A stretch of 64,000 bases of DNA. It comes from Asanoa iriomotensis. Lineage in GTDB: Bacteria; Actinomycetota; Actinomycetes; Mycobacteriales; Micromonosporaceae. Shown in pieces: positions 1 to 64,000 of this stretch. Numbering within the stretch: the stretch's first letter is position 1; each line of letters opens with the position of its first letter. The position numbers and the translations under genes were made by a program. The notes under the pieces are model-generated. The model was not told the origin of the DNA. It saw only the letters and a list, made by a program, of their open reading frames with translations, and ran no database searches. The DNA is taken from positions 124,001 to 188,000 of the forward strand of contig NZ_BONC01000002.1 in the NCBI RefSeq assembly GCF_016862515.1. Direction: 5' to 3'.

Positions 1-150
1 CACCCGGGGTGGGTCGATGCCGAGCGCCGCCGCGACCGCCTCGCCGTAGGCCGGCGTTTTCGGGTCGACCTCGTACGGATGCGTGGTGAACGGAACCTTC
101 TCACGCGTCAGCACCACTGTCGCCGGGGTTCCCTGGGCTCGCTTGGCCAC
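1..150 (-). CDS. ybaK: Cys-tRNA(Pro)/Cys-tRNA(Cys) deacylase, YbaK/EbsC family (N-terminal part only)
   Basis: Only about the first 50 codons lie in the window; the gene runs off the left edge. Reading from a GTG at 150-148 with a GAGGG-type ribosome site just upstream gives MAKRAQGTPATVVL, then a stretch with KVPFTTHPYEVDP and YGEAVAAALGIDP. That is the pattern of the YbaK/EbsC N-terminus. These enzymes hydrolyse cysteine mischarged onto tRNA-Pro and so protect translation fidelity. The start lies 50 bp inside the 3' end of the upstream methyltransferase, on the same strand, so the two are probably translationally coupled. Family assignment rests on a short segment and is fairly confident; substrate specificity cannot be read from it. 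Confidence 0.7.
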   Translation of the reverse strand, partial: MAKRAQGTPATVVLTREKVPFTTHPYEVDPKTPAYGEAVAAALGIDPPRV

Positions 151-1312
151 CCTCGAAGGTTATCGGTGTCGCCAGGACGGCGACCTGGGCACCCGCCACT
201 CGGGTCAGCAGCAGCGACGTCGACGCCGGCCCGGACAGCCGCAGGTCGCGCCGGAGCTGGGCCGGGTCCAGGGCCGAGCCTCGCTTGAGGATCTCCACCG
301 TTCCCACACCGCGGGCGCGCAGTTCGGCCCGCAGTCGTTTGAGCGAGAACGGCAGCACGTCGGTCACCCGGAAGCATCGCGCGAAACCCGTCGCCACCGC
401 CGCGGAGGACCAGACATAAGCGATCGTCGGATCGCCCAGCCGGCCGTCGACCAGGGTGGCGAACTCCGCCACCAGCCCCGCCCGGACCACGGCGCCGTCG
501 GGGTCGTAGAGGAACTCGCCGACCGGGCCGACCGGGGCCGCCTCCGTGCCCGAGCCGGTCAGCTCGCCCGCCACCCCAGCTCGCAGGACGGTCGCCCGGC
601 GCGGCACCGCCGCCAGCTCGCCGCACCACAGTGTCGCCTCGACCACGTCGCGGTCGACGCTGACCAGCTCGGTCTCCGCACCAGGGGGCACGCGGGCGTG
701 GTCGAAACCCGGCGCCACCTTGACCGCCAGCCGCGGCACCCGGGCGGCCAGGCCCTCGACGAAGTCCCACGGCGGCGAGTACGCGGCCGGGTCGAACACC
801 CGGCGGCCACCCGTCGAGCGGCGGGCCGGATCGCAGAACACCGCGTCGAAGCCGCTCACGTCGAAGGTCGTGGCGTCGGCCTGTACCACCGAGAAGAGCC
901 CGGCCCCGTTCGCCGCCGCGACCGCCGCGGTGGTCTCGTCGAGCTCGACGCCGACCACCCGGATCCCCGCCCGGGCGGCCGCCAGCGCGTCCGCACCGAT
1001 CCCGCACCCCAGGTCGACCAGCGACCGCACGCCGGCCGCGACCAGCCGGGCCGCCCGCCGCTCCGCGACCACCGATCGGGTGGCCTGCTCGAGGCCCGCC
1101 CGGGTGAAGAACAGGTGTTCCGCGTCGACGCCGAACTTCACGACCGCCTGCCGGCGTAACGTGGCCTGGGTCAGCGCGGCGGAGGCAAGGTCGGGCGGCA
1201 CGCCCGCCGACCGCAGCGCGGCGGCCGCGGCGAGCGGGTCGCCGCCGGCCAGCGAAGTCGCCCTGGACAGAGCGGCTTCACCAGCGGGCGTACGCAGCAC
1301 GGCAACGTTCAC
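101..1312 (-). CDS. Class I SAM-dependent methyltransferase with C-terminal THUMP-like domain
   Basis: A 403-residue protein starting at GTG. The SAM-binding glycine motif VDLGCGIGADALAAA is near residue 98, followed by an acidic end of strand 2 (VVGVELDE) and a DPARR motif in FDAVFCDPARRSTGGRR near residue 160. The C-terminal third (VEILKRGSALDPAQL) matches the THUMP-like domain found in this actinobacterial family. These features suggest an RNA or nucleic-acid methyltransferase, but the substrate is unknown. It is transcribed away from groES, and its start lies only about 28 bp from the first CIRCE site, so the heat-shock control region may also touch this promoter. Its last 50 bp overlap the ybaK-like gene. 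Confidence 0.75.
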   Translation of the reverse strand: MNVAVLRTPAGEAALSRATSLAGGDPLAAAAALRSAGVPPDLASAALTQATLRRQAVVKFGVDAEHLFFTRAGLEQATRSVVAERRAARLVAAGVRSLVDLGCGIGADALAAARAGIRVVGVELDETTAAVAAANGAGLFSVVQADATTFDVSGFDAVFCDPARRSTGGRRVFDPAAYSPPWDFVEGLAARVPRLAVKVAPGFDHARVPPGAETELVSVDRDVVEATLWCGELAAVPRRATVLRAGVAGELTGSGTEAAPVGPVGEFLYDPDGAVVRAGLVAEFATLVDGRLGDPTIAYVWSSAAVATGFARCFRVTDVLPFSLKRLRAELRARGVGTVEILKRGSALDPAQLRRDLRLSGPASTSLLLTRVAGAQVAVLATPITFEGGQASPGNPGDSGADA

Positions 1313-1339
1313 GGACCGATTCTCCCGCGGTGTGGCGGG

Positions 1340-1366
1340 CTGGCACTCTCCTTGACGGAGTGCTAG
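1340..1366 (+). promoter_or_regulatory. CIRCE element 1 (HrcA operator) upstream of groES
   Basis: The inverted repeat CTGGCACTC - 9 bp - GAGTGCTAG closely matches the CIRCE consensus TTAGCACTC-N9-GAGTGCTAA. The 9-bp spacer contains the hexamer TTGACG, which serves as the -35 element of the predicted groES promoter. HrcA bound here would occlude RNA polymerase directly. Confidence 0.9.
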
Positions 1367-1380
1367 TCGCGGAATAACCT
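1352..1380 (+). promoter_or_regulatory. Predicted groESL promoter
   Basis: TTGACG (1352-1357) and TAACCT (1375-1380) are separated by 17 bp, fitting a vegetative sigma-factor promoter. The -35 lies inside the first CIRCE and the start point would fall in the second. Not experimentally supported; the -10 is imperfect. Confidence 0.6.
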
Positions 1381-1384
1381 GCGA

Positions 1385-1411
1385 TTAGCACTCTCGGTCT
1401 GAGGGTGCCAA
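1385..1411 (+). promoter_or_regulatory. CIRCE element 2 (HrcA operator) upstream of groES
   Basis: TTAGCACTC - 9 bp - GGGTGCCAA, with one perfect and one partly degenerate arm. Paired CIRCE copies ahead of groES are common in actinomycetes. This one overlaps the expected transcription start. Confidence 0.85.
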
Positions 1412-1522
1412 CAACGCCAGGCAGGCCCGGCACCCGCGACGACGGACCCGCCCTGGTGGCATGAGGCAAATTGGCGCCGGCCGGATCCTCGGCCGGTTAC
1501 GAACCTGATACCCCAGGAGGGT

Positions 1523-1837
1523 ATGCCCGTGACTACCGCGACCAAGGTTGCGATCAAGCCGCTCGAGGACCGCATCCTCGTCCAGGCCAACGAGGCCGAG
1601 ACGACCACGGCGTCGGGCATCGTGATCCCCGACACCGCCAAGGAGAAGCCGCAAGAGGGCACCGTCATCGCCGTCGGCCCGGGCCGGGTCGACGACAACG
1701 GCAACCGCGTCCCGGTTGACGTCAAGGTCGGCGACACGGTGATCTACTCGAAGTACGGCGGCACCGAGGTCAAGTACGCCGGCGAGGAGTACCTGGTGCT
1801 CTCCGCCCGCGACGTCCTCGCGGTCATCGAGAAGTAA
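1523..1837 (+). CDS. groES: Co-chaperonin GroES (Hsp10)
   Basis: A 104-residue protein with the usual GroES length and motifs: [10 protein letters not shown] at the start, the mobile-loop region around [21 protein letters not shown], and [15 protein letters not shown] near the C-terminus. It caps the GroEL cavity during ATP-dependent folding in the cytoplasm. The start is open to question. ATG at 1523 has AGGAGG (1515-1520) only 2 bp away, whereas GTG at 1529 has the same site at an ideal 8 bp and would give a protein two residues shorter. Two CIRCE sites upstream predict HrcA-controlled heat-shock expression with groEL, which follows after 79 bp. Confidence 0.97.
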
Positions 1838-1916
1838 GCGACCAGAAGCTGAAGTGCGCGTCGCCCCGGACCGGTTCTGCCCGGGCCGGGGCCTCGCGCG
1901 TTTGAAGGGACTTTAA

Positions 1917-3554
<1,638 letters not shown>

Positions 3555-3571
3555 CAAATCCATTACAAGAT

Positions 3572-3611
3572 CCGCGCGGCTGGGGGCCACCCCGGTCGCG
3601 CGGTTCTTTTT
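3572..3611 (+). terminator. Rho-independent terminator after groEL
   Basis: The arms CCGCGCG (3572-3578) and CGCGCGG (3597-3603) pair, the inner GGGGG and CCCC extend the stem, and TTCTTTTT follows directly. It should end the groESL transcript. Confidence 0.85.
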
Positions 3612-3628
3612 GGAGCACACTTGCTGCC

Positions 3629-5182
3629 GTGACGCGCAAGTCGTGGAAGTTCGGTGCGCTGGCCGGTGTCGCGGCCGCCGCCGTCGCGCTCGGCCTGGCC
3701 GAGGTGGTCGCCGTGGTGACCGGGTCGCGCAGCGCCCCGCTGGTCGCCGTCGGCGGCGTGGTCGTCGACCACGTCCCGGAGAGCCTCAAGCAGTTCGCGA
3801 TCACCCTGTTCGGCGTGCACGACAAGACCGCCCTGCTGATCGGCACGGCGGTGCTGCTCGGCCTGTTCGCCGCGGCCATCGGCGCGCTGTCGGTGCGCTG
3901 GCTGGCGGTCGGCTTCGCCGGCATCGGCCTGTTCGCCGCCGTCGGCGTCGCCTCCGCCCTGACCCGCCCGGACGCGGGTGTCGGGGCGGCCTTCCCGTCG
4001 CTGCTCGGCGCCGCCGCCGCGGGCGCCACGCTCTGGCTGCTGGTCGTCGGCCCGCTCGCGCCGGCCGAGGTGACCGAGCTGGTGGCGCCGTCGGTGCAGG
4101 AGGAGGACGAGGCGCTCGCCGGCCGGCGCCGGTTCCTGCGCAGCGGCCTGCTGTTCATCGCCGGCGCGGCCGCCCTGGGTTTCGCAGGGCGCTGGCTGTC
4201 GACCCGGCGCAGCGTCTCCGTCGCCCGCTCCGAGGTGCGACTGCCGGCACCGGCGACCCCCGCGCCGGAGGTGCCGGCGGGCGCCGACCTGCGGCTGGCC
4301 GACCTCTCCTCCTACGTGACTCCGAACGACACGTTCTACCGGATCGACACCGCGCTCGTCGTGCCGCAGGTCGATCCAGCGGAGTGGACGCTGCGGATCC
4401 ACGGGCGGGTGCGCAAGGAGATCCGGCTGACGTTCGCGGACCTGCTTGCCCGGCCGATGATCGAGCGCTACGTCACGCTGGCCTGCGTCTCCAACGAGGT
4501 CGGCGGGGACCTGATCGGCAACGCGCGCTGGCTCGGCGTACCCCTGAAACCGCTCTTGGACGAGGCGCAGCCGCTCGACGGCGCGGACCAGGTGGTCGGC
4601 CGCTCCGTCGACGGCTGGACCTGCGGGACGCCGACGTCGGTGCTGCGCGACGGCCGCGACGCCATGCTCGCCGTCGGCATGAACGGCGCGCCGCTGCCGA
4701 TCGAGCACGGCTTCCCGGTGCGCGTGGTCGTGCCAGGCCTCTACGGGTACGTCTCAGCCTGCAAGTGGGTCGTCGAGCTGGAGCTGACCAGCTTCGCCGA
4801 CTACGACGCCTACTGGGTGCCCCGCGGTTGGTCGGCGCAGGGTCCGATCAAGACGCAGTCGCGGATCGACACCCCGCGCGGCCGCGGCGACCTGCGCGCC
4901 GGCCCGGTCACCGTCGCGGGGGTCGCCTGGGCGCAACACCGCGGCGTCGCCAAGGTCGAGGTGCAGGTCGACAACGAGGAGTGGCAGGAGGCCCGGCTCG
5001 CCCGCGCGGTCTCCGACGACACCTGGGTGCAGTGGTCCTGGCACTGGGAAGCCACGACCGGCGATCACAAGCTGCGGGTACGGGCGACCGACAAGACCGG
5101 CGAGACGCAGACGAGCCAGCCGGCCGACGTGGTGCCCGACGGCGCGACCGGCTACCACACGGTGTCGGTGAACGTCGGATAA
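3629..5182 (+). CDS. Membrane-anchored molybdopterin-dependent oxidoreductase (sulfite oxidase fold)
   Basis: A 517-residue protein starting at GTG. Residues 1-170 hold about four hydrophobic segments, and another (FLRSGLLFIAGAAALGF) precedes the catalytic part. From about residue 215 the sulfite-oxidase-type molybdopterin domain begins; it contains YVTLACVSNEVGG, whose cysteine (about residue 286) is the expected molybdenum ligand. A C-terminal immunoglobulin-like Mo-cofactor dimerisation domain (RGDLRAGPVTVAGVAWAQH onward) follows. It probably works at the outer face of the membrane. Substrate and electron acceptor are unknown; no redox partner gene is adjacent. It is monocistronic, between two terminators. 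Confidence 0.85.
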   Translation: MTRKSWKFGALAGVAAAAVALGLAEVVAVVTGSRSAPLVAVGGVVVDHVPESLKQFAITLFGVHDKTALLIGTAVLLGLFAAAIGALSVRWLAVGFAGIGLFAAVGVASALTRPDAGVGAAFPSLLGAAAAGATLWLLVVGPLAPAEVTELVAPSVQEEDEALAGRRRFLRSGLLFIAGAAALGFAGRWLSTRRSVSVARSEVRLPAPATPAPEVPAGADLRLADLSSYVTPNDTFYRIDTALVVPQVDPAEWTLRIHGRVRKEIRLTFADLLARPMIERYVTLACVSNEVGGDLIGNARWLGVPLKPLLDEAQPLDGADQVVGRSVDGWTCGTPTSVLRDGRDAMLAVGMNGAPLPIEHGFPVRVVVPGLYGYVSACKWVVELELTSFADYDAYWVPRGWSAQGPIKTQSRIDTPRGRGDLRAGPVTVAGVAWAQHRGVAKVEVQVDNEEWQEARLARAVSDDTWVQWSWHWEATTGDHKLRVRATDKTGETQTSQPADVVPDGATGYHTVSVNVG

Positions 5183-5244
5183 AGCCTCATCAGGGCTTCG
5201 GTCTTGATCTGCGACGTCCGTAGGACCAGGCGCCTTCAGAAACA

Positions 5245-5275
5245 CGGTCCGGGACCCCGCTAGGGTCCCGGACCG
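5245..5275 (-). terminator. Terminator shared by the molybdopterin gene and whiB (convergent)
   Basis: A perfect 13-bp stem, CGGTCCGGGACCC / GGGTCCCGGACCG, has a 5-base loop. On the minus strand a T-rich TGTTTCT follows, so it mainly serves the whiB-family gene, but it lies between two convergent genes and may act both ways. Confidence 0.75.
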
Positions 5276-5286
5276 GAAGAATGAGG

Positions 5287-5697
5287 TCAGCTCGCGCGCC
5301 GCTGGGCCGGCGCGGGGGAGTGCCGCACGGCGGCCGGGACCGCCGACTTGTGCGGGCGACCGAGGCGTGCCTCGAGCCGCTCCACGTCGACCCTCGTGTG
5401 CCGCCGGTCGGCCAGGTCCTCCCAGCCGGTGGCCAGCAGCCGGAGCCGCTCTGACTCGCTGAAACCGCCCCACACGCCGTAGGGCTCGCGCACCGACAGC
5501 GCGTGCGCCGCGCACTCTGCGCGCACCGGGCAGGTGCCGCACACCGTCTTGGCCTGCGTCTCACGGCGGTTGCGGGACGAGCCGCGCTCACCGTCGGGAT
5601 GGAAGAACTGGGCACTGTCGCGGCCCCGGCAGGCGCCGAGCCGCTGCCAATCCCAACGCTCGTCGATAGGCCCGGGCAGCCTGCGTACGTTGGACAT
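5287..5697 (-). CDS. WhiB-family Fe-S transcriptional regulator
   Basis: A 136-residue protein with the four WhiB cysteines at about residues 23, 53, 56 and 62 (C-X29-C-X2-C-X5-C), which hold a 4Fe-4S cluster. The GVWGG turn follows, then a basic C-terminal tail likely to bind DNA. ATG at 5697 is chosen because GGAGAGG lies 5 bp upstream; a GTG two codons earlier is less likely. Position beside groEL and a BldM-like gene corresponds to whiB3 in mycobacteria and to a WhiB-like gene near bldM in Streptomyces, but sequence alone does not fix the subclass, so no symbol is given. It is divergent from the BldM-like gene across a 213-bp shared control region. Confidence 0.92.
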   Translation of the reverse strand: MSNVRRLPGPIDERWDWQRLGACRGRDSAQFFHPDGERGSSRNRRETQAKTVCGTCPVRAECAAHALSVREPYGVWGGFSESERLRLLATGWEDLADRRHTRVDVERLEARLGRPHKSAVPAAVRHSPAPAQRRAS

Positions 5698-5910
5698 CGG
5701 CACCTCTCCTTCCGCGCGCCTCCGCGCCGTACTGGACTAGGGCCGTAACTACCCCCGGCGGTGTCACCTCACACGTGCCTGATCGATTCCTTGCACGCAC
5801 CTACCGCACCGGCGTGGCGAACTGTCCGGAACTTTCCTGTTCTTTCCGTTGAAACGCCGTAATGATCTCTGCGCTCCGTGGTCCTCTTCTATGAGGAGAG
5901 GAGGACCACC

Positions 5911-6732
5911 GTGCGTACTGTCCTCGTTTGTGTTCGGACATCGCAGGCCGCGCAGAACGTCAATGCGGCCGCGGCCCGGCTCGGAGTAGCCGGCGCCGTG
6001 CGAACTGCGGTATCCGAGCCCGAGGTATTGCTCCGTCTCGCCGAGCGCCCAGCCGACGTGGTGCTCGCGGACACAGCCGTCACCAGACCGGACACCGTCG
6101 GATTCACCCAGCGCGTGCTGGGCCGAGCGCCGGGGGCGACGATCGTGCTCTTCGGGTCCGAGGACCCGAGGATCGCGGCCGCCGCCGTCAACGCCGGAGC
6201 CCGAGCCCTCATCCAGGGCGGCGACCAGGACCTGGTCAGCGTCGTGGCCAAGGCCGTCCTGCTGCTCTGCGTCGCCGGCCGGGTGCCGGCCGCGGTCGGC
6301 GGGCTCGCCGGCGCCGCGTCCGCGCGCAACGCCGGGCCGATGCGGATGCAGGCCGGCGTGGGCGTCGGGCACCCCCAGATCGGCCTCGCCGAGTCGACGT
6401 CCGCCGTCGTCCCGGCGCAGCGCGGTGACGTGGGTCCCGGCATCGACGTCCGCGACAACGCCGAGGAGGGTCGCTACTTCGGGCCCCAGGCGGACCCGGT
6501 CAACCGCTATGGGCGCGAGGAGCCGGTCACCCGGCGCGCGGCGCTCACCGAGCGGGAGCTCCAGGTGTTGCGTGGCATGGCTGACGGGAAGAGCAATGCC
6601 GAGATCGGGCGCGAGCTGTTCGTGTCGGAAGACACCGTCAAGACCCATGCCCGGCGGCTGTTCCGGAAACTGGGCGCGCGGGACCGCGCGCACGCGGTAG
6701 CCGCGGGCTTCCGCTCAGGCCTGGTGGCCTGA
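5911..6732 (+). CDS. BldM-like response regulator with degenerate receiver (LuxR-type HTH)
   Basis: A 273-residue protein from GTG at 5911, chosen because AGGAGG (5899-5904) lies 6 bp upstream; the in-frame ATG at 5878 has no such site. The C-terminal HTH (LTERELQVLRGMADGKSNAE through DTVKTHARRLFRKLG and ARDRAHAVAAGFRSGLVA) is very close to Streptomyces BldM. The N-terminal receiver is altered. The early acidic pair is missing (LVCVRTS), the conserved lysine region reads ALIQGGDQD, and only one aspartate (VVLADTA) is kept. A glycine-rich linker of about 90 residues joins the halves, making it longer than BldM (about 200). Likely a phosphorylation-independent developmental regulator (inferred). 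Confidence 0.8.
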   Translation: MRTVLVCVRTSQAAQNVNAAAARLGVAGAVRTAVSEPEVLLRLAERPADVVLADTAVTRPDTVGFTQRVLGRAPGATIVLFGSEDPRIAAAAVNAGARALIQGGDQDLVSVVAKAVLLLCVAGRVPAAVGGLAGAASARNAGPMRMQAGVGVGHPQIGLAESTSAVVPAQRGDVGPGIDVRDNAEEGRYFGPQADPVNRYGREEPVTRRAALTERELQVLRGMADGKSNAEIGRELFVSEDTVKTHARRLFRKLGARDRAHAVAAGFRSGLVA

Positions 6733-6742
6733 CGCGCGGAAA

Positions 6743-6772
6743 GGCCGGCCGCACCCCTCTCCTCGGCCGGCC
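6743..6772 (+). terminator. Hairpin after the BldM-like gene
   Basis: GGCCGGCCG / CGGCCGGCC (9 bp) with a 12-base loop lies between two convergent genes. No T-run follows, so termination is likely but not certain. Confidence 0.5.
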
Positions 6773-6797
6773 CGACGTGCCGATCAGGCAGTGACGA

Positions 6798-7223
6798 TCA
6801 GGAGCCCGGGCCGCCCGGTTTGCCGGGTGGCTCGGGATCGTCGGCTTCGTCCGCCAGGGTGTCGTGCACCCCGTCGGCGTAGCCCTTCGCGTATTCCCAG
6901 GTCACGTAGTGATCGGGGTCAGGGTCGTAGGCCGGCTCGTGCACCCGGGGGCGGCCGGAGCTCAACAGGTGCCGCAGGTTGCCGCGAAGCAGGTCCCAGT
7001 CGAAATAGTGGGGTTCGTGGCAGTCCTCACACTCGATGACCAGCCCGCGGATCCCGACCGGCCCGAGCAGAGCCTGGTAAACCTCGAGGTCGGCGAGGTC
7101 TTCGAGCACGTCCTGCCGCTCGACCTCGGTCAACGGGTCGAGGGTCGGGTCTTCGTCGCCCGCGTCGTCGGAGAGCCCCGCGCCGGGGTCGTCCTTGAAC
7201 GGATCGATGGGCTCGTCGTTCAC
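6798..7223 (-). CDS. DUF5319 family protein
   Basis: An acidic protein of 141 residues from GTG at 7223 (MNDEPIDPFKDD), the point where the conserved family sequence begins. An ATG at 7253 would add ten residues that look non-conserved. The core (LTEVERQDVLEDLADLEVYQ, GIRGLVIECEDCHEPHYFDW, VHEPAYDPDPDHYVTWEYAK) matches the DUF5319 family, to which M. tuberculosis Rv3412 belongs and which also lies next to guaB2 there. The C-E-D-C-x-x-x-H pattern suggests a metal site (inferred). Function is unknown. It is divergent from guaB, which starts 116 bp away. Confidence 0.85.
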   Translation of the reverse strand: MNDEPIDPFKDDPGAGLSDDAGDEDPTLDPLTEVERQDVLEDLADLEVYQALLGPVGIRGLVIECEDCHEPHYFDWDLLRGNLRHLLSSGRPRVHEPAYDPDPDHYVTWEYAKGYADGVHDTLADEADDPEPPGKPGGPGS

Positions 7224-7311
7224 CCTTCCCACCGTAGTCGTTTTCCGGCCCATCGCGCCTGCCCGGAGCGGGGCGCGCCGGCCGGCCGGCACGCCTGCGC
7301 GGGTAGCATGA

Positions 7312-8877
<1,566 letters not shown>

Positions 8878-8889
8878 GGAGCTCTATCC

Positions 8890-10008
8890 GTGCGTGACGT
8901 GGTCGAGATCGGTTTGGGGAAGACCGCGATGCGCGGCTATCACCTCGACGACATCGCGATCGTGCCGAGCCGCCGCACGCGCGACGTCGACGACGTGTCG
9001 ACGACGTGGCAGCTCGACGCGTACCCGTTCAAGATCCCCTGCGTCGGCCACCCGAGCGACGCGACGATGAGCCCGGCCTCGGCCGTGGCCCTCGGTCGGC
9101 TCGGTGGCCTCGGCGTGCTCAACGTCGAGGGCCTCTGGACCCGCTACGAGGACCCGCGCAAGATCCTCGAGGAGCTGGCCGGGCTCGACGAGGACGCCCC
9201 GGCGACCCGCCGGCTGCAGGAGGTCTACGCCGAGCCGATCCGCCCCGAGCTGATCGGCGAGCGGGTCCGCGAGATCCGCGAGGGTGGCGTCACCGTCGCC
9301 GTCCGGGTGTCGCCGCAGCACACGCTCGCGCTGGCCCCGGTGATCCTCGACGCGGGTGTCGACCTCCTGGTCATCCAGGGCACGCTGGTCTCCGCGGAGC
9401 ACGTGTCGACCACCGACGAGCCCTTGAACCTCAAGGAGTTCATCGCCGACCTCGACCTGCCGGTGATCGTCGGCGGCTGCACCGACTACAAGACGGCCCT
9501 GCACCTGATGCGCACCGGCGCCGCCGGCGTGATCGTCGGGGTCGGCGCCGACGAGTGGTCCACCACCGACACCGTGCTCGGCATCCGGGTGCCGATGGCC
9601 ACCGCGATCGCCGACGCGGCCGCGGCCCGGCGGGACTACCTCGACGAGACCGGCGGCCGGTACGTGCACCTGATCGCCGACGGCGACGTGCAGACCTCCG
9701 GCGACATCGCCAAGGCCCTGGGCTGCGGTGCCGACGCCGTGATGCTGGGCGAGCCGCTCACCCAGGCCAGCGAGGCGCCGGCCAACGGCGCGTGGTGGCA
9801 CTCGGTGTCGAGCCACCCCAAGCTCCCTCGCGGCGCGTTCGGAGTCGCCGGGCCGCCGCTGGGCAGCCTGGAGCAGCTCCTCTACGGCCCGGCCGACGAC
9901 CCGGACGGGCAGCTCAACCTGTTCGGCGGGCTCAAGCGCGCGATGGCCAAGTGCGGTTACCGCGACCTCAAGGAGTTCCAGAAGGTCGGCCTGGTCATCG
10001 ACCGATAA
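8890..10008 (+). CDS. guaB3: GuaB3-family IMP dehydrogenase paralogue
   Basis: A 372-residue barrel protein related to IMP dehydrogenase, starting at GTG with AAGGAG upstream. It lacks the CBS pair. Where IMPDH has GPGAICTT, this protein reads GVGADEWSTTDT, with serine (about residue 224) in place of the catalytic cysteine, so ordinary IMPDH chemistry is not expected. Family features are present: GYHLDDIAIVPSRRTRD at the start, CVGHPSDATMSPASA, and a C-terminal MAKCGYRDLKEFQKVGLVI. GuaB3 genes sit directly after guaB across Actinobacteria; a regulatory or GMP-reductase-like role has been considered, but none can be read from the sequence. Confidence 0.9.
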   Translation: MRDVVEIGLGKTAMRGYHLDDIAIVPSRRTRDVDDVSTTWQLDAYPFKIPCVGHPSDATMSPASAVALGRLGGLGVLNVEGLWTRYEDPRKILEELAGLDEDAPATRRLQEVYAEPIRPELIGERVREIREGGVTVAVRVSPQHTLALAPVILDAGVDLLVIQGTLVSAEHVSTTDEPLNLKEFIADLDLPVIVGGCTDYKTALHLMRTGAAGVIVGVGADEWSTTDTVLGIRVPMATAIADAAAARRDYLDETGGRYVHLIADGDVQTSGDIAKALGCGADAVMLGEPLTQASEAPANGAWWHSVSSHPKLPRGAFGVAGPPLGSLEQLLYGPADDPDGQLNLFGGLKRAMAKCGYRDLKEFQKVGLVIDR

Positions 10009-10025
10009 CAGTCATACTGGGGCTT

Positions 10026-10706
10026 ATGTCCGATCCAACGGACGCACGAGCCGAGGAACGTGAACGGCGCGGTCGAAGCCTCGACCGCGCCGTCAACTTC
10101 AGCGACGCGACCATGGCGATCGCGCTCACGCTGCTCGTGTTGCCGCTGGTCGACATCGCCACGGACAACCCGCAGGAGCCGATCCTCCACCAGCTCAACC
10201 GGTTCGCGCCGCAGATGCTCGGCTTCGCGGTCTCGTTCCTGGTGATCTCGCAGTTCTGGGGGGCCCATCGTCGACTGTGGGAGTACCTCGCCGACTTCGA
10301 CGAGAAGCTGCTCGGGATCAACGCGCTCTGGCTGTTGTTGATCGTCTTCCTGCCGTACCCGACCGCCCGGTTGTTCTCCGAGGACGCGACGGATGCCGGC
10401 GCGGCGCTGTTCTACCTGCTCGTGCTCTTCGGCATCGGCTTGCTGATGCTGCTGCAGGCCTGGTACGTCGCCACGCACCCGTGGCTGCGCAACGCCGACG
10501 ACCACCGGTCGCTGCGGGACCAGATCCTGCCGACGGTCGGCACCACCGCGGTGTTCGGCCTGGCCATCCTGCTGACGTTGGTCAACCGCAACCTCGGGCT
10601 CTACTCGCTGCTCCTGCTGTTCGTCGTGCAGCGGTTCACCACGTCCACCGACCGACCCGTCCGCAGACCGCGTGACGAAGACCCGACCGTGACACAGGGA
10701 GAATAG
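10026..10706 (+). CDS. TMEM175-family (DUF1211) potassium-channel-like membrane protein
   Basis: A 226-residue integral membrane protein with about six hydrophobic segments. The family motif is present as RAVNFSDATMAIALTLLVL, the R-x3-F-S-D signature of bacterial TMEM175 channels, on the first helix; bacterial members form tetrameric potassium-selective channels. Start ATG 10026 is preceded by CATACT (10013-10018) exactly 7 bp upstream and no ribosome site, suggesting a leaderless mRNA. It follows guaB3 by 17 bp. Ion selectivity is inferred from the family only. Confidence 0.85.
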   Translation: MSDPTDARAEERERRGRSLDRAVNFSDATMAIALTLLVLPLVDIATDNPQEPILHQLNRFAPQMLGFAVSFLVISQFWGAHRRLWEYLADFDEKLLGINALWLLLIVFLPYPTARLFSEDATDAGAALFYLLVLFGIGLLMLLQAWYVATHPWLRNADDHRSLRDQILPTVGTTAVFGLAILLTLVNRNLGLYSLLLLFVVQRFTTSTDRPVRRPRDEDPTVTQGE

Positions 10707-10715
10707 GCTCTCGTG

Positions 10716-12122
10716 ATGATGATCAGGCGATCGGCGCTCGCGGTCCTCGCGACCCTGACCATCGGCGGCGCGGCCGCCTGCACCGACTCCGGCCAGGCCG
10801 GCGAGAGTTTCACCCCGGGTACCCCCGGGATCGGCGACCCCTACTTCCCGACGTACGGCAACGGTGGCTACGACGTCACCGACTACGCGCTGACGCTGCG
10901 GTACGACCCGGGCAACGACCGGCTCGAGGGCTCCGCGAAGATCACGGCGAAGGCCACCCAGAACCTGTCCCGGTTCAACCTGGACTTCCGCGGCCCCGAG
11001 GTGTCCTCGGTGACGGTCGACGGTGCCGGCGCGGAGCAGAAGCGGGAGGCCGACGAGTTGGTCGTCACGCCCGCGTCCGGGTTGCGCGACGGCAGCACGT
11101 TCACGACCGTGGTGACCTACGCCGGCGTGCCCCAGCCGATCACCAGCCCGGAGTTGGGCACCGGCGGTTGGCTGGCCACCGACAAGGGTGCGATCGCGCT
11201 CGGTCAGCCGGAGTCGGCGAGCAGTTGGTACCCGGTCAACGACCACCCTCGCGACAAGGCCACCTTCGGGCTGGAGATGACCGTGCCGTCGGGTCTGTCG
11301 GTGCTGAGCAACGGGGTGCCGGGTGAGCGGACGTCGAAGGACGGCTGGACCACCTGGCGCTGGCGGGAGTCTTCGCCGATGGCCAGCTATCTGTCCACCG
11401 TGGTGATCGGCGACTACCGGGTGACCACCGGGACACACCAGGGCAAGCCGCTCGTGACCGCGGTCGACAACACGCTGCCGCGCGGGTCCAACGCCGACAA
11501 GGCGATGGCGCGTACGGGCGAGGTCGCCGACTTCCTGGCCACCCAGTTCGGGCCGTACCCGTTCGACGCCTATGGCGGTGTCGTGGTCGTCGACGACCGG
11601 ATCCGGTACGCGCTGGAGACCCAGGCCCGCCCGGTCTATAGCAACTCGTTCTTCGGCGCCTCGACCAGCGAGTGGGTGGTCGCGCACGAGCTGGCCCACC
11701 AGTGGTTCGGCGACAGCGTGTCGATCGCGGCGTGGAAGGACATCTGGCTCAACGAGGGCTTCGCGACCTACGCGGAATGGCTGTGGGCCGAGCACGACAC
11801 CGGCGTGCCGGTGCAGGAGTCCTTCGACAAGGCGTACAGCAGCGTCAACTGGGGTGATCCGAGCTACGACCCCGGCACGTCCGGGCTGTTCGGCAACTCG
11901 GTCTACGTCCGCGGCGGCCTGGTCGTGCACGCGCTGCGCCTCGAGGTCGGCGACGACTCGTTCTTCGAGATCCTGCAGGAGTGGGCCAACACGAAGCGCA
12001 ACGCCAGCGCGACCACCGACGAGTTCATCGCGCTGGCCGAACGGGTCTCCGGCAAGCCCCTGCGCGACTTCCTGATGACCTGGCTGACCTCGAAGACCCC
12101 GCCGCCCAAGCCCGGCAGTTAA
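10716..12122 (+). CDS. M1-family metallopeptidase, lipoprotein
   Basis: A protein of about 468 residues with a lipoprotein signal (basic start, hydrophobic stretch, then GGAAAC as lipobox). An N-terminal beta-sandwich domain precedes the gluzincin site HELAHQWFG (His 324 and 328), followed 18 residues later by the third zinc ligand in LNEGFATYAEW (Glu 347). The substrate motif GAMEN of classical aminopeptidase N is not seen; its place holds YALETQARPVYS, so specificity may differ. The C-terminal helical domain is short, compared with the roughly 850 residues of aminopeptidase N. ATG 10716 lies 6 bp from TAGGCT, whose first three bases are the previous gene's stop codon, suggesting a leaderless transcript; GTG 10713 and ATG 10719 are alternatives. 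Confidence 0.88.
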   Translation: MMIRRSALAVLATLTIGGAAACTDSGQAGESFTPGTPGIGDPYFPTYGNGGYDVTDYALTLRYDPGNDRLEGSAKITAKATQNLSRFNLDFRGPEVSSVTVDGAGAEQKREADELVVTPASGLRDGSTFTTVVTYAGVPQPITSPELGTGGWLATDKGAIALGQPESASSWYPVNDHPRDKATFGLEMTVPSGLSVLSNGVPGERTSKDGWTTWRWRESSPMASYLSTVVIGDYRVTTGTHQGKPLVTAVDNTLPRGSNADKAMARTGEVADFLATQFGPYPFDAYGGVVVVDDRIRYALETQARPVYSNSFFGASTSEWVVAHELAHQWFGDSVSIAAWKDIWLNEGFATYAEWLWAEHDTGVPVQESFDKAYSSVNWGDPSYDPGTSGLFGNSVYVRGGLVVHALRLEVGDDSFFEILQEWANTKRNASATTDEFIALAERVSGKPLRDFLMTWLTSKTPPPKPGS

Positions 12123-12144
12123 GGGCTGGCTCACGAGCCACCCC
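12123..12144. terminator. Short bidirectional hairpin between the M1 peptidase and LCP genes
   Basis: GGGCTGGCTC and GAGCCACCCC pair around a tiny loop. It fills the whole gap between two convergent stop codons. There is no T-run. Confidence 0.5.
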
Positions 12145-13289
12145 TAACGCTTGACCACCAGGGTGGGGTTGGCGCGCAGGTAGGTGTCCGCGCGGCCGGC
12201 GTTCAGCGCGGTGATGAAGCCGCGGCCGGCCGCGGTGAGCTGCTCGCCGCGGTAGGCGCTGCCCTTGCCGACGCCGCTGCCCGGCAGCGAGACCAACGTC
12301 AGGGTCGCCGGGCGCAGCTTCGACAGGGCGAAGCCGAAGTCGATCGGGGTGCGTTCGCCGGCGATGAAGTCGACCGAGTCGCCCAGCGCCTTGAACAGCC
12401 GCTCGATCGCGGCCGCGTCGGTGGGCAGGCCGTTGGCCAGCGCCTTGGCGAGGATCGCCTTGATCAGCTGCTGCTGGTGGCGCTGGCGGGTGTAGTCGCC
12501 GCCGGCGGTGTACCGCTGCCGCGCATAGTCGATCGCCTGCCAGCCGACGAAGTGCCTGTTGCCCGGGTTGTAGGTCGCCTGTGGGCCCACGTAGTCGCCA
12601 CCGCGCAGCGTGCGCAGCTTGCCGTTGGGCTGGCGGTGCTTGGAGACGACCTGCTGGTCGACGTACATGTCGATGCCGCCGAGCTCGTCGACCAGCCGGT
12701 CGAAGCCGCCGAAGTTGAGGATCGCGCCCGCGTCGAAGTCCTTGATCCCGGTGTACCGGCTGACGGTCTGGCGCAGGAGCTCATAGCCCTGTGTGGCGGA
12801 CGGCTTGGCCTTGCCCCGCCGGCTGCCGTAGCTCATCGCGTGGGTCAGCTTGGTGCGGCCGCCGCTGTATCCGGACTTCTTGAACGCCGGGATGTCGACG
12901 AGCAGGTCGCGGGGGAGCGAGTACAGGTAGCCGCGGTCGAGGTTCTCGGTGACGTGCAGGATCAGCACGGCGTCGGCGTGCGGCTCCCAGCTGGGCACGG
13001 AGACGCGGGTGTCGACGCCGACCAGCAGGATGTCGAGCGGGCCCTTGATGTCGGCGCCGGGCTGGACCGTCGGGGTCGGGGTCGGCGCGCTCTCGGTGGG
13101 CCGGGTCGTCGGTGACGGGCTCGGCGCGGCCTGCGCGGGTGCGGCGTCGTCACCACCGCGGGTGGCCGCGAACACCGCGCCGCCGATCAGCAGGACCACG
13201 ACCACCGCCGCGGCGATCAGGACCAGCGGCCCGCGCCCCGTGGTCAACCGCTGCCAGATCGGACGCTCGTCGCTCCCCGTGCCTGTCAC
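12144..13289 (-). CDS. LytR-CpsA-Psr (LCP) family phosphotransferase
   Basis: A 381-residue protein starting at GTG. It has a short cytoplasmic N-terminus, one transmembrane helix (LVLIAAAVVVVLLIGGAVFA, about residues 23-42), a Pro/Thr-rich linker, then the LCP domain. Family signatures are ILLVGVDTR, HADAVLILHV, SLPRDLLVDIPAF and the arginine-rich VGWQAIDYARQRY segment. LCP enzymes attach lipid-linked glycopolymers such as teichoic acid or arabinogalactan precursors to peptidoglycan on the outer membrane face. The acceptor polymer here is unknown. It is a single gene, divergent from the GMC oxidoreductase. Confidence 0.92.
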   Translation of the reverse strand: MTGTGSDERPIWQRLTTGRGPLVLIAAAVVVVLLIGGAVFAATRGGDDAAPAQAAPSPSPTTRPTESAPTPTPTVQPGADIKGPLDILLVGVDTRVSVPSWEPHADAVLILHVTENLDRGYLYSLPRDLLVDIPAFKKSGYSGGRTKLTHAMSYGSRRGKAKPSATQGYELLRQTVSRYTGIKDFDAGAILNFGGFDRLVDELGGIDMYVDQQVVSKHRQPNGKLRTLRGGDYVGPQATYNPGNRHFVGWQAIDYARQRYTAGGDYTRQRHQQQLIKAILAKALANGLPTDAAAIERLFKALGDSVDFIAGERTPIDFGFALSKLRPATLTLVSLPGSGVGKGSAYRGEQLTAAGRGFITALNAGRADTYLRANPTLVVKR

Positions 13290-13352
13290 GCCCGAAATGA
13301 TGACGGAAGTTCGCGATGGCGCAACAGGCTACTGGCCGGTAATGATGAGGGC

Positions 13353-15014
13353 ATGCGTTACGACGTGGTCGTCATCGGCTCCGGTTTCGGGGGCAGTGTC
13401 GCCGCGTTGCGCCTGGTGGAGAAGGGCTATTCGGTGCTCGTGCTGGAGGCCGGGCGGCGGTTCGCCGACAACGAGCTGCCGGCGACCTCGTGGCGGCTGC
13501 GCAGCTTTCTCTGGGCGCCGCGGTTGCGGTGCTTCGGCATCCAGCGGCTCAGTGTGCTGCGGCCGGCCGGGCGGCGTTCTTCGGGTGACAAGGTGTTGGT
13601 GCTGTCCGGGGCCGGGGTGGGTGGCGGGTCGCTGGTCTACGCCAACACGCTCTATGAGCCGTTGTCCGAGTTCTACGCCGATCCGCAGTGGGGTGGGATC
13701 ACCGACTGGCGTGCCGAGTTGGCTCCGCACTTCGACCAGGCGAAGCGGATGCTGGGCGTTGCCACGTACCCGGCGATGACGCCGGCGGACCGGGCGATGC
13801 GGGCGGTGGCCGAGCGGATGGGTGTGGGGTCGACGTTCCGTCCGACGCCGGTCGGGATCCATTTCGGACGTCCGGGGGAGACGGTTCCCGACCCCTATTT
13901 CGGTGGGGCCGGGCCGGCGCGCACCGGGTGCCTGCACTGCGGCGCGTGCATGACCGGCTGTCGGCACGGAGCCAAGAACAGCCTGGTCAAGAACTATCTC
14001 TATCTGGCCGAGCGGCTCGGCGCCGAGGTCCGGCCGTTGACGACGGCGGTCGCGGTGCGTCCGCTCGCCTCGGGTTACGCGGTTTCCACCGTGCAGACTG
14101 GCGGCTTTCGGCGCTCGGTCGTCGAGGCGGACCAGGTGGTGTTCGCGGCGGGGGCGTTGGGCACCGTCTCGTTGCTGCACCGGATGCGGGCCGCGGGTGC
14201 GTTGCCGGGGCTGTCGACGCGGCTCGGCGCGCTGACGCGGACCAACTCCGAGTCGATCCTCGGCGCGACGGTGCCGGGGCGGTCCGCCGTCGACTACTCG
14301 TCAGGTGCGGCGATCACCAGTTCTTTTCACCCCGATGCGCGTACGCACGTCGAACCGGTTCGTTACGGGCGCGGCTCCAATGCGATGGGGCTGTTGCAGT
14401 CGGCGCTGGTCGACGGCGGGCCGCATCGCGTCCGGCGACTGTTGGTGACGCTGGCCCGCCGGCCGTTGACCTATCTGCGGGCGCTGTCGGTGCGGGACTG
14501 GTCGCGGCGCACAGTGATCGCGCTCGTCATGCAGTCGCTCGACAACTCGTTGACGCTGGGCTGGCGGCGGGGGCGGTTGGTCACCCTGCCCGGCCATGGC
14601 GCGCCGAACCCGACCTGGATCCCGGCCGGCAACACCGCCGCGCGGATGCTGGCCGAGGAGATCGGTGGGGTGCCGGGCGGGTCGCTGACGGAGGCGTTCG
14701 ACATCCCGTTGACCGCGCACATTCTGGGCGGTGCGGTGATCGGGTCGTCGTCCGCTTCGGGGGTGGTCGACCCTTGGCAACGGGTGTACGGGCATCCGGG
14801 GCTGCACGTCGTCGACGGCGCGGCGGTGCCGGCGAACCTCGGCGTCAACCCGTCGCTGACGATCACCGCGCTGGCCGAGCGGGCGTTGTCGTTCTGGCCT
14901 GTTCGCGGGTCGGCTGATCCGCGGCCGCCGCTCGGGTCTGATTACGCGCCGGTCGAGCGGGTGTGGCCGGTGCGGCCCGCTGTGCCGCCCTCGGCGCCGG
15001 GCGCGCTGCGCTAG
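13353..15014 (+). CDS. GMC-family FAD oxidoreductase (ChoD-like)
   Basis: A 553-residue flavoenzyme. The N-terminal dinucleotide motif is VVIGSGFGGSVAALRLVEKG and ends in LVLEAGRRF. A second FAD segment, SGAGVGGGSLVYANTL, is near residue 90. A four-cysteine cluster, GCLHCGACMTGCRHGAKN (about residues 190-207), is typical of the mycobacterial ChoD branch and absent from classic GMC enzymes. The C-terminal LGVNPSLTITALAERA is conserved. ChoD (Rv3409c) also lies beside guaB3 in M. tuberculosis, supporting orthology. Cholesterol oxidase activity is not assured; the true substrate may be another sterol or alcohol. TAATGA 7 bp before the ATG and no ribosome site suggest a leaderless start. Confidence 0.85.
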   Translation: MRYDVVVIGSGFGGSVAALRLVEKGYSVLVLEAGRRFADNELPATSWRLRSFLWAPRLRCFGIQRLSVLRPAGRRSSGDKVLVLSGAGVGGGSLVYANTLYEPLSEFYADPQWGGITDWRAELAPHFDQAKRMLGVATYPAMTPADRAMRAVAERMGVGSTFRPTPVGIHFGRPGETVPDPYFGGAGPARTGCLHCGACMTGCRHGAKNSLVKNYLYLAERLGAEVRPLTTAVAVRPLASGYAVSTVQTGGFRRSVVEADQVVFAAGALGTVSLLHRMRAAGALPGLSTRLGALTRTNSESILGATVPGRSAVDYSSGAAITSSFHPDARTHVEPVRYGRGSNAMGLLQSALVDGGPHRVRRLLVTLARRPLTYLRALSVRDWSRRTVIALVMQSLDNSLTLGWRRGRLVTLPGHGAPNPTWIPAGNTAARMLAEEIGGVPGGSLTEAFDIPLTAHILGGAVIGSSSASGVVDPWQRVYGHPGLHVVDGAAVPANLGVNPSLTITALAERALSFWPVRGSADPRPPLGSDYAPVERVWPVRPAVPPSAPGALR

Positions 15015-15024
15015 CCTGCCCATC

Positions 15025-15702
15025 GTGGCGGCGCGGGTGCTCGTGGTCGAGGACGACGCGCGGGTGGCCGCGGCGGTGCGGCGGTCGCTGTCGTACGCCG
15101 GCTATGTGGTTTCTGTTGCCGTTGACGGGCCGTCCGGTCTCGCCGCCGCTCTCCGCGACGCACCCGATCTCGTGGTGCTCGACGTCAATCTCCCTGTGCT
15201 CGACGGCTTTGGTGTTTGCCGCGCGCTGCGGGCCGGTGGCGGGACGGCGTTGGTGCTGATGTTGACCGCGCGGGATGCGACCGAGGACCGGGTCTCCGGG
15301 CTCGACGCCGGTGCGGACGACTATCTGGTGAAGCCGTTCGCGCCGGAGGAGCTGTTGGCTCGGGTGCGGGCGCTGTTGCGGCGGGCGCCTTTATCCCCAT
15401 CCGGTGTGTTGCGGTTCGCGGATCTCGCGGTCGACCCTTCCGCGCGCTCGGTGCGACGCGGTGCGCGCTCAGTGGCGTTGACCGCTCTGGAGTTCGACCT
15501 GTTGGCGCATCTCGCGCGTCATCCACGGCAGGTGTTGACCCGGGCGCAGCTCCTGGCGGCGGTCTGGGGTGGTTTGCCGGCGGCCAGCAACGTCGTGGAC
15601 GTCTACATCGGATATCTGCGGTCCAAGCTGGAGTCGGGTGGGGAGGCGCGGTTGGTGCAGACCGTGCGGGGCGTGGGCTATGTGCTGCGGGACGGTCCGT
15701 GA
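15025..15702 (+). CDS. OmpR-family response regulator
   Basis: A 225-residue regulator with receiver residues: the acidic pair in VLVVEDDARV, the phospho-acceptor in DLVVLDVNLPVLDGF, and the lysine in DYLVKPF. A winged-helix domain follows, ending in LVQTVRGVGYVLRDG. GTG 15025 is the start; TAGCCT (15012-15017) ends 7 bp before it and overlaps the stop codon of the GMC gene, implying its own leaderless promoter. It overlaps the following kinase by one base (TGATG). The signal and targets are unknown. Confidence 0.95.
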   Translation: MAARVLVVEDDARVAAAVRRSLSYAGYVVSVAVDGPSGLAAALRDAPDLVVLDVNLPVLDGFGVCRALRAGGGTALVLMLTARDATEDRVSGLDAGADDYLVKPFAPEELLARVRALLRRAPLSPSGVLRFADLAVDPSARSVRRGARSVALTALEFDLLAHLARHPRQVLTRAQLLAAVWGGLPAASNVVDVYIGYLRSKLESGGEARLVQTVRGVGYVLRDGP

Positions 15703-17051
15703 TGTCGATCCGGGCGCGGGTCACGTTGTTCGGGGTTGCCGTGGTGGCGGCGATCTACACGGTGGTCGCCGTGTTGATCTACCTGCTGCTGTCGTACGGG
15801 TTCGCCACCGACCAGGACCGGCTGTTGACCGAGCGGGCCGGCGCGGCGGTCTCCGCGCTGTCGGACCTGCCGGTGTCCGAGGTGGCCGGGCGGACGCCGC
15901 TGGTGCCGATCGACGCGGTGGCGACCGGTGAGGCGGTCGTGTTCGTGCTCGACGGGTCGGGCTCGGTGCTGGCGGCGACCGGGCATGTGGGTGGCGGGCC
16001 GGTGCGGGTGCCGGCGTCGTTGCTCGACTCGGCTTCGCGGTCCGGCTCGGCTATGGCGACTGTGACCGTTTCGGGCGTGACGACCCGGGTGCGGGTGGTG
16101 CCGTGGCCGGGTGGGCATGTGGTCGCGGCGCAACCGTTGCGGGCTCTCGAGGTGCAGCGGCAGGGGATGATCGTCGTGCTGGGCACGGTCGGGATTCTCG
16201 GCCTGGTCGCGGCGTTCGCGGCGACGTGGTTCGCGGTCGGGCGGGCGTTGCGGCCGTTGCGTTCCTTGGCGTCGCTGGCGGACTCCGTGGGCGGGTCGGA
16301 GGATTTGACGCGGCGGTTGCCGGCCGTGCGGCAGCGCGACGACCTGGGTCGGCTGACGGTCAGCTTCAACACGATGATGGGGCGGCTGGAGGCGGCGTAC
16401 CGGCGGACCGAGTCGGCGCTGGCCGCGCAGCGGCGGTTCACCGCGGATGCCTCGCACGAGTTGCGTACGCCGTTGACGACGATTCGCGGCAACGTGGGGT
16501 TCCTGCGCGACCATCCTGATGCGCTGTCGGTTGATCGGTCGGCCGCGCTTGATGATCTTGTCGCGGAGAGTGCGCGGATGGCCGGTCTGCTGGACGATCT
16601 GCTGCTGCTGGCCCGGTCCGACGGCGGGGTGGGGTTGTCGTCTGTCTCGGTGGATTTGTTGTCGGTGGCGCGGTCGGTGTGCCGGCAGGCGTCGGCGTCG
16701 TGCTCGGGGTCGTCGGCGGTGGTGTCGGGGGATCCGGAGGCGTTGCGGCGGCTGGTGTGGATCTTGGTTGGCAACGCGCGTTCGCACGGCGCGGGTGCGG
16801 TGACAGTGGCTGTTTCCGCGGTTTCCGGGGGTGCGCGTTTGGTGGTGGCCGACGAGGGGCCGGGTGTGCCCTCGGAGCTTTCGGAGGCCGTGTTCGAGCG
16901 GTTCTTCCGAGGTGATCCGGCGCGGGGTGCGGGTTCCGGCGTGGGACTGGGTCTGGCGATCGCGCGGTCGATCGTGACGGCGCACGGCGGCACGATCTCG
17001 GTTGCTGGGGCTGTGTTCACGGTGACGCTGCCGCTCTCATCGGATTCTTAA
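15702..17051 (+). CDS. Sensor histidine kinase (HAMP, HisKA, HATPase)
   Basis: A 449-residue kinase. One transmembrane helix near residues 8-30 and a second near 150-172 enclose an extracellular sensor of about 120 residues with no recognised fold. A HAMP linker follows, then the H-box RRFTADASHELRTPLTTIRG. The ATPase has a modified N-box (LVGNARSHG), and G-boxes DEGPGVP and GVGLGLAIA. The catalytic domain is compact: the stretch between H-box and N-box is short, and the last residues end right after the final strand. Pairs with the preceding response regulator through overlapping codons. Confidence 0.93.
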   Translation: MSIRARVTLFGVAVVAAIYTVVAVLIYLLLSYGFATDQDRLLTERAGAAVSALSDLPVSEVAGRTPLVPIDAVATGEAVVFVLDGSGSVLAATGHVGGGPVRVPASLLDSASRSGSAMATVTVSGVTTRVRVVPWPGGHVVAAQPLRALEVQRQGMIVVLGTVGILGLVAAFAATWFAVGRALRPLRSLASLADSVGGSEDLTRRLPAVRQRDDLGRLTVSFNTMMGRLEAAYRRTESALAAQRRFTADASHELRTPLTTIRGNVGFLRDHPDALSVDRSAALDDLVAESARMAGLLDDLLLLARSDGGVGLSSVSVDLLSVARSVCRQASASCSGSSAVVSGDPEALRRLVWILVGNARSHGAGAVTVAVSAVSGGARLVVADEGPGVPSELSEAVFERFFRGDPARGAGSGVGLGLAIARSIVTAHGGTISVAGAVFTVTLPLSSDS

Positions 17052-17096
17052 TCTCGCCTCATCGCCACCTCACAGCCGCCCCGCAGGCTGGTTGCC

Positions 17097-18134
17097 ATGC
17101 GCTTCTGGCCCGTTCTGGTGTTGCTCGTCCTCGCTCCGTGGGTGGGCGAATACCTGCTGGGCAATGTCCCTGTCCAACGCCTGCCGCTGCTGCCGTTCCT
17201 GGTCCCGCTCTACGGCTGCGGCGCGCTGCTGGTGCGCGAGGTCGCCCGCCGCACCGGCCGTGGCTGGCCTTCGATCTTCCTGCTGGCGACGGCTTACGGG
17301 GTGATCGAGGCTGGGCTGGTCGACCAGTCGTTGTTCAACCAGACCTTCGAGGGCCTCGACCAGGCCGGCGTCACTCCGGTGCCGTGGGTGGGGGTGAGCG
17401 CCTACCACGCGTTCGCCTTCCTGATCGGCCACACGGTGTGGAGCATCGGGGTGCCGATCGCGCTGGTGGAGCTGTGGTTCCCGGCCCGGCGCACCGAGCC
17501 GTGGCTGGGCTGGTTCGGCCTGTCGGTCACGGTCGTGGTCTACCTGTTCGGCTGCTGGCTGATCTTCCGGGACCTCCGCGAACAAGAAGGCTTCCTGGCC
17601 GCGCCGCACCAGCTCGCCGTGGCCGCGGCCGCCGCGGTCCTGTTGGTGGCGCTCGCCTTCTTGCTGCCCCGCCCCCGACCTGTGTCACCCGTGTCAACGC
17701 TGACGGCGGGGAATGACGAGATGGCGTCGGGCCGGCGGTTGCCGCCGCCTTGGGTGGTCGGTGTGGTGACGTTCGTTACGGCCGGCCTCCATGCGGCGGC
17801 GTCCGAGAGTTGGCTCGGCTTCGGGCTCGACGTGGTGGTCGTGGCGGCCGCCGCGGTCGGTGTCGCTCGGCTGGCCCGGCGGCCCAGTTGGGGTGACCGG
17901 CACCTGCTGGGGTTGCTGGCGGGGGCCCTGCTCACCTATGCCTGGCTGGGCTTCGTGCTGACCGCCTTCTACGGGCCGGGCGACCGACTACGGCTGTTCG
18001 GCAACGTCCTCTTCACGCTGGCGGCTGTGCTGTTGCTGGTCGTCACCCGTTGGGTGATCGGCCGGCGTGAGCTGCGTCCCGCAGGCCCACGAGAGGGGGT
18101 GAGCGAGCGTCAGGTGGCCGCGCACGGTCGGTAA
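17097..18134 (+). CDS. Polytopic membrane protein of unknown function
   Basis: A 345-residue hydrophobic protein with about eight to nine membrane-spanning segments. Conserved-looking features are [18 protein letters not shown] and [15 protein letters not shown] in the N-terminal half. An Arg/Pro-rich loop around residues 195-220 separates two hydrophobic halves. I do not recognise the family. It follows the two-component pair by 45 bp on the same strand and precedes guaA by 11 bp, but guaA appears to have its own promoter overlapping this gene's stop codon. Confidence 0.7.
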
Positions 18135-18145
18135 ACTCCGGACGC

Positions 18146-19699
18146 ATGACCACGCCACGCCCGGTTCTCGTCGTCGACTACGGCGCGCAGTACGCACAGC
18201 TCATCGCGCGCCGGGTGCGGGAGGCGAAGGTCTACTCCGAGATCGTGCCGCACACCATGCCCGTCAAGGACATGCTGGCCAAGGATCCGGTGGCGATCAT
18301 CCTGTCCGGCGGCCCGTCCAGCGTCTACGAGGTTGGTGCCCCGCAGGTCGACAGCGACCTGTTCGAGACCGGTGTCCCGGTGTTCGGCATCTGCTACGGC
18401 TTCCAGGCGATGGCGCGGGCGCTGGGCGGCACGGTCGCGCACACCGGCCGCCGGGAGTTCGGTGGCACTGTGCTCACCGTGGCCCCCGAGGCGGGTGTGC
18501 TGCTGCGTGACCTGCCGGCGTCGCTGCCGGTCTGGATGAGCCACGGCGACAGCGTGACCGCGGCCCCGGCCGGTTTCACGGTCACGGCCGCGACGCCGGG
18601 CGCCGAGGTGGCGGTCTTCGAGGACCTGGTCGGGCGGCGGGCCGGCACCCAGTTCCACCCGGAGGTCCTGCACACGGCCCACGGGCAGGACATGCTGACG
18701 CGGTTCCTCTACGACATCGCGGGCGTCGAGCCGAGCTGGACGCCCGACAACATCATCGACGACCAGGTCGCCGCGATCCGGGAACGGGTCGGCGACAAGG
18801 AGGTCATCTGCGGCCTTTCCGGCGGCGTCGACTCCGCGGTGGCGGCGGCGCTGGTCCACAAGGCCGTGGGCGACCAGCTGACGTGCGTCTTCGTCGACCA
18901 CGGCCTGCTCCGCGCGGGCGAGGCGGAGCAGGTGGAGCAGGACTACGTCGAGGCCACGGGCGTCAAGCTGAAGGTCGTCGACGCCGCGGACCGCTTCCTG
19001 GGCGCGCTCGACGGCGTGACGGACCCGGAACAGAAGCGCAAAATCATCGGCCGCGAGTTCATCCGCGTCTTCGAGCAGGCGGCCCGCGAGGTGGCAGCTG
19101 AAGGCGACGTCGAGTTCCTGGTGCAGGGCACCCTCTACCCGGACGTCGTCGAATCAGGCGGCGGCACCGGCACGGCCAACATCAAGTCCCACCACAACGT
19201 GGGCGGCTTGCCCGACGACTTGAAGTTCGCGCTGGTGGAGCCCCTCCGCACGCTGTTCAAGGACGAGGTCCGCACGCTGGGCACGGCCCTGGGCCTACCG
19301 GACGCGATGGTCTGGCGCCACCCGTTCCCGGGCCCGGGCCTGGCGATCCGCATCATCGGCGCGGTGAGCCGCGACCGCCTGGACATCCTCCGGGCAGCGG
19401 ACCAGATCGCCCGCGACGAACTGACCGCGGCGGGCCTGGACCGCGACGTCTGGCAGTTCCCGGTGGTGCTACTGGCAGACGTCCGCAGCGTCGGCGTCCA
19501 GGGCGACGGCCGCACCTACGGCCACCCGGTGGTCCTGCGCCCAGTCTCCAGCGAGGACGCGATGACCGCCGACTGGTCCCGCCTGCCCTACGACGTGATC
19601 GCCCGCATCTCCACGCGGATCACCAACGAGGTCCCGGAAGTCAACCGAGTAGTCCTCGACGTCACAAGCAAGCCCCCGGGCACCATCGAGTGGGAGTGA
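18146..19699 (+). CDS. guaA: GMP synthase (glutamine-hydrolysing)
   Basis: A 517-residue enzyme converting XMP to GMP with ATP and glutamine. The class I glutaminase domain carries the nucleophile in [15 protein letters not shown] and the His-Glu pair in [11 protein letters not shown]. The ATP pyrophosphatase domain has the P-loop [17 protein letters not shown]. The C-terminal dimerisation part ends with [19 protein letters not shown], as in the family. TAAACT (18132-18137) lies 8 bp upstream of the ATG and includes the previous gene's stop codon, with no ribosome site, so a leaderless transcript is likely. Confidence 0.98.
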
Positions 19700-20354
19700 C
19701 CCCGCAACGCATCCGGCATGCCGCGGGCTAGCTCGGGCCGAGTCGGCCAGACCGCTCGGGCTAATGCCCGACGTTGGGGCCGCCCCGGGCCGAGGTCGCG
19801 TGGTTTTGCTTGGCTCCGACGCCACGAGGTCTCTGGACTGAGGTCGTGGGCTTAGTTGGGCCACGGCGGCGGTCGGCCCGCCTGGGGCTTGAGGTCGCGA
19901 GCGTGGTTGGCCCCGGGCCACGGGCAGCTTCGCCTGAGGTCGCGGGTTCGTTTGAGCGGCGGCGGTCGGGCGGCTTGGCCAGAGGTCGCGGGCTCGCGGC
20001 GTGAGGTGGTCGGGCCGCCAGGGTTGAGGTCCGCTGGCTCGCGGCCTGAGGTGGTCGGGCCGCCAGGGTTGAGGTCCGCTGGCTCGCGGCCTGAGGTGGT
20101 CCGGTCGCCAGGGCTGAGGTCGCGGGCTTGCGTGGCCCCGATGCCACTGAGATGCGCCAGGTTTCTCAAGGCCCCTGTGGCGGGTCTGTCCGGCTTGCCG
20201 TCAGCAGAATTTGAGCGCGCGATCCGCTCTCCCGAAGGCCCCCGTTCCTGATGGCCTTCGGCTTCGGTTTGGTCCAGAGCCGCCGGATAGCGTCAGTCCG
20301 GCGGCCTGGTCCTATGTGGCCGCTGGCCCACCTGCGCGAGCCAGCGCGGCCGCG
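19700..20354. other. Gene-free interval with degenerate direct repeats
   Basis: About 650 bp between guaA and the PspC gene. No open frame here looks like a protein: all six translate to Arg/Gly/Pro-rich low-complexity sequence. Variants of TGAGGTCGCGGGCT recur roughly every 40-50 bp from about 19785 to 20130, and three 45-bp units are in tandem. Confidence 0.7.
20002..20136 (+). repeat. Three tandem 45-bp direct repeats
   Basis: Units at 20002-20046 and 20047-20091 are identical over all 45 bp; the third (20092-20136) is diverged mainly in its second half. Each begins TGAGGTGGTCGGGCCGCCAG. Related but less regular copies extend to the left. The 45-bp period is a multiple of three, so every frame shows a 15-residue repeat, which should not be taken as evidence of coding. 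Confidence 0.85.
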
Positions 20355-20765
20355 TCACGCCCGGTTGGGATCGTCGCCCTGGCCCGTGCCGCTTGCCGGC
20401 GGGGCCGGCGGCTGGTCGGCAGGGGCCTGGTAGGGCGCCTGGTACGGGTCCTGATTGGCCGGCGGCTGGTAGGTCGGCGGCTGATAGGTGCTCCCGCCAC
20501 GCGTCTGGGCCTGCCAGTTCGCCGTCGCGCCGCCGCTTGACCACATGCTTGCGGCCGGCGGGTCTTCCGGCATCAGGAACCACAGCACCGGGTAGGCGAA
20601 CAGCGCCAGGCCGCCCGTCAGGACCACGGTGATCGCGAAGATCACTCGCATCAGGACCGGGTCGACGCCGAAGTAGCGGCCGAGGCCGCCGCAGACGCCT
20701 GCGATGATCTTGTCGTCGGAGGTGCGGCGTAGCTGTTTGTACGGTGGGTTCGCGCTCGTCGTCAT
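20355..20765 (-). CDS. Small PspC-domain membrane protein
   Basis: A 136-residue protein from ATG 20765 (MTTSANPPYK); upstream in-frame sequence does not look coding. The PspC domain spans about residues 10-70: LRRTSDDKIIAGVCGGLGRYFGVD, then two hydrophobic segments including a transmembrane helix ending in LWFLMPEDPP. The C-terminus is a Pro/Gln/Tyr-rich tail (TYQPPTYQPPANQDPYQAPY). PspC proteins sense envelope stress in other bacteria. This is one of three PspC genes in the window; the other two face each other at about 32.5 kb. Confidence 0.85.
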   Translation of the reverse strand: MTTSANPPYKQLRRTSDDKIIAGVCGGLGRYFGVDPVLMRVIFAITVVLTGGLALFAYPVLWFLMPEDPPAASMWSSGGATANWQAQTRGGSTYQPPTYQPPANQDPYQAPYQAPADQPPAPPASGTGQGDDPNRA

Positions 20766-20887
20766 GCTTCTACGGTCCACCCGGCAGGACGGTTCTACCT
20801 CGGGTACCGCCCGGAGCCTTACCCTGAATCTGGACCCCTGCGGGTGATCAAGTGTCAGCAATCCGACTCCGGCCCCGGAGGTGTCGA

Positions 20888-21856
20888 GTGATTCGGGAAG
20901 AATCTCCCTCTGTGACCCCTGCGCTCGAACCGGTTCGCCGCATCGCGGCCTACGCCGTCTGCACCGACGGCAGCGGCCGCGTGCTCCTGGTCCGGGCATC
21001 CACCCGGTCCGGCACCCCGGGCGCCTGGTCCCTCCCCGGCGGCGCTGTCGATCATGGCGAGGACCCCAACCACACGGTTGTACGCGAGTCCGCCGCCGAG
21101 ACGGGCCTGTCGATCACGGTGACGGGCCTGCAGGACGTGCTCGCCGACATGCGTGCCCTCCCGCACCGCGGCGTCACCATCCACACCGACCGTCTCATCT
21201 ACGCCGCCTCGGTCCGCGGCGGCACGCTGGTCGACCGGGTCGGCCACCCCACGGACCTGGCCCGCTGGCACACGCTGGACGAGGCCAAGGGCCTGCCGCT
21301 GCGCCCGTTCACGGCCACCGCCCTCGGCCTGCCGCCGGCGACCATCGACCTGCGCCCTGACGAAACCCCGGACTTCCCCTCCTTCTACGCCGCCCCGGGC
21401 CCGGACGGCCTGCACCGCGCCCAGCGCTTCGCCGCGTACGCGGTAGCCACCGACCCGGCCGGCCGAATCCTGCTGACCCGGGTCGCAGCGGGCTACCCGG
21501 GTGCGGGCTGCTGGCACCTGCCGGGCGGCGGCACGGACTTCGGCGAGCAGCCGGGCCACGCCCTCCTCCGCGAGTTGGTCGAGGAGACCGGCCAGGCGGG
21601 CCGCCTGGTGGAACTCCTCGGCGTAGCGAGCCACCGCGACGCGGCGTCGCTGGGCCCGGAGGGCTACCCCATCGACTGGCACGGCGTCCGCGCCTTCTAC
21701 CGCGTCGCCGTCGACAACCCGGTGGCGCCAAAGGTCGCCGACGTCGGCGGCTCCACCGACGACGCCCGCTGGTTCCCGGTCGACGACGTCCGCGGCCTAC
21801 CTGAGGACGCGATCACCGAGGTGACGGCGGACGCGGTCCGCGCGGCGTTTCCTTAG
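20888..21856 (+). CDS. Protein with two Nudix hydrolase domains
   Basis: A 322-residue protein from GTG 20888, chosen because GGAGG (20877-20881) lies 6 bp upstream. It holds two Nudix domains in tandem. The N-terminal box reads G-x5-E-x7-RESAAETG, so the first glutamate of the REUXEEXGU core is alanine, and this half may be catalytically weak. The C-terminal box, in PGGGTDFGEQPGHALLRELV then EETG, is intact. Such enzymes cleave nucleoside diphosphates linked to other groups; the substrate is unknown. A paralogue lies 285 bp downstream, with a fragment of a third copy between. Confidence 0.85.
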   Translation: MIREESPSVTPALEPVRRIAAYAVCTDGSGRVLLVRASTRSGTPGAWSLPGGAVDHGEDPNHTVVRESAAETGLSITVTGLQDVLADMRALPHRGVTIHTDRLIYAASVRGGTLVDRVGHPTDLARWHTLDEAKGLPLRPFTATALGLPPATIDLRPDETPDFPSFYAAPGPDGLHRAQRFAAYAVATDPAGRILLTRVAAGYPGAGCWHLPGGGTDFGEQPGHALLRELVEETGQAGRLVELLGVASHRDAASLGPEGYPIDWHGVRAFYRVAVDNPVAPKVADVGGSTDDARWFPVDDVRGLPEDAITEVTADAVRAAFP

Positions 21857-21883
21857 GCGTTATCCGGTCGCGCGGGCGGCGGG

Positions 21884-21997
21884 CGACGTTGGTGGCTCGA
21901 CCGACGACGCTCGCTGGTTCCCGGTCGACGACGTCCGCGGCCTGCCCGGGGACGCGATCACGGAGGTGACCGCGGACGCCGTACGCACCGTGTTTCG
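21884..21997 (+). pseudogene. Remnant of a Nudix gene 3' end
   Basis: About 110 bp closely match the last part of the preceding gene (about 21743-21851). The translations are DVGGSTDDARWFPVDDVRGL in both, followed by PGDAITEVTADAVR here and PEDAITEVTADAVR in the intact gene. The rest of this copy is missing and its reading frame runs on without the original stop. Many of the differences are third-position changes, so the copy diverged under selection before being lost (inferred). Confidence 0.75.
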
Positions 21998-22140
21998 TCG
22001 AGGCGCCATCCTGCGTCGGGCCCAGCCGACGCTTGGCGGCGGCCCTGACGCCGGTATCACGCACAGCTGCGATTCCGGCTCGCGCCGACCGGCCGGATAC
22101 GGCCTGGCTGATCCAGCGGTCCCACTAAGATCGTTTGTTC

Positions 22141-23049
22141 ATGGAGCGGCGGCGGCGGATCGGGGCGTACGGGCTGTGCCGGGATGGTGGGCGGGTGTTG
22201 TTGGCTCGGTCTTCGGATCGGTCCGACTTTCCCGGCGTCTGGCAGATTCCCGGCGGCGGCCTCGAGCACGGTGAGTCGCCCACCCACGCGCTCGACCGCG
22301 AGTACCGCGAGGAGACCGGGCTCGAGATCGAGATCGGCCGGCCGATCACCGCGATCGCGTCCGTGCGTGAGCTGTGGGACATCGATCTTTCCTGGCATTT
22401 CGATCTCATCGTGTACGAGGTCCGCGTGCGCCGCGGGATCCTGCGTAGCGAGGTGGCCGGTACCAGCGACGATGTCGCATGGTTCGCCGAGCGGGACCTG
22501 GCCGACCTGCGGTTGATGCCCTTCACCGCCGAACTCCTCGGCCAGCCGGTGGTCCCGCTGGACTTCGCCGCGCCGCATCCGCGAGGGCGGCGGGGAATGC
22601 CACCGCCGTTGCCGGTTGATCGGGGTCAGCGGTTCGCCGCCTACGGGCTGGTGACCTCGGCGCGGGGCGTACTCCTGACTCAGATCTCCGAAGGGTTTCC
22701 CGGTGCCGGCAAGTGGCACCTGCCCGGCGGCGGCACCGACTTCGGTGAGCAGCCGGCGGCCGGGCTGCTGCGGGAGTTGGCCGAGGAGTCCGGGCAGGGC
22801 GGTGAGGTCATCGAACTGTTGTCGGTTTCCGATCACCGGAACCCCCGCGCGCTCGGGCCGGAGGGCTATCCGATGGACTGGCACGCGGTGCGGGTAACGT
22901 ACCGCGTCGATGTCCCGGTGCCCACCGAGCCGCGCGTGGCTGAGGTGGGGGGATCGACGACCGACGCACGCTGGTTCTCCCGCGCGGAACTGAGGGGGCT
23001 TACCCTCACCGATGTCGCCGCGAACGCGATCCCGGCTTGGGGCGGCTGA
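22141..23049 (+). CDS. Protein with two Nudix hydrolase domains (paralogue)
   Basis: A 302-residue paralogue of the gene at 20888, also with two Nudix domains. Both boxes look complete: GGLEHGE then DREYREETGL in the first half, and GTDFGEQPAAGLLRELAEES in the second. The C-terminus keeps the VGGSTTDARWFSRAELRGL segment seen in the other copy and in the remnant. The start is ATG 22141: TAAGAT (22126-22131) lies 9 bp upstream and there is no ribosome site, so it may be leaderless. TTG 22135 would add two residues. Substrate unknown. Confidence 0.85.
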   Translation: MERRRRIGAYGLCRDGGRVLLARSSDRSDFPGVWQIPGGGLEHGESPTHALDREYREETGLEIEIGRPITAIASVRELWDIDLSWHFDLIVYEVRVRRGILRSEVAGTSDDVAWFAERDLADLRLMPFTAELLGQPVVPLDFAAPHPRGRRGMPPPLPVDRGQRFAAYGLVTSARGVLLTQISEGFPGAGKWHLPGGGTDFGEQPAAGLLRELAEESGQGGEVIELLSVSDHRNPRALGPEGYPMDWHAVRVTYRVDVPVPTEPRVAEVGGSTTDARWFSRAELRGLTLTDVAANAIPAWGG

Positions 23050-23294
23050 GCTGCACAGACGGCACAAATCACCAATGTTGCCGCCTAGGTCGTATACTCG
23101 GTGATTGGGCCAAGAGCTCAAACCGTCGGCTATGCCGTTTAAGTGAACACTGTCGCGTTCGTGCTGGTTCAACCGATTGGACCGTGTACGAGTCTCGCCA
23201 ATCAGCCCCATCTGTGCGATGGTGTAGACCGCAAGATCGGGCGGTCGCTCGACTTGGCGACGGAGAAATCCGATCCCCGGACCTGGAGGACCAC

Positions 23295-24269
23295 GTGCCG
23301 AGAGCCCCTTGGCGTCGGCGTAGCACCATCGATAGTCCGCGGCTCGCCTTCGACAGCCCGCGCCCCGGTGGTCGCCGGTGGTCCGGCCTGCGTCGCGGCA
23401 GCGGCAACCTCGCGCGGCAGGTCCTGCGCGTGCGGGTCGGCCGGCGTTCGCGGGTCGCCGTGGTGCATCCCGACAGCCACACCGTCGACCCACTGGCCGT
23501 CCGCGAGATTCAGGCGATCGCCCCGGTCAGCCCGGCGGTCGGCCCGAGCGGCGCGGCCCCGGTGGCGGTCGGCATGTCGATCCCGCTCCTCCCCGGTGAG
23601 CGCACGCTCGCCCGGCGCGCGAAGTTCGCCCTGGTCAACGGCTGCACCCTGGCGAGCCTGGGCCTCGGCCTGCTGGCCATCTTCCTGGCCATGCAGGGCG
23701 ACGTCCGGGTGGCCGCGATCTGCCTGGTCGCCTGCGTGGTCTTCGACGGCCTCGACGGCATCCTGGCCCGCCGCCTGGGCGTGGCCAGCCCGTTCGGCGC
23801 CCAGATGGACTCGCTGGCCGACATGTGCTCGTTCGGCCTGGCCGCGCCGGTCGTCGTGTACGCGTCGCTGCACGGCACCGTCTCCACCGCCGGCGCGGCG
23901 ATAGCCTGCGCCCTGGTCGCCGGCTGCGCCGCGATCCGCCTGGCCCGCTTCAACGTCTCGCCGAAGGACGGCCGCTTCTTCTGCGGCGTCCCCACGACGA
24001 TGGCCGCCGCGGTCCTCGCGCTCGCGGTCCTGATCGGCCTGCCGGTCTCCGGCACGGTCGTGGTGGCCGGCGTCGCCCTCCTGGCGTTCGCGATGGTCTC
24101 GAGCTTCCCCTACGCCAAGCTGGCCCGCCTGGTGAAGCTGCCGCCGTGGCTCCTGCTGGTCCCGGTGGTCGGCGCCCTCCTGGACATCCGCGCGACGTTC
24201 TTCGCGGTCGTCGTCGCCTACCTGGTCAGCGGCCCCCTCCTCTGGCTACGCCAACGCCACACGGCCTGA
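23295..24269 (+). CDS. pssA: CDP-diacylglycerol-serine O-phosphatidyltransferase
   Basis: A 324-residue CDP-alcohol phosphatidyltransferase. The signature D-G-x2-A-R-x8-G-x3-D-x3-D is present as DGLDGILARR then GAQMDSLAD near residues 152-175. About six membrane helices follow the motif. The first 100 residues are a polar, Arg-rich extension not needed for the fold. GTG 23295 is chosen because GGAGGA lies 4 bp upstream; longer in-frame starts would add unlikely sequence. It makes phosphatidylserine, which Psd decarboxylates to phosphatidylethanolamine. Family members also make phosphatidylinositol phosphate, but psd nearby supports the serine substrate. A leader of roughly 190 nt with a TATACT -10 (23093-23098) precedes it. 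Confidence 0.85.
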   Translation: MPRAPWRRRSTIDSPRLAFDSPRPGGRRWSGLRRGSGNLARQVLRVRVGRRSRVAVVHPDSHTVDPLAVREIQAIAPVSPAVGPSGAAPVAVGMSIPLLPGERTLARRAKFALVNGCTLASLGLGLLAIFLAMQGDVRVAAICLVACVVFDGLDGILARRLGVASPFGAQMDSLADMCSFGLAAPVVVYASLHGTVSTAGAAIACALVAGCAAIRLARFNVSPKDGRFFCGVPTTMAAAVLALAVLIGLPVSGTVVVAGVALLAFAMVSSFPYAKLARLVKLPPWLLLVPVVGALLDIRATFFAVVVAYLVSGPLLWLRQRHTA

Positions 24270-24286
24270 CCCGACCAAAGACCCAC

Positions 24287-24316
24287 GCGGCCCCCGCCAG
24301 TCTTGGCGGGGGCCGC
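24287..24316. terminator. Strong bidirectional terminator between pssA and the TetR gene
   Basis: A perfect 13-bp stem GCGGCCCCCGCCA / TGGCGGGGGCCGC with loop GTCT lies between convergent genes. ATTT follows shortly on the plus strand and TTTGG on the minus strand. Confidence 0.8.
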
Positions 24317-24347
24317 GCCATTTCCGGGGCCCGAACCCGGCAGCCGG

Positions 24348-24983
24348 CTAGTGGGCCGGGACGGGTGGGGTCGGGCGGAGCTGAGCGTCCAGGCCGGCCA
24401 CCAGCAGCGTGATGCCGAGATCGAACGCCTGGGGTTCAGGCGTGTGGTCCGCCGGGTCTGAGTGGTCCAGAGAATGCTCGGCCGCCACCGCGCCCAAGCT
24501 GTCCGCCTGCATCCGCTGCTGGCGGTGGAACGCGTGGCCGACGATGAAGTGGACCATGGTCTCCGCGGCCAATCCCGTGGTCCGCGCGTCGAAGCCGCCT
24601 CCGCCAATAGCCGCGGCCAGCCGCCGCTGCAGGTCCGCCGCCCCCAAGCCCAGGGCGAGCGTGCTCGACACCACCTCCGCGCCGTCCTTGAACGACAGCA
24701 GGGCGTCGTGCAGCGACGCCGCCTCGGCGCGGACCGCGGCCCGCCAGTCGCCGGACGCACCGGCCGGGCGGGCGCCGGCGACGATGCGGTCCGAGACCGC
24801 CGCCAGCAGTGTCTGCTTGTTGGGGAAATGCCAGTACAGCGCGCTCGGTGCCACCCCCAGCGTGTTCGCCAGGTGTCGCATCGTCAGGTCCGGCAAGCCC
24901 TGTTGATCCAGGATCTCCATCGCCGCGGCCACGACGTCCTCGCGGGTGTTTCGGACATAACCGCTGCTATCCGATCTCGGCAT
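24348..24983 (-). CDS. bioQ: TetR-family regulator, probable biotin repressor BioQ
   Basis: A 211-residue TetR protein. The N-terminal HTH is seen in DLTMRHLANTLGVAPSALYWHFPNKQTLLAAV; the C-terminal ligand domain is helical and variable. It is divergent from bioY, and three palindromes of the form TGAAC-N3-GTTCA lie between. BioQ of Corynebacterium binds TGAAC-N3-GTTAC, so both gene context and operator point to BioQ. On the minus strand TATAGT ends 6 bp before the ATG, and no ribosome site is seen, so the mRNA is probably leaderless and autorepressed. The corepressor in this family is likely tied to biotin status but is not visible here. Confidence 0.75.
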   Translation of the reverse strand: MPRSDSSGYVRNTREDVVAAAMEILDQQGLPDLTMRHLANTLGVAPSALYWHFPNKQTLLAAVSDRIVAGARPAGASGDWRAAVRAEAASLHDALLSFKDGAEVVSSTLALGLGAADLQRRLAAAIGGGGFDARTTGLAAETMVHFIVGHAFHRQQRMQADSLGAVAAEHSLDHSDPADHTPEPQAFDLGITLLVAGLDAQLRPTPPVPAH

Positions 24984-24988
24984 CACAC

Positions 24989-24998
24989 CACTATAGTG
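24989..24998. promoter_or_regulatory. Overlapping divergent -10 elements (palindrome CACTATAGTG)
   Basis: The perfect palindrome CACTATAGTG gives TATAGT on both strands. On the minus strand it lies 6 bp before the regulator's ATG; on the plus strand it lies just upstream of and touches the first operator. Thus one repressor array could control both transcripts. No clear -35 is seen on either side. Confidence 0.55.
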
Positions 24999-25039
24999 AA
25001 CGCCGTTCAGGAGAACGGTGTTCAGGTGAACGGCGTTCA
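24997..25039. promoter_or_regulatory. Triple BioQ-type operator
   Basis: Three 13-bp palindromes repeat with an exact 15-bp period: TGAACGCCGTTCA (24997-25009), AGAACGGTGTTCA (25012-25024, one mismatch) and TGAACGGCGTTCA (25027-25039). They fit the BioQ pattern TGAAC-N3-GTTNN. They fill the space between the divergent -10 and the bioY ribosome site. Confidence 0.8.
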
Positions 25040-25052
25040 AGAGAGGGAGTCG

Positions 25053-25634
25053 ATGGACGACCGTCCGAGCAGGTTCGACACGCGCGACGTCACACGGATC
25101 GTGGTGTTCGCCGCCATCATCGCCGTCCTGGGTATCCCGGGTGCCATCCCGATCGGCGGGCCTGTGCCGATCACCGCGCAGACGCTCGGCGTCATGCTCG
25201 CCGGCGCCGTGCTCGGCGCCTGGCGTGGTGCCGCCGCCGTCGTCATCTTTCTCGTGCTCGTCCTCGCCGGGCTGCCGCTCCTGTCCGGCGGCCGTGGCGG
25301 CGCCGGCGTCTTCGTGGGGCCTTCCGCGGGCTTCCTGATCGGCTGGATCTTCGGCGCGTTCGTGGTCGGCCTGATCGTCCGGCTCGGCAGCCGCCCGCCG
25401 GTCTGGTGGCGCACCGCGCTCGGCTGCTTCGTCGGCGGCGTGGGCGTCGTCTACGCGATCGGCATCCCCGTGCAGTCCATGGTCACCGGGCTACCGGTCG
25501 GCGAGACCGCGGTCACCAGCGCCGCCTTCCTCCCCGGCGACCTGCTCAAGACCGTGGCCGCCACGATCATCACGATGGCGCTCTGGCGCGCCTACCCCCG
25601 CGCGTTCGGCAACCCCATCAGGGTCAGGGCGTGA
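25053..25634 (+). CDS. bioY: Biotin transporter substrate-binding component BioY
   Basis: A 193-residue membrane protein, the S component of an ECF transporter. Family marks are GIPGAIPIGGPVPITAQTLGV near residue 28, LAGLPLLSGGRGG, FVGPSAGFLIGWIFGAF, and LPGDLLKTVAATIITMAL at the end. About six helices are predicted. ATG 25053 has GAGAGGGAG just upstream. It binds biotin outside and delivers it with BioM and BioN, encoded three genes further on. It overlaps the next gene by 4 bp (GTGA), opening a tightly coupled five-gene operon under the TetR-type operator. Confidence 0.93.
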   Translation: MDDRPSRFDTRDVTRIVVFAAIIAVLGIPGAIPIGGPVPITAQTLGVMLAGAVLGAWRGAAAVVIFLVLVLAGLPLLSGGRGGAGVFVGPSAGFLIGWIFGAFVVGLIVRLGSRPPVWWRTALGCFVGGVGVVYAIGIPVQSMVTGLPVGETAVTSAAFLPGDLLKTVAATIITMALWRAYPRAFGNPIRVRA

Positions 25635-26854
25635 CAGGCGGCCTGATCCACGGCGACACCGCGCTCACCGCGGCGGAGCTCGATCAGCGGATCGACGACG
25701 CGCGGAGCGACATCGCCCACGGCCAGGTCGTGCCGGTCCGCGATCGCGACCGGGTGGCGGCACTCGTCACCGCCCTCGCCGTGCACGAGGCCGGCGGTGT
25801 GCCGCTCGTCGGCGACGACCGCTGGGACGACACCTACTGGGCGGGGCTGAAGCGGCGTGCCGAGGAGGCGCCGCCACAACCCGGCATGGGCTGGGGCACC
25901 TTCACCTCCGGCAGCACCGGCGCGCCCCGGATGATCGTGCGCACCGCCGCCTCCTGGGCCGCCTCGTTCCGCGGCGTCGAGCGGCTGACCGGCCTCACCG
26001 CGGACGACACCATCTATCTGCCGTCCCCGCTGGTCTCGTCGGTGACCATGTTCTCGGTCGCCCACGCCCGCCACCTCGGCGCCACCGTCCTGCTGCCCCG
26101 CACGCACGGCGTCTCCCGCGCCGACCTGGCACACGCGACGGTGCTGCACGGCACCCCCTACGCCCTCCGCGACCTGCTCGAAACCCGAACCGCGCATCGG
26201 GTACGCGTCGCGCTCATCGGCGGCGCCCGGCTCGACCCGGCCCTTCGGGCCCGCGCGGAGGACGCCGGAATCCGGGTCGTCAGCTACTACGGCGCCGCCG
26301 AACTGTCCTTCGTGGCCGCCGACGAGGACGGCCGGGGCCTGCGCCCGTTCGACGGCGTGGAGCTCCGCGTGGACGGCGGCGTGCTCTGGGTCCGCTCCGC
26401 CTACTTCGCCGACGGCTACCTCGGCACGACCGACGGCCCGCTCCGCCGCGACCTCGACGGCTGGGCCACGGTCGGCGACCTGGTCGAAGAAGGGACCGAG
26501 CTGCGGCTGCGCGGCCGCAGTGACGGCGCCATCCTGACCGCCGCCGCGACCGTCGTGCCCGAGGACGTCGAGGCCGCCCTCCTGGCCATCGACGGGATCG
26601 CGGACGCCGTCGTCTTCGCGCTCCCGCACGAGCGGGCCGGTGAGCTCGTGGCCGCGGTCATCGAGACCGAGCCCGGGCAGCGCCCACCCACCGCCCGTGA
26701 GCTGCGCGAACGCGCCGGGTCGCTGCTCACCGGCAGCCACCGACCGCGCCGCTGGTTCTGGACCGACCGGCTGCCCCGCACCGCCACCGGCAAGCCGGCC
26801 CGCGAGCGGATCCGGCACGACGCGATCGAGGGGCGGGTGCGCCGCCTTGGTTGA
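25631..26854 (+). CDS. Short AMP-binding acyl-CoA ligase-like protein (YhfT-like context)
   Basis: A 407-residue adenylate-forming enzyme, clearly shorter than the usual 500-550. Core motifs are present: WGTFTSGSTGAPRMIVR (A3), SYYGAAELSFVA (A5), WATVGDLVEE with LRGRSDGA (A7-A8) and the catalytic-lysine region LPRTATGKPARER (A10). The reduction is mainly at the N-terminus. It probably activates a carboxylic acid to an acyl-AMP and then a thioester; the acid is unknown. In Bacillus subtilis the bioY-like yhfU lies with yhfT (ligase) and yhfS (thiolase), the same trio as here. It overlaps bioY by 4 bp and the thiolase by 8 bp. Confidence 0.8.
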   Translation: MTGGLIHGDTALTAAELDQRIDDARSDIAHGQVVPVRDRDRVAALVTALAVHEAGGVPLVGDDRWDDTYWAGLKRRAEEAPPQPGMGWGTFTSGSTGAPRMIVRTAASWAASFRGVERLTGLTADDTIYLPSPLVSSVTMFSVAHARHLGATVLLPRTHGVSRADLAHATVLHGTPYALRDLLETRTAHRVRVALIGGARLDPALRARAEDAGIRVVSYYGAAELSFVAADEDGRGLRPFDGVELRVDGGVLWVRSAYFADGYLGTTDGPLRRDLDGWATVGDLVEEGTELRLRGRSDGAILTAAATVVPEDVEAALLAIDGIADAVVFALPHERAGELVAAVIETEPGQRPPTARELRERAGSLLTGSHRPRRWFWTDRLPRTATGKPARERIRHDAIEGRVRRLG

Positions 26855-27983
26855 GCCGAACACACCCGTCGTCGTCGCGGCCCGGCGCACGCCTATCGCG
26901 GTGAAGGGCGGCGCCCTCGCCGACCTGACCGCCGCTGACCTGGCCACCGCGGCCATCCGCGCCTGCCTCGACGACACGACCGCCGGCACCGAGGTCGGCG
27001 ACGTCGTGCTGGGCAACTGCATGGGACCCGGCGGCAACATCGCACGCGTCGCCGCCCTGGCCGCGGGCCTGGACGTCGCCGTGCCCGGCATGACCATCGA
27101 CCGCCAGTGCGGCAGCGGCCTCGCCGCGATCATCACCGCGGCGGAGGCGATCCGCGCCGGCGACGACCGCCTCCGGATCGCCGGCGGCGTCGAGAGCTGC
27201 TCCACCGCCCCGACCCGGATCGCCGGCGGGGTCCCCTACGCGAGGGCGCCGTTCGCGCCGCCTGGGCACCCCGACCCCGACATGGTCCGCGCCGCGCAGG
27301 ACCTCGCCGCCAAGGACGCGATCAGCCGGGAACGACAGGACGCCTACGCCGCCCGCAGCCACCGCCGGGCGGTACACACCAGGGAGATCGGCGGTTTCGA
27401 CGCCGAACTGGTCGCCATCCGAGGCGCGAACGAGGACACCGGCCCCCGCGCCCGCATCCCGGACATGCTCGCCCGCTTCCCGGCCCTGTTCCCCGACGCG
27501 GAGGACGGCGGCACGCTCACGGCCGGCAACTCCTGCCGCGACAGCGACGGCGCCGCCGCCGTCGCACTGGTCCCGGCGGCGCACCGCGGGGACGCACCCG
27601 GCCTGGCCCTGATCGCCACCGCCACCGTCGGCTGCGACCCGGCCCTGCCCGGCCTCGGCCCGGTCCCCGCGGTGGAGCACCTCCTGGCGAAGACCGACAC
27701 CACCACCGCCGACCTGGCCGCCATCGAGATCGTCGAGGCCTTCGCCGCACAGGCCCTGGCCGCGCTGACCCGGCTCGGCCTGGCCGACGACGACCCGCGC
27801 GTCTGCGCGGACGGCGGCGCCCTCGCCCTCGGCCACCCCTGGGGCGCGAGTGCCGCGGTGAGCGTCGTCCGCCTGTTCAGCCGCCTGGTGCGGGCCGGCG
27901 CCCCCGCCGGCACCCGCGGGCTGGCCACGGCGGCGGTCGGCGGCGGCCTCGGCGTGGCCGCGCTGTTCGAGGTCGTCCGATGA
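26847..27983 (+). CDS. Thiolase-family protein lacking two canonical catalytic residues (YhfS-like context)
   Basis: A 378-residue thiolase-fold protein starting at TTG 26847, inside the ligase gene. The acyl-accepting cysteine is present (DRQCGSGLAAI, Cys88), as is the histidine (LALGHPWGASA, His330). Two others are not. The asparagine of the usual NEAF motif is valine (IEIVEAFAAQ, Val296), and the second cysteine, of the LCIGGG motif, is alanine (GLATAAVGGGLG, Ala363). Reversible thiolysis is therefore doubtful. Acyl transfer or a different condensation is possible (inferred). Being between bioY and bioM it is presumably linked to biotin or a biotin-precursor acyl chain. Confidence 0.82.
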   Translation: MVEPNTPVVVAARRTPIAVKGGALADLTAADLATAAIRACLDDTTAGTEVGDVVLGNCMGPGGNIARVAALAAGLDVAVPGMTIDRQCGSGLAAIITAAEAIRAGDDRLRIAGGVESCSTAPTRIAGGVPYARAPFAPPGHPDPDMVRAAQDLAAKDAISRERQDAYAARSHRRAVHTREIGGFDAELVAIRGANEDTGPRARIPDMLARFPALFPDAEDGGTLTAGNSCRDSDGAAAVALVPAAHRGDAPGLALIATATVGCDPALPGLGPVPAVEHLLAKTDTTTADLAAIEIVEAFAAQALAALTRLGLADDDPRVCADGGALALGHPWGASAAVSVVRLFSRLVRAGAPAGTRGLATAAVGGGLGVAALFEVVR

Positions 27984-28663
27984 GGACCATCGAGCTGTCC
28001 GCCGTCACGGTCGAGTTCCCCGCGCGGGTCGCCCTGCACGACGTGTCGGTGCACCTCGACCAGCGACGGATCGCGGTCATCGGTGCCAACGGATCAGGCA
28101 AGTCCACCTTCGCCCGTACGCTCAACGGCCTGGTCACCCCCACCGCCGGCCAGGTGCGGGTGCACGGCCTCGACCCGGTCCGCCAGGCGAAGCAGCTCCG
28201 CCGCCGGGTCGGCTTCGTGTTCAGCAACCCGGACACGCAGATCATCATGCCGACGGTCGCCGAGGACGCGGCGTTCTCGCTGCGCGGCCGCGGATTGTCC
28301 CGAGCCGAGATCCGCGAGCGGGTGGGCGCCGCGCTGGCCAGGGTCGGGCTCGTCGAGTACGCCGACGCGCCCGCACACACCCTCTCCGGCGGCGAGAAAC
28401 AACTGCTCGCCCTGACCGCCGTGCTGATCGGGGAGCCGAGCCTGGTGGTGGCCGACGAGCCGACCGCCTACCTGGACGCCGCCAACAGCCGCCGCATCGC
28501 CCGTTTCCTGCTCGACGAGATGCCGCAGCAACTCGTCCTCGCCACCCACGACCTGCGCCTGGCCGCCAGGTGCGACATCGCGCTGCGGTTCGAGGACGGC
28601 CGGCTGATCGACCTCGGCGATCCGGCGTCCGTCATCGCCAAGTACGAGGTGGACCAGGCGTGA
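27980..28663 (+). CDS. bioM: Biotin ECF transporter ATPase BioM
   Basis: A 227-residue ABC ATPase. Walker A is GANGSGKST near residue 36, the Q-loop region is FSNPDTQIIMPTV, the signature is LSGGEKQLLAL, Walker B is LVVADEPTAYLD, and the H-loop is VLATHDLRLAARC. The F-x-N-P-D-x-Q sequence after Walker A is typical of ECF-type ATPases. It energises biotin uptake with BioY and BioN. ATG overlaps the thiolase stop (ATGA) and its own stop overlaps bioN (GTGA). Confidence 0.9.
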   Translation: MRTIELSAVTVEFPARVALHDVSVHLDQRRIAVIGANGSGKSTFARTLNGLVTPTAGQVRVHGLDPVRQAKQLRRRVGFVFSNPDTQIIMPTVAEDAAFSLRGRGLSRAEIRERVGAALARVGLVEYADAPAHTLSGGEKQLLALTAVLIGEPSLVVADEPTAYLDAANSRRIARFLLDEMPQQLVLATHDLRLAARCDIALRFEDGRLIDLGDPASVIAKYEVDQA

Positions 28664-29256
28664 TCTCGCTGTACCGCCCCGGCGACAGCGCGCTGCACCG
28701 GCTGCCCGCGGGCCCGAAGCTCCTCATCGTCATGGCCCTCGCGCTGGCGCTCTCGCTGGCACCGGCCGACCCGTGGCTGCTCGCGCCGGCGGTGGCGGGT
28801 GTCGCCGGCGCCTATCTCCTCGCCGGCCTCGGCCCGCGCGACCTCGGCCAGGAGGCCTGGCGACTGCGCTGGATCGTGCTGGTGCTGGCGGTCGGCCAGA
28901 TATTCTTCCTGCCCTGGCAGACCGTCGCGGCCAACGCCGGCCGGGTCGTCGTCGTGATCCTGCTGGCCAACCTGGTCACCCTCACGACCCGCACGGAACG
29001 CCTGGTCGACGCGATCGAGCGGGCACTCACCCCGCTGCGGCGTCTGGGCGTCAACCCGGGCCGGGTCGCGCTCATGCTCTCGATGACCATCACGACGATC
29101 CCGGTCATCGCCGGCTACGCGACCCAGATCCGCGAGGCTCAGCGGGCCCGGGGCGTACCCCTGGCACCGCTGGCCTTCGTCGTACCCCTGCTGATCATGA
29201 CCTTGAAACACGCGGACGACCTGGCGGATGCCCTAACCGCCCGCGGCGTCGACTAA
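28660..29256 (+). CDS. bioN: Biotin ECF transporter transmembrane component BioN (EcfT)
   Basis: A 198-residue membrane protein of the EcfT family with about five helices. The two Ala-Arg-Gly coupling motifs appear as AQRARGVPLAP and DALTARGVD near the C-terminus; they contact the ATPase. It completes the BioYMN transporter. Its stop codon overlaps that of psd on the other strand by 4 bp (CTAA), so no intergenic terminator exists between these convergent genes. Confidence 0.9.
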   Translation: MISLYRPGDSALHRLPAGPKLLIVMALALALSLAPADPWLLAPAVAGVAGAYLLAGLGPRDLGQEAWRLRWIVLVLAVGQIFFLPWQTVAANAGRVVVVILLANLVTLTTRTERLVDAIERALTPLRRLGVNPGRVALMLSMTITTIPVIAGYATQIREAQRARGVPLAPLAFVVPLLIMTLKHADDLADALTARGVD

Positions 29257-30479
29257 CGCCAGCGCGCGATGACCGAGGAACCGCCGACCACCCGGTCGCC
29301 CGGCGCCACGAGGGCGTCCGCCGTGTCGGCCGGCAGGTAGACGTCCGTGCGCGAGCCGAACCGGATCAGGCCGAACCGCTCGCCGCGCGCGAGCAGCGCG
29401 CCGACGGGCGCGCGCTGCACGATCCGGCGGGCGATCAGGCCGGTCCGCTGCGCCACCACGACGGTGCCGCGGGTGGTGTCGAGGACCGTGTACGCGGCCA
29501 CGTTGTGCTCGGCCGCCGGGTTCATCGCCGCCGCGTAGCCGCCGTCCGTGACGAAGTAGTCGACCACCTTGCCGGCCACCGGGCTGCGGTTGACGTGCAC
29601 GTCGAGGACCGAGAGGAACACCGCGACCCGCAGGAACTCGCCGTCGCCGAAACGCTCGTCGGTCACCCGCTCGACCGAGAGGACCTTGCCGTCGGAGGCC
29701 GCCACCACGGCCGACGGGTCCTCCGGCACGTCCCGCTCCGGGTCGCGGAAGAACGCCGCGACCGGCAGCGCGGCCAGCGCCGGCATGAGCCACAGCTTGG
29801 ACGAGGGCCGGGCCCGCCGGGTCAGCGCGGCCACGCCGAGCGCGATGCTGGCGGCGACCACGCCGTTGGAGTCGATGTGCATCGAGCGGGTCAGCGGGAC
29901 GCTGGACGGCCGGTAGGCCGGTGCGAGCCGCTCGGCGGTCGCCGCCTCGGCGGCGGTGAAGCGCAGCCGGTGCACCCGGACCGGCGGGCGGTTGGCCAGC
30001 ACCAGGTCGGAGCCGACACCGAAGAGCGCGGCCTGCCGGTCGAGCTCGGCGGCGGCGCCACCGGTCAGCCCGGGCAGTGCCGGCGCCGCGACGGCGAGCA
30101 CGGCGCCGTCCGCGAGGTATTTGGCCAGACCGTCGATGGTCGCCCGGGCGTCCTCGGCGGAGCCGGTCAGCGGCTCCGCGACGATCACGACGTGCGCCGG
30201 GTCGGACTCGCCGACCGACTCGGCCACCCGCACCCGGTCGACGATCCACTGCCCCTGCTGGTGCACGTGCGCGCGCAGGTCGGCGCTGGTCGTGCCCGCG
30301 CTCGGGGTGACGACCAGCGCGTCACCCGGCAGCAGGGCGTCGAACGCGGCCCGGAGCACCTCCGACCCGGGCGCGGCACCGACCACCAGGGCGGTCTTGG
30401 GGCCGGCGTGGCGGGCGAGCTCGGCGGTGAGCGTGCGCGCGGCGCGCTCGCCGACGGTGTGCGCGGGGGAGGCGGTCAT
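29253..30479 (-). CDS. psd: Phosphatidylserine decarboxylase with extra N-terminal domain
   Basis: A 408-residue protein in two parts. Residues 1-190 look like a Rossmann-type fold (TALVVGAAPGSEVLRAAF, DAARATIDGLAKYLADGAVL replaced by a similar helical segment), resembling a degenerate methyltransferase domain. The rest is a phosphatidylserine decarboxylase: a membrane anchor, AFFRDPERDVPEDPSAVVA, the catalytic segment FLSVLDVHVNRSPVAG, and a Gly-Ser self-cleavage site in RFGSRTDVYLPAD (about 375-376) that makes the pyruvoyl group. It produces phosphatidylethanolamine from PssA's product. Start ATG 30479 has GAGGAG about 10 bp upstream. The N-terminal domain's role is unknown, and its homology is tentative. 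Confidence 0.85.
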   Translation of the reverse strand: MTASPAHTVGERAARTLTAELARHAGPKTALVVGAAPGSEVLRAAFDALLPGDALVVTPSAGTTSADLRAHVHQQGQWIVDRVRVAESVGESDPAHVVIVAEPLTGSAEDARATIDGLAKYLADGAVLAVAAPALPGLTGGAAAELDRQAALFGVGSDLVLANRPPVRVHRLRFTAAEAATAERLAPAYRPSSVPLTRSMHIDSNGVVAASIALGVAALTRRARPSSKLWLMPALAALPVAAFFRDPERDVPEDPSAVVAASDGKVLSVERVTDERFGDGEFLRVAVFLSVLDVHVNRSPVAGKVVDYFVTDGGYAAAMNPAAEHNVAAYTVLDTTRGTVVVAQRTGLIARRIVQRAPVGALLARGERFGLIRFGSRTDVYLPADTADALVAPGDRVVGGSSVIARWR

Positions 30480-30576
30480 TTCGGGCTGGCTCCTCGGCGG
30501 GTCGGAATTAGGACAAAACGGCGCTGACCGGCGGAGGCGACAAACCTCCACCGGCCAGCATAGGTGCCGCAGCTGG

Positions 30577-30927
30577 TTAGTCGTGACTTTGACCGCGCGG
30601 CGGAGCCGACACCGGCTCGCCGAGATCAGGCAGCGTCACCGGCTCGGGGTCGACGAACGGGTCGACCGACGGCGCCACCGAGAGATCCGTCGACGGCGCC
30701 GGATCGGCGGCCGGGACGGCCGAACGCTGTGCCGCGTTGGCGTTGCTCGCGGACCGGATCGCGCCCATCAGGCCGAGCAGACCCAGCAGGATCAGCCCGA
30801 ACGCCACCCACCAGCCCGCCGGCGGCACGTTGACGTGGACGACCTGGGCGAACACCCACCAGCCGAAGATCGCCAGGAAGATGATCGCGAACGTCAGGGA
30901 GAGCAGGTCTGTGCGGTGCGGCTTCAT
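30577..30927 (-). CDS. Small membrane protein downstream of the LiaF-like gene
   Basis: A 116-residue protein with two hydrophobic segments (LLSLTFAIIFLAIFGWWVF and WWVAFGLILLGLLGLMGAI) and a polar, Pro/Asp-rich C-terminal tail. ATG 30927 overlaps the stop of the preceding LiaF-like gene (ATGA), so the two are translated together. I do not recognise a named family. Its position suggests an accessory role in the envelope-stress module (inferred). Confidence 0.75.
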   Translation of the reverse strand: MKPHRTDLLSLTFAIIFLAIFGWWVFAQVVHVNVPPAGWWVAFGLILLGLLGLMGAIRSASNANAAQRSAVPAADPAPSTDLSVAPSVDPFVDPEPVTLPDLGEPVSAPPRGQSHD

Positions 30928-32375
30928 CGGTTCACCTCCACGCGGCCGGTGTTGACGTGGATCGTGAGGCGCAGCAAGCCGCCGCCGGCGCCGTCCGAGC
31001 CGTTGTCCTCGACGGTCGTCGACTGGCCGAGCCCGCTCATCGACTGGTCGAAGACCTGCGCGTCGCCGGCGTCGACGGTGACGTCGGCGACCACGTCGAC
31101 GTTGTCGGGCACCCGCACCTCGAGATCGCCGGCGTTGAGGGTGACGGCGACCTCCTTGCTCTGCCCGGCGAAGTCGAGGCTGGTCAGGTCGAGCCGCGCG
31201 TCCCCGAACGGCAGCCGGTAGTTGGGCCGCAACTCGTTCATCGTGGTCGGCTCCCAGACCGCCTCGCGGGGCCCGAGCTTGTCGTGGTCGACCTGATATT
31301 CGGCGATCGAGGAGATGCCCAGCGCGGCCGCAGCGGCCAGGCCGAGCGCGATCAGCCAGCGCGCCCGGCCCAGCCAGGTGCCGACCAGCAGGCCAAGCGC
31401 GATCGTGAGGAGGGCGGCGGCGAAGTAGGTGGTCGGCCGCACCCGGATCACGTTGAGCAGGTCGAGCATCGCCACGACGCCCATCGCCACGAAGATCAGC
31501 GAGAACGTCGCCGCGCCCAGCGCCGAGCGCTCCTTGGGCGGCTTCGGCGGCTTGGCCGGCCGCGGCGGCGCCGGGGGCGGCGTGGGCGGCCCGCCGTACG
31601 GGCCGTAGGGCGCGAACGGCGGCTGGTAGCCCTGCTGCTGCCGCGGCGGGTACGGCCCCGTGACCGGTGGGAACTGCGCCGTCGGCGCCGGCGCCGCGTA
31701 CACCTGCTCGGTCGGCTCGTCGACCGCGACCGGCGGCGGCGCCGCGGCCGGGGCGGGAGCCGGAGCCGGCGGTGGGGCGGCCGGCTCTGCCTGCCACGGC
31801 GCGGTCCCCGCCCACGGCGACACGTTGGACCACGAGAACCGCTGGTCGGCGGGCCCGGACGGCACGGGCTGCGGCCCGCGCTGGTTGCGGTTGAGCAGCA
31901 GCGCGCCGCCGATCAGGATCGCCGCGCCGAGCACGAAGGCCCGGAACGCGTCGGTGACCAGGAAGCCGAACAGCACCGTGCAGCCGACGCCGAGGACGAT
32001 CGCGGTCACCGGCGACATGCTGGAGCGGCCCTTGCCGAGCACCGCCTCGATCGGCGACGCGGTGTCGCCCTCAGCCGGGATCAGCAGCCACGCGGTCACG
32101 TAGATCAGCACACCGACCGCGAAGAAGACGGTGAGCACGGCGAACAGCACCCGCCACAGGATCGGGTCGGTGTTGGTGGCCCGGCCGATCGCCGCGCAGA
32201 CCCCGGCGAGGTACCGCCCGCTGTGTGGGCGGGTCAGCCCGTACCGCGTGGCGAACGCGGCCGTGCCGGGCGCGGCGCCGGCACCGGGCGGTGGCGGCGG
32301 TGGTGGTCCGGGCGGCGGCGCGGCGGCCTCGTCCGCCGGGCCCGCGCCGGCCGGTGTCTCGGGGGTCTCGGTCAT
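30924..32375 (-). CDS. PspC-domain protein with LiaF-like C-terminus
   Basis: A 483-residue membrane protein. Pro-rich N-terminus; PspC domain at about 40-105 (LTRPHSGRYLAGVCAAIG, then TDPILWRVLFAVLTVFF); further helices; a long Pro/Ala/Gln-rich linker at about 175-280; four more helices; and a C-terminal beta-rich domain (LPFGDARLDLTSLDF, VTLNAGDLEVRVPDNV) like the LiaF/DUF2154 output domain. In Firmicutes LiaF holds the LiaSR two-component system inactive until the envelope is stressed. Here a PspC histidine kinase and LuxR-type regulator lie divergently next door, so an equivalent three-part circuit is likely. Start ATG 32375 (MTETPETP) is chosen because upstream sequence belongs to a mobile element. 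Confidence 0.85.
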   Translation of the reverse strand: MTETPETPAGAGPADEAAAPPPGPPPPPPPGAGAAPGTAAFATRYGLTRPHSGRYLAGVCAAIGRATNTDPILWRVLFAVLTVFFAVGVLIYVTAWLLIPAEGDTASPIEAVLGKGRSSMSPVTAIVLGVGCTVLFGFLVTDAFRAFVLGAAILIGGALLLNRNQRGPQPVPSGPADQRFSWSNVSPWAGTAPWQAEPAAPPPAPAPAPAAAPPPVAVDEPTEQVYAAPAPTAQFPPVTGPYPPRQQQGYQPPFAPYGPYGGPPTPPPAPPRPAKPPKPPKERSALGAATFSLIFVAMGVVAMLDLLNVIRVRPTTYFAAALLTIALGLLVGTWLGRARWLIALGLAAAAALGISSIAEYQVDHDKLGPREAVWEPTTMNELRPNYRLPFGDARLDLTSLDFAGQSKEVAVTLNAGDLEVRVPDNVDVVADVTVDAGDAQVFDQSMSGLGQSTTVEDNGSDGAGGGLLRLTIHVNTGRVEVNR

Positions 32376-32457
32376 AGCGTCGATACTGGCCGCAGCGGCG
32401 CCCGAGCGGCCTCCGGACCCGACCCTGAGCCCACCCTGAGAAATAACGCGCCGCAGG

Positions 32458-32624
32458 TTAGGGCCTGTCCTGCCGGTCAACGTGAGCCGAGACAGAGTCC
32501 AGGTGTCGTGTGGTGGTGGCCTGGGATTGCCCGAATACCGGTGTTGTATTTGGGTGATCCCGGGACGCCGCCACACGGCGGCTGGGCCCGTCGCAGGCCA
32601 CGTTGACCGGCAGGACAGGCCTTA
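32458..32624. mobile_element. MITE-like element with 23-bp perfect terminal inverted repeats
   Basis: GGCCTGTCCTGCCGGTCAAC (plus GTG) at 32462-32484 is repeated exactly in inverse at 32599-32621. TTA flanks both ends (32458-32460 and 32622-32624), consistent with a 3-bp target duplication of the type made by IS5-family transposases. The interior (about 115 bp) has no transposase, only a small GCCGCCACACGGCGGC hairpin. It is probably a non-autonomous element moved in trans. It sits between the divergent LiaF-like and PspC-kinase genes and may alter their promoters. Confidence 0.65.
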
Positions 32625-32693
32625 AGGGGCCTCCCCGTGGTCGGCGGGTGGCTGTGCGTGTGACGATCGGAACCACCCGGAAGGAGTTTCGCC

Positions 32694-33953
32694 ATCACCG
32701 CACCGACCGCAGCAGCCCGCCTGTACCGCGCCCGCGACAACCGCATGGTCGCCGGGGTGGCCACCGGCCTCGCCGAACACCTCGGCATCCCGGTCTCCCG
32801 GGTGCGCGTGGCGTTCGTGTTGCTGCTGGGGTTCAGCGGTCTGGGGCTGCTCCTCTACGCCGCGTTCTGGGCCGTGCTGCCGCAGCGCCCGCGCACCGCC
32901 GCCGACGTGCCCCGCCGAGGCTGGGCCCAGGTGCTGCCGTTCCTGCTGATCGGCTTCGGTGTGCTGATCTCACAAGGCCTCCTGCTCAACTCGGTCGGCG
33001 CCGCGGCCACCGGCGGCTGGATGGTCGCGCTCGTCGCGGTCGGCGCCGGGGTGATCTGGCACCAGTCCGACCCCGAGCGGCGCCGCCAGTGGAGCGAGAC
33101 GCTGCCCCAGATGCCCTGGCTCGGCGCGGTGGTCGACGAGAGCGACCGCCGGGCCTTCCTGCTCCGCTTCATCGGCGGCGGCGTGCTGGTCGCGACCGGC
33201 ATCATCGGCGTCGTCGCGGTCTACGCGCCGGCCGGCAACATCGGCGCCGTGGTCAACGGCGTGATCTTCGCGCTCGTCGGCCTGTTCGGCGTCGCCGTGG
33301 TCGCCGGCCCCGCGCTGTGGCGCACGTTCAACCAGCTCCGCGCCGAGCGCGAGGGCCGGATCCGGGAGACGGAGCGCGCCGAGGTCGCTGCCATGGTGCA
33401 CGACCAGGTGCTGCACACGCTCGCGCTGATCCAGCGCAACGCCGGCGACGTCAAGGTGGTCCAGCGGCTGGCCCGCGGCCAGGAGCGCTCGTTGCGCAAC
33501 TGGCTCTACAAGCCCACCGCCTCGCCCACCGAGCGCTTCGCGGCCGCGCTGGAGCAGGCCGCGGCCGAGGTCGAGGACACCTTCGCGATCACGGTGGAGA
33601 CCGTGATCGTCGGCGACCGGGAGACCGACGAGCGGGTCGGCGCCCTGGTCGCCGCCGCCCGCGAGGCCATGGTCAACGCCGCCAGGCACGCCAAGGTGCA
33701 GACCGTCTCCCTCTACGCCGAGGTCGAGCCGGAACAGCTCAGCGTCTTCGTCCGCGACCGCGGCGCCGGCTTCGACCCCTCTACAGTGGAAGAGACGCGG
33801 CACGGTGTGCGCGGTTCGATCATCGGCCGGATGTCCCGCCACGGCGGCCGGTCGGAGATCCGCAGCGAGCCCGGCACCGGCACCGAGGTGCGGCTCTTCC
33901 TGCCGATCGCCAGGGTGCCCCAGAACAACGCCAATGCCAGCAAGGACAGGTGA
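32694..33953 (+). CDS. PspC-domain sensor histidine kinase (LiaS-like), possible ATC start
   Basis: A 419-residue kinase if translation starts at ATC 32694. The PspC domain (LYRARDNRMVAGVATGLAEH, residues 10-70) is followed by about four more helices, then an H-box (AMVHDQVLHTLALIQRNA) of the HisKA_3 type and an HATPase with NAARHAKVQTVSLY, DRGAGFDP and a C-terminal PGTGTEVRLFLP. The start is odd. AAGGAG (32681-32686) lies 7 bp before ATC, an in-frame stop lies at 32661, and the only later candidates are CTG 32721 and ATG 32745, the latter cutting the PspC domain. It pairs with the next gene and the divergent LiaF-like gene. Confidence 0.85.
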   Translation: MTAPTAAARLYRARDNRMVAGVATGLAEHLGIPVSRVRVAFVLLLGFSGLGLLLYAAFWAVLPQRPRTAADVPRRGWAQVLPFLLIGFGVLISQGLLLNSVGAAATGGWMVALVAVGAGVIWHQSDPERRRQWSETLPQMPWLGAVVDESDRRAFLLRFIGGGVLVATGIIGVVAVYAPAGNIGAVVNGVIFALVGLFGVAVVAGPALWRTFNQLRAEREGRIRETERAEVAAMVHDQVLHTLALIQRNAGDVKVVQRLARGQERSLRNWLYKPTASPTERFAAALEQAAAEVEDTFAITVETVIVGDRETDERVGALVAAAREAMVNAARHAKVQTVSLYAEVEPEQLSVFVRDRGAGFDPSTVEETRHGVRGSIIGRMSRHGGRSEIRSEPGTGTEVRLFLPIARVPQNNANASKDR

Positions 33954-33960
33954 GCCCGAG

Positions 33961-34632
33961 ATGACCGAGAACGCCACGCCGACCGACGCACCCGAGGCGC
34001 TGCGGGTCTTCGTCGTCGACGACCACGCGATGTTCCGGGCCGGGGTCCGGGCCGAGCTGGCCGGCCGCGTCGACGTGATCGGCGAGGCCAGCACGGTGGC
34101 CGAGGCGGTCAGCCGGATCAGCGCCCTGGAGCCCGACGTGGTGCTGCTCGACGTGCACATGCCCGACGGCGGCGGCCGCGCGGTGCTCGAGGTGGTCCGC
34201 CGGACCCACCCGCAGGTCCGCTTCCTGGCGCTGAGCGTCTCCGATGCCGCCGAGGACGTGATCGGCCTGATCCGCGCCGGCGCCCGCGGCTACGTCACCA
34301 AGACCATCTCCTCCGACGAGCTGGCCGCCGCGATCCGCCGGGTAGCCGACGGTGACGCCGTCTTCAGCCCACGGCTGGCCGGCTTCGTGCTGGACGCCTT
34401 CGCGAGCCGCTCCGACACCGCGGTCGCCGACCCCGAGCTGGACCAGCTCACCAACCGCGAGCGCGAGGTGCTGCGGCTGCTGGCCCGCGGCTACGCGTAC
34501 AAGGAGATCGCCAAGGAGCTGTTCATCTCGATCAAGACGGTCGAGACGCACGTGTCCAACGTCCTGCGCAAGCTGCAGATGTCGAACCGCTACGAGCTGT
34601 CACGCTGGGCAGCGGACCGCCGACTGGTGTAA
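33961..34632 (+). CDS. NarL/LuxR-type response regulator (LiaR-like)
   Basis: A 223-residue regulator. The receiver shows VFVVDDHAMFRAGVRAEL, the phospho-acceptor in DVVLLDVHMPDGGG, and the lysine in GYVTKTISSDEL. The LuxR HTH is LTNREREVLRLLARGYAYKE, then TVETHVSNVLRKLQMSNRYE. It starts 7 bp after the kinase stop and is surely its partner. Targets are unknown; autoregulation of the divergent LiaF-like operon is plausible (inferred). Confidence 0.95.
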   Translation: MTENATPTDAPEALRVFVVDDHAMFRAGVRAELAGRVDVIGEASTVAEAVSRISALEPDVVLLDVHMPDGGGRAVLEVVRRTHPQVRFLALSVSDAAEDVIGLIRAGARGYVTKTISSDELAAAIRRVADGDAVFSPRLAGFVLDAFASRSDTAVADPELDQLTNREREVLRLLARGYAYKEIAKELFISIKTVETHVSNVLRKLQMSNRYELSRWAADRRLV

Positions 34633-35197
34633 ATCTCCACATATAGAGATATTTACTCGGATTCGCGGTGGTCCGGACCGTCGCTCCCGCCAGCCACCGC
34701 TACGCTCCGCTCCGCTGCCATCTCCGCGGTGCGTAGCGGTCATGAAGCTTTTGTTTCGGCGCCGGGCAAACCCTTGTGCGATCGCGCGGGGATGTGTTTG
34801 ATCTACTTCGCGTCGCGCCGACGGCGGTGACACAACCCGCTGTGTGGCCGCAAGGCTCCAGTTCAATAATCCCCCATCCGTGCAACCTAAAATCTCCGCC
34901 GACGCGTCTCGTCATCTGCACGGAGCGTGCCGGAATGATGGCGGGTGGCTGCTGGGCTCACTTGTGGAAGGTTGCAAATCGGTCGAATCGATCGCACGGG
35001 GGTTCGTCGATTTGGTCCGATTTGCGCTGCCTTCCGTCTGATGTGCACAGTCGGCTCGCTGTTACACCCGACTGCTCGTTCGGAGACGTAGCTGTTATCT
35101 GAACGATGCATTCGACTATTCCGAAGTCGCTTCATGCGGGCTAGCTTTTGCCGAACAGGCGGAGCGACCCTTCGTCCGATCTAGGAGGCCCCCGTCC
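34633..35197. other. Intergenic region before the peptide transporter operon
   Basis: A gap of 565 bp, less GC-rich than its surroundings. Right after the response regulator AAATCTC and GAGATATTT form a weak hairpin (34632-34654). A perfect 10-bp inverted repeat follows at 34696-34740. No protein-like frame is seen. AGGAGG just before 35198 is the ribosome site of the permease. The promoter of the transporter must lie here, but I cannot place it. Confidence 0.5.
34696..34740. terminator. Hairpin downstream of the response regulator
   Basis: ACCGCTACGC (34696-34705) and GCGTAGCGGT (34731-34740) are perfect inverse copies around a 25-base GC-rich loop. It is a likely transcription end for the kinase-regulator operon; there is no clear T-run. 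Confidence 0.45.
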
Positions 35198-36244
35198 ATG
35201 AGGAAGACCGACTCGACGCCCGAGCTCCCCGCCACCACAACGGATGGCATGGGCGGCACCGTAGCGTTGGAGGTCAATTCCCCGGTCGATGCCCCTGTTG
35301 GCGAGAAGGCAAAGGCGTTCGTCGGTCGTTCGCCCGGCCAGCTCGCCTGGCTGCGGCTCAAGCGTGACCGCACCGCCAAGGTCAGCGCGATCACGCTGCT
35401 GGTGCTGGTCGTCATCGCGCTGCTCTCGCCCGTGATCGAGAAGCTGCGCGGCATAGCGCCGACGCAGCCGTTCACCGACAAGCTCAACGACTACGCGATG
35501 CCGCTCGGCTACGCCGGCGGAATGAACGGCACGCACTGGTTGGGCCTCGAGCCGGGCAACGGCCGCGACATCCTGATGCAGCTGGTCTACGGCATGCGCA
35601 CGTCGCTGCTGATCGCGTTCGCCGCGGCGATCGTCGCCTCGGCCATCGGCGTCCTGATCGGCATCGTCGCGGGCTACGCCCGCGGCTGGCTGGACACCGC
35701 GATCAACTGGGTCATCGACCTGACGCTGGCGTTCCCCTTCCTGATCTTCGCCCTCGCGATCATCCCGATCGTCGAGGACAACTTCTACGGCGAGCGCGAC
35801 GCGATCCCGGCCAGCTTCCGCGTCATCTTGATCATCGCGACCTTCGCGCTGTTCAGCTGGACCTACACGGCCCGGCTCGTGCGTGGCCAGGTGATCGCCC
35901 TGCGCGAGCGGGAGTTCGTCGAGGCCGCCCGGGCGGCCGGCGCCAACACCGGGCACATCCTCTTCCGGCAGCTGCTGCCCAACATCTGGGCGCCCATCCT
36001 GGTCACGCTGTCGCTGAACGTGCCGGCCTTCATCACCACCGAGGCCGCGCTGGCCTTCGTCAACATCGGCGTCATCGAGCCGACGCCGGACCTCGGCCGC
36101 ATGATCTTCAACTCGATCCAGTACGTCGCCAGCGACCCCTGGTACACGTTGTGGCCGGGCCTGACGATCTTCATCCTCGTCCTCGCGTTCAACCTGCTCG
36201 GTGACTCACTGCGCGACGCATTGGACCCGAAGTCCACGCGATAA
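35198..36244 (+). CDS. Peptide ABC transporter permease (DppC/OppC type)
   Basis: A 348-residue permease. A polar N-terminus of about 50 residues precedes the first helix (VSAITLLVLVVIALLSPVIE). A periplasmic-type loop and five more helices follow. The coupling loop EAARAAGANTGHILFRQLLP, which contacts the ATPase, is near residue 245. AGGAGG lies 8 bp before the ATG. It opens an operon with the order permease C - binding protein - permease B - ATPase - ATPase, instead of the usual binding protein first. Substrate is most likely di- or oligopeptides. Confidence 0.92.
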   Translation: MRKTDSTPELPATTTDGMGGTVALEVNSPVDAPVGEKAKAFVGRSPGQLAWLRLKRDRTAKVSAITLLVLVVIALLSPVIEKLRGIAPTQPFTDKLNDYAMPLGYAGGMNGTHWLGLEPGNGRDILMQLVYGMRTSLLIAFAAAIVASAIGVLIGIVAGYARGWLDTAINWVIDLTLAFPFLIFALAIIPIVEDNFYGERDAIPASFRVILIIATFALFSWTYTARLVRGQVIALREREFVEAARAAGANTGHILFRQLLPNIWAPILVTLSLNVPAFITTEAALAFVNIGVIEPTPDLGRMIFNSIQYVASDPWYTLWPGLTIFILVLAFNLLGDSLRDALDPKSTR

Positions 36245-36337
36245 GCCGCGCGCGACAAAGACTTTTGCACCACGCACGTTTCGTTCGGAAATCTCGGGAG
36301 CTGAGGGAGCCCCAGCCGGGCGGGAAGGGAGAAGATC

Positions 36338-38086
36338 GTGCGAATTAAGGGAGGAGCGCTGGTCGTCGGCGCTCTTGCCGTGGCGTTGACCGCCACGGGT
36401 TGTAATGCAACTACCAATGAAGGCGGGAGCGGCGACAGCGGGGAGGCCAAGACCCAGAGCGGGTCGATCTCCTACGAGGCCGCTGACAACACCGGCCCCG
36501 CCAAGGCCGTCGACGGCGCCACCAAGGGCGGCGTCATCACGGTCATGCAGGTCTCGGACTTCGAGCACCTCGACCCCGCCCGTAACTACGTCAACGTGCA
36601 GCAGCTGACGGGCAACCTGATCTACCGGTCGCTCGCCGGCTACGTCGAGGACGGCAGCGGCAAGATGCTGCTGGTCGGCGACCTGGCCACCAACCCGGGC
36701 ACCGACGTCAACAAGGACTGCAAGGTCTGGGAGTTCAAGCTCCGCGACGGCCTGAAGTACGAGGACGGTTCCGCGGTCTCGTCGAAGGACGTCGCCTGGG
36801 GCATCGCCCGCAGCTTCGCGCCGGAGCTCAACGAGGGTCCGCACTACATCCAGCAGTGGCTCTACCCGGGCGGCGGCTACAACGCCACCTACAAGGGCCC
36901 CTACGAGGGTGGTGCGATGCCGGCCGGCATCGACACGCCGGACGACAAGACCATCAAGTTCACCTTCGCCGAGCCGCACTGCGACATGCCGTACGCGGCC
37001 GCGCTGCCGACGTCCGCGCCGGTCCCGCAGGCGAAGGACACCAAGGGCCAGTACGACCTGAAGCCGTTCTCCTCGGGTCCGTACAAGGTCAAGTCCTACA
37101 CCCGTGACAACGCGCTCGAGCTCGAGCGCAACCCGAACTGGGACGCGAACACGGACCCGATCCGTACCGCCTACCCGGACGGCTACAAGTTCACCTTCGG
37201 TCTCGAGCAGCAGCAGATCGCTGAGCGGCTCGTCGCCGACGCCCCGGCCGACCAGGCTTCGCTGACCTGGGGTGACACCCCGCCCGCGGTGCTGCCGCGG
37301 ACGACGGCCGCGAACGTGGCCAACCGGGTTGCCAAGGGCCCGACGCAGTACGTCTGGTACCTGGGTGTGAACAACCTGCGGATCAAGGACAAGAAGATCC
37401 GCGAGGCGCTCTACTACGGCCTCGACCGTGACGCCGCGCTCAAGGCGATCGGTGGCACGTCCGCCGGCACGCCGGCCAGCACGCTGATGTCGCCGACCAC
37501 CGCGGGCTTCGAGGCGTTCGACGTCTACAACGCCCCGCCGACCGGTGACGTCAACAAGGTCAAGGAGATCCTCGGTGGCACCACGCCGCCGCCGCTGGTG
37601 CTCGCGCACAGCAACACCGCGCTGCGTACCGCGCAGGCCGAGGCGATCCGTGCCAGCCTGGTGAAGGCCGGCTTCCAGGTGACCCTGAAGGCGATCGAGT
37701 CGACCAGCTACTACGACCAGGTTGGCCGCAAGAACAACCCGTACGACCTCTACCTGCACGGTTGGGGTTCGGACTGGCCGACCGGTTCGACGATCATCCC
37801 GCCGCTGTACGACGGCCGTGAGATCGCCGACGAGGGCAACAACAACCTCGCGTACTTCAACGACGACAGCATCAACACGGAGATCGACAAGATCCGTGCG
37901 ATGCCGGCCGCCGAGCAGGACGCTGCCTGGACCGCTCTGGACAAGAAGCTCATGACCGACTTCCTGCCCGAGATCCCGGCGTACTACGACGCCACTCACG
38001 AGCTGTACGGCTCGAAGGTCGGCAACGCCTACCTGAGTGACGCGTTCGGCGCTCTGCAGCTGAACAAGATCTTCGTCAAGCAGTAA
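36338..38086 (+). CDS. Peptide ABC transporter substrate-binding lipoprotein
   Basis: A 582-residue extracellular binding protein of the SBP_bac_5 family. The signal peptide ends in a lipobox, LTATGC (Cys22), so it is lipid-anchored. Family features include the early DFEHLDPARNYVNVQQL, the extended WEFKLRDGLKYEDGSAVSSK strand and DLYLHGWGSDWPTGSTIIPP near residue 470. It captures peptides for the two permeases on either side. The start is GTG 36338. A very stable hairpin follows its stop codon and probably keeps its message more abundant than that of downstream genes. Confidence 0.92.
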   Translation: MRIKGGALVVGALAVALTATGCNATTNEGGSGDSGEAKTQSGSISYEAADNTGPAKAVDGATKGGVITVMQVSDFEHLDPARNYVNVQQLTGNLIYRSLAGYVEDGSGKMLLVGDLATNPGTDVNKDCKVWEFKLRDGLKYEDGSAVSSKDVAWGIARSFAPELNEGPHYIQQWLYPGGGYNATYKGPYEGGAMPAGIDTPDDKTIKFTFAEPHCDMPYAAALPTSAPVPQAKDTKGQYDLKPFSSGPYKVKSYTRDNALELERNPNWDANTDPIRTAYPDGYKFTFGLEQQQIAERLVADAPADQASLTWGDTPPAVLPRTTAANVANRVAKGPTQYVWYLGVNNLRIKDKKIREALYYGLDRDAALKAIGGTSAGTPASTLMSPTTAGFEAFDVYNAPPTGDVNKVKEILGGTTPPPLVLAHSNTALRTAQAEAIRASLVKAGFQVTLKAIESTSYYDQVGRKNNPYDLYLHGWGSDWPTGSTIIPPLYDGREIADEGNNNLAYFNDDSINTEIDKIRAMPAAEQDAAWTALDKKLMTDFLPEIPAYYDATHELYGSKVGNAYLSDAFGALQLNKIFVKQ

Positions 38087-38114
38087 CCAGCAAGTTCCCG
38101 AACCGCCTGTAAGC

Positions 38115-38154
38115 GGGTGCGGGTGGCCTCCCACCAGGACGGCCACCCGCACCC
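38115..38154 (+). terminator. Intra-operon stem-loop after the binding protein gene
   Basis: GGGTGCGGGTGGCC and GGCCACCCGCACCC form a perfect 14-bp stem with a 12-base loop and no T-run. In ABC operons such a structure usually protects the upstream binding-protein mRNA or partly attenuates transcription. Confidence 0.65.
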
Positions 38155-38185
38155 ACCGGCAATCTCCATCGGATAGGTGCGCACC

Positions 38186-39178
38186 ATGGTCCGGTTTCTT
38201 ACGCGACGCGTGCTAGTCGGCGTCGTAACGCTCATCGCGATCAGCATCATCGTGTTCGGTCTGTTCTTCGCGGTGCCGTCGTCGCCGGCCAAGGTGATGT
38301 GCGGAAAGAACTGTGACGCGGCCAGCATCGCCCAGGTGGAGACCCGGCTCGGCCTGCGTGAGCCGATCGTCACGCAGTACACCAAGTTCATGAAGGGCAT
38401 CTTCGTCGGCCGCACCTACGCCGACGGCACCGCCTTCGAGCGGCGCTGCGACGCGCCCTGCCTGGGTTACTCGTTCCGCAACGACGAGGCGGTGACCACG
38501 ATCCTCAGCCGGACCGTGCCGGTCACCATCAGCATCGTCATCGGCGCGGCCATCCTGTGGTTGCTGATAGGCGTGTCATTGGGCATGGTCTCGGCATTAC
38601 GCAGAGGCACCCTGTTCGACAAGCTGGCGATCGGCATCTCGCTGACCGGTGCGTCGATGCAGGTCTTCTTCTTCGGCCTGATCCTGCTCTTCCTCCTGGT
38701 CTATACCACCGGCCTGCTGCCGTTCCCGTCCTATACGCCGTTCACGGAGAATCCGGCGAAGTGGGCACAGGGCCTGATCCTGCCCTGGGTGACGCTGGGC
38801 TTCCTGAACTCCGCGATCTACGCCCGGCTCTCCCGCGCTCAGATGCTGGAGACGCTGTCCGAGGACTTCGTGCGCACCGCCCGCGCCAAGGGCCTGCCGC
38901 TGCGCCGGGTCTACACCAAGCACGCGCTGCGCGCCGCGATCACGCCTATCGTGACGATCGCCGGCCTGGACATCGGCGCGTCGCTGGGCGGCACGTTCAT
39001 CACCGAGACCATCTTCGGTCTCCGCGGTCTGGGCAAGGAGACCGTCGAGGCCGTCGGGTTCCTCAACCTGCCGATCGTCGTCGCTACGGTGCTCTTGGCG
39101 GCGGTGTTCATCGTCGTGGCCAACCTGATCGTCGACGTGCTGTACGCCGTGATCGACCCACGGGTCCGGCTGAGCTGA
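38186..39178 (+). CDS. Peptide ABC transporter permease (DppB/OppB type)
   Basis: A 330-residue permease. ATG 38186 is preferred to GTG 38177 because GGATAGG lies 8 bp before it and the protein then begins MVRFLTRRVLVGVVTL, as is usual. Six helices are expected. The coupling loop VRTARAKGLPLRRVYTKHAL is near residue 230, and GASLGGTFITETIFGLRGLG is the conserved late segment. It forms the channel with the DppC-type permease. Confidence 0.92.
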   Translation: MVRFLTRRVLVGVVTLIAISIIVFGLFFAVPSSPAKVMCGKNCDAASIAQVETRLGLREPIVTQYTKFMKGIFVGRTYADGTAFERRCDAPCLGYSFRNDEAVTTILSRTVPVTISIVIGAAILWLLIGVSLGMVSALRRGTLFDKLAIGISLTGASMQVFFFGLILLFLLVYTTGLLPFPSYTPFTENPAKWAQGLILPWVTLGFLNSAIYARLSRAQMLETLSEDFVRTARAKGLPLRRVYTKHALRAAITPIVTIAGLDIGASLGGTFITETIFGLRGLGKETVEAVGFLNLPIVVATVLLAAVFIVVANLIVDVLYAVIDPRVRLS

Positions 39179-39197
39179 AGCGCGAGGGAGAACAACA

Positions 39198-40280
39198 GTG
39201 ACCGCACCAACCTCGGCGCCCCAGAGCCCGGCGACCACCGACACGGGGCCATACCTCAAGGTCAACGACCTGCGGGTGCAGTTCCCGACCGAGGACGGCA
39301 TCGTCAAGGCCGTCGACGGCGTCTCGTTCTCGGTCGAACGCGGCCAGACGCTCGGCATCGTCGGCGAGTCCGGCTCCGGCAAGAGCGTCACGTCGCTGAC
39401 CATCATGGGCCTGCACAACACCAAGCGCGCCCGGATCTCGGGCGAGATCCTGGTCGGTGGGCGCAACGTGGTCGGCATGTCCGAGGAGCAGACCCGGCGC
39501 CTGCGTGGTCGCGACATGTCGATGATCTTCCAGGACCCGCTGTCCGCGCTGCACCCCTATTTCAAGGTGGGCGCGCAGATCGCCGAGGCCTACAAGGTCC
39601 ACCACCCGAACGCGTCGAAGAGCGAGTGCCGCAGGCGTGCCGTCGACATGCTCGGCCGGGTCGGCATCCCGCAGCCCGCGCGCCGCGCGGATCAGTACCC
39701 GCACGAGTTCTCCGGCGGTATGCGCCAGCGCGCGATGATCGCGATGGCCCTGGTCAACGACCCCGACCTGCTGATCGCCGACGAGCCGACCACGGCGCTC
39801 GACGTGACGGTGCAGGCACAGATCCTCGACCTCCTCGAAGACCTCCAGCGCGAGTTCAACTCCGCGATCATCATGATCACCCACGACCTCGGCGTGGTCG
39901 CCCAGGTCGCCGACGACGTTCTGGTCATGTACGGCGGGCGCGCGGTCGAGTTCGGCAGCGTCGAGCAGGTCATGCGCCGGCCGCAGCACCCGTACACCTG
40001 GGGCCTGCTGGCCAGCGTGCCGTCGCTGCACGGCGACGCCGACGCCGACCTCGTGCCGATCAAGGGCAACCCGCCGTCGCTGATCAACCTGCCGTCCGGC
40101 TGCGCCTTCCACCCGCGCTGCCGCTACGCCGGCCGCAACGGCGACCGCTCGTTCACCGAGGTGCCCGAGCTGCACCAGGTGCAGGAGCGCGGTCACCTGG
40201 TGGCCTGTCATCTGTCCGAGGCGGACCGCCAGAAGTTCTACGCCGAAGACATCGCACCGTCCGCTGGAGTCGCGCAATGA
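39198..40280 (+). CDS. Peptide ABC transporter ATP-binding protein (DppD/OppD type)
   Basis: A 360-residue ATPase starting at GTG. Walker A GESGSGKS is near residue 56, the signature is [15 protein letters not shown], Walker B is [12 protein letters not shown], and the switch histidine is in [12 protein letters not shown]. The C-terminal oligopeptide-transporter extension has the cysteine-containing [14 protein letters not shown] segment, which in related proteins binds a 4Fe-4S cluster. Its stop overlaps the next gene (ATGA). Confidence 0.94.
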
Positions 40281-41314
40281 CCGAGACCCTGGTCCAGGAG
40301 CCCGGCACGGAGCCGGTCGGGCCGTCCCGTCCCGCCGGCGAGCCCCTGCTGGTCGTCGAGGACCTGACCAAGCACTTCCCGGTGCGGTCCGGGATGTTCG
40401 GCAAGACCGGCCTGGTGCGCGCGGTCGACGGCGTCAGCTTCTCCGTCCGGGCGGGCGAGACGCTCGGCCTGGTCGGCGAGTCCGGCTGTGGCAAGACCAC
40501 CACCGGCCGCATGCTGGTCCGCCTGCTCGACTCGACCTCCGGGAAGATCACGTTCGAGGGCAAGGACATCACCCACGCCAAGGGTGGCGGCCTGCGTCAG
40601 CTCCGACAGGACATGCAGATCATCTTCCAGGACCCGTACGCGTCGCTGAACCCGCGGCACACGGTGGGCCGGATCGTGGCGATGCCGTTGCAGGTCAACG
40701 GGATCAACCCGCCCGGCGGCGTGAAGAAGCGCGTCCAGGAGCTGCTCGAGCTGGTCGGCCTCAACCCGGAGCACTACAACCGCTACCCGCACGAGTTCTC
40801 CGGCGGCCAGCGGCAGCGCATCGGCGTGGCCCGCGCGCTCGCCCTGCGGCCGAAGATCATCGTCGCGGACGAGCCGGTCTCGGCGCTCGACGTGTCGATC
40901 CAGGCGCAGGTCATCAACCTGCTGCGGGAGCTGCAGCGCGAGCTCGACCTGGCGTTCGTGTTCATCGCGCACGACCTCGCCGTGGTGCGGCACTTCTGCC
41001 AGCGGATCGGGGTCATGTACCTCGGCAAGATGGTCGAGATCGGCGACCGGGAGACGATCTACGAACGCCCGGCTCACCCGTACACCCGTGCCCTGCTCTC
41101 GGCCGTGCCGGACGTGACCAAGATGGGCGCGTCGGGCCGCATCCGCCTCGAGGGCGACGTGCCGACGCCGCTCAACCCGCCGTCCGGCTGCCGCTTCCGC
41201 ACCCGCTGCTGGAAGGCGCAGGAGGTGTGCGCGAGCGAGGAGCCGCCGTTGACGGTCAAGTCCAACGGCACCGTCGCCGCCTGCCACTTCCCGGAGGACG
41301 GCGCCATCAAGTAG
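40277..41314 (+). CDS. Peptide ABC transporter ATP-binding protein (DppF/OppF type)
   Basis: A 345-residue ATPase, partner of the preceding one. Walker A is GESGCGKTT, the signature [15 protein letters not shown], Walker [13 protein letters not shown], and the H-loop [11 protein letters not shown]. The C-terminal extension [17 protein letters not shown] carries the cysteine set. It is the last gene of the transporter operon, followed by a hairpin. A separate oppDF pair at the right edge of the window is similar in sequence but in a different operon. Confidence 0.94.
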
Positions 41315-41328
41315 CACCGCGACGATCC

Positions 41329-41356
41329 GACCGGGCAGGCCGTCGCCTGCCCGGTC
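41329..41356. terminator. Terminator between the peptide transporter and MerR genes
   Basis: GACCGGGCAGG / CCTGCCCGGTC form an 11-bp perfect stem with a 6-base loop between convergent genes; it may serve both directions. Confidence 0.65.
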
Positions 41357-41360
41357 GTCG

Positions 41361-42299
41361 TCATTTCGGGTCCAGGGCCGCGATCAGCCAGCCGAAGACC
41401 GGCCCGAGCGGCGGCGTCTCCGGCCAGTCGTTGATGATGCCGATCAGCCGCACGTAGCGCTCGACCCGTGGGTCGTCGGCGGTCCGCAGCCGGGTGACCA
41501 GCTTGGCCCGGTAGGCGGGCGTGTCCTCGGTGCCGAACGTCTCGGCGTAGCGCGCGACCACGTCGGACAGGATCTCCGCGGCGGCCGGCGAGTCGGGTTC
41601 CACGCCCGCGTCGATGGCCGCCGTGACCCGGTCGCGCACCTTGATGGTCAGCTCGTGGTGCAGTCCCATCCGGCCGCCCTCGGCGATCTCGGCGGCCTGG
41701 TGCTCGGCCATCCGCCGCACGCTCGCGACGAAGTCCTCGTCGCGGACCAGTTCCGACAGCTCGATCCAGGCGTCGACCTGTGCGGTGGTCGGTTCGTCCG
41801 GCAGGTACGGCAGCGCCGACCGCAGCCAGGCGACGAAGTCCTCGTTGACGTCCAGGCCGCCGAAGGCGCGGTCGACGAAGTCGGTGATCAGGCGGTGCCG
41901 TTCGTCCTCGGACAGTCGCACGACACGATGCATCAGGGTCAGCTCCTCAGGGTTGGGTTCGTTGGGCGGCTCAGCCCGGCTCGCTATCGCCCGCAGCACG
42001 GCCGCGCGCGTGCGCAGCACCCGGATCTGCACGTCGAGCGCGTCGGCGTGCCGGGCTGCGGCCTGCGCCACCGTGAGCTCGTCGGCCAGTACCCGCCGGA
42101 TCGTGGCGAGGTCGAGCCCCAGCTCGCGAAGTGTGCGGACGAGGTCGAGGCGGGCGACCGCCGCGAGGTCGTAGCGGCGGTGGTTGGCGGGACTGCGGTC
42201 GGTCGGCGGCAGCAGCCCGGAGTCCGAGTAGAACCGGATCGTCCGCACCGGCAGCCCGGTGCGGCGCGCCAGGTCCCCGATCGAGTACCGCTCCCGCAT
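41361..42299 (-). CDS. MerR-family transcriptional regulator with long C-terminal domain
   Basis: A 312-residue regulator. The MerR HTH is at the N-terminus (YSIGDLARRTGLPVRTIRFY, then the wing HRRYDLAAVARLDLVRTLRE). A coiled-coil dimerisation helix follows, then about 200 residues of helical sequence resembling TipA-type ligand domains only in composition. ATG 42299 is chosen because GGAGGG lies 7 bp upstream. A perfect 19-bp palindrome immediately upstream is a probable autoregulatory operator. The ligand is unknown. Confidence 0.88.
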   Translation of the reverse strand: MRERYSIGDLARRTGLPVRTIRFYSDSGLLPPTDRSPANHRRYDLAAVARLDLVRTLRELGLDLATIRRVLADELTVAQAAARHADALDVQIRVLRTRAAVLRAIASRAEPPNEPNPEELTLMHRVVRLSEDERHRLITDFVDRAFGGLDVNEDFVAWLRSALPYLPDEPTTAQVDAWIELSELVRDEDFVASVRRMAEHQAAEIAEGGRMGLHHELTIKVRDRVTAAIDAGVEPDSPAAAEILSDVVARYAETFGTEDTPAYRAKLVTRLRTADDPRVERYVRLIGIINDWPETPPLGPVFGWLIAALDPK

Positions 42300-42313
42300 G
42301 CGTCCACCCTCCA

Positions 42314-42332
42314 ATCTCCACCTGGTGGAGAT
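42314..42332. promoter_or_regulatory. Probable MerR operator
   Basis: ATCTCCACC-T-GGTGGAGAT is a perfect 19-bp palindrome lying 15 bp before the MerR start codon. Its size and place fit MerR-type sites. Confidence 0.65.
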
Positions 42333-42356
42333 GCAAGCGGGACTACTTCCATTGGG

Positions 42357-42373
42357 TATACCCGCTGAGTATA
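42357..42373. promoter_or_regulatory. Probable PadR operator overlapping the -10
   Basis: The inverted repeat TATAC-N7-GTATA covers 42357-42373, and the predicted -10 TATAGT (42370-42375) begins inside it. The palindrome GGGTATACCC (42354-42363) overlaps its left arm. The PadR start codon is 7 bp after the -10, so autorepression of a leaderless transcript is likely. Confidence 0.55.
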
Positions 42374-42382
42374 GTCATCACC

Positions 42383-42925
42383 GTGACAGTCTCGTACGCG
42401 TTGCTCGGTCTGCTCGAACGGTCCGCCCGACACGGCTACGACCTGAAGCAGTCCTACGACCGCCGGTTCGGCGGCGTGAAGCCCGTCCGGTTCGGCCAGG
42501 TCTACCGCGCCCTGGCCCAGCTCACCCGCGACGGCCTGATCGAGGTCGTCGGCGTCGAGGCCGGTGCCGGTCCCGACCGCAAGCGCTACGCGATCACCGA
42601 GGAGGGGGTGACCGACTTGGGCGCCTGGCTCGGGGAGCCCGAGCAGCCGCAGCCGCTGCTGCAGCCGGTGCTCTTCACCAAGGTCGTGCTGGCGCTGCTG
42701 TCCGGCCGCCCGGCCGACGAGTTTCTCGACGCGCAACGGAAGACCCACCTGGCCGCGATGGCCGCGCTGACCCGCGCCCGCCGGGCCGCGACCACCAACC
42801 AGGACGCCATCCTCGCCGACTACCAGCTCTTCCACATCGAGGCCGACCTCCGGTGGATCGACCACACGTCCGCGCGGCTGCGCGCCCTGGCCGACGAGGT
42901 GCGCGGTGATTCTGACGGGTCGTGA
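42383..42925 (+). CDS. PadR-family transcriptional regulator
   Basis: A 180-residue regulator with the PadR winged helix at the N-terminus (MTVSYALLGLLERSARHGYD, then GQVYRALAQLTRDGLIEVVG) and a helical C-terminal dimerisation domain. GTG 42383 is 7 bp from TATAGT with no ribosome site, suggesting leaderless translation. Its 3' end overlaps the following ABC ATPase by 20 bp, so it probably controls that export system, as PadR genes often do for ABC transporters beside them. The ligand is unknown. Confidence 0.92.
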   Translation: MTVSYALLGLLERSARHGYDLKQSYDRRFGGVKPVRFGQVYRALAQLTRDGLIEVVGVEAGAGPDRKRYAITEEGVTDLGAWLGEPEQPQPLLQPVLFTKVVLALLSGRPADEFLDAQRKTHLAAMAALTRARRAATTNQDAILADYQLFHIEADLRWIDHTSARLRALADEVRGDSDGS

Positions 42926-43577
42926 CCTGCACAAGTCCTTCGGGACCGCGCACGCGCTGCGCGGCGCCGGCGTCACCCTCGCCGAGGGCGAGGTCGTCGC
43001 GGTGATGGGGCCGAGCGGCTCCGGCAAGTCGACGTTGCTGCACTGCCTCGCCGGCATCCTGCGCCCCGACTCCGGCGAGGTCTGGTTCGCCGGCCGTCGC
43101 ATCGACGACCTGCCCGACCGCGACCGGGTGCGGCTGCGGCGCACCGCGTTCGGCTTCGTCTTCCAGTTCGGCCAGCTCGTCCCGGAGCTGCCGGCCGTCG
43201 AGAACGTGGCGCTTCCGTTGCTGCTGTCCGGTCGCCGCCGGCGCGACGCGCTGGCGGCGGGCCGCGACTGGCTGCACCGCCTCGGGCTCGACGGGCTCGA
43301 CGAGCGGATGCCGGCGGAGCTGTCCGGCGGCGAGAGCCAGCGGGTGGCGCTGGCCCGGGCGCTGGTCGCCGGCCCCGCGGTGGTGTTCGCCGACGAGCCG
43401 ACCGGCGCGCTCGACTCCGTCGCCGCCGACCACGTGATGGAGCTCCTCGTCGACGCGGCACACGCGCAGCGCACCAGCGTCCTGCTGGTCACGCACGAGC
43501 CGCGGGTCGCCGCGCACGCGGACCGCACCGTGCTCGTGCGCGACGGCCGTGACACCGCGCCGGTCGGTGCACCGTGA
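42906..43577 (+). CDS. ABC transporter ATP-binding protein (MacB/LolD type)
   Basis: A 223-residue ATPase. Walker A is GPSGSGKST, the Q-loop is in FGFVFQFGQLVPELPAVENV, the signature LSGGESQRVALARAL, Walker B VVFADEPTGALD, and the H-loop LLVTHEPRVAAH. The ENVALPLL pattern after the Q-loop places it in the MacB/LolD/FtsE class that works with FtsX-type permeases, encoded next with a 4-bp overlap. Likely exports a lipid, peptide or antibiotic, or transmits force across the membrane; substrate unknown. Confidence 0.93.
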   Translation: MILTGRDLHKSFGTAHALRGAGVTLAEGEVVAVMGPSGSGKSTLLHCLAGILRPDSGEVWFAGRRIDDLPDRDRVRLRRTAFGFVFQFGQLVPELPAVENVALPLLLSGRRRRDALAAGRDWLHRLGLDGLDERMPAELSGGESQRVALARALVAGPAVVFADEPTGALDSVAADHVMELLVDAAHAQRTSVLLVTHEPRVAAHADRTVLVRDGRDTAPVGAP

Positions 43578-45526
43578 ACGCGCTCGTCGCCCTGCGGCTG
43601 GCCGTCGCCGGCGGCCGGGAACAGCGGCTGCGCCGGGGCTTCACCGCGGCCGGCATCGGTGTCGCGGGCGCGCTGCTGCTGCTCGCCTTCAGCGCGCCGA
43701 ACGCAGCTTTCGGCCGGGCCGAGCGGATCAGCTGGCAGGACGCCGCGACGGCGGTGGTCGACGGCGAGGTCGCCGACCCACCGGCCGAGAAGCCCGACGG
43801 CGCGCTGTTCCTCGCGGTCAGCGACTACTACGACGGCACGCCGATGACCCGCGCCTACGTGGCGGCCCTCGGCGCCGACCCGCCCGTGCCACCCGGCATC
43901 GACCGGCTGCCCGGGCCCGGCGAGATCGCCGTCTCGCCGGCCTTGCGCCGGCTGCTCGCCGCCACCCCCGGCGACCAGCTCGACGACCGCTTCCCGGGCC
44001 GCGACACGATGACCATCGGGCCGGCCGGGCTGGCGCACGACAACGAGCTGGTCGCGATCATCGGCCGCACGCCGGACCAGCTCCGCGGCGTAGGCTCGGT
44101 CGCCGAGCTGCACGGCTTCTTCCGCTCCGCGCCGCGCGTCGGCGTGCTGACCATCCAGGCCGCCGGCATCGGCGTCGGCACCGTGTTCGTGCTCGTACCC
44201 GTGCTGTTCCTGCTGGTGATCGTGACTCGGGTGGCGGCGGGGCAGCAGGATCGGCGGCTGGCCAGCCTCCGCCTGGTCGGCGCGACCCGGGCGCAGACCG
44301 CCCTCGTGGCCGCGACCGAGACCGGTTTGGCCGCGGGCGCCGGCACGCTGCTCGCCTGGGGCGGCTACGAGTTGGGCAGACGGGTGCTGGCCGCGACCGT
44401 GGTGTTCCAACGGGGTCACTTCTGGGTCGAGGACGTCCGCGTGCCCGGCTGGGAGCTGGCGCTCGTGCTGGCGGGCCTGCCGGCGCTCGCGGTCGCCACG
44501 ACGCTGGCCTCGCTCTGGCACGTCCAGTTGAGCCCGCTGTCGGTGCAGCGCCGCGCGCGCCGCGCCCCGCCGACCGCGTGGACGGCCCTGCCGCTCGGGG
44601 TCGGCGTCGCGGGCCTGCTGGCCCTCGTGCCGCTGCGCGACCGCGTCGGGCCGGAGACGCTCGCCCAACTGCGCCCGATGCTCGCGCTGCTCTCGGTGGC
44701 CGGCGTCGTGCTGGTGGGGCCGTGGCTGTGCCTGCGGGCCGCCCGCGGCGTGGCCCGGCTCAGCCGGCGGGCGCCGGCGTTGCTGGCCGCCCGGCGGATC
44801 GCCTACGACCCACGCGCCACCTTCCGCGCGGTCGCCGCCGTGGCGCTGGCCGCGATGGCGGCGGCCTATCTCGGCAGCACGGCCGACCGCCCGGGCCCGC
44901 CGGTGGGTGAGGAGGCGAAACGGATCCCGGCGGGCGTCGTCCGGGTCAACACGGGCGGCATGCCGCTGGACCTCCCGCTGGCGGTGCACCGCCCGGGGAC
45001 GGACGACTACGACGTGCCCTACGACGGCAGCCTGGCCGGCGAGAATCGGGTGCGCGGCGCGGTGGCCGAGTTGATGCCCAACGCGATCGTCAACACCGAC
45101 CGCGACCCGGTCGACTACCACCTCGAGACGCTGTTCGCCGACTTCGACCGGTTGGGCGGCGTCGCGGCGCTGTTCGTGCTGGTGATCGGCGCCTGCGGGC
45201 TCACGGCCGGTGTGATCGGCGGCCTGGCGGAGCGGAGACGGCCGTTCGCGCTGCTCCGCGCGTCGGGCGTACGCCTGGGTGAGCTCCGCCTGGCGATCCT
45301 CGTCGAGACCGTGGCAACCATGCTGGTCACCTCGCTGGCGGGGGTGGCGCTCGGGCTGGTCGCCGCGTACGCCACCACGCGCGCGGAGGGTCTCGTGTGG
45401 ACCGGTCCCGGCCTGCCGGTGCTGGCGGCCGTCGGCGCGGGCATGCTTGCCGCGCTGGTGTTCGCGTTGTTCGCGCTGCCGCTGGTCGGCGCCACGACCC
45501 GGCACGACGCGGTCCGTTACGAGTGA
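43574..45526 (+). CDS. FtsX-type ABC transporter permease
   Basis: A 650-residue permease starting at GTG. One helix near the N-terminus is followed by an extracellular domain of about 150 residues, a first FtsX unit (LVPVLFLLVIVTRVAAGQQD with RRLASLRLVGATRAQTALVA), a central pair of helices, a second extracellular domain, and a second FtsX unit ending the protein (FALLRASGVRLGELRLAILV). The two-unit layout is typical of actinobacterial exporters paired with MacB/LolD-class ATPases. It is co-translated with the ATPase. Confidence 0.9.
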   Translation: MNALVALRLAVAGGREQRLRRGFTAAGIGVAGALLLLAFSAPNAAFGRAERISWQDAATAVVDGEVADPPAEKPDGALFLAVSDYYDGTPMTRAYVAALGADPPVPPGIDRLPGPGEIAVSPALRRLLAATPGDQLDDRFPGRDTMTIGPAGLAHDNELVAIIGRTPDQLRGVGSVAELHGFFRSAPRVGVLTIQAAGIGVGTVFVLVPVLFLLVIVTRVAAGQQDRRLASLRLVGATRAQTALVAATETGLAAGAGTLLAWGGYELGRRVLAATVVFQRGHFWVEDVRVPGWELALVLAGLPALAVATTLASLWHVQLSPLSVQRRARRAPPTAWTALPLGVGVAGLLALVPLRDRVGPETLAQLRPMLALLSVAGVVLVGPWLCLRAARGVARLSRRAPALLAARRIAYDPRATFRAVAAVALAAMAAAYLGSTADRPGPPVGEEAKRIPAGVVRVNTGGMPLDLPLAVHRPGTDDYDVPYDGSLAGENRVRGAVAELMPNAIVNTDRDPVDYHLETLFADFDRLGGVAALFVLVIGACGLTAGVIGGLAERRRPFALLRASGVRLGELRLAILVETVATMLVTSLAGVALGLVAAYATTRAEGLVWTGPGLPVLAAVGAGMLAALVFALFALPLVGATTRHDAVRYE

Positions 45527-45575
45527 TCGGTCACCTTGGGCTGACCTCGTGGCGGTTTCCTCGTACGGTCGTCGC

Positions 45576-46322
45576 GTGGCTGATCGGGTGGACGTCGCCG
45601 TGGCGGCGTGGTTGCGGGCGATCGCGGTCTGCGCGGAGACGCTGCCGGACGGGTTCTGCCGGGTCGGTGCGCGCGGCACCGCGGAGGTGGTCACCGGCCT
45701 GCCGGTGCCGACGCTCAACGGCGTGATCCAGACCGGCCCGACGCTCGACACCGACGAGATCGCGGCGTTCGCCGACTCGCCACGGCTGGCCCAGCTGCCG
45801 TGGAGCCTGCAGGTGCGGGGCGCGGCGGAGGCCGATCGGGTCGCGTCGATCGCGGCGCGGCACGGGCTCGAGAACCGCACGACCCAGCCGTTCATGCTCA
45901 AGGACCTGACCGGCCGGGACGAGGTCACCGGCGCGGTCCGCCGCGTGTCGGGTGCCGACCAGCACCTCTACCGCCGGGCGCTGGCCGACGGTTTCGAGGC
46001 GCCCGAGCACATCTTCGACGGCTTCAGCGCCCCGGCCCTGCTGGACCACCCGGCCACCCGGGCGTACGTCGTCGAGGTGGCCGGCGAGGTCGTGGCCACC
46101 TCGTTCGGCGTGCTGGTCGACGACCTGGTCGGGGTGTTCAACATCGCGGTGCCGCCGGAGCACCGGCGGCGCGGCTACGGCCGGCTGGCGACGGCTGCCG
46201 TGCTGCGCGACGCGTACCCGGACGGTGCGCACACCGCCTTCCTGCACGCGTCGGCGATGGGCGCCCCGCTCTACGCCTCGATGGGCTTCCACACCGCCGA
46301 GACCTGGAACGTCCTGCGCTAG
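45576..46322 (+). CDS. GNAT-family N-acetyltransferase
   Basis: A 248-residue protein from GTG 45576. The C-terminal half holds the acetyl-CoA site IAVPPEHRRRGYGRLATAAV (about residues 190-209) and the final ASMGFHTAETWNVL motif. The N-terminal half (residues 1-125) may be a second, degenerate GNAT-like unit. CTGACC (45541-45546), 17 bp and TACGGT (45564-45569) form a promoter whose start would fall near the GTG, so it may be leaderless. Acceptor substrate unknown. Its stop codon overlaps that of the chorismate mutase gene on the opposite strand. Confidence 0.85.
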   Translation: MADRVDVAVAAWLRAIAVCAETLPDGFCRVGARGTAEVVTGLPVPTLNGVIQTGPTLDTDEIAAFADSPRLAQLPWSLQVRGAAEADRVASIAARHGLENRTTQPFMLKDLTGRDEVTGAVRRVSGADQHLYRRALADGFEAPEHIFDGFSAPALLDHPATRAYVVEVAGEVVATSFGVLVDDLVGVFNIAVPPEHRRRGYGRLATAAVLRDAYPDGAHTAFLHASAMGAPLYASMGFHTAETWNVLR

Positions 46323-46612
46323 AGCGCCCCGCGCCCGGCGCGGAGGATGAGCAGGGCGAGTTGGGTGCCGTCGGCGCCCAGGGCCGTGCGGAACTTCTCC
46401 AGGATCTCCCGCTCGCGGGACAGCACCAGGCGGGTGCCGCCGGAGGCGACCCGGGTGGCGCCGACCTGCTGGGAGAGGCGGGCGCGCTCCTGCCACAGCT
46501 CGATCATCGCGGTGTCGATCTCGTCGATCCGCTCCCGCATGCCGCGGATGCGTTGCGCGGCGGCGGCGTCGTCGGTGCCGGTGGTCGGCTGGGCCACGGT
46601 GTTGGCGCTCAT
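46319..46612 (-). CDS. Chorismate mutase (AroQ class)
   Basis: A 97-residue all-helical chorismate mutase. The first helix holds RIRGMRERIDEIDTAMIELW, then ERARLSQQVGATRVASGG and REREILEKFRTALG, matching the short AroQ-delta type (as in Rv0948c). It converts chorismate to prephenate for Phe and Tyr synthesis. The mycobacterial enzyme is weak alone and is activated by the DAHP synthase, which is not encoded here. ATG 46612 is preferred over the upstream ATG because GAGGAG lies 6 bp before it. It lies near pcrA, as in M. tuberculosis. Confidence 0.9.
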   Translation of the reverse strand: MSANTVAQPTTGTDDAAAAQRIRGMRERIDEIDTAMIELWQERARLSQQVGATRVASGGTRLVLSREREILEKFRTALGADGTQLALLILRAGRGAL

Positions 46613-46672
46613 GTCGTGCTCCTCGGGGGCCATGTCTCGTGTCTTTCGGTGGGCGGCTGCCTGGACCCCGAG

Positions 46673-46713
46673 GCGAGAAAAGCCCCGGGCTCCAGGAGCC
46701 CGGGGCTTCTCGC
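46673..46713 (-). terminator. Strong terminator on the minus strand upstream of chorismate mutase
   Basis: A 12-bp perfect stem GCCCCGGGCTCC / GGAGCCCGGGGC with a single-base apex is extended by GCGAGAA / TTCTCGC. On the minus strand the core is followed by TTTTCTCGC. It would stop read-through from the 5'-nucleotidase gene into the chorismate mutase, or act as an attenuator for it. Confidence 0.7.
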
Positions 46714-46844
46714 AGGTCTTGTGCTCAGGCGCGACCTACAGCTGCCGGACTCCCGGTGCCGTAGTAAAAGTAAAATCGCGACGGCTGGATCACGTGGCCA
46801 AGTATGCCCGCGGCCGCCAAACCCGCGCAAGGCTGCCCGGGGTG

Positions 46845-46887
46845 TGGCGCCCGACCCATCCCGCACAGCGGGACGGCCCGGGCGCCA
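46845..46887 (-). terminator. Hairpin just after the 5'-nucleotidase gene
   Basis: TGGCGCCCG and CGGGCGCCA, with inner CCCGC/GCGGG, form a long imperfect stem starting 12 bp downstream of the nucleotidase stop codon. There is no T-run. The rest of the 286-bp gap holds only this and the next hairpin. Confidence 0.5.
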
Positions 46888-46898
46888 CCGTCATCCGG

Positions 46899-48731
46899 TC
46901 AGCTGACCCGGGTGATCCGGTTGGCCGGGCCGGGCGCCACCGGTGCGTTCGCACCGAGGTAGCCGACCAGCGCGTCGACGTCGAAACCGGGCGCCGTGGT
47001 GCGGTTGGTGCCTGCGGTGAGGTTGGTGAAGCCGTCACCACCGTTGGCGAGGAAGTCGTTGGTGGTGAGCCGGTAGCTGGCGGCCGGGTCGATCGGGGTG
47101 CCGTTCAGCGCGATCCCACTGACCCGCGCGCCCGCCGGCAGCGTCGTGTTGTAGGTGTACGTGAAGCCCGCCGACACCTGCAGCACCCGCTGGGTGGTCT
47201 GCCCGCCGAAGCCGACGAACTGCTGCTCCAGCACGTTCTTGATCTGGGCGCCGGTCACGGTCTGGGTGACGACCAGGTTGTTGAACGGCTGCACGGTGAA
47301 CGCCTCGCCGTAGGTGACCTGGCCGGGCGCCTCGCCGCCGGGGGAGTTGGCGTACGAGAGCGAGGCCCGGATGCCACCGGGGTTCATGAAGGCGATCTGC
47401 GCGCCGTCGCCCTGGGTCCAGGCGAGCTGCGCGTCGGCGATCACGTCACCGAGCGGGCTCTCCTGGTTGGGCTGGACGTCACGGACGATGTCGGCGCTGA
47501 TGGCACCGACCACCCGGTTGGCGATCGGGCTGACCGCGGTGCGGTACTTGTCGGCCAGCTTCTTCGCGGCCGGGTCGACCAGGGCGGCGTTGCGGACGAA
47601 GGTGCCGTCCGGGTTGGTCTGGTAGGTGCCGTCCGCGTTGCGGACGCCGTTCTCGGCGATCACGTTGCGGGCGGTGATCGCGGCGAACTTGCCGGTCTTC
47701 TTGTCGAGCGTGTAGTCGATGTCGGTGACCAGCTGACCGTTGGTGCCGGCGCTGGTGACCACGACGTTCTGGCCCGCGGAGTTCGGCAGGCTGCACGAGT
47801 AGAAGCGGTGGGTGTGGCCGGAGACGACGATGCCGTACTCGGGGCGCAGGCCCTTGACGATGTCGACGATCGGCCCGGAGAAGTTGTTGCAGCCGTCGAC
47901 CGGCTGCGTGCCGGACTGGCCGCCGCCCTCGTGCAGCAGCAGCACCATCGACTTGACGCCGAGCAGGCGCAGCAGCGTCGCGTACTTGTTGGCGGTCTCG
48001 ATCTCGTCCTTGAAGTTGACGTCCTGGATCCCGGCCGGGTTGACGATGCCGGGGGTGCCCTCGAGCGTCATGCCGACGAAGCCGACCGGCACGCCGTCGA
48101 CGATGCGGATGTTGAACGGCAGCAGCAGCGGCAGGTTGAGCCGCTTGGTGACGACGTTGGCGGCGAGGTAGGTGAAGTCGGCGCCGTAGAAGGGGTCGCC
48201 GTCCTGGCAGCCGTCGACGGGGTGGCAGCCGCCGTACTGGAGGCGCTTGAGCTCGTCCGTGCCCTCGTCGAACTCGTGGTTGCCGACCGAGGTGATCTCC
48301 ATGCCCAGCACGTTGAGCATCTCGATCGTCGGCTCGTCGTGGAACGCGGCGCTGACCAGCGGCGTCGCGCCGACCATGTCGCCGGCGCCGACCGTGGTGG
48401 ACAGGCGGCCCTCGCTCTTGGCCTCGGCCCGCAGCCGCTTGACGGTGGTGGTCAGGTATTCGGAGCCACCGGCCGGGACTCCGTTGACGGCCGCGCCGGA
48501 ACCGGCGGGCGGGTCGATGGAGCCGTGGAAATCGTTGAACCCGAGGAGGTTGCCCTGGGCCAGCTTGGCGCCGTTCGAGTGCCCGAACGACACGGAAACG
48601 GGCTGGAACGCGGGTGCGGCGGCGGCCGTCGAGGACGGGCCGGCCGCTGGCAGGGCGACGATCACCCCGAGGGTGAGGGCCGGTGCCGCGAGATAGCGCA
48701 GCAACCGACTTGGTCGACTCGTGATCGGCAT
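46899..48731 (-). CDS. Secreted bifunctional UDP-sugar hydrolase/5'-nucleotidase
   Basis: A 610-residue exported enzyme. The signal peptide is typical (LLRYLAAPALTLGVIVALPA, then an Ala-rich cleavage region). The metallophosphoesterase domain has LLGFNDFHGSIDPP, VGAGDMVGATPLVSA, TSVGNHEFDEGTDEL and VSGHTHRFYSC, which supply the two-metal ligands. The C-terminal domain (FMNPGGIRASL, FNNLVVTQTVTG, TNDFLANGGDGFT) binds the nucleoside. It probably salvages phosphate and nucleosides outside the cell. No LPXTG-type anchor or retention helix is seen, so it should be released. Confidence 0.93.
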   Translation of the reverse strand: MPITSRPSRLLRYLAAPALTLGVIVALPAAGPSSTAAAAPAFQPVSVSFGHSNGAKLAQGNLLGFNDFHGSIDPPAGSGAAVNGVPAGGSEYLTTTVKRLRAEAKSEGRLSTTVGAGDMVGATPLVSAAFHDEPTIEMLNVLGMEITSVGNHEFDEGTDELKRLQYGGCHPVDGCQDGDPFYGADFTYLAANVVTKRLNLPLLLPFNIRIVDGVPVGFVGMTLEGTPGIVNPAGIQDVNFKDEIETANKYATLLRLLGVKSMVLLLHEGGGQSGTQPVDGCNNFSGPIVDIVKGLRPEYGIVVSGHTHRFYSCSLPNSAGQNVVVTSAGTNGQLVTDIDYTLDKKTGKFAAITARNVIAENGVRNADGTYQTNPDGTFVRNAALVDPAAKKLADKYRTAVSPIANRVVGAISADIVRDVQPNQESPLGDVIADAQLAWTQGDGAQIAFMNPGGIRASLSYANSPGGEAPGQVTYGEAFTVQPFNNLVVTQTVTGAQIKNVLEQQFVGFGGQTTQRVLQVSAGFTYTYNTTLPAGARVSGIALNGTPIDPAASYRLTTNDFLANGGDGFTNLTAGTNRTTAPGFDVDALVGYLGANAPVAPGPANRITRVS

Positions 48732-48925
48732 GTCACATCCTGTGCGATCGATAGGGGGTCACCCGGAAGGGGAGACGCGACAGAGGTCATCGTTCACTTT
48801 CGGGCGACAAGACACCAGGCCCACATCGATGACGGCAGGGTGTCGGATAGGGGTTTGACCGGGCCGTTCGGGCACACGACCGCCGCCGGAAGTTGTCGGA
48901 CGGTCGGAATAGACTTCGCGGTGCG

Positions 48926-51334
48926 ATGCGTGCTCTCTTCGAACTCCCCAATTCAGACAGCGGACCGGCCGTGCTCGCCGCCGACGGCGACAGCCGGCCC
49001 CGGCGGCCCAAGCTCGACCCCGACGCCCTGGTCGCCGGCCTCAACGGCCCACAGCGCGACGCGGTGACCCATGCCGGCTCGCCGCTGCTGATCGTGGCCG
49101 GCGCGGGCTCGGGCAAGACCCGGGTGCTCACCCACCGGATCGCCTATCTGCTCGCCGCGCGCGACGTGCACCCCGGTCAGGTCATCGCGATCACCTTCAC
49201 CAACAAGGCCGCCGGTGAGATGAAGGAGCGGGTCGCCGCGCTGGTCGGTGGCCGCGCCCGGCAGATGTGGGTGTCGACGTTCCACTCCGCGTGCGTGCGC
49301 ATCCTGCGGGCCGAGCACGAGCACGCGGGTCTCAAGTCGACGTTCTCCATCTACGACGCCGACGACTCGCGGCGCCTGATGCAGCTCGTCGCCCGGGAGC
49401 TCGACCTCGACCCCAAGCGCCACCCGGCCCGCGGCCTGGCCGCGCAGGTGTCGAACCTCAAGAACGAGCTGGTCGACCAGGAGACCTTCGCCGAGCGCGC
49501 CAAGGGCCCGATCGAGCGCGCGGTCGCCGAGGCGTACACCCTCTATCAGCGGCGCCTCAAGGAGGCGCACGCGCTCGACTTCGACGACCTGATCATGACG
49601 ACGGTGCACCTGTTCCAGTCGCATCCACACGTCGCCGAGTCCTACCGCCGCCGCTTCCGGCACGTGCTGGTCGACGAATACCAGGACACCAACCACGCGC
49701 AGTACGTGCTGATCAAGGAGCTGGTCTCCGGCACCGAGGGTCTGGAGCCGGCCGAGCTGTGCGTGGTGGGCGACGCGGACCAGTCCATCTACGCCTTCCG
49801 CGGCGCGACGATCCGCAACATCCTCGAGTTCGAGCGCGACTACACCGACGCGCGGACCATCCTGCTGGAGCAGAACTACCGCTCCACCCAGACGATCCTC
49901 AACGCCGCCAACGCGGTGATCAGCCGCAACCCGTCGCGCAAGCCCAAGCGGCTGTGGAGCGACCAGGGCGCCGGCGAGAGCATCGTCGGCTACGTCGCCG
50001 ACACCGAGCACGCCGAGGCCGACTGGGTGGCCCGCGAGATCGACCGGCTCACCGACGACGCCGGCGCGCGACCGGGCGACGTCGCCGTGTTCTACCGCAC
50101 CAACGCGCAGTCCCGGGTGTTCGAGGAGGTGTTCATCCGGGTCGGCCTGCCCTACAAGGTGGTCGGCGGTGTGCGCTTCTACGAGCGGCGCGAGGTCCGC
50201 GACGCGCTCGCCTACCTGCGCTCGATCGTCAACGACGACGACACGGTCAGCATCCGCCGCGTCATGAACACCCCGCGCCGCGGCATCGGCGACCGGGCCG
50301 AGGGCGCGGTCGAGGCGCTGTCGAGCCGCGAACGCGTCTCCTTCGGCGCGGCCCTGCGGCGGGCGAGCGAGGCACCCGGCATCTCCACCCGGGCGGTCAA
50401 CGGCATCGGCGACTTCGTGGCGCTGCTCGACGGCCTGCGGGAGCTCTCGGAGACGTCGCCTCCCGAAGAGGTCCTGGAGGCGGCCCTGACCCGGTCGGGC
50501 TACCTCGCGGAGCTGGAGGAGAGCACCGACCCGCAGGACGCCGGCCGGGTGGAGAACCTGCAGGAGCTGGTCTCGGTGGCCCGCGAGTTCACCGAGCGGG
50601 TCGAGGGCAACGACGAGCGGGCGACGCTGGCGGGCTTCCTGGAGCAGGTGGCCCTGGTCGCCGACGCCGACCAGGTGCCCGCCGACGACCCCGACCACCA
50701 GGGCGTGGTCACCCTGATGACGCTGCACACGGCCAAGGGCCTGGAGTTCCCGATCGTCTTCCTGACCGGGCTCGAGGACGGTGTGTTCCCGCACATGCGC
50801 GCGTTGGGCGACAACACAGAGCTCGAGGAGGAGCGGCGCCTGGCCTACGTGGGCATCACCCGCGCCCGCCAGCGGCTCTACCTGTCGCGGGCGGTGACGC
50901 GGTCGGCCTGGGGTGCGCCCTCCTACAACCCGACGTCGCGGTTCGTCGCGGAGCTGCCGGAGGAACTGGTCCGCTGGGAGCGCACCGAGGGCGCCTACAC
51001 GTCGTGGTCCGGCACGGGCGGCGGCGTGGGCAACCGCGGTGCCGGCGGGTCCGCCGGCGGCGCCGCGCGGGGCGGTGGCTTCTCCGGGGGCACGCCCAAG
51101 GCCGCGGCCCTGGCGGCCCGGTTGGGGATCGACGGCAGCAAGCTGTCGACGGCGAGCGAGCTCAAGCAGGCGGCGCCCAAGGTCGCGGTCGGGGACCGGG
51201 TCAACCACCAGCGCTACGGCCTCGGCCGGGTGCTGGCCGTCGAGGGTCAGGGGCCGAGCGCCCGGGCCCAGATCGACTTCGGCGACCAGACCATGTGGCT
51301 GGTCCTGCGCCACGCGCCCGTCGAGAAGCTCTAG
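48926..51334 (+). CDS. pcrA: ATP-dependent DNA helicase PcrA/UvrD
   Basis: An 802-residue superfamily 1A helicase that unwinds 3'-5' in repair and replication-transcription conflicts. Motifs in order: LNGPQRDAVTH (Q), VAGAGSGKTRVLTHRIAYL (I), TFTNKAAGEMKERV (Ia), VDEYQDTNHAQY (II), VGDADQSIYAFRGA (III), LEQNYRSTQTILNAAN (IV), TLHTAKGLEFPIVFLTGLED (V) and EEERRLAYVGITRARQRLY (VI). The C-terminal tail with a Tudor-like VGDRVNHQRYGLGRVLAVEG, which contacts RNA polymerase in PcrA, is present after a Gly-rich linker. ATG 48926 is used; TAGACT lies 10 bp upstream. It ends in TAG with TGA two codons later. Confidence 0.97.
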   Translation: MRALFELPNSDSGPAVLAADGDSRPRRPKLDPDALVAGLNGPQRDAVTHAGSPLLIVAGAGSGKTRVLTHRIAYLLAARDVHPGQVIAITFTNKAAGEMKERVAALVGGRARQMWVSTFHSACVRILRAEHEHAGLKSTFSIYDADDSRRLMQLVARELDLDPKRHPARGLAAQVSNLKNELVDQETFAERAKGPIERAVAEAYTLYQRRLKEAHALDFDDLIMTTVHLFQSHPHVAESYRRRFRHVLVDEYQDTNHAQYVLIKELVSGTEGLEPAELCVVGDADQSIYAFRGATIRNILEFERDYTDARTILLEQNYRSTQTILNAANAVISRNPSRKPKRLWSDQGAGESIVGYVADTEHAEADWVAREIDRLTDDAGARPGDVAVFYRTNAQSRVFEEVFIRVGLPYKVVGGVRFYERREVRDALAYLRSIVNDDDTVSIRRVMNTPRRGIGDRAEGAVEALSSRERVSFGAALRRASEAPGISTRAVNGIGDFVALLDGLRELSETSPPEEVLEAALTRSGYLAELEESTDPQDAGRVENLQELVSVAREFTERVEGNDERATLAGFLEQVALVADADQVPADDPDHQGVVTLMTLHTAKGLEFPIVFLTGLEDGVFPHMRALGDNTELEEERRLAYVGITRARQRLYLSRAVTRSAWGAPSYNPTSRFVAELPEELVRWERTEGAYTSWSGTGGGVGNRGAGGSAGGAARGGGFSGGTPKAAALAARLGIDGSKLSTASELKQAAPKVAVGDRVNHQRYGLGRVLAVEGQGPSARAQIDFGDQTMWLVLRHAPVEKL

Positions 51335-51366
51335 CGCTCTTGACCCGACCGGCTATCGTTTTGGAC

Positions 51367-51381
51367 ATGCCGCACTACTAG
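51367..51381 (+). other. Possible five-codon leader ORF ending in amber
   Basis: ATGCCGCACTACTAG would encode Met-Pro-His-Tyr and stop at UAG. TATCGT (51354-51359) lies 7 bp upstream of its ATG, so it could start a leaderless transcript. It is in frame with the GTG of the next gene, 102 bp downstream, with no other stop between. This may be chance in GC-rich DNA. Confidence 0.3.
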
Positions 51382-51430
51382 GTCCGACAACGGCTGCTTC
51401 TGGTCATTCGTGCTGCCGGGCGGACACCTC

Positions 51431-51460
51431 CACCTCTCCCTCGAACGAAGAGGGGAGGTG
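51431..51460 (+). promoter_or_regulatory. Stem-loop covering the ribosome site of the small gene
   Basis: CACCTCTCCCTC (51431-51442) pairs with GAGGGGAGGTG (51450-51460), with one bulged base and a 7-base loop. The right arm contains the GGAGG ribosome site for GTG 51469, so the fold would hide it and could make translation conditional. Confidence 0.55.
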
Positions 51461-51468
51461 AAGAAGAA

Positions 51469-51732
51469 GTGACTCAGACCACCGATCTGCGTGCGGAGCT
51501 CGTCGAGCTCCGCGCCGAACGGGACGCGCTCAAGGCGCAGCTCGCCGGTGAGCTGCCCCAGGCCACCCGCTGGCTGCAGCAGAAGGTCTGGCGGCAAGCC
51601 GCGGCCCTGACCCTGCTGAACCAGCGCGTGGTCAACCAGCGGCTCGTCCTCCGCACGCTGGACCAGCTCGGCCGCTCGCTGAGCCCCGCCGAGTTCCAGG
51701 CCGCGACCAAGTCCGACGCCCAGGCGTCCTGA
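51469..51732 (+). CDS. Small coiled-coil protein of unknown function
   Basis: An 87-residue protein. The first 30 residues (TDLRAELVELRAERDALKAQ) have a heptad pattern typical of a short coiled coil; a second helix-prone half reads ALTLLNQRVVNQRLVLRTLD. No signal peptide, membrane segment or cysteine is present. I do not recognise the family. The start is GTG 51469, with GGAGG about 11 bp upstream inside a stem-loop. It lies between pcrA and a tRNA-like gene, and the 48-bp gap to that gene shows no promoter, so the two may share a transcript. Confidence 0.7.
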   Translation: MTQTTDLRAELVELRAERDALKAQLAGELPQATRWLQQKVWRQAAALTLLNQRVVNQRLVLRTLDQLGRSLSPAEFQAATKSDAQAS

Positions 51733-51780
51733 CCAGGCGGGGGTGGGCGCCCCACTCGGGACGCTCGCCCCCGTGCCCGA

Positions 51781-51852
51781 GCCCCAGAAGCCCAACGGCC
51801 GGGCAGCCGCCTCTAAAGCGGCCATCAGCGGGTTCGACTCCCGCCTGGGGCG
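51781..51852 (+). tRNA. tRNA with anticodon CUA (amber-reading)
   Basis: All four cloverleaf stems pair perfectly: acceptor GCCCCAG/CTGGGGC (51781-51787 with 51845-51851), D-stem GCCC/GGGC (51790-51793 with 51801-51804), anticodon stem GCCGC/GCGGC (51806-51810 with 51818-51822) and T-stem GCGGG/CCCGC (51828-51832 with 51840-51844). The anticodon loop is CTCTAAA, with U33, anticodon CUA (51813-51815) and purine 37. The T-loop TTCGACT fits TTCRANY. The variable loop has 5 bases, the D-loop has GG, and the discriminator would be G. Oddities are A instead of T at position 8, C at 21, and no encoded CCA. It is not a tRNA-Pyl or tRNA-Sec shape. The amino acid cannot be told. A strong terminator follows within 10 bp. 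Confidence 0.7.
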
Positions 51853-51860
51853 CGAAGACG

Positions 51861-51898
51861 ACGATGGGTCCGGCTCCCGAAGGAGCCGGACCCATCGT
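51861..51898. terminator. Terminator after the tRNA and after the first M23 gene
   Basis: ACGATGGGTCCGGCTCC and GGAGCCGGACCCATCGT form a perfect 17-bp stem closed by a CGAA loop, with TTTCC on the plus strand. It should end the tRNA transcript, and from the other side the M23 gene. Confidence 0.85.
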
Positions 51899-51925
51899 TT
51901 CCGGGGGGTGGGGGAAGCCTCGGCC

Positions 51926-52789
51926 TCAGCAGCCGTTGATCGGCACGCCCTTCGCCTTCAGGAACGGCGCGGGGTCGATCTGGTTCCACATGGCGCCCTG
52001 GTGCACCTCGAAGTGCAGGTGCGGACCGGTCGAGTCGCCGGTGGAGCCTTCGTAGCCGATGATCTGTCCGGCCTTCACCTGCTGGCCGACCTCGACCGCG
52101 GTGCGGTTCTGGTGGGCGTAGTGGGTGAAGTAGCCGTCGCCGTGGTCGATGACCACCGAGATGCCGTAGCCGGTGTACGCCCAGCCGGCGGCGATCACGG
52201 TGCCCGCCGCGGCGGCCCGCTCAGGGGTGTTCTCCGGCATCGCGAAGTCTATGCCCTGATGGGGGACTCCCCAGCGCATGCCGAAGCACGAGGTGATCTC
52301 GGAGCCTGGCATCGGTGAGGTCCAGCCGGCCTTCGAGATGACCGGGCCGGCGGCCTTGGGCTTCGCGGTGGTGGCCTTGGGGGTGGCCTTCTTCGTCGCT
52401 GGAGCCGCCTTCTTGGTCGACTTCGTCTCGGCCTTCTCCGTGGCCGTGGGGGTGGCGGCCGCGGTGGTCGGGTTGACGGTCGGGATGGCGACGGGGGAGC
52501 GCAGGGCGCGGTCGGCACGGCTGGCGGCGTCAATGCGGGCCTGCTGGTCGGCCACCGCGATGGTGGTGGGTGACGTCGAGTCGTCACCCAGAGTAGCGAC
52601 GGCGCCACCCGCGATACCGAGGCCGAGCAGGCCGACAGCGGCGAGCGCGACCACGCGACCGCGTCCTACGAGCGAGGAGCGCACGCGGTCGCGGATGCCG
52701 AGCGGGCCCTGCGGTGCCTGCTCGATCTCGCTGTCCTGAGCGTGAAACTCCTGCTCGGGCTGTTGGTCGTACGGGTAGTTCGGATGCAC
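51926..52789 (-). CDS. M23-family (LytM) peptidoglycan endopeptidase
   Basis: A 287-residue protein. A cytoplasmic N-terminus of about 45 residues is followed by one transmembrane helix (VVALAAVGLLGLGIAGGAV), then a Thr/Ala/Lys-rich linker and the LytM domain at about 165-285. Zinc and catalytic residues are present in GVPHQGIDFAMP, YFTHYAHQNR and GPHLHFEVHQG. It probably cuts peptide cross-links in the wall. GTG 52789 is chosen because GGAGG lies 9 bp upstream. A second M23 gene follows the same orientation upstream, but its active site is degraded. Confidence 0.92.
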   Translation of the reverse strand: MHPNYPYDQQPEQEFHAQDSEIEQAPQGPLGIRDRVRSSLVGRGRVVALAAVGLLGLGIAGGAVATLGDDSTSPTTIAVADQQARIDAASRADRALRSPVAIPTVNPTTAAATPTATEKAETKSTKKAAPATKKATPKATTAKPKAAGPVISKAGWTSPMPGSEITSCFGMRWGVPHQGIDFAMPENTPERAAAAGTVIAAGWAYTGYGISVVIDHGDGYFTHYAHQNRTAVEVGQQVKAGQIIGYEGSTGDSTGPHLHFEVHQGAMWNQIDPAPFLKAKGVPINGC

Positions 52790-52980
52790 GAGGGTGAACC
52801 TCCGTGGTTGTGCGGCACGGACCGGCAAATGGTTGTACGAGCCGTGTTCAACGCCGCGACGGCTAGGCGTATGCCGTGTCGATGACCACGCTGAGTGAGG
52901 GCGGCTATGTCCCGATTCGGCCCGCTACACCCCGGTACGCCCGCAAGCCTCGGGAGTGGCGGCCGTCACATCGGTCGCTG
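52790..52980 (-). promoter_or_regulatory. Leader of the first M23 gene, candidate c-di-AMP (ydaO-type) riboswitch
   Basis: Read on the minus strand, the 5' region contains GGGGTGTAGC followed by GGGCCGAATCGGGACATAGC, which resemble two conserved blocks of ydaO riboswitches (GGGGUG.AUC and GCCGAAUCCGUCAGCUAAC). Such riboswitches control M23 and Rpf wall hydrolases in Actinobacteria. The match is partial and was judged by eye. Confidence 0.3.
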
Positions 52981-53013
52981 TGGCGTAGGAAACTTTGCCG
53001 GTCGACGGGCGAC

Positions 53014-53045
53014 AAAAAACCGCCCATCGCGTGTGCGACGGGCGG
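53014..53045 (-). terminator. Rho-independent terminator of the second M23 gene
   Basis: On the minus strand CCGCCCGTCGC and GCGATGGGCGG pair imperfectly (10 of 11) with a 4-base loop and are followed by TTTTTT. It separates the two M23 transcripts. Confidence 0.85.
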
Positions 53046-53081
53046 TCGAGCGGACACTGCCCTGCGTGCAGGGCTCGCTAC

Positions 53082-53792
53082 TCAGCCGTAGATTGAGGCG
53101 ACCTGTAGCTGGATGTCCACATCGCGCTCCTTCAGGAACGGGATCGGGTCGGTGGATTCGCCGTCCACCTGCGTTTCGATGCACAGCTGCGACCCGTACG
53201 CGTGCCCGGTGCTGCCGACCAGACCGATCATGTCGCCGGCCTTGACCTCTTGGCCCTTCTGCACGAAGACCTGCCTGGCGTGGCCATAAATGATCTCGGT
53301 GCCGTCGCCGTGGTCGATGATCACGGCCATCCCGTATCCACCGATCCAGCCGGCTTCCTTGACGACACCGGCGTGCATCGCGGCGAACGGGGTGCCCTCG
53401 GGCGCGACCAGGTCGATGCCGGCGTGCAGTTGCTTGCCCTGCATGCCGTAAGGGTTGGTGAAGGTGTAGCCGGTGAGCGGGAGCTGCCAGATGTCGGAGG
53501 GCTCGGCGAGCGAGGTCTCCATCTTGTCGGCGGAGCGGTCCTCGGACCGGGACGCCTTCTCCGCGCTCTGCCCGCGCTCCTGCAGCGCGTTGTCGACCGC
53601 GCTGCCGTGCAGCGCGTCGAGGACCTGGGGGTCGACGGCCTTGGCGTCGGGCATCGCGCTCGCGCCGAGGGCGACCACGCCGGCACCGACGAACGCGCCG
53701 GTGACCACGATCGCGTAGCGACTGCGGGGCGGGGTAGGGACGCGTCGCCGGCCGCGATAGCGGTCCTTCTCAGACGACAAGCGCTGGCGCAC
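53082..53792 (-). CDS. M23-family protein with degenerate active site
   Basis: A 236-residue protein with an Arg-rich N-terminus, one transmembrane helix (YAIVVTGAFVGAGVVALGAS), a helical linker with coiled-coil tendency (ALQERGQSAEKASRSEDRSA) and a LytM-like domain. The first zinc motif is kept (LHAGIDLVAP) and a histidine remains in IIYGHARQVF. The essential HxH of GPHLHFE reads GSQLCIE, so catalytic and zinc-binding histidines are lost. It is probably not a protease. Degenerate LytM proteins can activate or scaffold other wall enzymes, as EnvC does (family knowledge). GTG 53792 has GGAGGG 5 bp upstream. Confidence 0.85.
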   Translation of the reverse strand: MRQRLSSEKDRYRGRRRVPTPPRSRYAIVVTGAFVGAGVVALGASAMPDAKAVDPQVLDALHGSAVDNALQERGQSAEKASRSEDRSADKMETSLAEPSDIWQLPLTGYTFTNPYGMQGKQLHAGIDLVAPEGTPFAAMHAGVVKEAGWIGGYGMAVIIDHGDGTEIIYGHARQVFVQKGQEVKAGDMIGLVGSTGHAYGSQLCIETQVDGESTDPIPFLKERDVDIQLQVASIYG

Positions 53793-54140
53793 GCACACCC
53801 TCCGTTGTCGGAACAATGGGGCGGCCGCGGCGTTTGCTCACGGGGGGTGAACGCCGGTGATCCGCAGTGCCTTTCCGGGGGGATCGGATTGGCAGCCGTG
53901 GGACACGGTAGCCAACCCTTAAGCGACTCTCAAGCTGAAGAAGCGTTTCGCGGACATTAAGTCCGACCGCCCGCAGTGGAATGCCTGATTTCGTAACCTT
54001 TTGTGGGGAGCCTCGTTAATAGCTCTCCGTCACATAGAGCATTACTTATTGTTATGTGGCGCGCCGGACCCGGTGTCGCCCCTAAGGGCCCGACCGGGTT
54101 ACCGTTCGTTCAGGCAACGAAGCCATGTGGAGGCACGAGC
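53793..54140. other. Shared control region of the second M23 gene and the B12-binding gene
   Basis: A 348-bp divergent intergenic region with no protein-like frame. On the minus strand CGCTTAAGGGTTGGCTACC and, further on, GGCTGCCAATCCGATC recall the conserved blocks of ydaO-type riboswitches, less well than in the other M23 leader. The half near 54000-54060 is AT-richer and should hold the promoter of the B12-binding gene. Confidence 0.35.
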
Positions 54141-54545
54141 ATGAGTGCACGGGTGCGGGTTGTGGTCGCCAAGCCGGGCCTGGACGGCCACGACCGGGGC
54201 GCCAAGATTGTCGCGCGCGCGCTGCGCGACGCCGGCATGGAGGTCGTCTACACGGGTCTGCACCAGACACCGGAGCAGATCGTCGAGACCGCCATCCAGG
54301 AGGACGCGGACGCGGTCGGCCTGTCTGTGCTGTCGGGCGCGCACATGACGCTGTTCAAGCGCGTCCTCGAACTGCTCGAGTCCCGTGGCGCCGGCGACAT
54401 CGTGGTGTTCGGCGGGGGCATCATTCCCGAAGCCGACATTCCCGAATTGCAGCGGATGGGCGTGGCGAAGATCTTCACGCCGGGCGCACCCACCCAAACC
54501 ATCGTCGACTGGGTTCGGGAAAACGTCGCGCAACCTGTCGGCTGA
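54141..54545 (+). CDS. Stand-alone cobalamin-binding protein (methylmalonyl-CoA mutase small-domain type)
   Basis: A 134-residue protein consisting of a single B12-binding Rossmann domain. The base-off cobalamin motif D-x-H-x-x-G is present as [11 protein letters not shown] at residues 11-21, with the downstream [13 protein letters not shown] (S-x-L) and [11 protein letters not shown] (GG) motifs. In mutases such as IcmB/MutB this domain is fused or paired with a catalytic TIM-barrel subunit; none is encoded nearby. Start ATG 54141 has GGAGG about 9 bp upstream. Similar genes lie near sucCD in other actinomycetes, suggesting a link to the methylmalonyl-CoA/succinyl-CoA route (inferred). Confidence 0.88.
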
Positions 54546-54895
54546 GCTGCCGAAAGGCGCTTTAGTAAGAAAGCAGAAAAGGGGAGAGGCCGGACGCACC
54601 CCTCACACGCCCGGCCTCTCTATGCACGATGCCCCGCCGCCACCCCTCGACCGACAGGGCATCGGCCGTCTTCGTCGGCTTTGTCGCTTGCGTGCCGACA
54701 CTCACATCAACGACGCCCTTATCCGGCGGTTACGCGCCATCTCAGAAATTTCCGGGAAGCCCGACCCTGTGGAGTGCCGCACACCCGCGACCCAGCCGGG
54801 TTGCCGACTCCGCCCGCGTGGATAGGCTCCCCTCAAACACCAGAATGGGCGCGGCGCAACGGTGCGCCGGCCGGATGAGGACGGGACGCGTAGAC
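54546..54895. other. Intergenic region between the B12-binding gene and sucC
   Basis: 350 bp without a recognisable gene. It holds a terminator hairpin at 54584-54620. The sucC promoter should lie in its second half, but I could not place it. GAGGACGGGAC before 54896 provides the ribosome site. Confidence 0.5.
54584..54620. terminator. Hairpin after the B12-binding gene
   Basis: GAGAGGCCGG / CCGGCCTCTC is a perfect 10-bp stem with a 17-base loop. It lacks a plus-strand T-run but lies where the transcript should end. Confidence 0.6.
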
Positions 54896-56074
54896 GTGGA
54901 CCTGTACGAGTACCAGGGGCGCGATCTCTTCGAGCGGCACGGGCTCCCCGTGCTCGCCGGCGGTGTCGCCGAGACCCCGGAGGAGGCCCGCGCGATCGCC
55001 GAGCGCCTCGGTGGCCGCGTGGTCGTGAAGGCCCAGGTCAAGGTCGGTGGCCGCGGCAAGGCCGGCGGCGTGAAGCTGGCCGACGGGCCGGAGGAGACGC
55101 ATGCCCGGGCGAGCGACATCCTCGGGATGGACATCAAGGGCCATACGGTCCACAAGGTGATGCTGGCGGAGACCGCCGACATCACCGAGGAATACTACTT
55201 CTCCTACCTGCTGGACCGCGCCAACCGCACGTTCCTGTGCATCGCGAGCGTGGCCGGCGGCATGGACATCGAGCAGGTCGCCGCGCAGACCCCCGACAAG
55301 GTCGCCAAGGTCGCCATCGACGCCAACAAGGGCGTCGACGTCGCGACCGCGAAGGAGATCGTCGCCAAGGCGCAGTTCCCCGCCGAGGTGGCCGACGAGA
55401 TCATCGAGATCGCGATCAAGCTGTGGCGGGCGTTCGTCGCCGAGGACGCCACGCTGGTCGAGGTCAACCCCCTCGCCAAGGTGGCCGGCGGCCGCGTGCT
55501 GTGCCTCGACGCCAAGGTCACGCTCGACGAGAACGCCGGCTTCCGGCACCCCGACCACGAGGCGCTGGTCGACCAGAGCGCGGTCGACCCGCTGGAGCGG
55601 GCCGCCAAGGAGAAGGACCTCAACTACGTCAAGCTCGACGGCGAGGTCGGGATCATCGGCAACGGCGCGGGCCTGGTCATGTCGACGCTCGACGTCGTCG
55701 CGTACGCGGGCGAGTCGCACGGCGGCGTCAAGCCGGCCAACTTCCTCGACATCGGCGGCGGCGCGAGCGCGGCGGTCATGGCCAACGGCCTCGAGATCGT
55801 GCTCTCCGACCCGAGCGTCAAGAGCGTGTTCGTCAACGTCTTCGGCGGCATCACCGCTTGCGACGAGGTCGCCAACGGCATCATCCAGGCGCTGGCGCTG
55901 CTCGAGCAGCGCGGCGAGGCGGTCACCAAGCCGCTGGTCGTCCGGCTGGACGGCAACAACGCCGAGGCCGGTCGGGCGATTCTCGACGGCGCGGCGAACC
56001 CGCTCGTCGAGCGGGTGGACACGATGGACGGTGCGGCGCAGCGTGCCGCCGAGCTCGCGGCTGCGGGGGTCTGA
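54896..56074 (+). CDS. sucC: Succinate-CoA ligase (ADP-forming) subunit beta
   Basis: A 392-residue subunit starting at GTG ([20 protein letters not shown]). The ATP-grasp domain includes [20 protein letters not shown]; metal and phosphate residues lie in [10 protein letters not shown] and [16 protein letters not shown]. The C-terminal CoA-ligase domain has [20 protein letters not shown] and [15 protein letters not shown]. With SucD it couples succinyl-CoA to nucleotide phosphorylation in the TCA cycle. sucD follows after 3 bp. Confidence 0.98.
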
Positions 56075-56077
56075 GAC

Positions 56078-56965
56078 ATGGCGATCTGGCTGACCAAGGA
56101 CTCCAAGGTCATCGTTCAGGGCATGACCGGCTCGGAGGGTTCCAAGCACACCCGCCGGATGCTGGCCGCCGGCACCCACGTCGTGGGCGGCGTCAACCCG
56201 CGCAAGGCGGGCCAGACCGTCGACTTCGACGGCACGGCGCTGCCGGTGTTCGCGTCGGTCGCCGACGCGATGAAGGAGACCGGGGCTGACGTCTCCGTCA
56301 TCTTCGTGCCGCCGCAGTTCACCAAGGCCGCCGTGGTCGAGGCGATCGACGCCGAGATCCCGCTGGCCGTGGTGATCACCGAGGGCGTGCCGGTGCACGA
56401 CACCGCCGCGTTCTGGGCCTACAACGTCGAGAAGGGCCAGCAGACGCGGATCATCGGGCCGAACTGCCCGGGCATCGCGTCGCCGGGTGCGTCGAACGCG
56501 GGCATCATCCCCGCCGACATCACCCCCGCCGGCCGCATCGGCCTGGTCAGCAAGAGCGGCACGCTGACCTACCAGCTGATGTACGAGCTGCGCGACATCG
56601 GCTTCTCGACCAGCGTCGGCATCGGCGGTGACCCGGTGATCGGCACGACCCACATCGACGCGCTGGCCGCGTTCCAGGACGACCCCGACACCGACGCGAT
56701 CGTCATGATCGGCGAGATCGGCGGCGACGCCGAGGAGCGCGCGGCGGCGTTCATCAAGGAGCACGTGACCAAGCCGGTGGTCGCCTACATCGCGGGCTTC
56801 ACCGCGCCGCCCGGCAAGACCATGGGGCATGCGGGCGCGATCATCTCGGGCTCGGCCGGCACGGCCGACGCGAAGAAGGTGGCGCTGGAGGCGGCCGGCG
56901 TGCGGGTCGGCAAGACGCCGAGCGAGACCGCGCGCCTGATGCGCGAGATCATCCAGAGCCGATAA
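56078..56965 (+). CDS. sucD: Succinate-CoA ligase (ADP-forming) subunit alpha
   Basis: A 295-residue subunit. The CoA-binding Rossmann domain starts [19 protein letters not shown], and the ligase domain has [11 protein letters not shown] and the phospho-histidine loop in [20 protein letters not shown], where the active-site histidine is phosphorylated. [18 protein letters not shown] is conserved. Co-transcribed with sucC; a strong terminator follows its stop. Confidence 0.98.
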
Positions 56966-56981
56966 CGGCATTTCATCGGGT

Positions 56982-57014
56982 ACGGGGTACGGCGCGCGTC
57001 GCCGTACCCCGTTT
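56982..57014 (+). terminator. Terminator after sucD
   Basis: ACGGGGTACGGCG / CGCCGTACCCCGT is a perfect 13-bp stem with a 5-base loop, followed by TTTCC. It lies between convergent genes. Confidence 0.85.
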
Positions 57015-57018
57015 CCAT

Positions 57019-57693
57019 TCAGTGGTAATAGACGCCCGGGTACTGGCGGGTGAAGTTGAGTACCAGGCTGGCCACGATGTTGATCACGCTTAGCGCGATC
57101 GCCAGCCAGCCCAGGAGTTGCGACTTGCCGAACCGGCGCGCGTCCCGCAGCGACAGGACGCCGAAGAGGATGCCGAGCACGCCGCAGCAGATCAGGCCGA
57201 TCACGATGCCGAGGACGCCCCAGAGCGTCGTGTGGTCCTGCGCGCCCCAGCCGGAGCCCCGCCCCCACGGATAGCGCCCACCTGGGCCGCCTGGTCCACC
57301 CGGGCCGCCGGGTCCGCCCGGCCCGCCGCCCTGCGGCGGGTAACCCGGCGGCGGATAGCCCGGCGGCGGATACCCGGGCGGCGGTTCCTGCCCCGGCGGG
57401 TATCCGCCCGGCGGCGGCCCGTATCCCGGCGGCTGTCCGTACGGCGGCGGCTCCTGACCCGGTGGCGGCGTCGGGTAACCGGCCCCTTGGCCGGGTTGGC
57501 CGGCCGGCGGCTGGTAGCCCGGTGGGTCCGGGTTGGCGCCGGGGGTCACCGGACCGCCGGGCGGATAGGACGGGCCCGTCGGTGACCCGGGTGGTCCGAA
57601 AGTGGGTTCGGGCGCCGCGCCGCCCGGCGGCGGGCCGGCAGGTCGATGCGGCTCGTCCGGATCCTGCCCGCGGGGCGGATATTCGGCGGTCAT
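57019..57693 (-). CDS. DUF4190 membrane protein with long Pro/Gly-rich N-terminus
   Basis: A 224-residue protein. The first 150 residues are low-complexity Pro/Gly/Gln/Tyr (repeats such as PPPGYPPPGYPP), probably disordered. The C-terminal 75 residues hold two helices around GVLGIVIGLICCGVLGILFG, then LRDARRFGKSQLLGWLAIAL, matching the DUF4190 family. ATG 57693 has GGGAGG 7 bp upstream. Function unknown; a related, shorter protein lies at 59357. Confidence 0.82.
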   Translation of the reverse strand: MTAEYPPRGQDPDEPHRPAGPPPGGAAPEPTFGPPGSPTGPSYPPGGPVTPGANPDPPGYQPPAGQPGQGAGYPTPPPGQEPPPYGQPPGYGPPPGGYPPGQEPPPGYPPPGYPPPGYPPQGGGPGGPGGPGGPGGPGGRYPWGRGSGWGAQDHTTLWGVLGIVIGLICCGVLGILFGVLSLRDARRFGKSQLLGWLAIALSVINIVASLVLNFTRQYPGVYYH

Positions 57694-57846
57694 GCGGCGC
57701 CTCCCGGTCATTCGGGCCGATCACAACGTTCGCCGTATGTTATCTCCGACTTTACGAAGCTTGTCCGCCTTTGCCGGTTTACTCGATGATCGACGTCCGT
57801 TGTGTCGCGCGGGACCCGTGGTGCCGGCGTGAAAAAGTAGTCGGCG

Positions 57847-59319
57847 ATGCGCAGTCCGAACCCCGACGGCCAGTCCCCGGCCGCCGACGACCGACGGGAC
57901 CCGCCCACGGGCCCCATCCCCGGCATGGGCACGGACGAGCAGGCGATCGGCCTCGACCTCCCACGCCACGACGACCCGCCGGTGCCGCGGGAGCCCCCGC
58001 CGGAGCCGGAGCCGGAACCCGAGCCCGAGGAGCCCGACGACGCCGGCCAACGCCCCACCGAGCGGATCGCCGTCGGGGAGCGCACCACCGAACGCATCGA
58101 CGTCGGCAACCGCCCGACGGTCCGGCTGCCCCGCCAGCGCCCGGCACCACCCGGCAACCGCGCGCCCCTGCTCGTCGCCGGCCCGGTCGCCGCGCTGTTC
58201 GCGGCCTGCTTCTCGTTCCTGCCGGTGGCGGTCGCGCTCACCCTCGCCCAGCTCACCGAAGGGGCCGGCCAACTCGGCGGCGCCACCCGGGCCGGCCTCG
58301 CCGGCTGGCTGCTCGCACACGGCGTGCCGCTGGGCACGTCGCTCGGCCCGCTCGGCCTGGCCCCGCTCGCGGTCGGCGTGTTCGCGGCCTGGCGGGTCAG
58401 CCGCGCCGGCGTGCACACCAGCCGGGCCTACGGCATCGCCCACCGCGGGAACCCGGTTGAGGCGGCCAAGGTGGCCGGCACCGTCGGGCTCGGCTACGCC
58501 GTGGTCGGTGCGGCCGCGGCGCTGCTCGCCGCCAAGCCCGGCCTCGAGGTCTCCGCGCTGCGGGCGTTCCTGCAACTGCTCGTCTTCGGCACGCTGGCGG
58601 CGCTGGTCGGCGCGTTGCGGGTGACCGGAGCCCTGCGGGTCACCGCCGTGCGCATGCCGCCGGTGCTGCGCGACGGGATCCGCACCGGCGTGGTCGGCGC
58701 GGTGCTGGTGCTGGGCACGGGTGCGGCGGTGGCCGGGCTGTCCGTGGCGCTCAGCGGCGGTGAGGCGGGTGACGTGCTCGGCGCCTATCACACCGGGGTC
58801 GCCGGGCAGGTGGGCATCACGCTGATCTGCCTCGCGTACGCGCCGAACGCCGCGATCTGGGCGACCGCTTACCTGTTGGGCCCTGGTTTCGCGGTGGGTG
58901 TCGACACCACCGTGCGCACCACTGAGGTCGACGTCGGCACGCTGCTGCCACTGCCGCTGGTCGCCGGCATACCCGACGGCCCGGTCGGTGGCCTGGGCGC
59001 GCTGTTGCTCGCGATCCCGCTGGTGGCCGGCATGATCGCCGGGTGGCTGCTGGCCCGCCGAGTGCTTCGGCTGCGCGCCGGTGACGCACACGGCCGGCAC
59101 CGCTCGTGGGGTTCGCTGGTCGGCGCCGCCGCGGTCGGCGGGCCGGTGGCTGGCCTGCTGCTCGGTGCGGCGGCGCTGTGCTCCCGGGGGCCGGTCGGCG
59201 GGCCGAGGCTGGCCGAGATGGGCCCGGTGCCGTGGCAGGTGGCCCTCGCGGGCGCGCTCGTGGTTACCGTCGGCGCCACCGTCGGCGCCGCGGCGACCCG
59301 GGCCCTCGCCGGCCCGTAG
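57847..59319 (+). CDS. perM: PerM-like integral membrane protein (DUF6350)
   Basis: A 490-residue membrane protein. An acidic, Pro-rich cytoplasmic N-terminus of about 100 residues (PEPEPEPEPEEPDDAGQR) precedes about ten helices. Features are LLVAGPVAALFAACFSFLPV, APLAVGVFAAWRVSRAG and LICLAYAPNAAIWATAYLLG. Family and position (between sucCD and purNH) match Rv0955 of M. tuberculosis, PerM, which stabilises the divisome protein FtsB and is needed for persistence. The same role here is inferred. Confidence 0.85.
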   Translation: MRSPNPDGQSPAADDRRDPPTGPIPGMGTDEQAIGLDLPRHDDPPVPREPPPEPEPEPEPEEPDDAGQRPTERIAVGERTTERIDVGNRPTVRLPRQRPAPPGNRAPLLVAGPVAALFAACFSFLPVAVALTLAQLTEGAGQLGGATRAGLAGWLLAHGVPLGTSLGPLGLAPLAVGVFAAWRVSRAGVHTSRAYGIAHRGNPVEAAKVAGTVGLGYAVVGAAAALLAAKPGLEVSALRAFLQLLVFGTLAALVGALRVTGALRVTAVRMPPVLRDGIRTGVVGAVLVLGTGAAVAGLSVALSGGEAGDVLGAYHTGVAGQVGITLICLAYAPNAAIWATAYLLGPGFAVGVDTTVRTTEVDVGTLLPLPLVAGIPDGPVGGLGALLLAIPLVAGMIAGWLLARRVLRLRAGDAHGRHRSWGSLVGAAAVGGPVAGLLLGAAALCSRGPVGGPRLAEMGPVPWQVALAGALVVTVGATVGAAATRALAGP

Positions 59320-59356
59320 GTCCTATCCGGACCTGTGCGGCGAGGGCCGGGACGGA

Positions 59357-59671
59357 TCAGTTGCCGGGCAGGTCGACGACGCTGAGCAGGACGGCCAGGA
59401 TCAGGATCAGCAGACCGAGGCCGGCGCCGACGATGCCGCAGATGAAGCCGGCCTGAGCCTGGCTGCCGTTGTTGGCCAGCCCCTGCGCCACCTTTTGCTT
59501 GCCCAGGTAACCGAGCACGATCGCGGCGGCGCCGAGCACGATGCCACCGACGCCGCGGCAGCACGCGCCCGGGATCGACAGGATGCCGATGATCATCGCC
59601 AGCAGGCCCAGCGTGTTGTTCTGCGGCTGGGCCGGCGGGCCGTAGCCCTGCGGCGGGTATGGGTTCGTCAC
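59357..59671 (-). CDS. Small DUF4190 membrane protein
   Basis: A 104-residue protein. A short Pro/Gln-rich start (MTNPYPPQGYGPPAQPQNN) is followed by two helices, the first with LLAMIIGILSIPGACCRGVG and the second with GFICGIVGAGLGLLILILAV, joined by a basic turn LGYLGKQKVAQGLA. It resembles the C-terminal part of the protein at 57019. It is divergent from purN; the gap holds the palindrome AGGCTAGTTAGCCT (59686-59699). Confidence 0.82.
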   Translation of the reverse strand: MTNPYPPQGYGPPAQPQNNTLGLLAMIIGILSIPGACCRGVGGIVLGAAAIVLGYLGKQKVAQGLANNGSQAQAGFICGIVGAGLGLLILILAVLLSVVDLPGN

Positions 59672-59685
59672 GGGAATGTCCCTCC

Positions 59686-59699
59686 AGGCTAGTTAGCCT
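59686..59699. promoter_or_regulatory. Palindrome between the DUF4190 gene and purN
   Basis: AGGCTA-GT-TAGCCT is a perfect inverted repeat 14 bp before the DUF4190 start and about 75 bp before purN. It may be an operator, but the binding factor is unknown. Confidence 0.35.
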
Positions 59700-59772
59700 G
59701 CCGATATTCCTGGAAGATCATCACTGCGTCAAGACCGGTCGCGAGGCGTGCCCGACCAGGCCGGTAGTGTCT

Positions 59773-60390
59773 ATGTACGTGCCCGCGTCCGCTCGCCTCG
59801 TGGTCCTGATCTCCGGCTCCGGCAGCAATCTGGCCGCTCTGCTCGACGCCGCCGCCGATCCCGGTTACGGCGCGACGGTGGTCGCCGTCGGCGCCGACCG
59901 CGACGGCATCGCGGGCCTCGACCGGGCCACCGCCGCCGGCCTGCCGACCTTCGTCGCACGGGTGAAGGACCATCCGACGCGCGAGGCCTGGGACGCCGCG
60001 TTGACCGAGCGGGTCGCCGCGCACCAGCCCGACCTGGTCATCTCGGCCGGTTTCCTCAAGCTGGTCGGCGCGCGGTTCCTCGACGCGTTCGGCGATCGCT
60101 ATCTCAACACGCACAACGCGCTGCTGCCGGCGTTCCCGGGCATCCACGGCCCGCGCGACGCCCTGGCCTACGGGGTCAAGCTGGCCGGCGCGACGCTGTT
60201 CTTCGTCGACGCGGGTGTCGACACAGGACCGATCGTCGCCCAGGTGGCGGTGCCGGTGCTGGACGACGACACCGAGGAGACGCTCACCGAGCGGATCAAG
60301 GTCGCCGAGCGCAGGCAGCTCGTCGACAACGTCGGCCGCCTGGTCCGCGAGGGCTGGACCATCACCGGAAGGAAGGTCACCATCCCATGA
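59773..60390 (+). CDS. purN: Phosphoribosylglycinamide formyltransferase
   Basis: A 205-residue enzyme that formylates GAR with 10-formyl-THF in purine synthesis. The phosphate loop [18 protein letters not shown] is at the start, the catalytic region [20 protein letters not shown] holds the Asn-His pair, and [15 protein letters not shown] is near the end. ATG 59773 and GTG 59779 are both possible; TAGTGT (59765-59770) suggests a leaderless start near the GTG. Overlaps purH by 4 bp (ATGA). Confidence 0.96.
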
Positions 60391-61943
60391 ACGACGACGC
60401 CCGGCGGCCGCTGCGGCGCGCCCTGGTCAGCGTGTACGACAAGACCGGGCTGGCCGAGCTCGCGACCGCCCTGCATGCCGGCGGTGTGGAGATCGTGTCC
60501 ACGGGCTCGACGGCCGCGGCGATCGCGGCCGCGGGTGTGCCGGTGACCAAGGTGGAGGACCTGACCGGCTTCCCCGAGGTGCTCGACGGCCGGGTGAAGA
60601 CCCTGCACCCGCGGGTGCACGCGGGCCTGCTCGCCGACACCCGGCTCGACACCCACGTGAGCCAGCTCGCCGACCTGGACATCGCGCCGTTCGAGCTGCT
60701 GGTGTCCAACCTGTACCCGTTCCAGGAGACCGTCGCCTCGGGCGCGTCCGTGGACGAGTGCGTCGAGCAGATCGACATCGGCGGCCCGGCCATGGTCCGC
60801 GCGGCCGCCAAGAACCACGCCTCGGTGGCCGTGGTGACCTCGCCGTCGGCGTACCCGATGGTGCTCTCCGCTCTGTCCGACGGCGGTTTCACCCTGGAGC
60901 AGCGGCGCGGGTTGGCCGCCAGGGCGTTCGCCGACATCGCCGACTACGACGTGGCGGTCGCCGAGTTCTTCGCGACGACGGTGGCGCCCGCGGAGTGGCC
61001 GACCTTCGCGGGGCTCACGCTGCACGTAGAGACGCCGCTGCGGTACGGCGAGAACCCGCACCAGCAGGCGGCGCTCTACACCAACCCGGCGGCGCCGGCC
61101 GGCCTCGCCCAGGCCGAGCAGCTGCACGGCAAGGAGATGTCCTACAACAACTACGTCGACGCGGACGCCGCCTGGCGCTCGGCGCACGACTTCGACGCGC
61201 CCGCGGTCGCGATCATCAAGCACGCGAACCCGTGCGGCATCGCGGTCGGCGACGACGTGGCCGAGGCGCACCGCAAGGCGCACGCCTGCGACCCGGTCTC
61301 GGCGTACGGCGGCGTGATCGCGGTCAACCGCGAGGTCAGCCTCGAGATGGCGGAGCAGGTCGCGGAGATCTTCACCGAGGTGCTGGTCGCGCCGAGCTTC
61401 GCGGACGGCACGGTGGAGGTGCTGTCCCGCCGGAAGGGCCTCCGGCTGCTCAAGGCGCCGGCGTTCGCGCCGCTGCCGGCCGAGTGGCGCCCGATCACCG
61501 GCGGCGTGCTCGTGCAGATGCGCGACGCGATCGACGCGCCCGGCGACGACCCGGCGGCGTGGCGGCTCGCGGCCGGCGCGCCGGTCAGTGACGACGAGCT
61601 GGCCGACCTGGCGTTCGCCTGGCGGGCGGTGCGGTCGGTGAAGTCCAACGCGATCCTGCTCGCGCACGACGGCGCCTCGGTGGGCGTCGGCATGGGCCAG
61701 GTCAACCGGGTCGACTCCGCGCGCCTGGCGGTGTCGCGGGCCGGCGCCGAGCGGGCCAAGGGCGCGGTCGCCGCCTCGGACGCGTTCTTCCCGTTCGCCG
61801 ACGGCTTCCAGATCCTGGCCGACGCGGGCGTCCGCGCGGTGGTCCAGCCGGGCGGCTCGGTCCGCGACGAGGAAGTGGTCACGGCGGCCAACGCGGCCGG
61901 GGTCACGATGTACTTCACCGGAGCCCGGCACTTCTACCACTAA
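60387..61943 (+). CDS. purH: Bifunctional AICAR transformylase/IMP cyclohydrolase
   Basis: A 518-residue enzyme for the last two steps of IMP synthesis. The N-terminal cyclohydrolase domain has [39 protein letters not shown] and [19 protein letters not shown]. The transformylase domain has [33 protein letters not shown] and the C-terminal [10 protein letters not shown], ending in GARHFYH as is typical. It feeds IMP to guaB. The stop codon overlaps the stop of the lipoprotein gene on the other strand. Confidence 0.98.
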
Positions 61944-62377
61944 GCGACGGTCAGCCGCAGCTCGCCTTGCTCGCCGCTGGCGCGTTGCGCGGTGAACGTC
62001 CAGCAGCCGGCCTTGGGAAAGAGGAACCCGGTGCCGTACTCGGTGCCGGGCCTTTCCCAACTGCTCGCACCGTGGCCGGTGGGCCCCCAGACCAGCGTGG
62101 CCGGGGTGGCGTCGGGGCCGGTGGCGCTCACGGTGAAGTCGCCGGACCCGCCGATCTTCCAGACGATCTTCGTCTCTTTCCCGGACATGACCGGTGCGGT
62201 CTGCCCTTCGGTGGGGAAGAACAGCGCCCACAGCGACCCGGTGCCCTGCATCTCCATGTTGACCGGCGTGCCACAGGGTGGTGTGACGTCGGCGTCCCGG
62301 TCCCCCGAACAGCCGCCCGCCAGCACCAGCAGCAGACAGGCCAGCACCACACCGGGACGCCGCACACTCATGACCAT
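61940..62377 (-). CDS. Small secreted lipoprotein of unknown function
   Basis: A 145-residue protein with a lipoprotein signal: basic start, hydrophobic core ([11 protein letters not shown]), then lipobox LAGGC. The mature part has two further cysteines (PPCGTPV and KAGCWTF) and a beta-rich sequence with [20 protein letters not shown], suggesting a small immunoglobulin-like domain. I do not recognise the family. Two in-frame ATGs (62377 and 62371) are possible; neither has a clear ribosome site. Convergent with purH, sharing 4 bp at the stops. Confidence 0.75.
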
Positions 62378-62429
62378 GTAGGAGCAGAGCCGCGACGCCG
62401 GTCCCGGGTTCCCGCGAGATCGGCGGGCG

Positions 62430-63440
62430 TCAGGCGATGACCTGGTGCAGTTCCGCGTAGTGGCAGGCGGACGGGTGTGGGTCGACGGCGCGCTGCGACA
62501 GTGGGGGTTCCTCGCTCGCGCACCGCGGCTGGGCCTTCCAGCAGCGCGTGCGGAAGCGGCAGCCGCTCGGCGGGTCGGCGGGTGACGGCACGTCGCCGGA
62601 CAGGCGGATGATCTGGCGGCGCGCCCGGGCCGTCGGGTCCGGCACCGGCACCGCCGACAGCAGCGCCTGGGTGTACGGGTGGGTCGGGCGCAGGTAGACC
62701 TGGTCCGCCGTGCCGGTCTCGACGATCCGGCCGAGGTACATCACCGCGATCCGGTCGCTGATGTGCCGGACCACCGACAGGTCGTGCGCGATGAAGATGT
62801 ACGCCAGCCCGAGCTCGTCCTGCAGGCGCTCCAGGAGGTTGACCACCTGGGCCTGCACCGACACGTCGAGTGCCGACACCGGCTCGTCGCAGATGATCAC
62901 CTCGGGGCGCAGCGCGAGCGCGCGGGCTATGCCGATGCGCTGGCGTTGGCCGCCGGAGAACTGGTGCGGATAGCGGTTGGCGTGCTCGGGCGACAGGCCC
63001 ACCTGCTCCAGCAGCTCCCGGACCGCCCGGTCGCGGTTGCCCGGCGGGGCGGCGTCCGGGTGGATCTCGAAGGGCTCTCCGACGATGTCGGCGACCGTCA
63101 TCCGCGGGTTCAGCGACGTGTAGGGGTCCTGCATGACCATCTGCATGCTGCGTCGCAGCCGCCGCAGGTCGCCGGCGCGCATCCGGAAGAGGTCGTGCCC
63201 CTTGAGGAAGGCCCGGCCGGCGGTCGGTGACTCCAGCCGCATCAGCAGCTTGGCCAGGGTGGACTTGCCGCAGCCGGACTCGCCGACCAGTCCGAGCGTC
63301 TCGCCCGGGCGCAGGTCGAAGCTGACACCGTCGACCGCTTTGACCGCGCCGATCTTCCGGGGCACCACGACGCCGCGGGTGATGGGGAAGTGCTTGACCG
63401 CGTTCTCGACCCGCAGGATCGGCTCAGGCATGACGGGCAT
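62430..63440 (-). CDS. Oligopeptide ABC transporter ATP-binding protein (OppF type)
   Basis: A 336-residue ATPase. Walker [10 protein letters not shown], signature [15 protein letters not shown], Walker [14 protein letters not shown]-loop [11 protein letters not shown], and the C-terminal [17 protein letters not shown] segment with ligand cysteines. ATG 63440 has GGAGG 6 bp upstream and overlaps the OppD gene by 17 bp. It is the last gene of a second peptide-transport operon that continues beyond the right edge; it is distinct from the one at 35-41 kb. Confidence 0.93.
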
Positions 63441-64000
63441 CGAGCGCCTCCGGCGGGAAGTGGCAGGCGCTCGCCCGGTCCAGGCGGCCGATCCGGAGCA
63501 GCGTCGGCTCGGTCATCCGGCACATCTGCTGCGCGTACGGGCAGCGCGGGTGGAACGCGCACCCGGCTGGAATGGCCACCGGGTTGGGCGGGGTGCCGCT
63601 GATCGAGTGCAGCCCTTGGCCGCGCCGCTCCAGCCGGGGCACGGAGGCGAGCAGGCCACGGGTGTACGGGTGGGCCGGCGCGCCGTACAACGTGTGCACG
63701 TCGGCGTGTTCGACGACCCGCCCGGCGTACATCACCGTGATCCGGTCCGCGACGTCGGCGACCACGCCCAGGTCGTGCGTGATCAGGATGAGCGCCATCT
63801 CCAACTCGGCCCGCAGCGTCGCGAGCAGGTCCATGATCTGGGCCTGCACCGTCACGTCCAGGGCGGTGGTCGGCTCGTCGGCGATCAGCACCTTCGGCCG
63901 CATCGCCAGCGCCATCGCGATCATCACGCGCTGCCGCATGCCGCCCGAGAACTGGTGCGGGTAGTCGTCGATCCGCTGCGCGGCGGCGGGGATCTGCACG
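63424..64000 (-). CDS. Oligopeptide ABC transporter ATP-binding protein (OppD type), C-terminal part
   Basis: Only about the last 190 residues are in the window; the start lies beyond the right edge. Visible are the signature [15 protein letters not shown], Walker [13 protein letters not shown], the H-loop [13 protein letters not shown], and the oligopeptide extension with [18 protein letters not shown]. It forms a heterodimer with the following OppF-type protein. The binding protein and permeases must be further upstream on this strand. Confidence 0.92.

Follow-up and report, generated by a model that had tools for sequence, protein, structure and literature searches.

A tRNA with anticodon CUA as a probable dedicated suppressor of a stop codon at the start of its PTH2-like partner gene in actinobacteria and phages

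What does a tRNA that pairs with UAG do in a bacterium that itself uses TAG as a stop codon? Such a tRNA gene, with anticodon CUA, lies in the stretch of Asanoa iriomotensis DNA analysed here (64,000 nucleotides, hereafter the window). ARAGORN made a single tRNA call in the window (51781-51853, + strand, anticodon cta); its label, tRNA-Pyl, was taken from the anticodon. The Rfam model RF00005 matched at 51781-51852 with 54.9 bits, well over the gathering score of 29 (E 4.4e-9), and this score ranked 51st of 68 matches within the genome. All four stems were paired throughout and the anticodon loop was CUCUAAA, which bore out what an initial sequence-only reading had described. When 16 relatives (15 distinct) were aligned, 99.4% of the stem cells paired and five pairs had changed on both sides. 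None of 500 shuffles of the alignment reached four of the five measures used, and 339 of 500 reached the fifth, the number of further pair types; the rows are related, and these counts are not to be read as probabilities. The stem pairing, the two-sided changes and the shuffle results place the signal beyond chance. The tRNA-CUA of the window is a genuine gene.

tRNA-Sec has an elongated acceptor/T branch plus a long variable arm, and tRNA-Pyl is compact, with a small D loop and a 3-nt variable region. The tRNA-CUA differs from both, as the sequence-only reading had held: its 7-bp acceptor stem, 5-bp T stem and 5-nt variable region set it apart from tRNA-Sec, and its standard cloverleaf with a 7-nt D loop and the same variable region sets it apart from tRNA-Pyl. 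That reading had also taken A8 as a possible mark of a decaying or specialised tRNA. Because none of the 16 aligned tRNAs carried U8, A8 is a family trait and not damage to the window copy; with the stems intact, specialisation gained support and simple decay lost it. The point that general suppression would be costly holds as well, since 11 of the 58 called genes in the window terminate with TAG. An isotype was sought among the tRNAs of the same genome, but the best of 75 distinct ARAGORN calls was identical at 50 of 72 positions, too weak a match to name the amino acid. An origin from a tRNA array was rejected, the array tRNAs of the genome being no closer. The genome has two tRNA-rich stretches (L066, G000:C12:80700-82500; L067, G000:C57:44500-49600), and an array of 19 tRNAs was seen in genome G035 (L008); tRNA-Leu calls from these places, about 74-78 nt in size, have a variable arm that is short.

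A DNA search of 61 relatives yielded further copies of the tRNA. The anticodon was CUA wherever ARAGORN still detected a tRNA of this kind (L002-L005), and two copies (L006, L010) were decayed. The tRNA belongs to a cassette, scattered among actinobacteria and seen in copies at varied genomic sites, in which a PTH2-like gene with TAG at codon 5 is followed by a gene of 87-101 aa and then by tRNA-CUA. The PTH2-like frame opens with ATG, three codons and TAG; we refer to this opening stop and its start codon as the gate. In most cassettes the PTH2 stop overlaps the start of the next gene. A scan with the 87-aa small protein as query recovered 17 loci in Asanoa, Nocardia, Actinomadura, Virgisporangium, Streptosporangiaceae and one Micromonosporaceae MAG. 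Sixteen of the 17 carried the codon-5 TAG, and the one locus without it, L035, has decayed in both gate and tRNA. ARAGORN found a cta tRNA in 15 of the 17, and in L032, where a contig end cuts the tRNA, the CTCTAAA loop is still visible. Three further genomes (L092, L094, L095) had both the codon-5 TAG and tRNA-CUA. Every bacterial cassette with an otherwise open PTH2 frame carried the TAG (19/19). In L096 the gated start was kept, the frame was broken and no tRNA was found. In two Nocardia loci (L021, L030), codon 8 of the small gene was an extra in-frame TAG; L022 and L032 have Gln there. In all 17 bacterial copies checked, the window included, a TANNNT motif ended 6-7 nt upstream of the start codon; the mRNA is therefore probably leaderless.

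The cassette was rare and patchy: within the family, 11 of 354 genomes carried it, from 6 of 44 genera. A survey of the class with the PTH2 profile gave a hit in 1 of 394 genomes (L098), which was weak and had no tRNA in the locus, and plasmids held no match to the PTH2-like protein. The decayed copies outside the window (L035, L096 and a remnant in L016) suggest repeated loss of the cassette. One intact cassette (L012, genome G010) lies at an unrelated genomic site.

In the window most of the PTH2-like gene is deleted, leaving a remnant at 51367-51468, so the partner gene was invisible from the window alone (Table 1). The earlier suggestion that the tRNA might be used outside ordinary translation thus finds no support, its evident target being the UAG near the start of the cassette partner gene. 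No match to the PTH2 profile was found elsewhere in the genome at E ≤ 1e-4. The 87-aa protein matched no Pfam family, and its gene is constrained in comparison with Asanoa siamensis (dN 0.126, dS 0.586). Each of the 16 spacers folded (the window and 15 relatives) was predicted to form a strong hairpin downstream of the 87-aa gene and ahead of the tRNA; it is a candidate attenuator, processing site or terminator. Because the PTH2 body is lost, yet the 87-aa gene is constrained and the tRNA intact, the gated product of the window may now be the small protein, or decay of the cassette may have begun. Read-through here would give an N-extended version of the 87-aa protein.

Table 1. Features of the cassette in the window (positions are those of the 64,000-nucleotide stretch).
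Feature	Position	Strand	Basis
Candidate -10 box TATCGT, 7 nt 5' of the ATG; suggests a leaderless mRNA	51354..51359	+	TANNNT comparison
Gated start ATG-CCG-CAC-TAC-TAG; codon 5 is an in-frame amber	51367..51381	+	matches 19 intact bacterial cassettes
Remnant of PTH2-like gene, body deleted, frame open into the next gene	51382..51468	+	translation MPHY-stop-VRQRLLLVIRA...
Conserved 87-aa protein, probably helical	51469..51732	+	alignment of 17 copies
Spacer between 87-aa gene and tRNA, with strong predicted hairpin	51733..51780	+	fold -33.7 kcal/mol
tRNA, anticodon CUA (pairs with UAG), without encoded CCA	51781..51852	+	ARAGORN, Rfam, alignment of relatives
Hairpin of 16 bp, probable terminator 3' of the tRNA	51862..51897	+	read from sequence

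The PTH2-like protein matched 218 phage records, 193 of them from Mycobacterium phages; the 87-aa protein had no match in phages. In ScoobyDoobyDoo and Cane17, tRNA-CUA lies directly 3' of the PTH2-like gene. In mycobacteriophages the annotated starts fall just past GTG-TAG or ATG-TAG, which itself lies 6-7 nt after a -10-like box. Among the 26 phage records inspected for the gate, 20 had it, including the jumbo phages BF, GAP32, CBB, ME3 and pT24 and Salmonella phage Arash, and six did not (LR745208, RAS14, XacN1, RaK2, Mx1 and Hallingskeid). In RAS14, XacN1 and Hallingskeid (L124, L303, L307) the PTH2-like domain forms the C-terminus of a larger protein that has no gate; the fused, ungated gene of XacN1 is ORF364. 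A cta tRNA was found in the whole-record stretches of BF, GAP32, pT24 and LR756511, and no suppressor tRNA in the partial stretches of LR745206 and LR756504. Viral contigs contributed at least 164 loci, one scan (A7) giving its best 80 of 167. A blind test on phage DLP_5, a relative of Summit, found tRNA-CUA and no PTH2-like frame; its positive controls came from the training set. Annotation pipelines lose or shorten the gated gene, as seen in three phages (L119, L120, L305): no feature is annotated over it in Erwinia phage SNUABM_19 or Serratia phage BF, and the Arash annotation covers only a 51-codon stub that begins at an internal Met. The bacterial copies nest among the phage copies in the tree, and the cassette of bacteria resembles a phage module that they have captured.

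Suppressor tRNAs, which are common in large phages, and the PTH2-like gene have each been reported from phages: two CUA tRNAs in XacN1 (PMC5852040), a UCA suppressor tRNA in Atu_ph07 (PMC6102473), and a PTH2-like gene in about 96% of the tRNA arrays carried by cluster C mycobacteriophages (PMC5966550). For the suppressor tRNAs of XacN1 (PMC5852040) and Summit (PMC9022506), the accessible passages report no target.

The gate codon was compared with nearby anticodons in 205 usable loci, 151 after deduplication at 90%, with tRNAs counted within 2.6 kb; four loci had been left out before this count, three in which the motif was not found (L165, L213, L241) and one at a contig end (L281). Of the 116 loci gated by TAG, 93 had tRNA-CUA within 2.6 kb, 23 had no stop-reading tRNA there and none had UCA alone. 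All four loci gated by TGA had tRNA-UCA nearby and none had CUA. The probability of this 93/0/0/4 table is 1 in 3,464,840, calculated by hand and ignoring relatedness. Seven loci were ambiguous, including L184, in which a TGA precedes a later ATG and a CUA tRNA is nearby. The remaining 24 were called ungated: 15 without a stop tRNA, five with CUA, of which L269 is actually gated, and four with UUA. Gate and suppressor tRNA are thus not always paired. The four PTH2-like genes with a UUA tRNA nearby are L101, L105, L273 and L300; in two cases the tRNA measures 91-92 nt.

A tree of 150 rows placed at least three switches to the TGA label (L117, L179 and L115+L156), each beside TAG-gated kin and each with UCA as the nearby anticodon; the branches concerned were well supported in a tree whose bootstrap had not settled. 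The gate lay at codon 3 in 60 of the 120 gated loci, at codon 5 in 26, codon 4 in 21, codon 2 in 11, and codons 8 and 9 in one each. A start codon within eight codons before the opening stop was present in 81 of 90 PTH2 frames; among the remaining long frames in phage and viral loci, which served as the control, 145 of 879 had one (a usable PTH2 frame was available for 90 of the 132 non-bacterial loci; the host control had only two such frames and was not used). In-frame stops inside the domain occurred in 5 of 151 loci, all TAG and all near a cta tRNA. The bodies of the suppressor tRNAs differed widely between phages, so the anticodon rather than the amino acid seems to be kept. Comparison of these sequences shows that the gate is conserved, that it matches the anticodon and that the two have switched together independently. 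Because a start-proximal stop is kept over great distances and matched to a nearby anticodon, we infer that the tRNA decodes the gate in cells. Very probably, then, the tRNA is a dedicated nonsense suppressor that reads the stop at its partner gene's start, the cassette forming a self-decoding translational gate. Against this reading stand the ungated loci near CUA or UUA tRNAs, the 23 TAG-gated loci with no stop-reading tRNA nearby, L184, phage DLP_5, and XacN1, whose gene is ungated despite the two reported CUA tRNAs.

The partner itself belongs to the family of the PTH2 peptidyl-tRNA hydrolases by sequence: two of three cassette proteins passed the Pfam model PF01981 (31.4 and 25.5 bits, cut-off 23), and that of L013 scored 14.9. 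An AlphaFold model built from 30 rows was confident and of the size expected for that family (pLDDT 92.0, pTM 0.84); an earlier model had been poor (pLDDT 59.6). The catalytic Lys of PTH2 lies in the loop following the first strand. This loop is not conserved in the cassette protein, in which bit1 DLKMGKGK aligned with DLppg--tq of the profile, and here the protein departs from the known hydrolases. Tentatively, we suggest that it acts on peptidyl- or aminoacyl-suppressor tRNA and so closes a negative feedback on suppression.

Intact cassettes would probably produce a leaderless mRNA beginning AUG-xxx-xxx-xxx-UAG. When charged suppressor tRNA is absent, the ribosome would release a tetrapeptide; when it is present, the PTH2-like protein would be made. 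By removing peptidyl- or aminoacyl-suppressor tRNA, this protein could keep suppression low, at a level tolerable for hosts in which TAG still terminates many genes. On a wider scale, the cassette may be a widespread phage circuit captured by actinobacteria, in which the tRNA licenses its PTH2-like partner and the partner meters suppression in a closed loop. We hold this circuit with reserve; for the role of the partner, feedback on the suppressor tRNA is the favoured reading, closely followed by release-factor sensing and then by a conflict module.

In release-factor sensing, as in prfB, the tRNA would compete with RF1 at UAG or RF2 at UGA, and the protein would be made when termination is weak. 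The gate adjoins the start, and T directly followed it in none of the 120 gated loci; T after a stop is a context described in PMC5289835 as favouring termination. The same avoidance of T also counts for the reading as a dedicated suppressor. We regard such a sensor as possible, if somewhat unlikely. A phage-host conflict or addiction module, serving defence, counter-defence or toxin-antitoxin functions, would fit the patchy distribution and the nesting of bacterial among phage copies, but five proteins had no match among the PADLOC families at E ≤ 0.1 and no partner of a known defence type was seen, which makes it the less likely of the two.

Other explanations deny the tRNA a role at the gate or give it a general one. 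If the TAG were the true stop of a tiny leader ORF regulating re-initiation downstream, the tRNA being unrelated, a further start should follow. In 33 of 120 gated loci some ATG, GTG or TTG does occur after the gate and ahead of the conserved R-x-D motif, the start annotated in mycobacteriophage records is a GTG right after the TAG, and a start before an opening stop is not rare in itself, as the control frames show; however, 87 of 120 gated loci have no such codon available, the gate stop switches together with the anticodon, and internal stops are of the same type as the gate. This makes a leader ORF highly improbable. A decaying, non-functional tRNA is only a little easier to accept: decayed copies are known (L035/L097, L096, the remnant in G004) and the window has lost the PTH2 body, but the stems are intact with compensatory changes among relatives, and the 87-aa gene is constrained. 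Least credible of all is genome-wide recoding of UAG, or a special amino acid of the Pyl or Sec kind. The ARAGORN label speaks for it and is based on the anticodon; against it stand the TAG-terminated genes of the window, which was the only stretch counted for recoding of the code 15 type, the very different tRNA bodies across phages, and cassettes without a synthetase gene in the loci listed.

That a tRNA can read a stop codon is known in principle. If the reading as a dedicated suppressor is true, the cassette would be a natural case of gene-specific stop-codon decoding in which codon and anticodon evolve together, and many suppressor tRNAs of large phages would gain a concrete target. It also raises the question of what the PTH2-like protein does for, or against, the suppressor tRNA. 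In the accessible parts of the open-licence literature we found no description of this start-proximal gate, and the system did not pass the tests that define each of the known kinds compared with it.

The bldA tRNA of Streptomyces reads the rare sense codon UUA in many genes. As with bldA, one tRNA would decide the translation of particular genes; unlike bldA, the codon in the cassette is a stop and stands in the tRNA's own neighbour. The prfB frameshift, as outlined in PMC12421855, resembles the gate in three respects: translation has to get past an in-frame stop close to the start, the gene is translation-factor-like, and control is likely autogenous. However, prfB uses a frameshift, has no dedicated tRNA and yields RF2, whereas the frame of the cassette is the same on both sides of the stop and the product is PTH2-like. 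In alternative-code phages a phage suppressor tRNA likewise decodes TAG or TGA; according to the passages available of PMC13037316, many genes are recoded there, whereas in the cassette a single gene carries one stop at its start, and the hosts retain TAG for termination. The PTH2-like gene of the cluster C mycobacteriophage arrays is the same gene, and the passages on it in PMC5966550 mention neither the upstream stop nor a suppressor tRNA. Closest in logic is an engineered feed-forward loop in which a suppressor tRNA licenses a stop-bearing gene; that loop, as presented in PMC7969014, is synthetic, whereas the cassette is natural and occurs in both phages and bacteria.
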